IMG/VR virus record: IMGVR_UViG_3300044949_001141
Location: 1 to 22,432 of that record
Origin: a virus
Reading direction: 5' to 3' (one strand)
Length of the DNA stretch: 22,432 nucleotides
In this document: positions 1 through 22,432 of the stretch, in pieces
Position numbering within the stretch: position 1 is the stretch's first letter
Layout of the letters: each line of letters opens with the position of its first letter
The notes under the pieces: model-generated
Told to the model about the DNA's origin: nothing
Databases searched by the model: none
Seen by the model: only the letters and a program-made list of their open reading frames with translations
Program-made: the position numbers and the translations under genes

Positions 1-83
1 ATAATACGCGCCGTATCATGAGACACGCCGTATTCCATGACTATGTCATCTATCATATCGTTAAGCCATTGCTCGGTAGTCAT
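1..83 (-). CDS. Hypothetical protein, N-terminal part only (cut by window edge)
   Basis: An ATG at 83 opens a frame that stays open for 27 codons to the window edge (it begins MTTEQWLNDMIDDIVMEYGV). It overlaps the last 23 nt of the cytosine methyltransferase gene, which fits the overlapping layout of this operon, although 4-nt overlaps are more usual here. A weak purine stretch (AGAAG) lies just upstream. The visible part is acidic and probably helical. No family can be assigned from so short a piece. It may be the next gene of the early operon, or an accidental open frame. Confidence 0.4.
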   Translation of the reverse strand, partial: MTTEQWLNDMIDDIVMEYGVSHDTARI

Positions 84-933
84 GGTCTTCTATTGCCTTG
101 AATATCTGATAAACAACTTGAGGGACAATTGCATTTCCATACGCCTTTATGCTTTCTTTTCGCCATTTAGAAAAGGTAATTCTGTCCAATCTGTCGGAAA
201 TCCCATCATTTCTGCTACAAATTGGGTATTTAGTTGGGAACTTTTCCCATGAACTGCAAATTGATCCGCTAAATTGTCTGCTTTTATTTTGTATCTCCCC
301 CTTTTTTTCAATGCTTCTATTGAACTTGAGCCGTTTGCTATCATTGTTGTTGGTGTCGGTAGTAAGCCGCTTCCTGCCATTACTGATAGCTCTGTTTTCC
401 CTATCTGACTCGGACTGTTCTCTTTCCCCTTCGCATCTTGACAAGTCGGCGTAGGCAACAAACCAAACGCGGTCTCTTCGGTGCGGCGCGTTGACGGCTG
501 CAGCTGGAATAACAATCGGCCATACGGCGTAACCTTCAGCTTCCAAGTCAGTACACACCTCGTCGAAAACAAGTCCGCCGTTCCAAGTAACGAGTCCATA
601 AACATTTTCCCCCACGATGTAGCGCGGTTTGACTTCTCGAACAACTCGAAGCATTTCGGGCCAAAGGTGACGGGCATCGTCTTTCCCTTTTCTTTTGCCC
701 GCTGCGCTGTACGGCTGACAAGGGAAGCCTCCAGTGAGGATGTCGATTCTATCTCTAAATTCAGAGAAATCTGATTTGGTAATATCTCCATAGTGCTTTG
801 ACTCCGGCCAATAATGGCTTAATACTTTTGATCCAAACTCATTAAATTCACAATGGAATGTATTATGCCATCCCATCCACTCGGCTGCAAGCTCAAAGCC
901 TCCAATACCGCTAAATAAACTGCCATGCCTCAT
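61..933 (-). CDS. C5-cytosine DNA methyltransferase (Dcm family), orphan
   Basis: This 290-aa protein carries the ordered motifs of C5-cytosine methyltransferases: motif I FSGIGG (7-12) for S-adenosylmethionine, motif IV GGFPCQ with the catalytic Cys72, motif VI GENV (108-111), motif VIII HRRDRVW (151-157), and motif IX/X ending in GNAIVPQ (266-272). The stretch at about 160-240 between VIII and X is the likely target-recognition region and is short. The enzyme should methylate cytosine C5 at a specific site in DNA. No restriction endonuclease is adjacent, so a role in protecting the phage genome from host restriction is the natural inference. The start codon overlaps the stop of the upstream helicase by 4 nt (ATGA), which implies translational coupling. 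Another long ORF lies inside this gene in a different frame on the same strand (see the entry at 147-677). Confidence 0.93.
   Translation of the reverse strand: MRHGSLFSGIGGFELAAEWMGWHNTFHCEFNEFGSKVLSHYWPESKHYGDITKSDFSEFRDRIDILTGGFPCQPYSAAGKRKGKDDARHLWPEMLRVVREVKPRYIVGENVYGLVTWNGGLVFDEVCTDLEAEGYAVWPIVIPAAAVNAPHRRDRVWFVAYADLSRCEGEREQSESDRENRAISNGRKRLTTDTNNNDSKRLKFNRSIEKKGEIQNKSRQFSGSICSSWEKFPTKYPICSRNDGISDRLDRITFSKWRKESIKAYGNAIVPQVVYQIFKAIEDHDYRAMA
147..677 (-). CDS. Overprinted ORF inside the C5-methyltransferase gene (176 aa from 677; open to 791)
   Basis: A same-strand frame different from that of the methyltransferase stays open from 791 to 147 (214 codons). The ATG at 677 is preceded by AAAAGGGAAAGACG, a usable ribosome site, giving 176 aa; a start at 791 would give 214 aa. 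The product is not junk-like. It contains FGPKCFELFEKSN near its start, the segment LTWKLKVTPYGRLLFQL, two LLPTPT repeats, and a C-terminal MMGFPTDWTELPFLNGE. From memory, ORFs with SSW, TWK, GLLPTPT and MGFPxxWT motifs recur next to or inside phage dcm genes, but I cannot search to confirm this. Part of the similarity could be a passive result of conservation in the methyltransferase frame; for example, LPTPT is the shifted reading of the motif VIII tail. Function unknown. Treat it as a possible real overlapping gene. Confidence 0.4.
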   Translation of the reverse strand: MPVTFGPKCFELFEKSNRATSWGKMFMDSLLGTADLFSTRCVLTWKLKVTPYGRLLFQLQPSTRRTEETAFGLLPTPTCQDAKGKENSPSQIGKTELSVMAGSGLLPTPTTMIANGSSSIEALKKRGRYKIKADNLADQFAVHGKSSQLNTQFVAEMMGFPTDWTELPFLNGEKKA

Positions 934-2351
934 CGCAAGTGTCCTGTCTTGTCTTTGTGTATGAATAGCCAGCCTTTTGCATATCCCATCGCATCTCGGT
1001 AGGCCTCGGCTTCAGTTCGCAACTTACACAAACTTTGCAGAACATACAAAGGATGTAATTTACCCGCCTTGGTCAAGGCGATCCAATCCGGCAAACCTCC
1101 GAGCTTAGCCATCTCGCGAGCTTCATGCTTTGTCAATATAACTAACTCTTCGAGAACTTCGCGTTCTGTTTTCGGGATAAGTTTTCCACACTCCGAGCAA
1201 ACTCTTGCACTGGCATATAGGAACGCGTCGCAGTGAATGCAATTCTTGTAAACTGCTAATCCATCCCGCTTCTTCTTCGGCGGCTTAGTCCAATCTCTCG
1301 AATCGTCCCACATCCCAAAGCGGTAAAGGTTATTACCGAAGTCCAAGACCGTAAATGAGTCCTTACCCTCGCAAGTCCTCGAACCGCGTCCGACCATCTG
1401 AAGAAACAACGGTAAACTCTTCGTAGCACGGTATAGAATGACCGTCTCGATCGAAGGCTCGTCAAAACCAGTGGTAAAAAGCCCTACATTGATTAAAACC
1501 GCGGCGGGGGTCTCTTTATACCACTTGAGAGCGTTTCGCCTCTCTACGAGCCCCGCAGATCCGTCTAATGATATTACAGGGTGCCCCGCCTTCTCAAATT
1601 CTGCATAGAGTTCGGCCGCGCTCTTTAAATTCGGCGCAAAAGCTATGGCCTTTGTCCCTGGTGTCCACCTCTGGTAGTTTTGCACCGCGCCCTTGAATAT
1701 CTGCATTCTTGAGTATTCAGCTCCTAATGAATCAGCATCAAAGTCATTACCCTTGGTTTTTACGCCGCTTAGATCGATAGGCACGGAATAGTATGAAGGC
1801 TTGGCTAAGTAGCCATCAGAGATAAGACTCGGAATAGTCGAAGCCTCGACCATGTGAGTATACAAGTCAGTCAAAGGCGTTCCCTTCCCCTCCCGGTATG
1901 GCGTGGCCGTCGCTCCAAGCACCCTAGCATGAGAGGGAAGAAGAGGGAAGAGCTTGTCGAATGTACGCTTATGGCATTCATCAAATATGAATAAGTCTAC
2001 CGAGTTTAGCAGTTCGCTGTAGATCCGCTGTTCAGCTCGGCGGTATATTGTCTCGATCATAGCCACAAAGATTCGCTGACTTGAGTTGACCCGGGTAGTA
2101 TCGGCTGTAATAAGCTCGGGAACGATAGCAAGGTTATTAAGCGCCCCGCCTGCTTGCCATAGCAGTTCGCCTCGGTCGGTCACTATCATGACTCTTTTGC
2201 CTTTCTGCAGTGCGCCTTGAGCAATAGCAGAAAACATCACCGTCTTGCCCGCTCCGGTCGGAGCGCAAAGAATTACAGCGCGGTGACCATCGGCAAAGGC
2301 TTTGCGTAGTTGATCGATTGCATCGGCTTGGTAGTTTCTTAGTGTTGTCAT
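930..2351 (-). CDS. DEAD/DEAH-type superfamily 2 helicase (RadD-like) with C-terminal zinc finger
   Basis: This 473-aa protein has the SF2 helicase motifs in order: an N-terminal RNYQADAI (Q-motif-like), Walker A APTGAGKT (30-37), Walker B DECHK (124-128), motif III GATATPYR (about 146-153), and motif VI QMVGRGSRT in the second RecA-like domain. A CxxC...CxxC pair (CIHC and CSEC, near residue 390) suggests a zinc ribbon, as in RadD/YejH-like helicases. It should be an ATP-driven DNA translocase acting in replication, recombination or repair of phage DNA. The start ATG at 2351 lacks a clear Shine-Dalgarno sequence and sits directly against GTTGTCA repeats and a hairpin, so its expression may be controlled there. 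It overlaps the following C5-methyltransferase by 4 nt, so the two are probably made together. Confidence 0.9.
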   Translation of the reverse strand: MTTLRNYQADAIDQLRKAFADGHRAVILCAPTGAGKTVMFSAIAQGALQKGKRVMIVTDRGELLWQAGGALNNLAIVPELITADTTRVNSSQRIFVAMIETIYRRAEQRIYSELLNSVDLFIFDECHKRTFDKLFPLLPSHARVLGATATPYREGKGTPLTDLYTHMVEASTIPSLISDGYLAKPSYYSVPIDLSGVKTKGNDFDADSLGAEYSRMQIFKGAVQNYQRWTPGTKAIAFAPNLKSAAELYAEFEKAGHPVISLDGSAGLVERRNALKWYKETPAAVLINVGLFTTGFDEPSIETVILYRATKSLPLFLQMVGRGSRTCEGKDSFTVLDFGNNLYRFGMWDDSRDWTKPPKKKRDGLAVYKNCIHCDAFLYASARVCSECGKLIPKTEREVLEELVILTKHEAREMAKLGGLPDWIALTKAGKLHPLYVLQSLCKLRTEAEAYRDAMGYAKGWLFIHKDKTGHLR

Positions 2352-2361
2352 GTTGTCAGGT

Positions 2362-2393
2362 TGTTGTCAGGTTTGAAAGTAAACCTGGCAACA
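2362..2393 (-). other. Inverted repeat (hairpin) in the leader of the RadD-like helicase gene
   Basis: The arms 2362-2374 (TGTTGTCAGGTTT) and 2381-2393 (AAACCTGGCAACA) pair over 13 positions with one G-T wobble, around a 6-nt loop. There is no T-run after it on the minus strand, so it is not a typical terminator. It lies between the predicted promoter and the ATG at 2351, so it would be in the 5' untranslated region. It may be a protein-binding palindrome built from two GTTGTCA-type half sites, or an RNA structure affecting initiation. Confidence 0.6.
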
Positions 2394-2416
2394 CTTAAAA
2401 TGTTTATTTTCAGTTA

Positions 2417-2444
2417 CTTATACTAAATGTTGTCAAGTTGTCAA
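2417..2444 (-). promoter_or_regulatory. Predicted promoter for the helicase/C5-methyltransferase pair
   Basis: On the minus strand TTGACA (2439-2444) is followed by a 16-nt spacer and TATAAG (2417-2422, 5 of 6 matches to TATAAT). Transcription would begin near 2410 and leave a leader of about 60 nt containing the hairpin and three GTTGTCA copies. The -35 box is itself part of one repeat and the spacer holds another, so a protein binding the repeats would probably compete with RNA polymerase. Sequence inference only. Confidence 0.55.
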
Positions 2445-2577
2445 GTATATTTATATATATTATAGGAATAGAGTACATGATATTACATACACACACATAT
2501 AATTTTTTTATAGCCTAATGAAGGGGTATTTTTTCCTAAACCTGACAACAGCCTATTTTTGAGACTATTTGCGAAAA

Positions 2578-4782
2578 TTAGCCATAGTAGGTGTTGTCAA
2601 GTTTGTGTTGCACCCTTTCGCGAACCCAGTAACAGCGCATAACTTTACCATTTTTGCGTCTTGATGCTTTTGGAAAACCGAGATTTTTCATGGCAATTCC
2701 TATCCGAGTCATGTTAAAATGCAACTTTGTGAACTGCATCATATGAGATACAATTTCGGTTGTAGTCCACCAGTTTGCATCGATATCGGCTTCAGTCTTT
2801 TCGAAATACATGAGAATAGCCTCTTCGACTGTATCTACTTGCTCATTGGACTTTGCAGAGTCATTAAGCAGCTGAATATCCTGTTTTTCCAATTGCCAAG
2901 AGCTATCACCTTCGGTTTTGTAGATATGATAGGCTTCTAGGAGTAGATCGACCTTGTCAATCGCTTTAAATGCTTGAAAGTCTATGGACTTGACATTGAT
3001 AGGCACGATGCGTCGGTTTCCGGTCGGGTCGTTTATAATCTCGGAATCATTCGAAGTACCGCAAAGTACGGCGTATCTCCTGAAGTCTTGAGTCCGACGG
3101 CCGTATGGTAGCCTCATATTGAAAAACTGCTTTGATGATATGTCTTTTAGGTGTTTATACTCGCTTTTGCTTTTGCCGGAAAACTCATCGTCGCATAGAA
3201 TCAGCTTTGAAGTCATTAGCATGGCATCGTCTTTGCCGGAATCGAGCTTAGACTCGCCGTAATAGTCTCGGAGTTCATTCGGTAGTAGCCATCTAAAGAA
3301 GTTGGTCTTACCGATGCCTTGCCCTCCGACAAGTACCAGGATCAAGAGCGAGTAAGTGCCGTGCATGGATGCGACTATAGATACTATCCACTTGCGAATA
3401 AAGATAGTAGCAATTGCCCTTGCGTTCTCTTCGGTTTCGCCGTCGAAGTACGGCGTAATGCATTCGGCAAGTCTATCTATGCAATTTTGCGGTGTTTTGT
3501 CTTGATGCTTTGCGAAAAACTCGGTAAAAGGGTTGTAAGAGGGTGTTGCATCCGAGTTAATTATGTCTTCGACGGTACTTTTAGCGCATCTAGAGCCTAG
3601 ATTATCAGCGATCTCGCCCCAAATGGTGTTTACATCCCAGTCGGTAAGCGGTCGGTCTTGATATTCGACTATACCGGTCACTTCATTGCGTTTGAGGCCA
3701 TAGGTAGCCAGCGCGGCGCGGATTTCGGGCAAAAGATTAGCTTGTTTCTCTTTAGTTAGCTCCGAGCGTGGTATAGCGAGCGTTTGTTCTGCTATATCTT
3801 GAGCTATCTCGGTAGCTATTCCGTCTTGCTTGGCTAGTTTAGTGACTGATTCTACTATTTCTGCGTCTGACTTGAAGCCTTGCAGCATTTGCGCTTTGGT
3901 ATAGCGTTCTACTTTGCGACTCTCTTCCGTTTGTATCTCAATACCAGCATCTTTGCACTTATAAAAGAATGTATTGATACGCACGCGGCCTTTACCTGAT
4001 TTGAGGCACTCATTATACTTAGCATCGCACTTGACGGGGTCATACTTAGATCCTTGTTGAGATATGCAGTGGAAATAGTGACGGCCTTGCTCGCCGTAAT
4101 GACCTGCGAGAGCGAAGCCGATTTGCATCCAATCATAGTAAGAGTCTACCAGGTCGATACCACGCGAGCCGATTTGAGTAAGGATGTGATCTATATCTGA
4201 TTTGGTGTGTGGGTAATACCGGCGCGCCTCTGCTTTTGGTTGTTTTAGGTATCGTTTGAAGACTTGAGTCTTGCCCTCGCGTCTGTAAAGATGCGGATCG
4301 AATGAGACAAAGCGAAGTCTAGAGGTATCCTTACATGCGGGATCGCAAATAAGGTGGTAACTATCGGCTAAGTGCTTTTCGATAGCGTGGTAGGCTTCTA
4401 AGTGCTTTGTAGGCTCAATTAAGAAGTATACAGCATAGCCATAACCTCCGACTGACTGATGGTAGGCATATACAAACGGGTCCGATTGCAGTTGCTCTAT
4501 TTGCATTTCGGGATTATCTTTCTCATCGATATCCATGCAAAGAATACCGGAGTGCGCTTCGAGGGCGTCCGCCTTGCGTTCTGCGAACTTACCCGAAGGG
4601 GATATCGCAGGTAGCTTGCGTTTAAAGTTGGTTTTGTTTTCGCCTTCTTCGAGGTTTCGGTATTTGAGTACAAGGTCTTGCCATATACCTTGTTCTACTG
4701 ACTTCAGAAAGAAGTCGAAGTCCATAGTCTTCGCGGCTTTGGTTTCCCGTGTCGAATTAAAGAAAGAGATAGTAATACTCAT
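2578..4782 (-). CDS. VirE/VapE-type primase-helicase with BT4734-like N-terminus
   Basis: This 734-aa multidomain replication protein has three recognisable parts. Residues about 50-180 resemble the BT4734-like/VirE N-terminal domain (ISPSGKF, then HSGILCMDID, GGYGYAVYFL, CKDTSRLRFVSFDP). Residues about 195-280 resemble a primase C-terminal PriCT-2 domain (YYDWMQIGFAL...). Residues about 470-600 form a virulence-associated-E P-loop ATPase, with Walker A GGQGIGKT (486-493), an acidic LILCDDE segment (527-533), and GTSNDSE...NDPTGNRRIVPI. The C-terminus is probably a winged-helix DNA-binding tail. It likely combines priming and helicase functions for phage replication. It starts with a 4-nt ATGA overlap after the DnaA-domain-like gene, and ends just before the GTTGTCA repeat region; one repeat copy lies inside its last codons. 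Confidence 0.88.
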   Translation of the reverse strand: MSITISFFNSTRETKAAKTMDFDFFLKSVEQGIWQDLVLKYRNLEEGENKTNFKRKLPAISPSGKFAERKADALEAHSGILCMDIDEKDNPEMQIEQLQSDPFVYAYHQSVGGYGYAVYFLIEPTKHLEAYHAIEKHLADSYHLICDPACKDTSRLRFVSFDPHLYRREGKTQVFKRYLKQPKAEARRYYPHTKSDIDHILTQIGSRGIDLVDSYYDWMQIGFALAGHYGEQGRHYFHCISQQGSKYDPVKCDAKYNECLKSGKGRVRINTFFYKCKDAGIEIQTEESRKVERYTKAQMLQGFKSDAEIVESVTKLAKQDGIATEIAQDIAEQTLAIPRSELTKEKQANLLPEIRAALATYGLKRNEVTGIVEYQDRPLTDWDVNTIWGEIADNLGSRCAKSTVEDIINSDATPSYNPFTEFFAKHQDKTPQNCIDRLAECITPYFDGETEENARAIATIFIRKWIVSIVASMHGTYSLLILVLVGGQGIGKTNFFRWLLPNELRDYYGESKLDSGKDDAMLMTSKLILCDDEFSGKSKSEYKHLKDISSKQFFNMRLPYGRRTQDFRRYAVLCGTSNDSEIINDPTGNRRIVPINVKSIDFQAFKAIDKVDLLLEAYHIYKTEGDSSWQLEKQDIQLLNDSAKSNEQVDTVEEAILMYFEKTEADIDANWWTTTEIVSHMMQFTKLHFNMTRIGIAMKNLGFPKASRRKNGKVMRCYWVRERVQHKLDNTYYG

Positions 4783-5219
4783 GCCTTGGCCTTGCGAATA
4801 AGTTGTAAGTAGATTTCGTTAAAGTTCGGATCTAGTATGCGTTCGTGTTTTATATTTCGGGCTGCAATTATAGGCAATTTACGATCGCAATTAAATATAA
4901 AAGCGATATCCGTCATTGTAAAGTTAAAGTCTTGATAGCATATTGTTATGGCCACATGACGCGCGAAGCTTTGGCGCTGGTGTATATGCTGAACACTGAT
5001 ATCGTAGTATTCAGCGACTACTTGAATAACCCGCTCGGATACTTCATAGAGTTCGGCGGTGTTCAATTTTCGAACACGCCCGCGCGGTTTCTTCGTTCGA
5101 TTTCCGAACAATTCCTCGCGTTCTATTTTAAGAATCGCTGAAAGCGGGAGCGTAGCCAGCGGCTTAGGGTTTGTATCTTGCGCGAGGTCACTAATGTGAC
5201 CGATCGGATGTAAGGGCAT
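4779..5219 (-). CDS. Small protein resembling DnaA domain IV (DNA-binding domain), copy 2
   Basis: In this 146-aa protein, residues about 63-142 read like the C-terminal DNA-binding domain of DnaA. VVAEYYDISVQHIHQR matches the first helix pair, ARHVAITICYQDFNFTMTDIAFIF matches the RQxAMYLxREL...SLxxIGxxF part, and CDRKLPIIAARNIKHE sits where DnaA has its GRDHTTVxHAxxKIE signature. DRK replaces DHT and an Ala-Arg-Asn replaces the His, so any DNA sequence read is probably not the standard DnaA box. No AAA+ domain is present. A good ribosome site (GAGGAAAAAAT) precedes the ATG at 5219. The gene lies between another DnaA-IV-like gene and the primase-helicase, which suggests origin recognition or helicase loading; this is inference. 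A transcriptional regulator is the alternative. Confidence 0.65.
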   Translation of the reverse strand: MPLHPIGHISDLAQDTNPKPLATLPLSAILKIEREELFGNRTKKPRGRVRKLNTAELYEVSERVIQVVAEYYDISVQHIHQRQSFARHVAITICYQDFNFTMTDIAFIFNCDRKLPIIAARNIKHERILDPNFNEIYLQLIRKAKA

Positions 5220-5258
5220 ATTTTTTCCTCTAAATAAAATCCGACTTGTAAAGTAGTT

Positions 5259-5822
5259 TCACGATCTAAATTGTTCATGTCGAGTCCAAAGATAGTCTTC
5301 GATTTTTTGCGCTGTAAGTTGCACTTGCGAGTATGTATCAAGCTCATCCATAGCCGCGTAAATATGATGCGATAGAGTCGAGCGATTCATGTCGAGGTAT
5401 TCGGCAATCATGGATGATGTGAGCTTCAGATATACGGTCGCAAAAAATATAAACATACGCTTTGCTGCTATTAGCTCTTGGAATCTTACCTTGTCTCGAA
5501 GCGTGTGTTTTGTCGGGAAATACTTTAGCACTTCGACTTCAAGCCCGGAAAGCTCGGCGTATGGGTACTCGAATGCAAAGTCAATGCCTCTCTTCATAAA
5601 GTAAGCGCTCTTAGTTTTCGGATCAACTCTAGCATACTGAAGTTGTGGTCTCTTTTGTTTTGCAAAGTAATAATCTGCTAGGTTATTCTTAGTTTTTATT
5701 GCTTGTTTGGTTTTGCGTTCGAGTTCTTCGCGTTCCTCTCTTAGTTGCTCTGATAGGCTTTTGCCTTTGATAAAGGGGGAGGCTAAGCCATCCCCCTCGT
5801 CGTATATCATATTGTGATTCAT
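5259..5822 (-). CDS. HTH protein with DnaA domain IV-like C-terminus, copy 1
   Basis: In this 187-aa protein, the N-terminal part carries LSEQLREERE (about 22-32), a segment shared almost exactly, also at DNA level, with the protein encoded at 8186-8494. A lysine-rich stretch follows. The C-terminal part (about 108-178) looks like a DnaA domain IV or similar helix-turn-helix: VRFQELIAAKRMFIFFATVY, then SSMIAEYLDMNRSTLSHHI (136-154). In that segment RSTLSHHI is placed like the DHTTVLHA signature of DnaA. Two DnaA-IV-like genes in a row suggest a paired role at the origin. Start: the ATG overlaps the stop of the methyltransferase by 4 nt and has GAGGAG upstream. It may equally be a regulator with a generic HTH. 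Confidence 0.6.
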   Translation of the reverse strand: MNHNMIYDEGDGLASPFIKGKSLSEQLREEREELERKTKQAIKTKNNLADYYFAKQKRPQLQYARVDPKTKSAYFMKRGIDFAFEYPYAELSGLEVEVLKYFPTKHTLRDKVRFQELIAAKRMFIFFATVYLKLTSSMIAEYLDMNRSTLSHHIYAAMDELDTYSQVQLTAQKIEDYLWTRHEQFRS

Positions 5823-6802
5823 GCAAATATCTCCTCTTGCACTTTGTCTCTGAATCTATTCTTTGCCTCTTTTAGATTTAGTATAGCTTGTTTAAAGTAG
5901 CTATCTTTTAATTCTATTCCGATTGCTTTGCGACCAAGAGATACAGGAGAATATACTTCAGATCCGACTCCCATAAATGGAGTAAGTACGACTTCGCGTG
6001 GATTGCTATACAGTTCTACTATTCTATCAATCACATCAAGTTGCAGAGGATGTACATGTTTTTCATCGTCTTCATCTTTTGAGTCTCTGAAAGGCAACAC
6101 ATTATCTATGCGAATATCGTCCCATACAGAGCTCGCATATCTTTGCCATGTTAAATGAGAAAGTTTATTTCCTGAAGGATCACCGTCATAGTCTTGCCAT
6201 TTCTTTTTAAAGTCTTTGTAATTTCCGTAGGTCTCTTTGTGAGCTTCTAAAAATGGAGTATCTCCAAAGTATTCAGTAAGTCCGCATGGATGAGTGACTG
6301 GTACTTGATTATCACCAGCTTTAGTAAATATCAATACATAATCCGGCATTGCTGTAAAGCATTTTGTAGAATCTTCTACAATGAATTTATGCATTAAAGA
6401 TTGTACCATTGTTCGCATTCTTACTTTAAGAGGCTCCTTCCAAACTGTAATACGATTACGATAATGAAAATTATATTTTTCATGTATTCTAATAATCTCA
6501 TGAGGGAAGTCCCATAGATAGCATCGGTTATCGAAAACATCCGTACAATGTACTGCAGTGATTCTACCAGGCTTAGTTACTCTTGATATTTCTTGGACTA
6601 GGTATTCATATTGTTGTAAAAACTGCTCGCGAGATTCGCAATTACTGAAGTCGTTTTCATGAGAGCTGTAATTATACAGACCTGCAAAAGGTGGGGAATA
6701 TACGCTTAAATCTACTGAATCATTTGGCAAAGTTGGTAATACATACATACAATCAGAATTATAGATTGCATAGTCTTCGGTTACGACTTGTTCTTTTATC
6801 AT
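5819..6802 (-). CDS. Beta-class DNA methyltransferase (N4-cytosine or N6-adenine)
   Basis: In this 327-aa protein, the catalytic motif IV VYSPPF (34-39) comes first and the S-adenosylmethionine motif I TPFMGVGS (about 274-281), followed by GRKAIGIELKDSYF, comes near the C-terminus. This IV-then-I order defines the beta class of amino-methyltransferases. SPP(F/W/Y) is the usual N4-cytosine form of the motif, while N6-adenine enzymes usually have (D/N)PP(Y/F/W), so N4-cytosine is favoured but not certain. The central region about 120-230 is probably the target-recognition part. It follows the SNF2-like helicase after only 4 nt and has no clear ribosome site, so it probably depends on coupled translation. 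No endonuclease partner is visible. Base composition is AT-richer than in the flanking genes. Confidence 0.9.
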   Translation of the reverse strand: MIKEQVVTEDYAIYNSDCMYVLPTLPNDSVDLSVYSPPFAGLYNYSSHENDFSNCESREQFLQQYEYLVQEISRVTKPGRITAVHCTDVFDNRCYLWDFPHEIIRIHEKYNFHYRNRITVWKEPLKVRMRTMVQSLMHKFIVEDSTKCFTAMPDYVLIFTKAGDNQVPVTHPCGLTEYFGDTPFLEAHKETYGNYKDFKKKWQDYDGDPSGNKLSHLTWQRYASSVWDDIRIDNVLPFRDSKDEDDEKHVHPLQLDVIDRIVELYSNPREVVLTPFMGVGSEVYSPVSLGRKAIGIELKDSYFKQAILNLKEAKNRFRDKVQEEIFA

Positions 6803-6806
6803 GATA

Positions 6807-8189
6807 TTAAATGAATGATGGTAATGAAATTTCTTTATTAAATTCTTTTCTTTGGATTGTAAAGTCTTGACTAGTTTGCTGAGTGAGATTATTAAACATT
6901 TCGATAGCTCTCTCTTTTTTTATCATGAGACTCTCCATGACTTTAGTCTGACCATCGGACAAAATAAGATCTACATATACCGGTCTCTTTTGTCCAAATC
7001 TCCAAAAGCGTCTAATAGCTTGGTAGTATTGCTCGTATGAATAAGTCGGAAAATATGTAGTATGATTACAGTGCTGCCAATTAAGACCAAATGCAGTTAT
7101 AGAAGTCTTTGTGATAAGTTTCTTAATATCACCAGCGCTGAAAGCGAGTAGTATCTCTTCTTTCTTGTCTATATTCATATTACCTTTGACTTCGAGTGCT
7201 GTTTTGTCAAGTTCTCCGATAAGACTAGCTTCATCATTAAGATTAACCCAGTAAACAGAACATTCATGACTATTTGCTTTTTCTACAGCCTTTTCACATC
7301 GCATATTAAGAGTAGCTCTTACTTCAGCTTTGATCTCTTTGAATCCTGTAGCCGGTATTGCAAACATTGTATTTTGACCATCGATAGCAAGCGGATCGCG
7401 ATTCTCGATAATAGTTTCCGTTTCGAATAGTTCCGGTAAAGTATGTTTGTCATCACTGAATCCATAGTCTGAAGGTTTTCGCATTGAGATGCTCCAAGAT
7501 GCTATCCATCTCCAAAAGTCTTTCTCGGCATGTGCTTTGAGGTAGAACTCTTCGCCTTGTCTTGCTTTACTGATTTGAGATAACTTGGCAACATTATTTT
7601 GATTATTCTTAAAAAACTTCGTAAGCATATCCATATAGCCAAGATATCCAAGAGCTTCAGAACTAGTACCGAGTTCTATGTAATCATTAGGACTAGGAGT
7701 AGCGGTGAATAAGAATCTATATTTTACTTTCTTAAGAAAAGCTGTAATAAGATTTTTAGTTGCGCCTTCAAAGTTTTTTAAGATACTAGATTCATCAAGA
7801 ATAACGCAATCAAATTTACTTGAATCAAAGTTTTCAAGTCTCTCATAATTGCATACTACTATTTTACTTTTGAAGTTGCCATCTTTGCTATACTCAATAT
7901 CATCTATCCCAAATTTCTCAGCTTCTTTGATAAACTGAAAAGCGACTGCAAGCGGTGTAATAATCAATACGGGCTTATTGGTTGCTCTTGCATAATTAGT
8001 TGCAATGGTTAACTCTATTATCGTCTTGCCTAGGCCTGTATCTAAGAATACAGCGCATCTACCTTTCTTAATAGCATATTCCGATACATACTTTTGATAG
8101 TCGAACATACCTTCAGTAATGTAATTAGTATCAATGCCATAATCTATAGAACTATGCTTCTTAGACTCAAGAAACTCCGCGTAATTCAT
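6807..8189 (-). CDS. SNF2-like superfamily 2 helicase/translocase
   Basis: This 460-aa protein has SF2/SNF2 motifs: MFDYQKYVSEYAI (Q-like), Walker A DTGLGKT (50-56), LIITPLAV (Ia), Walker B LDESS (131-135), FTATPSPND (about 161-169), and in the second lobe GLNWQHCN (V) and YYQAIRRFWRFGQ (VI, the QxxxRxxRxGQ signature of SNF2-type enzymes). It is likely an ATP-dependent DNA translocase. It is shorter than cellular SNF2 proteins and lacks extra domains, as is usual for phage homologues. It overlaps the upstream gene by 4 nt and is followed 4 nt later by the beta-class methyltransferase; the two probably form a functional pair. The coding sequence is AT-rich (about 30% GC in a stretch I counted) compared with the GC-richer helicase at 930-2351. 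Confidence 0.9.
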   Translation of the reverse strand: MNYAEFLESKKHSSIDYGIDTNYITEGMFDYQKYVSEYAIKKGRCAVFLDTGLGKTIIELTIATNYARATNKPVLIITPLAVAFQFIKEAEKFGIDDIEYSKDGNFKSKIVVCNYERLENFDSSKFDCVILDESSILKNFEGATKNLITAFLKKVKYRFLFTATPSPNDYIELGTSSEALGYLGYMDMLTKFFKNNQNNVAKLSQISKARQGEEFYLKAHAEKDFWRWIASWSISMRKPSDYGFSDDKHTLPELFETETIIENRDPLAIDGQNTMFAIPATGFKEIKAEVRATLNMRCEKAVEKANSHECSVYWVNLNDEASLIGELDKTALEVKGNMNIDKKEEILLAFSAGDIKKLITKTSITAFGLNWQHCNHTTYFPTYSYEQYYQAIRRFWRFGQKRPVYVDLILSDGQTKVMESLMIKKERAIEMFNNLTQQTSQDFTIQRKEFNKEISLPSFI

Positions 8190-8494
8190 TTTACATCCTC
8201 GAAATCTTTAAAGTATTTAGTTAGTGCTCTTCTGAATAGCTCTCTTTGCGAGATGTTTTGCGCTTTTGCAAGTTCTCGGAATCGAGCGGCCATAGCGTGT
8301 GGTATTTTAATCGCGAGCGCTTTTAGGCCTTGTCTTTCATCGGGTGTTGTGCCTTCTCCTTTGGCTCTTTGGAATCCGATTGCAGTTTTCTCGATTACCC
8401 TGCGTTCCTCTCTTAGTTGTTGAGACAATGGAACTCCAAGCTTAAGCGAGGTCTCGATACCGGCTACTTCTTTGTATAGGGCGGATGTTTTCAT
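8186..8494 (-). CDS. Putative ribbon-helix-helix-like DNA-binding protein with LREER leader
   Basis: In this 102-aa protein, the C-terminal half (about 58-95, ALAIKIPHAMAARFRELAK, then ISQRELFRRALTKYF) has the strand-helix-helix pattern of ribbon-helix-helix/CopG-like proteins. The N-terminal half holds GVPLSQQLREERRVIEK, matching the sequence at the same residue positions (20-31) of the DnaA-IV-like protein encoded at 5259-5822. A strong AAGGAG precedes the ATG, and 4-nt overlaps join it to both neighbours. Function is probably DNA binding, as repressor or replication accessory factor; not established. Confidence 0.65.
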   Translation of the reverse strand: MKTSALYKEVAGIETSLKLGVPLSQQLREERRVIEKTAIGFQRAKGEGTTPDERQGLKALAIKIPHAMAARFRELAKAQNISQRELFRRALTKYFKDFEDVK

Positions 8495-8808
8495 GCGGTT
8501 ACTCCTTGGCTATTTTTCTTCTTATTCCAATAGTAATTGGAGTTAATCGCGCGTATTTTTCTAAGCTTAAGATCATCTTTCATGTAATACTTTACAGTTT
8601 GTGCGCTAAATTCACAACCTCTTACAGTTCTATATCCTTTTCTATTTAGATATTTAGCTATCTGTTTATGAGTCTTGTTTGATTTAATACTGTAAATATA
8701 TCCTCTTGCCTCTTCTACTGATTCAAACTTCTGAATCTTAATTCTTTGCTTGTTATTTGATTTGGTTTCAGTAGTTCCAAACCATTTTTTGAATAGCTCC
8801 TTAAACAT
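8491..8808 (-). CDS. Small basic protein with recombinase-type HTH segment
   Basis: In this 105-aa, lysine-rich protein, residues about 45-80 (HKQIAKYLNRKGYRTVRGCEFSAQTVKYYM, shown here split as HKQIAKYLNRKGYRT and RGCEFSAQTVKYY) resemble the helix-turn-helix found in the recombinase domain of large serine recombinases, where IAxxLNxxGxxTxxGxxFxxxTV is typical. No catalytic resolvase domain is present, so it is probably a stand-alone DNA-binding protein and not an integrase. A good ribosome site (GGAGATGAGAT) precedes the ATG, after a 20-nt gap from the nuclease gene. It overlaps the next gene by 4 nt. Confidence 0.6.
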   Translation of the reverse strand: MFKELFKKWFGTTETKSNNKQRIKIQKFESVEEARGYIYSIKSNKTHKQIAKYLNRKGYRTVRGCEFSAQTVKYYMKDDLKLRKIRAINSNYYWNKKKNSQGVTA

Positions 8809-8828
8809 ATCTCATCTCCAATAAATAA

Positions 8829-9449
8829 TTAAATAAGAACTGTAATTTCTTGTAATTGCAAAACATCTTCTCTATCAAGTCCTCGAACTAAGATATACTC
8901 ATGCAAGTAGTGTATCATATTTCGAACATATTCGTAATTGTACGCGGGTCTCGGGAATGAGTATTCCGCTTTGTTTTTAAAGTCCATCGCTTCAGGTGAG
9001 TCGAATTCGAATATCTTGTAATGGACAAAGGGCGCGTTGAATAACTCGCAATATACACGCCATTGCAGAGAGTTGTAATAGTCATCAAAACTAATTGTAC
9101 TATACTTGGTTTTGATTTCTACGACATCAAGCCCGATAAGCTGATCTGCGACGCCTGTTACTGATATATCACCGAACTGAGTGCGGAAGACGCGGCGAAC
9201 TTTATACTCGAATACTCGCGAGCGATAATCCATGCAATTACGGGCGTTTAGAATACAGTCAGTGCTGAACTTGCCTTCAAACTCCATAGGGTAGTCGGTT
9301 TGCATCATTTCATGAAACTCTATCCCTCTTTGCATCATTGTATTAGGCGGGTCGAGTCTTAGAAGCGAGCGCTCGAACTGTTCGACTGTAATCAGGCCGT
9401 CTATGAAGCGGCGGTAAGATTCGAGCTGGGTTGCGCTAATTTTGATCAT
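8829..9449 (-). CDS. PD-(D/E)XK exonuclease, RecB/Cas4-like
   Basis: This 206-aa protein shows the RecB-type nuclease signature in order: RGIEFHEMM with His46, GVADQL with Asp102, VVEIKTK with Glu111 and Lys113, and QWRVY (Gln129 to Tyr133, the QxxxY motif). These residues form the metal site of RecB, AddB and Cas4-like exonucleases. No four-cysteine iron-sulfur cluster signature is evident, so it is nearer to simple phage RecB-like exonucleases than to Cas4. It probably resects DNA ends for phage recombination together with the Sak4-like ATPase encoded upstream in the same operon. The start overlaps the upstream stop by 4 nt and AGGGTGATGT precedes it. Confidence 0.85.
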   Translation of the reverse strand: MIKISATQLESYRRFIDGLITVEQFERSLLRLDPPNTMMQRGIEFHEMMQTDYPMEFEGKFSTDCILNARNCMDYRSRVFEYKVRRVFRTQFGDISVTGVADQLIGLDVVEIKTKYSTISFDDYYNSLQWRVYCELFNAPFVHYKIFEFDSPEAMDFKNKAEYSFPRPAYNYEYVRNMIHYLHEYILVRGLDREDVLQLQEITVLI

Positions 9450-9679
9450 ACATCACCCTGTAAATAAACTAGCTTGTAATAAGCTTCGGGCGTGCAGGCT
9501 TCTTTCAGTTTTGCGCCTGCTTCGAATGCTTTAATAATTTGCTCGCGTTCCTTTGCAATTAAGTCAATCGTTTGGAATCTTATCTGCGATAGGACTTCGC
9601 CTGGTGTCCGAGTCACTGAAGCTTCGTAATATGCGAAGTCTAGTGATTGCCGTAGGGTCTGCATTGCGGTTTTACTCAT
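9446..9679 (-). CDS. Small hypothetical protein (AKEREQI motif)
   Basis: A 77-aa protein when read from the ATG at 9679, which is chosen because GGAGGCGACC lies directly upstream and because it overlaps the previous gene by only 8 nt; the frame is open further upstream. Near its middle it has DLIAKEREQIIKAFEAG, similar in order and spacing to YQAKQKEKEQIEKAFNEG in the neighbouring upstream gene, so the two may be distant paralogues. It is similar in style to small helical proteins common in phages of Bacteroidota. Function unknown. Confidence 0.7.
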   Translation of the reverse strand: MSKTAMQTLRQSLDFAYYEASVTRTPGEVLSQIRFQTIDLIAKEREQIIKAFEAGAKLKEACTPEAYYKLVYLQGDV

Positions 9680-9926
9680 GGTCGCCTCCGTAGGTTTTGT
9701 CATAATAAACTGCTGATACTGGAATAATATTTGACGGCCTAATAGAGTAATCTTGAGACCAATCACCACCTTCATTAAATGCCTTTTCAATCTGCTCTTT
9801 TTCTTTCTGCTTAGCTTGATAAAACCAGTAAAATATTTGCGAGTAGCTTCTTATTGGTATTGGATATTCTATGTAGCTTTTAATCTCCTTCTCCAACCAC
9901 TCTACCGCCGTTTGTCGCTTACTCAT
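9672..9926 (-). CDS. Small hypothetical protein (AKQKEKEQI motif)
   Basis: An 84-aa protein. It begins SKRQTAVEWLEKEIKSY and contains FYQAKQKEKEQIEKAFNEG. An AVEWLxxxL...AKxxEKxQI pattern is, from memory, common in small proteins of Bacteroidota phages and prophages, whose role is unknown. Its C-terminal third is different (tyrosine-rich, ending in GGDHE). AGGAG precedes the ATG and it overlaps its upstream neighbour by 8 nt. Confidence 0.75.
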   Translation of the reverse strand: MSKRQTAVEWLEKEIKSYIEYPIPIRSYSQIFYWFYQAKQKEKEQIEKAFNEGGDWSQDYSIRPSNIIPVSAVYYDKTYGGDHE

Positions 9927-10125
9927 CTATATACTCCTGATACGGATCTCTTAAATTGCGAATCTTAACTTGTTCGCGTTCGTGTATTGTAATGCGGGCA
10001 ATTGATACCATCTCTTTCTCAAAGCGATCATAAGCCCACTCTCTGACATCCTCTTCGCTTATTGCGTAGTCAAGAAGGATATCATCTTCATCAAATGCGC
10101 CCCAGACTTCAAAGGTGTGACTCAT
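9919..10125 (-). CDS. Small acidic hypothetical protein
   Basis: A 68-aa protein rich in Asp and Glu (FDEDDILLDYAISEEDVREW). The ATG is preceded by AAGGAGACGCAAA and overlaps the upstream stop by 4 nt. There is no recognisable domain. High acidity and small size could fit a DNA mimic or a simple accessory protein, but nothing in the sequence proves this. Confidence 0.7.
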   Translation of the reverse strand: MSHTFEVWGAFDEDDILLDYAISEEDVREWAYDRFEKEMVSIARITIHEREQVKIRNLRDPYQEYIDE

Positions 10126-10331
10126 TTTGCGTCTCCTTCTAAACTTTTTATTTCAGCTGAAAGTGTTTTATATATATCTACAAACACATTGTTTTTATTT
10201 CTTAAATATTCAATTTCTTCTTGTAAATCTTCTACTTGTTCTTTAGCGTTATAAGCTTTTTGTTTAATAGAATCTAATTCTTTAGATATTTCGATTAACA
10301 ATCTCCTTTTCAATTGCAGTTGATCGCTCAT
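10122..10331 (-). CDS. Small coiled-coil protein
   Basis: In this 69-aa protein almost the whole chain reads as one long helix with heptad-like spacing of Leu/Ile (LLIEISKELDSIKQKAYNAK, then EQVEDLQEEIEYLRNKNN), so it is likely a dimeric coiled coil. AGAGGTG lies upstream of the ATG, and 4-nt overlaps join it to the AAA ATPase before it and to the acidic gene after it. Function unknown. Confidence 0.75.
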   Translation of the reverse strand: MSDQLQLKRRLLIEISKELDSIKQKAYNAKEQVEDLQEEIEYLRNKNNVFVDIYKTLSAEIKSLEGDAK

Positions 10332-11221
10332 CTCACCACCTCTTCAAACTTACTGCTTTCTTTATTCCACTGCAAGCCACGCTCTCCGAATGTAGTCACT
10401 ACTGAAGCCCAAACCGCGCGCTTCAAAGCATCCTCTAAGCCTGCTTTGCTAAGGTCAGAGACGAACTTATTAGCATCCTTTGCGGCTTTTGCTTTTTCGG
10501 ACCACTCGCTGACCAAGGCAATGGCGGCCTCTTGCTCTTTGGAGCGTCTGCTTATTGCAGTCTTGGTATGTTCTAAGATATCAGTTAAACAAGTAGTCAT
10601 TGAGTGCAAGCCATCCACATGTACGGGCGCAATCTCCGCGCAGTTTTTAGCTACGATGCTATCAGAGAGGTCAAAGGTCAATACTCTCTTATTGCCTTGA
10701 GTCGTATAGTATCCTACAAGGTCGCATGACTGCATAAGTAGGTCATAACTTGCGCCTGGTATCAAAGGGCGTTTAATACGCATATCGCCTTCTTCTTTTT
10801 CCTTTGCGTGTGCAATGAATACTACATTCTTACCACTAAGCTTAAGCGGTGTAAAAAACTCTTGGAATGTTCGCTTTGTTTCGCCCCAAAGCTTGATCGT
10901 ATTGCGAAGAAGTCCGGGGTTATTGATAGTAAGGTGCATCTGCATAAGCTCAATAACAGTGCCCGCCGTATCGATAATAATCGTATCATGCTTGGCAAGG
11001 ATGCTATCTAGCTCTTGCTTGTTAGTTAGCAAGTCTTGCCATGACTCGAACTGCAAGCCGTTTTTAAGCAGTGAGGATCTATGAAGCCCTCGGTCGAAGT
11101 CTAGTACAATTGGATTAGGCGCGGTGTTCGCGAGTGTGGTCTTGCCGATTCCGGGATCGCCGTAGATTAGGACATTCAGCCCGTTTACAGTCATTCCGCC
11201 TGTTTGTGTGATTAGTCTCAT
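10328..11221 (-). CDS. AAA_24/Sak4-like RecA-fold ATPase (phage recombination)
   Basis: This 297-aa protein has Walker A GDPGIGKTT (21-29), an early DFDRG (41-45), Walker B TIIIDTAG (80-87), and VVFIAHAKEKE (133-143), the position where RecA-like phage P-loop proteins have a sensor. This arrangement matches the AAA_24 (phage nucleotide-binding, P_loop_SAK/Sak4) family, a compact RecA-like ATPase implicated in single-strand annealing and recombination in phages. The C-terminal quarter (SEKAKAAKDANKFVSDLSKA...) is helical. The start overlaps the upstream HTH gene by 4 nt and has AGGAG before it. With the PD-(D/E)XK nuclease downstream it would form a two-part recombination system. No single-strand-binding protein gene is obvious nearby. 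Confidence 0.87.
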   Translation of the reverse strand: MRLITQTGGMTVNGLNVLIYGDPGIGKTTLANTAPNPIVLDFDRGLHRSSLLKNGLQFESWQDLLTNKQELDSILAKHDTIIIDTAGTVIELMQMHLTINNPGLLRNTIKLWGETKRTFQEFFTPLKLSGKNVVFIAHAKEKEEGDMRIKRPLIPGASYDLLMQSCDLVGYYTTQGNKRVLTFDLSDSIVAKNCAEIAPVHVDGLHSMTTCLTDILEHTKTAISRRSKEQEAAIALVSEWSEKAKAAKDANKFVSDLSKAGLEDALKRAVWASVVTTFGERGLQWNKESSKFEEVVR

Positions 11222-11430
11222 CTCTTTACTCCTAGTATTCTTTTTAATTCATTATAATTTAGTAAATACATTGTCTTTACGCCGTACGGTACTTGCTTTA
11301 CTTTTCTTAGCACCGCTTCCTTTTCGTTTCTTTCTTTGCTTGCAGGCCGTCCGACTGCCATATAGTGCAAGAGTCTTCGCGATACTTGGAATAATTCGGC
11401 GGCCTCGCGAATAGTCAGCCAGTCACTCAT
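11218..11430 (-). CDS. Excisionase/MerR-type small HTH protein
   Basis: In this 70-aa protein, WLTIREAAELFQVSRRLLHYM (split: WLTIREAAELF and QVSRRLLHYM, residues 4-24) is a helix-turn-helix of the HTH_17/excisionase type, followed by a basic wing-like segment (KEAVLRKVKQVPYG). A DNA-binding role is likely, either as regulator or recombination directionality factor. No integrase is visible in the window, so a regulator is as likely as an excisionase. GGAG precedes the ATG, and 4-nt overlaps join it to both neighbours. Confidence 0.8.
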   Translation of the reverse strand: MSDWLTIREAAELFQVSRRLLHYMAVGRPASKERNEKEAVLRKVKQVPYGVKTMYLLNYNELKRILGVKR

Positions 11431-11534
11431 TGCAGTGCTCCGTACATATGCATTTCAAAGCGATTAAGAATGTAGTGTGCGAGTATGATAAATACCACGC
11501 CATGCCATAGCTTTAGTTCTAATCTTTTTTTCAT
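11427..11534 (-). CDS. 35-aa single-span membrane peptide
   Basis: This short gene begins at an ATG that overlaps the stop of the preceding 36-aa gene by 4 nt, and its own stop overlaps the HTH gene start by 4 nt. The peptide starts MKKRLELKLWHGVVFIILAH, then YILNRFEM. A basic N-terminus followed by about 16 hydrophobic residues (W10-L23) suggests a single membrane span with the N-terminus in the cytoplasm. There is no strong ribosome site, so it relies on coupled translation. The overlap chain is the main evidence that it is real. Function unknown. Confidence 0.6.
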   Translation of the reverse strand: MKKRLELKLWHGVVFIILAHYILNRFEMHMYGALQ

Positions 11535-11641
11535 CGTACAAGTCCATTAATGATTGCATATACAATTAAGTAGCTTAGGAATAGGCCTCCGAAGAGTCCG
11601 ACTAGCATTTCGAATATCGCGCGCTTGGTTTCGGCTTTCAT
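11531..11641 (-). CDS. 36-aa single-span membrane peptide
   Basis: It starts at the ATG at 11641, which has AAGGAG 6 nt upstream and overlaps the previous stop by 4 nt. The peptide begins MKAETKRAIFEMLVGLFGGL and continues FLSYLIVYAIING. A short charged head precedes one hydrophobic span of about 24 residues (I9-I31) with Gly-rich packing. It is probably an inner-membrane peptide. Being followed immediately by a second tiny membrane peptide in a 4-nt overlap chain suggests that both act together, for example at the host membrane early in infection; this is speculation. Confidence 0.65.
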   Translation of the reverse strand: MKAETKRAIFEMLVGLFGGLFLSYLIVYAIINGLVR

Positions 11642-11772
11642 TTTGCGCTCCTTGTTAAGATTACCCATTTGCCGTTATATGGCATTACTTGAGCCTCGCC
11701 TGGTGGATGCAAGAAGATTGCAGCCATTGCCTCGGCAAAAGAGTTGTAGATTTTGTGTGGTTTGAGTTTCAT
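11638..11772 (-). CDS. Small hypothetical protein (44 aa)
   Basis: Read from the ATG at 11772, with AAGGAGCGAAGGC upstream; the open frame extends farther upstream across a strong hairpin, which argues against a longer start. It begins MKLKPHKIYNSFAEAMAAIF and ends near GKWVILTRSAK. It looks like a compact soluble fold with one helix and a C-terminal strand. The last part of the gene carries the ribosome site for the next one. Function unknown. Confidence 0.65.
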   Translation of the reverse strand: MKLKPHKIYNSFAEAMAAIFLHPPGEAQVMPYNGKWVILTRSAK

Positions 11773-11799
11773 GCCTTCGCTCCTTGAAGTGTGAATAGT

Positions 11800-11816
11800 G
11801 GGGGCTTGAAGCCCCC
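11800..11816 (-). other. Strong short hairpin between two small early genes
   Basis: GGGGGCT and AGCCCCC form a 7-bp GC-rich stem around a 3-nt loop, just after the 101-aa gene and before the 44-aa gene. On the minus strand no T-run follows, so it is more likely an RNA-stabilising or attenuating structure than a full terminator. On the plus strand a weak GTTTGTT follows. Confidence 0.5.
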
Positions 11817-11825
11817 GTTTGTTGA

Positions 11826-12131
11826 TTAGTAAAGTTCTCTGAAATTTCCGTCCCATCCTTCAGTAGAAAAGTAAACTATCTTGCCGTTATCGTAGTGCTC
11901 TTCTATCTTTTTGCCGTTCTCATCAAATATTCTTATCGGTCTCATTTCTTGTCCATAGCGCTCGAGATTATAGATGAAGTCGCAAAGTGAATCCCAAGTA
12001 AGGTAAAGTTCGTCTCTCAATTTGATATCAGTTGTATTTTCTGCTTTTTCTTTTATGACATCTTTCAAGTTTTTAAACTCTTGAACTCTGTCTTGAATTC
12101 TTTGCTGTTCTTTTTTCTCTTTCTTTGTCAT
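11826..12131 (-). CDS. First gene of the early operon, charged hypothetical protein
   Basis: A 101-aa protein read from the ATG at 12131, chosen because GGAGAACGGAC lies immediately upstream and the predicted promoter is about 45 nt away; the frame is open further upstream but would run into the promoter. The N-terminal half is a highly charged helix (TKKEKKEQQRIQDRVQEFKN). The second half has aromatic residues (LYLTWDSLCDFIYNLERYGQ) and ends FSTEGWDGNFRELY. No family recognised. As the first gene after the early promoter it may be a host-takeover or regulatory factor, which is inference from position only. Confidence 0.75.
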   Translation of the reverse strand: MTKKEKKEQQRIQDRVQEFKNLKDVIKEKAENTTDIKLRDELYLTWDSLCDFIYNLERYGQEMRPIRIFDENGKKIEEHYDNGKIVYFSTEGWDGNFRELY

Positions 12132-12175
12132 GTCCGTTCTCCGTTGTGTTATTGTGTGTCGTTGATTACGGTGCG

Positions 12176-12204
12176 AACTTACGAAACAAAACAATACTTG
12201 TCAA
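12176..12204 (-). promoter_or_regulatory. Predicted early promoter
   Basis: On the minus strand a perfect TTGACA (12199-12204) is followed by exactly 17 nt and TAAGTT (12176-12181). A long A/T-rich tract lies upstream (12207-12240), like an UP element. The -10 region TAAGTTCG also fits the Bacteroidota pattern TAnnTTTG at most positions. The -35 lies in an 11-nt near-palindrome ACTTGACAAGT, part of which (TTGTCAAGT on plus) recurs at the promoter near 2417-2444. It would drive the whole operon from 12131 downward. Confidence 0.7.
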
Positions 12205-12217
12205 GTCTTTTTTTTAT

Positions 12218-12430
12218 TTATCTGATTATTTTTATTTTTCGAGGTAGGTCAAGCGAGCCTAAGTAGTTGAATTCTCTAGGAGTTATGGCGAAAATAAAAA
12301 TTTTAGAAATTGTGGTAATTTCGGCAAGATTTTGCACGGACTGCAGAGAGGGAAGGGCGGCGCGGTAAGATTCGCCGTTTTTTTTATGAATTTCTATTTG
12401 AATCATTTTAGTATATTTGTTTGTCATCAT
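12218..12430 (-). CDS. Small doubtful hypothetical ORF (70 aa) in the late/early junction
   Basis: Open frame with tandem ATGs at 12430 and 12427 and another at 12406 (MIQIEIHKKNGESYRAALPS). No convincing ribosome site precedes any of them, unlike nearly all other genes here. The product is a plausible small alpha/beta protein ending KIKIIR. The same DNA contains a plus-strand terminator-like hairpin, so it may be non-coding. It lies between the last virion gene and the early promoter. Confidence 0.4.
   Translation of the reverse strand: MMTNKYTKMIQIEIHKKNGESYRAALPSLQSVQNLAEITTISKIFIFAITPREFNYLGSLDLPRKIKIIR
12358..12385 (+). terminator. Terminator-like hairpin facing plus strand
   Basis: CGGCG (12358-12362) pairs with CGCCG (12373-12377) around a 10-nt loop, and eight T residues follow (12378-12385). 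The form is right for an intrinsic terminator of plus-strand transcription, although the stem is only 5 bp. No convincing plus-strand gene precedes it. Confidence 0.4.
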
Positions 12431-12472
12431 GCTCAATTTTGCAGGTGGCCAAATACTTAGCATTGGCGTGCG

Positions 12473-12502
12473 AAAGGCTACCCGGGGAAGGTAGCCTTTT
12501 TT
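12473..12502 (+). terminator. Intrinsic terminator facing plus strand (possibly bidirectional)
   Basis: AAAGGCTACC (12473-12482) pairs perfectly with GGTAGCCTTT (12490-12499) around a 7-nt loop, followed by a six-T run on the plus strand. On the minus strand only TTTCG follows, so minus-strand termination of the late operon would be weaker. It lies in the 141-nt gap 12464-12604. Confidence 0.65.
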
Positions 12503-12582
12503 ATTTGCATTATACGGTTTTTTTGGTTAGGTTGCAATCAGCGGCCCATCATAGCCGTATCTTGTAACTCCCCCCAGAGCTG

Positions 12583-12616
12583 AAGCCCTGATTGTGTATG
12601 ACTTTCAGGGCTTTTT
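12583..12616 (+). terminator. Second intrinsic terminator facing plus strand, overlapping a stop codon
   Basis: AAGCCCTGA (12583-12591) pairs with TCAGGGCTT (12605-12613) around a 13-nt loop, with five T residues at 12612-12616 on plus. The right arm contains the stop codon of the minus-strand gene at 12605-12802. The minus-strand reading has no T-run after it. It may block antisense transcription into the virion genes, or act weakly in both directions. Confidence 0.55.
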
Positions 12617-12802
12617 ATTATAGTAGTCTTCTTTCATGACTTTCAGCATGAATCTGCAAGTTGCTATCTCGCCTTGTGCCATAAGAAGTTGATCGCATTC
12701 TTTTACGGCCAAAGATACGGCCTTGTTTATTGGCAATTTCTTGCGAATAGCATAGGCTCTAATTGCCCGCTCTTCTTTTGGATCTGTAATACGGATTACC
12801 AT
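12605..12802 (-). CDS. Small putative ribbon-helix-helix protein at the end of the virion operon
   Basis: A 65-aa protein. It begins MVIRITDPKEERAIRAYAIR and continues KKLPINKAVSLAVKECDQLL. A short strand, then two amphipathic helices separated by a turn, suggests a ribbon-helix-helix DNA-binding fold, though a purely helical accessory protein is possible. Its ATG shares one base with the stop of the upstream gene (TAATG). It is the last gene before the hairpin cluster, a position where a late regulator would be reasonable. Confidence 0.65.
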   Translation of the reverse strand: MVIRITDPKEERAIRAYAIRKKLPINKAVSLAVKECDQLLMAQGEIATCRFMLKVMKEDYYNKKP

Positions 12803-13293
12803 TAATCGCGTCTCAAGACAATTTGCCCCTTGATAGCAGCGCCGCTTGCAAAAGTATCAGCGCTTTTGCATTCCGGCACGATATACAAAGTCTTGCTTGT
12901 AGCTTGCAGAGCGTAGTTAAGATTAGGGCTTGCTTGGACTGTACAAACGCCTGTAGCGCCGTTTACCCAGTCGGCTTCGGCAATATCGATATAACCTACC
13001 AATATATCGAGCTGAGCGCTTGTAAAGGCTTGCGCGGCGTTCCTTGCGGCGGGTGTGATAGCACCACCGAATAGCCAAAGTCGAAGCGCTGGCTTTTGCA
13101 GAGTATTCGAGCTTGTTTCTTTGAGAATTATGCGGTCTATAGTGCCCGAGAAGCCAAGAAAGCGGGCTGCATCGACTGCAATAGCTCCTGAGGTTAGTAT
13201 ATCTCCGCTTGCGTATGCTGCAGTATCAAGCGTTCCAAAGTCTATAGGCTGCAGACGGCGGTCTGATCCTGTTTGTCCTGTGTAAAATTCCAT
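12802..13293 (-). CDS. Probable minor virion protein (163 aa)
   Basis: Read from the ATG at 13293, preceded by CGGAGCTTAAC and 1 nt after the previous stop; the open frame extends upstream but overlaps the previous gene. It is low in charge and rich in Ala, Ser and Thr, with many predicted strands (IDFGTLDTAAYASGDILTSG, PALRLWLFGG, ALQATSKTLYIVPECKSA). This composition is usual for tail-fibre, decoration or head-tail surface proteins. Its place after the tail-tip genes suggests a distal fibre or adhesin part. No named family recognised. Confidence 0.7.
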   Translation of the reverse strand: MEFYTGQTGSDRRLQPIDFGTLDTAAYASGDILTSGAIAVDAARFLGFSGTIDRIILKETSSNTLQKPALRLWLFGGAITPAARNAAQAFTSAQLDILVGYIDIAEADWVNGATGVCTVQASPNLNYALQATSKTLYIVPECKSADTFASGAAIKGQIVLRRD

Positions 13294-13294
13294 G

Positions 13295-14047
13295 TTAAGC
13301 TCCGTTGTAGAATAGATCAGATTCCCATGGCATAAGCCATACAATCTGAATAAATGCGTATGAGTTTGTTGAGGTTATATTTAGTGCATTTTGATGAGGG
13401 CCGACTTGCCATACAACTTGAAAACCGCCTTGACCGTGTGATGCGTTTGGAGATGCTGGCGTTCCTTGTAAATAACCAGGAACGGGCACTAATTGAGATA
13501 TTCCTAGTGATGGATAACCACTCACATAATTATATGCTACTCCGGTAGTGGTATCAGGACTATCCGAAGAAATAACATAGAGACCATTTTTATTATTATT
13601 CAGCGAATGATCGCCTTGGTAAAAATGCACATTGACAAGATACCATCCCGCTTTTGTGACTCTGATAATTGTCGGATCATTGGTATCGACATAAGCAAGA
13701 CCGCTTCTTATATTGCTAAGATTGTCTACATCATCAGCCCAATGAATTAGACTTGTAGTAGGGATTGAATGATTTGCATTATGAGTCCAATTGATAATAG
13801 ACTGCGTTCCCCAAATTCGATTAGTATTATTAGCCACTCCACTACTAGCCGCCGAATACGCTGCAACGCGTGCGAGCTTCATAGTTTCGGAAAGAGTTGC
13901 TTGAAGTTTGCCTTCGGTAGATTCTACATTGCTTGCAGAGTTCTCATTATCCTCGATTATCGTAATAGCAGACGGATTTTGCTGTAAGTCGAAAGCGACT
14001 TGCTTGCGTCCTATGCCGGCAGGTCTTACGGGTTCATTAAATTTCAT
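13295..14047 (-). CDS. Probable tail-tip receptor-binding protein with C1q-like segment
   Basis: In this 250-aa protein, the N-terminal third is helical and polar (IIEDNENSASNVESTEGKL, then KLARVAAYSAA), suitable for trimerisation. The rest is strand-rich, with IIRVTKAGWYLVNVHFYQ followed later by LYVISSDSP and SYAFIQIVWL. The xxVxxAGxYxVxVxxxY pattern is typical of C1q/TNF-like jelly-roll folds, which occur in phage receptor-binding proteins. It follows the tail-tip protein in the virion operon (TAATG overlap). The nucleotide sequence is AT-richer and Asn/Ser-rich, as expected for a fast-evolving adhesin. The role is inferred from fold hints and location. Confidence 0.6.
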   Translation of the reverse strand: MKFNEPVRPAGIGRKQVAFDLQQNPSAITIIEDNENSASNVESTEGKLQATLSETMKLARVAAYSAASSGVANNTNRIWGTQSIINWTHNANHSIPTTSLIHWADDVDNLSNIRSGLAYVDTNDPTIIRVTKAGWYLVNVHFYQGDHSLNNNKNGLYVISSDSPDTTTGVAYNYVSGYPSLGISQLVPVPGYLQGTPASPNASHGQGGFQVVWQVGPHQNALNITSTNSYAFIQIVWLMPWESDLFYNGA

Positions 14048-15849
14048 TATTCAGACTCCGCGTCGATTCGTAGTGTAATATCGGCCATACCTTCATATAT
14101 TTTATGCGAGTGCTTTGTCATAACTGCATAGGCTTGAGGCGTGCCATAGATTGACTCTAAGAGAGTATTATAATCGGACAAGTCTATTATACATCTTTTA
14201 GCTACATGATTAAATTTAGCAGTCGAGAAAGTAGTTGTAAGCGTAGCCTCTGCTTGCTTAGAGCGTCCTAGGAAATTTACCATAGCTTGAGCCATTGTCG
14301 TAGGAAGCCCGCTGTTTTGTTGTTCTAGTATAAGCTGATATTCAGGTCTTTTAAGGAATGGCGACGGAGGATATGTAGATCCAAAGTCTTCGCCTCCAAA
14401 GAATATACTAAGATTAGTATTTACTTTTGTGAATCCTGTTAAATCATAGTATAGAATCGTTCCGGCATTGACTGTATTCCGTGCCCAAATTATTTGCCCG
14501 CCTTCTTCTTTGTATGAAGTTCGGTAAGTAATAAGAGGCAAATTATGATACATTATCTTTATATCTTTTGAATTGTCTCCGCTTGTCCCTTGCTTGCCGA
14601 ATCCATATTCAGTCGTATCGCGATCACCATTTATATTAGTTACGGTAACATTGACTTGATTAAGAGCTTCGCTGAATAATTTAATTTTTAAACTACTAAA
14701 AGTATTGTCTTCATTGAAAGTCATTTGATAATCAAAAGGATACGGATTATCGGCTACCATTGTGACTGTATAAGCGTCGGGAGTTCCGCTTGTAAAAGCG
14801 TATGATAATCGTAAAGTCTCTATACTACCTTCGATCAAATTCTTGTAGACTTCGTAGAAGTTAGTAAATTGTGCAAATAATCCCTTATCAGCATAAGCAC
14901 CACCTGCAAGAGTCAGAGTACCATCTACATTTATCCATATTTCTGCAATATACGCAAGTTGCGTATATGATACTTGTATACTACCATTTTGATTGTTTTT
15001 AAATATGCATGTTTTACTAAACAATGAATCTGCTATGAATGACGATGCTAGCTTTTGGGTCATCGCTCTCATATACGCACTATACATTGTGCTAATCTTT
15101 GACTTCAGGCGCTCGAATGTAGATATATGCATATATCCATCATTTACGACATAGTCTTTTAAGGTTATCGATCCATCGGTCCTATCTATATTGATATAAG
15201 GATACCCTATGTACAAATCTCTTATTTCAGTGTTCTCTGGTTGGGTTAGTAAAGGTCCCCAGTAAATAGGATCGTTAGTGCATTTCAGCGCTTTAGTCCA
15301 TATCGTTTGATTGATTATTTCGCCGATGCATCTATGTATATCGAATATCTCGATAGTATATGTTATCACATTATCAAGCGCTGTTATTTCGAGTTCGTTT
15401 TCCGCGCTGTACTTTTGGCATCCAATGAATGCGGTCTTGAATCCAGAGCCGTCATTGTATTGCAGAACAAATGTATTGAATGCATCGAATTCTCTTTGCG
15501 CTTCAGTCAAGTCAGATGCTAAATACTCCGAGCCGTCCGAGTTCAACGGCACGCGCTTTGCGGTCGTGCCTCTAAGTAGGTCGGTTCTTAGGTCATTGAG
15601 CGCGTCAGAGCCCTGCAAAGCGGCTATATTGACATTTATCTTAAGCACTTGGCTAACAAGCCCCGCTGGTATACTACCAAGCTCGGTATCGAGAGACATA
15701 TCCCTTAGCAGGAACTCGCTAGGGAGCGTGACATTTGAGCTTACACCCGAACTTACATAATTTACGCTACTCGGTATGATATACATACGCCATTGAATAG
15801 AGTCTTCGCTAGTCCAAGTAGTTACAAATCTTTGGTTTGATAATGGCAT
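14047..15849 (-). CDS. Tail-tip/baseplate hub-like protein (600 aa)
   Basis: This is the second gene after the tape measure gene, the place where siphophages encode the tail-tip hub (Tal-like) protein. It is mostly predicted strands. The N-terminal part (SIQWRMYIIPSS, PSEFLLRDMSLDTELGSIP) and the region FIGCQKYSAENELEITALD look like baseplate-protein beta domains. The C-terminus (YAVMTKHSHKIYEGMADITL) resembles the closing strands of hub proteins, which end in a TxxCxLR-type strand. There are no catalytic motifs of a peptidoglycan hydrolase. Its ATG shares one base with the upstream stop and its stop shares one base with the next ATG. Role assigned mainly by position. Confidence 0.65.
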   Translation of the reverse strand: MPLSNQRFVTTWTSEDSIQWRMYIIPSSVNYVSSGVSSNVTLPSEFLLRDMSLDTELGSIPAGLVSQVLKINVNIAALQGSDALNDLRTDLLRGTTAKRVPLNSDGSEYLASDLTEAQREFDAFNTFVLQYNDGSGFKTAFIGCQKYSAENELEITALDNVITYTIEIFDIHRCIGEIINQTIWTKALKCTNDPIYWGPLLTQPENTEIRDLYIGYPYINIDRTDGSITLKDYVVNDGYMHISTFERLKSKISTMYSAYMRAMTQKLASSFIADSLFSKTCIFKNNQNGSIQVSYTQLAYIAEIWINVDGTLTLAGGAYADKGLFAQFTNFYEVYKNLIEGSIETLRLSYAFTSGTPDAYTVTMVADNPYPFDYQMTFNEDNTFSSLKIKLFSEALNQVNVTVTNINGDRDTTEYGFGKQGTSGDNSKDIKIMYHNLPLITYRTSYKEEGGQIIWARNTVNAGTILYYDLTGFTKVNTNLSIFFGGEDFGSTYPPSPFLKRPEYQLILEQQNSGLPTTMAQAMVNFLGRSKQAEATLTTTFSTAKFNHVAKRCIIDLSDYNTLLESIYGTPQAYAVMTKHSHKIYEGMADITLRIDAESE

Positions 15850-16310
15850 TATATCAAGTCCCTACGATAGCAGGTGATTGTAAATTTCTCCAAGCCTGAA
15901 GCCCATTGTTTTTCATTGCTGAAGTCGCACCGTGCAAAGACAAATGGAATAAGCGCTTTAGAGTAAGTGAAAGAGCTTGTGGACTGATATCTTGTAGGCA
16001 TTTGCTTAGGAGCGGTCGGCTCTACTATGCGAGTGTACTTCTTTTGCAGAATCTCTTGCAATAGGTAATACACATTGTCGCTATTTACCGTACCATAATC
16101 CCATGTACTTACCGGGATGCAATCTACTTCAAGTGCTATTCTTACTCGCCTTTGTCCGATTTCAGTTCCACTCATGCTAACTTCATTCGAGGACTCGACA
16201 GTAAAGGTCGGCAATATCCCGAAAACAGGAAGCTCTACTCCGAGTGTATTGACCGATGCAAAGGTCGGATCGTTTGACCCTTCGAATTTTACCCAATATC
16301 TCCAAGACAT
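15849..16310 (-). CDS. Distal tail protein-like (153 aa)
   Basis: Read from the ATG at 16310 (MSWRYWVKFEGS), because AAGGAG lies 8 nt upstream, inside the end of the tape measure gene, and the previous stop is 1 nt away; a start at 16328 would remove that spacing. It is a strand-rich protein with VRIALEVDCIPVSTWDYG and a C-terminal LEKFTITCYRRDLI. Being directly after the tape measure gene and before the hub-like gene suggests a distal tail (Dit-like) or tail-tip connector protein, though it is shorter than typical Dit proteins. Confidence 0.65.
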   Translation of the reverse strand: MSWRYWVKFEGSNDPTFASVNTLGVELPVFGILPTFTVESSNEVSMSGTEIGQRRVRIALEVDCIPVSTWDYGTVNSDNVYYLLQEILQKKYTRIVEPTAPKQMPTRYQSTSSFTYSKALIPFVFARCDFSNEKQWASGLEKFTITCYRRDLI

Positions 16311-16311
16311 A

Positions 16312-19300
16312 TTATCCTCTCCTTGCATTACGGCGGCGATCTCTTTCGATTACGGCCTTGATTGAGTTATTATCGGCTACAAGCGCGCCGCTTATTTCTA
16401 CATGAGTATTTCGGTTGATTTGCTTGCCTAATCCGCGCGTCTCTTCCCGAAGCTTCCTAACCTCTTGTATCAAGTTACCATCCTCTTGCACTGAATAGCG
16501 AATTTGCGGAGCGTTTGAAGTAAAGTAATCACGAATACTCATTCCGGGGTTATTATTCATCCATTCGAGCTCTTCGCGATTTGCACGCGTCCCCGCGGCG
16601 GTAATAACTGACTCGCCTTTCGATAGCCATGCTGGTATAGAGTCGCTTCTTTCATCTCCCGGGCCTTCGAGTCCTACGACCCCGTCTTTGAAGCCGAGAG
16701 CGCCTCTGGCGCTTGCTAAAAGCAACTGAAGCCCTGCAGTTAGGGTAGCCGCAATGATAGGCCCTGCAATAGGCCCGAGTGTGGTGATCGAGCTTCCCAA
16801 AATACCTACGACAAAAGACGGTATCATCTTAGAGACGGCATCAAACGCCGCGCCTGCGGCTGCATTTCCGAAGTCTGCTAGGGTCGCTTTTCCTGAAGCT
16901 GCGAGCGTTCCGAACTGCTCTAAAGTTTGACCGACAAATTCATTAAAGATTTTCTGATTTCCTTCCATGCCTTGAGCGTTTTTCTTAAATATCTCGGATT
17001 GAGATTTTAGCACGCTCGCGGCCGCTTGATCGCCTGCACCTTTGAGCCTTTGCAAAAAAGTGACTTCAGTTTGCTCTTCAACTTGTTTTCTTTGCGCGTC
17101 AATATCTGCAATCTTAGCAGCATAATCCTCGAAAGAAATTTCTCTCTTTGCAAGGCTGGTATTGAGATCGTCTTCTTCAGCATTGAGCGCTCCTAATCTC
17201 TCTTGTCTAATTTGCTCATTTGTCTCTCTTTCTTTTCTGATTTTTTCTATATTGAAAGCATCATTAAGAGCAGCTTGAAAAGTAAGAAGAGCACCTGACA
17301 AACCAGAGTTCTTTTCTATTTCTTGAGCAGAATCTTCGGAGAACCTTTTGAAGCGTCGATACATATCATCGAGCGTGCTTTGATTTGCTTGCTGTAATTT
17401 AGTCAAAGACTCCAAGCTTTTCGTATCGCCTACATCTCTTGCAAGTTGTATCTTTTCTTGCAATAAGACTTGCTCATCAATAAGCATCTGATTGAAGTTA
17501 GTAAAAGCGTTCTCGGCGCTTGCTAACTCTTCGGATGTTTTCGCTGGTGCCTTGAAAAGCGTCTCAAGTGTTTTGCTATATTCTTTCCCTGTATTTTCGG
17601 CTTCTTTGACAAACTCTCCGAGCTCTTTAAGTAGCTCGTCTCGCCATGTCATATCGGCTACGACTTTGACTTCAACTTGCTTACTAAGCTTCGCCATCTC
17701 TTGCGTATAGAAATTATCTATATCCGCAACAGTCTCGCCTTTCTTTTTGCTTGGAGTTATCTTTGCAGTGAGTTGATTTTTATCAAGAAATACATTAGCA
17801 TCTGCAATGCCACCAACACGCTCGTTAAGGTATTTTTTTAGTTCGACATTTGCTTCGGCTTCAAGTTGCGCTCGTATTGCTTTTAAATCCTTACCTCTGT
17901 TTGCTTCAGAGTTAAGCTCGCGCTCAATATCATTTTCAAGCTCGTCTTGGCGGCCTTTGTAGAATCTTTTGAGTTCCTGAAGTTCGGATTCTGCTTCTGC
18001 TCCTTTCCCTTTTGCATTTGCGAGCGCTAATTTTCTTAATCTTTCCTTCTCTGCAGCATCCGCTTTCTCTTTGGCTGCTTTCTCAGCCGCTGCTTTTGCA
18101 GCCGCTGCTTTTGCAGCTTCATTTGCAGCGTCTTCATTGCCTTTTTTTACAACTTGATTAGTTTTTTGAATTTGTTCTTTTGTAGCATTAAATCCCTTGT
18201 CATACGCTTGAGTAAGTTTATCACCAAAACCAGTGAATGCAGAGAGCGCCTTTTGAATATCTAATTGCGTAATAGCATCCCAAAACTCACCAATAGTAGT
18301 TTTGATTTGAATAAATGACTCGCGAACTCCTCCGATAGTTCCTCGGATGTTATCGAATGCTTGTCGAAGTGTATCGATAAAGCCTTTGCTATTTTGCGCG
18401 GCTTTTCCTGATTCCTTCATAGATTCCGTACTTGAATCATTTGTCGATATCCATTCTGCAATAGAGCGGGTCACATCGGCAATAACTTCGATAAGCGTTT
18501 GGAATGGAGTGATAAGAAACTCGATAATAAGCCCGCCAATATCGGCAACAATACCACCAACTTCGCGAATAACCTCACCAACAAAATTCAAAGCCTCTTG
18601 GAATGATTGTACTACTGTTTTTCCTTGACCTACAGCTCCATCCTCTCCAAATGCTTGCGAGAAAACATCGATTAGCGGTCTTAGAGAGCTTGCAATAGAG
18701 TCAAATATGCTTGTAAAGATATCAAGTACGGTAGTGACTACAGTAATTGCAATGTTAAAAGCTCCGACAATGTTAGTCATAATTGCAGCGCCGATTCCCA
18801 TCACAATCGGACCGATTACAGTCCATATCCTCTCGAATACACCGCTCAAAGTCGCACCAAGTTCGGAGAATGCAGGCCCCACTGCAGTCGCAATCATTCC
18901 GAATGCATCTGAAGCGCCTTTCACTACGACTGCGCTTGCTTTTGTGAATGCAAGTTCTAAGTTACGACTCACCATGTCAAAACTAAGATACTGACCCGCA
19001 GCATTCATAGCATCTTGACCCGCTTTCGCTGCTTTCTTCTTGATTTCTTCAGTCGGTATTGGAGCGCCAAACATTTTATTATACGCTTCGACTCCAATAT
19101 CTTCCGCGGGCGTTCCGGCGACTGCTACTTGTAATTGAGTAGCCATCGCTTCGGAGATTTGACCTGCATCAAACGCCGTTTTGATTGATTCCCCTGACTT
19201 TTGCAAGAATTCTTTGATTGTGATTTGACCACTAGATGCAAGTTGCTCAAGATTCCCAAGAGTTGAACCAAGCGCTTGAGGTAATTGGTTTTTAATTTCT

Positions 19301-20208
19301 GCAAAAGCCTTTGCAGTATCACCTGCTTTAAGTCTGATTTGAGCTTCTTTGATCGAGTCTGCAATCTTGTCGGTATTAAACAATCCCTCTTGACCTGCGA
19401 TTGCCATTTGACCCGCGAACTCCTCAGCGCTGAATCCCGCTTCACTTAGTAATTGCGAGTATTCGGCAAGCGTATCGAGTACATCGTCTTGCGAAGTCTT
19501 ACCCTCTTTTGCGGCGAATGCAATTAAGTCGAATGCTTCTTGACCATCAAGCCCAAACTGCTTAATAAACGGCGTTGACTTGGCAATAACTTCGTTAACA
19601 TCCTTCTCATACAAATTACCAAGAGCTTGCGCGCCTTTTACGAATTCTCCGATTTGGTCGGTAGGCAAGGCATCCTTAAGTACTACCTTTGCATTACTGA
19701 TTACTTTTGTAGCTTCGGCTACTGATTCACCAACCCCACCGAGGAACGCCTCATCGGCTGCATTTTTTAGTGCCTCAAATTCCTCACCCGTAGCACCTGT
19801 TTGTGCTTGCAAATCGCCTTGAGCCGATATAAGCCCGCGACCTGCATCAACAACCGCCCCAAAGCCATCAATGATAGCACCGACCCCCGCTTGCACGCCA
19901 GCGGCCAAGCCACCACCTACAAGCCCTCCAATCAAACCACCGCTAAGAGCGTCACCTAGCCCGCCTTTGAGTCCTTCAAATACACCGCTTATACCGCTTG
20001 CAGAATCACCAACGCCATCAATCGCCGCGGATAGCTTGTTGACATCTGCGACGGCGCTCGAAGTATTTATATCGGCCATTTTATCAAGTGCTTGGTCGGT
20101 TTGCTTCGACTCATTTTGCACCTGATTAAGTTCGGTAGTGACTTTATTCAGACCGTTGAATAATTCGGCTGCATCCAGTCCAAGTTTAATTTTGATATCA
20201 TCGGCCAT
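16312..20208 (-). CDS. Tape measure protein
   Basis: A 1298-aa protein, the longest in the window and mostly helical. It has a heptad-rich N-terminus (1-60); a glycine-rich hydrophobic stretch at 79-125; a second hydrophobic region at about 430-580 (IGPIVMGIGAAIMTNIVGAF and onward), typical of the part that enters the host membrane; an Ala/Lys coiled coil at about 690-800; and another hydrophobic stretch about 100 residues from the end. The last of these precedes GPGDERSDSIPAWLSKGESVI (split: GPGDERSDSIPAW and LSKGESVI), a C-terminal signature of many tape measure proteins. It sets tail length. At about 0.15 nm per residue a tail near 190 nm is expected if it is not cleaved. The ATG at 20208 overlaps the chaperone T frame by 11 nt. 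Confidence 0.93.
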   Translation of the reverse strand: MADDIKIKLGLDAAELFNGLNKVTTELNQVQNESKQTDQALDKMADINTSSAVADVNKLSAAIDGVGDSASGISGVFEGLKGGLGDALSGGLIGGLVGGGLAAGVQAGVGAIIDGFGAVVDAGRGLISAQGDLQAQTGATGEEFEALKNAADEAFLGGVGESVAEATKVISNAKVVLKDALPTDQIGEFVKGAQALGNLYEKDVNEVIAKSTPFIKQFGLDGQEAFDLIAFAAKEGKTSQDDVLDTLAEYSQLLSEAGFSAEEFAGQMAIAGQEGLFNTDKIADSIKEAQIRLKAGDTAKAFAEIKNQLPQALGSTLGNLEQLASSGQITIKEFLQKSGESIKTAFDAGQISEAMATQLQVAVAGTPAEDIGVEAYNKMFGAPIPTEEIKKKAAKAGQDAMNAAGQYLSFDMVSRNLELAFTKASAVVVKGASDAFGMIATAVGPAFSELGATLSGVFERIWTVIGPIVMGIGAAIMTNIVGAFNIAITVVTTVLDIFTSIFDSIASSLRPLIDVFSQAFGEDGAVGQGKTVVQSFQEALNFVGEVIREVGGIVADIGGLIIEFLITPFQTLIEVIADVTRSIAEWISTNDSSTESMKESGKAAQNSKGFIDTLRQAFDNIRGTIGGVRESFIQIKTTIGEFWDAITQLDIQKALSAFTGFGDKLTQAYDKGFNATKEQIQKTNQVVKKGNEDAANEAAKAAAAKAAAEKAAKEKADAAEKERLRKLALANAKGKGAEAESELQELKRFYKGRQDELENDIERELNSEANRGKDLKAIRAQLEAEANVELKKYLNERVGGIADANVFLDKNQLTAKITPSKKKGETVADIDNFYTQEMAKLSKQVEVKVVADMTWRDELLKELGEFVKEAENTGKEYSKTLETLFKAPAKTSEELASAENAFTNFNQMLIDEQVLLQEKIQLARDVGDTKSLESLTKLQQANQSTLDDMYRRFKRFSEDSAQEIEKNSGLSGALLTFQAALNDAFNIEKIRKERETNEQIRQERLGALNAEEDDLNTSLAKREISFEDYAAKIADIDAQRKQVEEQTEVTFLQRLKGAGDQAAASVLKSQSEIFKKNAQGMEGNQKIFNEFVGQTLEQFGTLAASGKATLADFGNAAAGAAFDAVSKMIPSFVVGILGSSITTLGPIAGPIIAATLTAGLQLLLASARGALGFKDGVVGLEGPGDERSDSIPAWLSKGESVITAAGTRANREELEWMNNNPGMSIRDYFTSNAPQIRYSVQEDGNLIQEVRKLREETRGLGKQINRNTHVEISGALVADNNSIKAVIERDRRRNARRG
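18086..18115. repeat. Two tandem 15-bp units in the tape measure gene
   Basis: GCCGCTGCTTTTGCA occurs twice in direct succession (18086-18100 and 18101-18115). It encodes the repeated A-K-A-A-A pattern in the coiled-coil segment near residue 700. A unit length divisible by three keeps the frame, so this could be a site of in-frame expansion or contraction affecting ruler length slightly. Confidence 0.85.
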
Positions 20209-20494
20209 TGATTCTGCGCTCCATTTTGCGGCGTTCTTTGTGGTAAGTTATTGTGTAAGCATAAGTTCGGATTACATCCACACGCGGGGTATCGTAATAT
20301 AGTCTTAGATACGCTGCAGGATCGCCGCCTGCAACGCCTTTGAATATCCAATATGAGCCTACAATTTCGCCAAGGTAATAAGCACTCTCATCTCCGTCCG
20401 TCTCTTCATATTCGTCATCGTCTGGGTCGTTAAATACCGTCAAGTCTTCAAGATAGTACTCACATAATGCGGACTCTTCTGCATACTGTTTCAC
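20198..20494 (-). CDS. Tail assembly chaperone T part (translated as G-T fusion by frameshift)
   Basis: A 98-codon frame with no good start. A GTG at 20494 is possible but lacks a Shine-Dalgarno sequence, while the frame is open only from 20503, exactly at a TTTTTTC run in the upstream chaperone gene. It lies +1 relative to that gene, overlaps its last 35 nt, and ends 11 nt inside the tape measure gene. This is the layout of the G/GT tail chaperones, where a fraction of ribosomes shift frame to make a longer G-T protein that binds the tape measure protein. The product is acidic early (NDPDDDEYEETDGDE) and basic at the end (HKERRKMERRINGR). A fusion of about 250 aa is predicted. Confidence 0.7.
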   Translation of the reverse strand: MKQYAEESALCEYYLEDLTVFNDPDDDEYEETDGDESAYYLGEIVGSYWIFKGVAGGDPAAYLRLYYDTPRVDVIRTYAYTITYHKERRKMERRINGR

Positions 20495-20957
20495 GAAAAA
20501 ACTTTAGTGAGTCCAATATACCATCAAGATCTTGGTTTTGCCAAAACTCGCTTGAAGGCTCGGACTGAATACCAGCTAAAAGCTCGGTATTTTGCACCTT
20601 GCTCTCATCGATTACGGCTTTTACAAATTGAAATACTTTTGGAATCGTAGTCTCATCGACATTGATAAGCTCGAATAGATTTGCTCGGACTTTTAGATAT
20701 GCAGTCTTTACAATTTCCTGAAACTCGAACTCTTGCATAATGTCCTTAAAAGCGTCTTGCCCCTTTGTTAAGTCTATCTTTTTTGCAAGGCTCTCGCGGC
20801 TAAATACCTTCTCCATGATCTCGGTCTCGGCGGCTGCTTGAGCGCCTTTAGTATTTGCAAGTTCAGAGAGAAGCGGCGTAACCTTGTCATAAAGAGCGGG
20901 GGTCAATTTTGTGTATAGTGCTACTTCGTGTGCTGTTTCATTTAGATATAATTTCAT
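20460..20957 (-). CDS. Tail assembly chaperone G-like protein (165 aa)
   Basis: Read from the ATG at 20957, preceded by AAAGGAGATAGC; the open frame extends upstream through a strong terminator hairpin into the tail-tube gene, so a longer start is unlikely. It is a helical protein (MKLYLNETAHEVALYTKLT, then VFQFVKAVIDESKVQ). Its position between the tail-tube and tape measure genes, together with the overlapping second frame, identifies it by context as the short tail assembly chaperone. It would coat the tape measure protein during tail assembly and not be part of the virion. Confidence 0.78.
   Translation of the reverse strand: MKLYLNETAHEVALYTKLTPALYDKVTPLLSELANTKGAQAAAETEIMEKVFSRESLAKKIDLTKGQDAFKDIMQEFEFQEIVKTAYLKVRANLFELINVDETTIPKVFQFVKAVIDESKVQNTELLAGIQSEPSSEFWQNQDLDGILDSLKFFRETVCRRVRIM
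20495..20501 (-). promoter_or_regulatory. Candidate programmed frameshift site T6C
   Basis: In the chaperone G frame the codons are AAG TTT TTT CGT. A +1 shift (TTT re-pairing on TTC) or a -2 shift on the homopolymer moves the ribosome into the T frame, which first becomes open directly after a TAA at 20504-20506. The site is 11 codons before the G stop. The usual -1 heptamer is absent, so +1 or -2 shifting is required. Confidence 0.6.
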
Positions 20958-20971
20958 GCTATCTCCTTTGA

Positions 20972-21003
20972 GTAAAAATAAGGGGGCGGGTTTTGCCCGC
21001 CCC
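20972..21003 (-). terminator. Intrinsic terminator after the tail-tube gene
   Basis: On the minus strand GGGGCGGG and CCCGCCCC form an 8-bp all-GC stem (20983-21003) around a 5-nt loop, followed by CCTTATTTTTACT. It begins 8 nt after the tail-tube stop codon (21011). It should end part of the transcripts, giving much more tail-tube protein than chaperone and tape measure protein, as virion stoichiometry requires. Confidence 0.8.
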
Positions 21004-21010
21004 GTGTGTA

Positions 21011-21562
21011 TTAAGGCGTTGGGATTGCATACCATACTTCTTTATAGCCAATCTTTGCAGGGATTGTGACCGCAGTCGCACCGCTTACAAGAGTAGTCAA
21101 GAAGTAAGTTGCAGGTACTACCAGATCAGCATCGTTATTCACCACATCGCCTGCTACTTTTGGCTTTGTGTACTTACCTGATTCTTGGTCAAATGCGCCC
21201 GCGTCTTGTGCTAATTTGCAAAGCATCAAAACAATCTTGCGCTTATTAGGAGTTGAATTTGTGTCAACACCACCGTAAACGATTTGCAAAAGTGTATCGC
21301 TTGTCGCTTGTGAAGAGTTGAACTTTGTCCCGTCTTCGTATTCGCCTTGATCTGCAGTGACCGTTGTAATAGGTGCAAAGTTTTCAAGGAATGAAGTGAG
21401 TTCTGGATTGTCTTCGTTTTGATCGATTGTGAAAGTTGTGCGAGTCAAGGAAGTCTTGATCTTGCGTCTCATTGTGTGAACTGCGGTAGCTCCTATTGTA
21501 GGTGCTGTCCCGAGTTCATTTGCTGTATAGAATACGCTAAGGTTAGCGCCGCCTACTACCAT
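21011..21562 (-). CDS. Major tail tube protein (probable)
   Basis: A 183-aa strand-rich protein with ANLSVFYTANELGTAPTIG, then IKTSLTRTTFTIDQNEDNPE (the start of a beta-sandwich region) and a C-terminal IPAKIGYKEVWYAIPTP. Size, composition and position (followed by a strong terminator, then the G/GT chaperones and the tape measure gene) fit the major tail tube protein that stacks as hexameric rings. GAGGTAATATC precedes the ATG. No sheath gene follows, which supports a non-contractile tail. The family cannot be fixed from sequence by eye alone. Confidence 0.75.
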   Translation of the reverse strand: MVVGGANLSVFYTANELGTAPTIGATAVHTMRRKIKTSLTRTTFTIDQNEDNPELTSFLENFAPITTVTADQGEYEDGTKFNSSQATSDTLLQIVYGGVDTNSTPNKRKIVLMLCKLAQDAGAFDQESGKYTKPKVAGDVVNNDADLVVPATYFLTTLVSGATAVTIPAKIGYKEVWYAIPTP

Positions 21563-21566
21563 GATA

Positions 21567-22262
21567 TTACCTCTTAGATAATTGTTTTAGATATGAAAAA
21601 GTGTTAACTAAATAATCCCAGTTTCTTTGTGATTTATCGCGTGTGTATTCTCTTACCATCAAGCCGCCGTTTCGTTCTGCTTTATGCATTAAGACTTCAG
21701 TATCTTGACTATATCCTTTGTGGTATAGCAATATGTCAGTATCAGCTACGACCGTACCATTCGGATCTACTTCGAGCGTCTCATGGCATATTCTTTGCCA
21801 TTTAAGAAACGCGCTTCTTCTATGCAGTCGCATTGCCGGTATATTATACCTCTTTCGAATATGCGTATATTGCGGATCTAGATCATTATTGCATCCTCCA
21901 ATGGATAGATAAGCCGCGACCGCTTCGGTATTGTTAAGCTCTTCGATATATTGCCAGAATTCATCGTGAGGGCTTGCAAGGCGCTCATCAGAATCCATGT
22001 GCAAAATCCAATCACCAGTCGCATATTCATCTAGCTTATTTCTGCAATAACTGAAGTCAAAATAATCTTCGAAGTCGGGATATTCCCAACTTAGCACTAT
22101 ATGGTCATCAATGCGACCGACTTCTTGGAATACAGGCTCTTTAAGTTTCGGATTTACCGCTGTGCGAAGTGCTACGACTTCGACATTATCACTCGGCAAA
22201 GAATCCCTCCATCCTTTCAGGTCATCTCCATCCTGAAAGATTACACATGCACTTAACTTCAT
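21567..22262 (-). CDS. Glycosyltransferase, GT-A/family 2-like
   Basis: A 231-aa protein. It starts MKLSACVIFQDGDDLKGWRD, as in GT-A sugar transferases where the first strand leads to a short acidic loop. Residues about 71-93 read FSYCRNKLDEYATGDWILHM followed by DSDE (90-93), the DxD metal/nucleotide-sugar site of family 2 enzymes. Later HETLEVD (160-166) and LLYHKGY (178-184) match the acceptor-side segments of the same kind of enzyme. It probably moves a sugar from a nucleotide donor to protein, DNA or a cell-surface glycan. It has AGAGGAGATGT before the ATG, overlaps the upstream gene by 4 nt, and sits 4 nt before the tail-tube gene, so modification of a virion protein is a natural hypothesis. 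Confidence 0.83.
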   Translation of the reverse strand: MKLSACVIFQDGDDLKGWRDSLPSDNVEVVALRTAVNPKLKEPVFQEVGRIDDHIVLSWEYPDFEDYFDFSYCRNKLDEYATGDWILHMDSDERLASPHDEFWQYIEELNNTEAVAAYLSIGGCNNDLDPQYTHIRKRYNIPAMRLHRRSAFLKWQRICHETLEVDPNGTVVADTDILLYHKGYSQDTEVLMHKAERNGGLMVREYTRDKSQRNWDYLVNTFSYLKQLSKR

Positions 22263-22432
22263 ACATCTCCTCTATAATATACCGTTCTAAATGTCATGAA
22301 AGATATGCCTTTCGTTTCATCGTCATTGAATGTGACCGCTTGAGCGTCGACAAAATGCACGGGCGCAAAATATGTCCTTTCATAATCGGACTCATAGACA
22401 TCGGGCTTGTAGTTTGTGAGCTTATTCTCGAT
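22259..22432 (-). CDS. C-terminal end of a probable tail-completion/neck protein (cut by window edge)
   Basis: A frame open from the window edge encodes 57 residues, beginning IENKLTNYKPDVYESDYERT and ending TFRTVYYRGDV, then a TGA overlapping the glycosyltransferase ATG by 4 nt. It is strand-rich with many Tyr and Asp. By position just before the tail-tube gene it may be a tail terminator or head-tail joining protein. Too little is present to name it. Confidence 0.6.
   Translation of the reverse strand: MENKLTNYKPDVYESDYERTYFAPVHFVDAQAVTFNDDETKGISFMTFRTVYYRGDV

Follow-up and report, generated by a model that had tools for sequence, protein, structure and literature searches.

The window that we analysed is a stretch of 22,432 nucleotides of DNA, a 22.4-kb viral contig with genes for helicase, primase, a second DNA methyltransferase and tail proteins, almost all on the minus strand; Rfam and tRNA scans of these 22.4 kb found nothing. 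Near one end lies a C5-cytosine methyltransferase gene, which we call alpha, and inside it, on the same strand and offset by +1, runs a 214-codon open frame, beta. An earlier, sequence-only reading had pointed to this nested frame and had listed several of its parts, and these are in place: a 176-codon version beginning at the ATG at 677, a ribosome-site candidate (AAAAGGGA) at 684-691, and, in the beta translation, FGPKCFELF, TWKLKVTP, two LLPTPT repeats and a C-terminal MMGFPTDWTELPF. In the window sequence the ATG at 677 is preceded by GCAAAAGAAAAGGGAAAGACG. The features of the two frames are the following.

61 to 933, minus strand: alpha, the catalytic polypeptide of a C5-cytosine methyltransferase, 290 aa, with motifs I-VIII and X
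147 to 791, minus strand: the beta open frame, 214 aa, offset by +1 relative to alpha
147 to 677, minus strand: the beta polypeptide from its likelier, putative start (ATG at 677), 176 aa
898 to 915, minus strand: alpha motif I (FSGIGG), from the sequence, in columns invariant across the homologue alignment
706 to 723, minus strand: alpha motif IV with the catalytic Cys (PCQPYS), from the sequence, in columns invariant across the homologue alignment
684 to 691, minus strand: AAAAGGGA, candidate ribosome-binding site of beta, by match to a consensus only
601 to 609, minus strand: alpha motif VI (ENV), from the sequence, in columns invariant across the homologue alignment
463 to 483, minus strand: alpha motif VIII (HRRDRVW), from the sequence, in columns conserved across the homologue alignment
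363 to 458, minus strand: beta LPTP module 1 (LPTPTCQDAKGKENSPSQIGKTELSVMAGSGL), proposed target-recognition module, the same as module 2 of locus L002; the alpha frame is unconstrained here
252 to 362, minus strand: beta LPTP module 2, proposed target-recognition module from module matches and constraint; the alpha model is disordered (residues 177-243)
183 to 242, minus strand: beta motif IX (SSQLNTQFVAEMMGFPTDWT), with motif IX of E. coli Dcm as its top hhalign match and the strongest constraint of the gene
115 to 138, minus strand: alpha motif X (GNAIVPQV), downstream of the beta stop codon, from the sequence and from the alpha-frame motif X of 145 relatives

Alpha carries the features of a C5-cytosine methyltransferase, motifs I, IV, VI, VIII and X with the catalytic PCQ all being present. 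It matches PF00145 (E=1.4e-45), over residues 1-214 only, and the dcm family TIGR00675 (140 bits, cut-off 100.65). In a PDB profile search the alpha profile matches M.HhaI over motifs I-VIII, and the predicted model of alpha matches the M.HhaI catalytic domain (E=2e-14); the model is disordered at residues 177-243, where the recognition domain and motif IX would be expected. Alpha has no target-recognition domain or motif IX of its own: the gap is disordered and unconstrained, and 145 loci of the window's group have motif IX in the +1 frame but motif X in alpha, whereas none of the group has motif IX in alpha.

The 147-791 frame is a real overlapping gene. We measured chance by shuffling synonymous codons while keeping the alpha protein, in 500 trials, and a +1 run as long as that of the window gene arose in 0.4% of them. 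In 84 distinct viral homologues the +1 frame stays open for a median of 242 codons, where the codon shuffles predict about 99; at 80% of these loci the observed run was never reached in 500 shuffles, and the highest p among the 84 is 0.014. By the same test the +2 frame of these homologues is as expected (median p 0.67), and 17 monomeric Dcm-type controls, relatives of E. coli Dcm, show no significant +1 excess (smallest p 0.057). Searching bacterial genomes with a beta profile yielded 80 loci, and alpha lies in the same +1 register in 80/80. Alpha is also kept open, because shuffles that preserve beta close it almost always by introducing stops (median probability of an open frame 0/300 across 79 loci). 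Stop codons in the alternative frame of homologues, which had been proposed as evidence against an overlapping gene, occur in no intact homologue of this type.

Selection on the two frames was separated by sorting substitutions according to their effect on each frame in 33 homologue pairs without shared members. Where beta does not overlap it, alpha shows synonymous differences of 0.42-0.53; they amount to 0.34-0.37 across beta residues 1-38, 0.29 across beta residues 39-58, and 0.17-0.23 beyond residue 58 as far as alpha motif VIII. Over the modules the value is 0.36, and at motif IX, in the last 29 codons of beta, suppression is strongest with 0.075. In the module region the alpha ratio NN/SN is 1.02 (95% 0.93-1.15), that is, no constraint on alpha, and the beta ratio NN/NS is 0.49 (95% 0.41-0.58), that is, a constrained beta; at motif IX the beta ratio falls to 0.16 (0.12-0.20). 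Even where the genes do not overlap, NN/NS of the +1 frame has a baseline under 1 (0.60-0.99 for the main set, 0.38 for a sister set), so the weight rests mainly on the lost synonymous change and on its location. Beta residues 1-38 have no constraint of their own beyond doubt, and constraint becomes clear from about the codon of the ATG at 677. The 33-pair analysis thus finds excess constraint in the alternative frame after the methyltransferase frame is accounted for, and the open-frame and constraint tests together bear out the sequence-only reading's proposal of a real overlapping pair in which selection acts on both frames.

Beta is best explained as the other, putative recognition half of the same enzyme, carrying motif IX (SQLNTQFVAEMMGFPTDW). 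It matches the phage family phrog_1008, labelled DNA methyltransferase (E=2.2e-27), as do 64/64 beta proteins of our alignment, so that phrog_1008 is the same protein family as beta; its label names the whole enzyme and is silent on the product being a nested recognition subunit. Beta has no match in Pfam or NCBIfam, and its profile finds nothing up to E=10 among PDB sequences. The predicted model of beta is poor (pLDDT 60, pTM 0.29), and Foldseek with this poor model returned no meaningful structural relative. Invariant beta residues include MMGF, W202, T203 and P206. In profile comparisons the best match aligns SSQLNTQFVAEMMGFP with RRLTPRECARLMGFE, which is motif IX of Dcm, at E=0.018 for whole beta and 0.0032 for the C-terminus of beta, and the beta C-terminus matches the in-frame motif IX of a sister family at 5.4e-5, all of these E-values coming from single profile comparisons with no database-scale calibration. 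The suggestion that beta might be a methyltransferase accessory or inhibitor was close in its first half, since beta resembles the missing recognition half, and nothing supports the second. The sequence-only reading had also pointed to comparable sets of motifs in ORFs next to or inside phage dcm genes; phrog_1008 (2e-27) and an 'internal gene' of Paenibacillus phage Diva, described below, confirm this.

Relatives differ in where motif IX or the modules lie, which may be the alpha frame, another gene or a single chain, and the sister families among them decide how beta is to be read. The sister group (L113, L254 and relatives), distinguished by a CxGxxG motif I, has its LPTP modules in the +1 frame and motif IX in alpha beside motif X; the homologous motif IX stands in the alpha frame in 32 loci. 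Its synonymous rate is 0.081 in the modules and 0.414 once motif IX is in alpha, suppression stopping where beta stops. Mycobacteriophage Medusa divides the enzyme between two genes, motifs I-VIII apart from modules, IX and X: alpha ends after motif VIII and the next gene holds the rest (gp78/gp77). In mycobacteriophage ShiLan the modules, IX and X are in the single chain of gp70. The nested design is found in phages and prophages of Bacteroidota, Paenibacillus, Lacticaseibacillus, Klebsiella and E. coli. Klebsiella phage KlebP_265 and E. coli prophages have the arrangement of the window, with alpha alone annotated, and in Paenibacillus phage Diva the depositors annotated beta as 'g49 internal gene'. 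An ATG equivalent to that at 677 is present in 72% of homologues and missing in 28%.

In Stenotrophomonas phage SOVA965 (L199, 1204-1704) what the annotation calls 'DNA-cytosine methyltransferase' is the beta frame and not the catalytic alpha frame. Mycobacterium phage AlpineSix (L197, 1100-1900) has alpha-like motifs over two frames and motif IX in the third, so pieces of one methyltransferase occupy all three frames. Early stops break alpha in two viral contigs, L070 (2859) and L079 (2859), the remainder of both frames being intact. A Bacteroides/Parabacteroides clade (L182, L187-L190, L193, L194, L202/L327) has two to three in-frame TGA codons in alpha and an open beta. These codons, never TAA or TAG, lie nearly all at positions where relatives have Trp, and no suppressor tRNA was found near the Bacteroides loci with a TGA-containing alpha. 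In the B. finegoldii element traK also has a TGA at a likely Trp, although other genes there end in TGA. Readthrough, recoding or decay could each account for these alpha frames.

Between motifs VIII and IX, beta consists of one to four units that begin with LPTP and have a median length of 40 residues. We found 85 matches between modules at differing positions in differing loci, some identical in otherwise diverged genes. The window shares its module 1 with L002 in this way, and the last module of L002 is also the last module of L014, the upstream halves of these two genes being only 75% identical in DNA. On this evidence the modules swap between phages. A size near 40 residues recalls the multispecific Bacillus phage methyltransferases. 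Enzymes of that kind, e.g. M.H2I, have several tandem recognition domains between motifs VIII and IX (PMC8936443); they are single chains in one frame, whereas the modules here lie on an overlapping second chain. Constraint and relatives suggest that the recognition modules are located in beta, and each LPTP module may recognise a sequence. We give about even chances to a model in which beta is an array of interchangeable recognition modules of about 40 residues, one methylation specificity each, shuffled as DNA cassettes with both frames staying open.

A unifying model, in which we have high confidence, is a two-polypeptide C5-cytosine methyltransferase encoded by overlapping frames; one DNA stretch very probably makes two cooperating proteins. 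Alpha (61-933) would supply motifs I-VIII, for cofactor and catalysis, together with motif X as its C-terminal helix. In beta (147-677 or 147-791) there would be an N-terminal segment overlapping the catalytic motifs of alpha, a modular recognition region and motif IX. Between motifs VIII and X alpha would be mainly a passenger, kept open for the ribosome to reach motif X. One message would give both proteins, alpha from its own start and beta from an internal one, for which we favour the ATG at 677 because constraint sets in there. The two chains would then assemble into a single enzyme, with catalysis from alpha and sequence recognition from beta, and the phage would use it to methylate its own DNA against host restriction.

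The offset between the frames is always +1, and relatives like ShiLan hold the modules in the same chain as motifs I-VIII, as might be expected if a programmed +1 ribosomal frameshift near motif VIII produced an alpha-beta fusion (I-VIII, recognition region, IX) beside full-length alpha. We regard such frameshifting as unlikely, because constraint on beta is already present well ahead of motif VIII: synonymous differences of 0.17-0.23 extend across alpha codons 106-162, a part of beta that a shift after motif VIII would leave untranslated. In the sister family, moreover, beta ends before motifs IX and X, both in alpha, and a fusion would lose them. Less probable again is a beta that regulates or inhibits the methyltransferase as a protein in its own right, or that is an unrelated phage protein sharing its DNA. 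Such a protein could lack a Pfam match, and could stay open where the alpha of the Bacteroides clade has in-frame TGA codons, but its motif IX would be hard to understand: beta has the motif where alpha is without it and is without it where alpha has it. In the loci that we examined, moreover, beta never occurred apart from an alpha frame.

We find it hardly credible that beta is a shadow, open and conserved merely through conservation of the methyltransferase protein. This could account for the part of the N-terminal beta similarity that sits over strongly conserved alpha motifs, and for beta residues 1-38 with no clear constraint of their own; however, alpha-preserving shuffles seldom yield such a run and the Dcm controls have none, alpha synonymous sites are suppressed, and over the modules constraint falls on beta and leaves alpha free. 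Within motif IX, the invariant Asp-Gly of alpha is dictated by the codons for Met-Met-Gly in beta, and the converse does not hold. The step from 0.081 to 0.414 in the sister set contradicts a shadow as well. A frameshifted, dead or misassembled single-chain gene can be practically dismissed, even though single-chain relatives exist and PGAP calls some relatives broken pieces, since 84 distinct viral loci and 80 genome loci preserve the arrangement, their two frames being both open and under selection. A pure shadow, a dead gene and an inhibitor were thus considered and rejected, on the shuffles, the constraint, the distribution of motif IX and the conserved arrangement.

The two-polypeptide methyltransferase that we propose has its closest known counterpart in M.EcoHK31I (YGGCCR), reportedly described as a two-polypeptide C5 methyltransferase by Lee, Kam and Shaw in 1995. 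The likeness is one of motif layout: in M.EcoHK31I motifs I-VIII and X are on the large chain and IX on the small chain (PMC3404938), the same split as between alpha and beta. The recognition domain of M.EcoHK31I is predicted in its large subunit (PMC3404938), whereas here constraint and relatives place the recognition region in the small chain. When we looked for M.EcoHK31I in E. coli genomes, prophage relatives came up, none bearing that name. Beta within alpha also shares the nesting of M.EcoHK31I, whose small chain of about 176 aa lies inside the large one in a different frame. M.AquI also has its catalytic motifs and motif IX on different chains, its small chain holding the distal recognition region, IX and X (PMC3404938); here, in contrast, motif X is in alpha and the genes are nested, and Medusa gp78/gp77 is nearer to M.AquI than the window pair is. 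M.BatI (GCDGC), a small prophage C5 methyltransferase, has an unusual motif I of the form CxGxxG, and its recognition region falls short of one domain in length (PMC8936443); our sister family has the same type of motif I (SLCTGYGG) and a short alpha gap.

An arrangement known from one characterised enzyme, M.EcoHK31I, thus turns out to be widespread and mostly unannotated. New here are the apparent placing of recognition modules in beta, their swapping between phages and the taxonomic spread of the design. Gene callers and RefSeq usually list alpha alone, so specificity prediction, recoded-gene cloning and methylome matching would fail for nested enzymes; if alpha were synthesised with optimised codons, beta would be lost. 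The nested design accounts for the many 'dcm' proteins of phages and prophages that seem too short or have no recognition domain, their missing part lying in another frame. If the model of interchangeable modules is true, many short phage cytosine methyltransferases, possibly including M.BatI, get their specificity from an unannotated second protein. These loci are also a large collection from nature of long overlaps between genes on the same strand, with one of the two frames functionally free along part of it.

Elsewhere in the window, a 106-codon frame with a GTG start (19125-19445, minus strand) overlaps the tape-measure gene and is probably due to chance. The second DNA methyltransferase-like gene, recognised by an SPPF motif, lies at 5819-6802 on the minus strand, and with it the phage may have two routes of DNA methylation.
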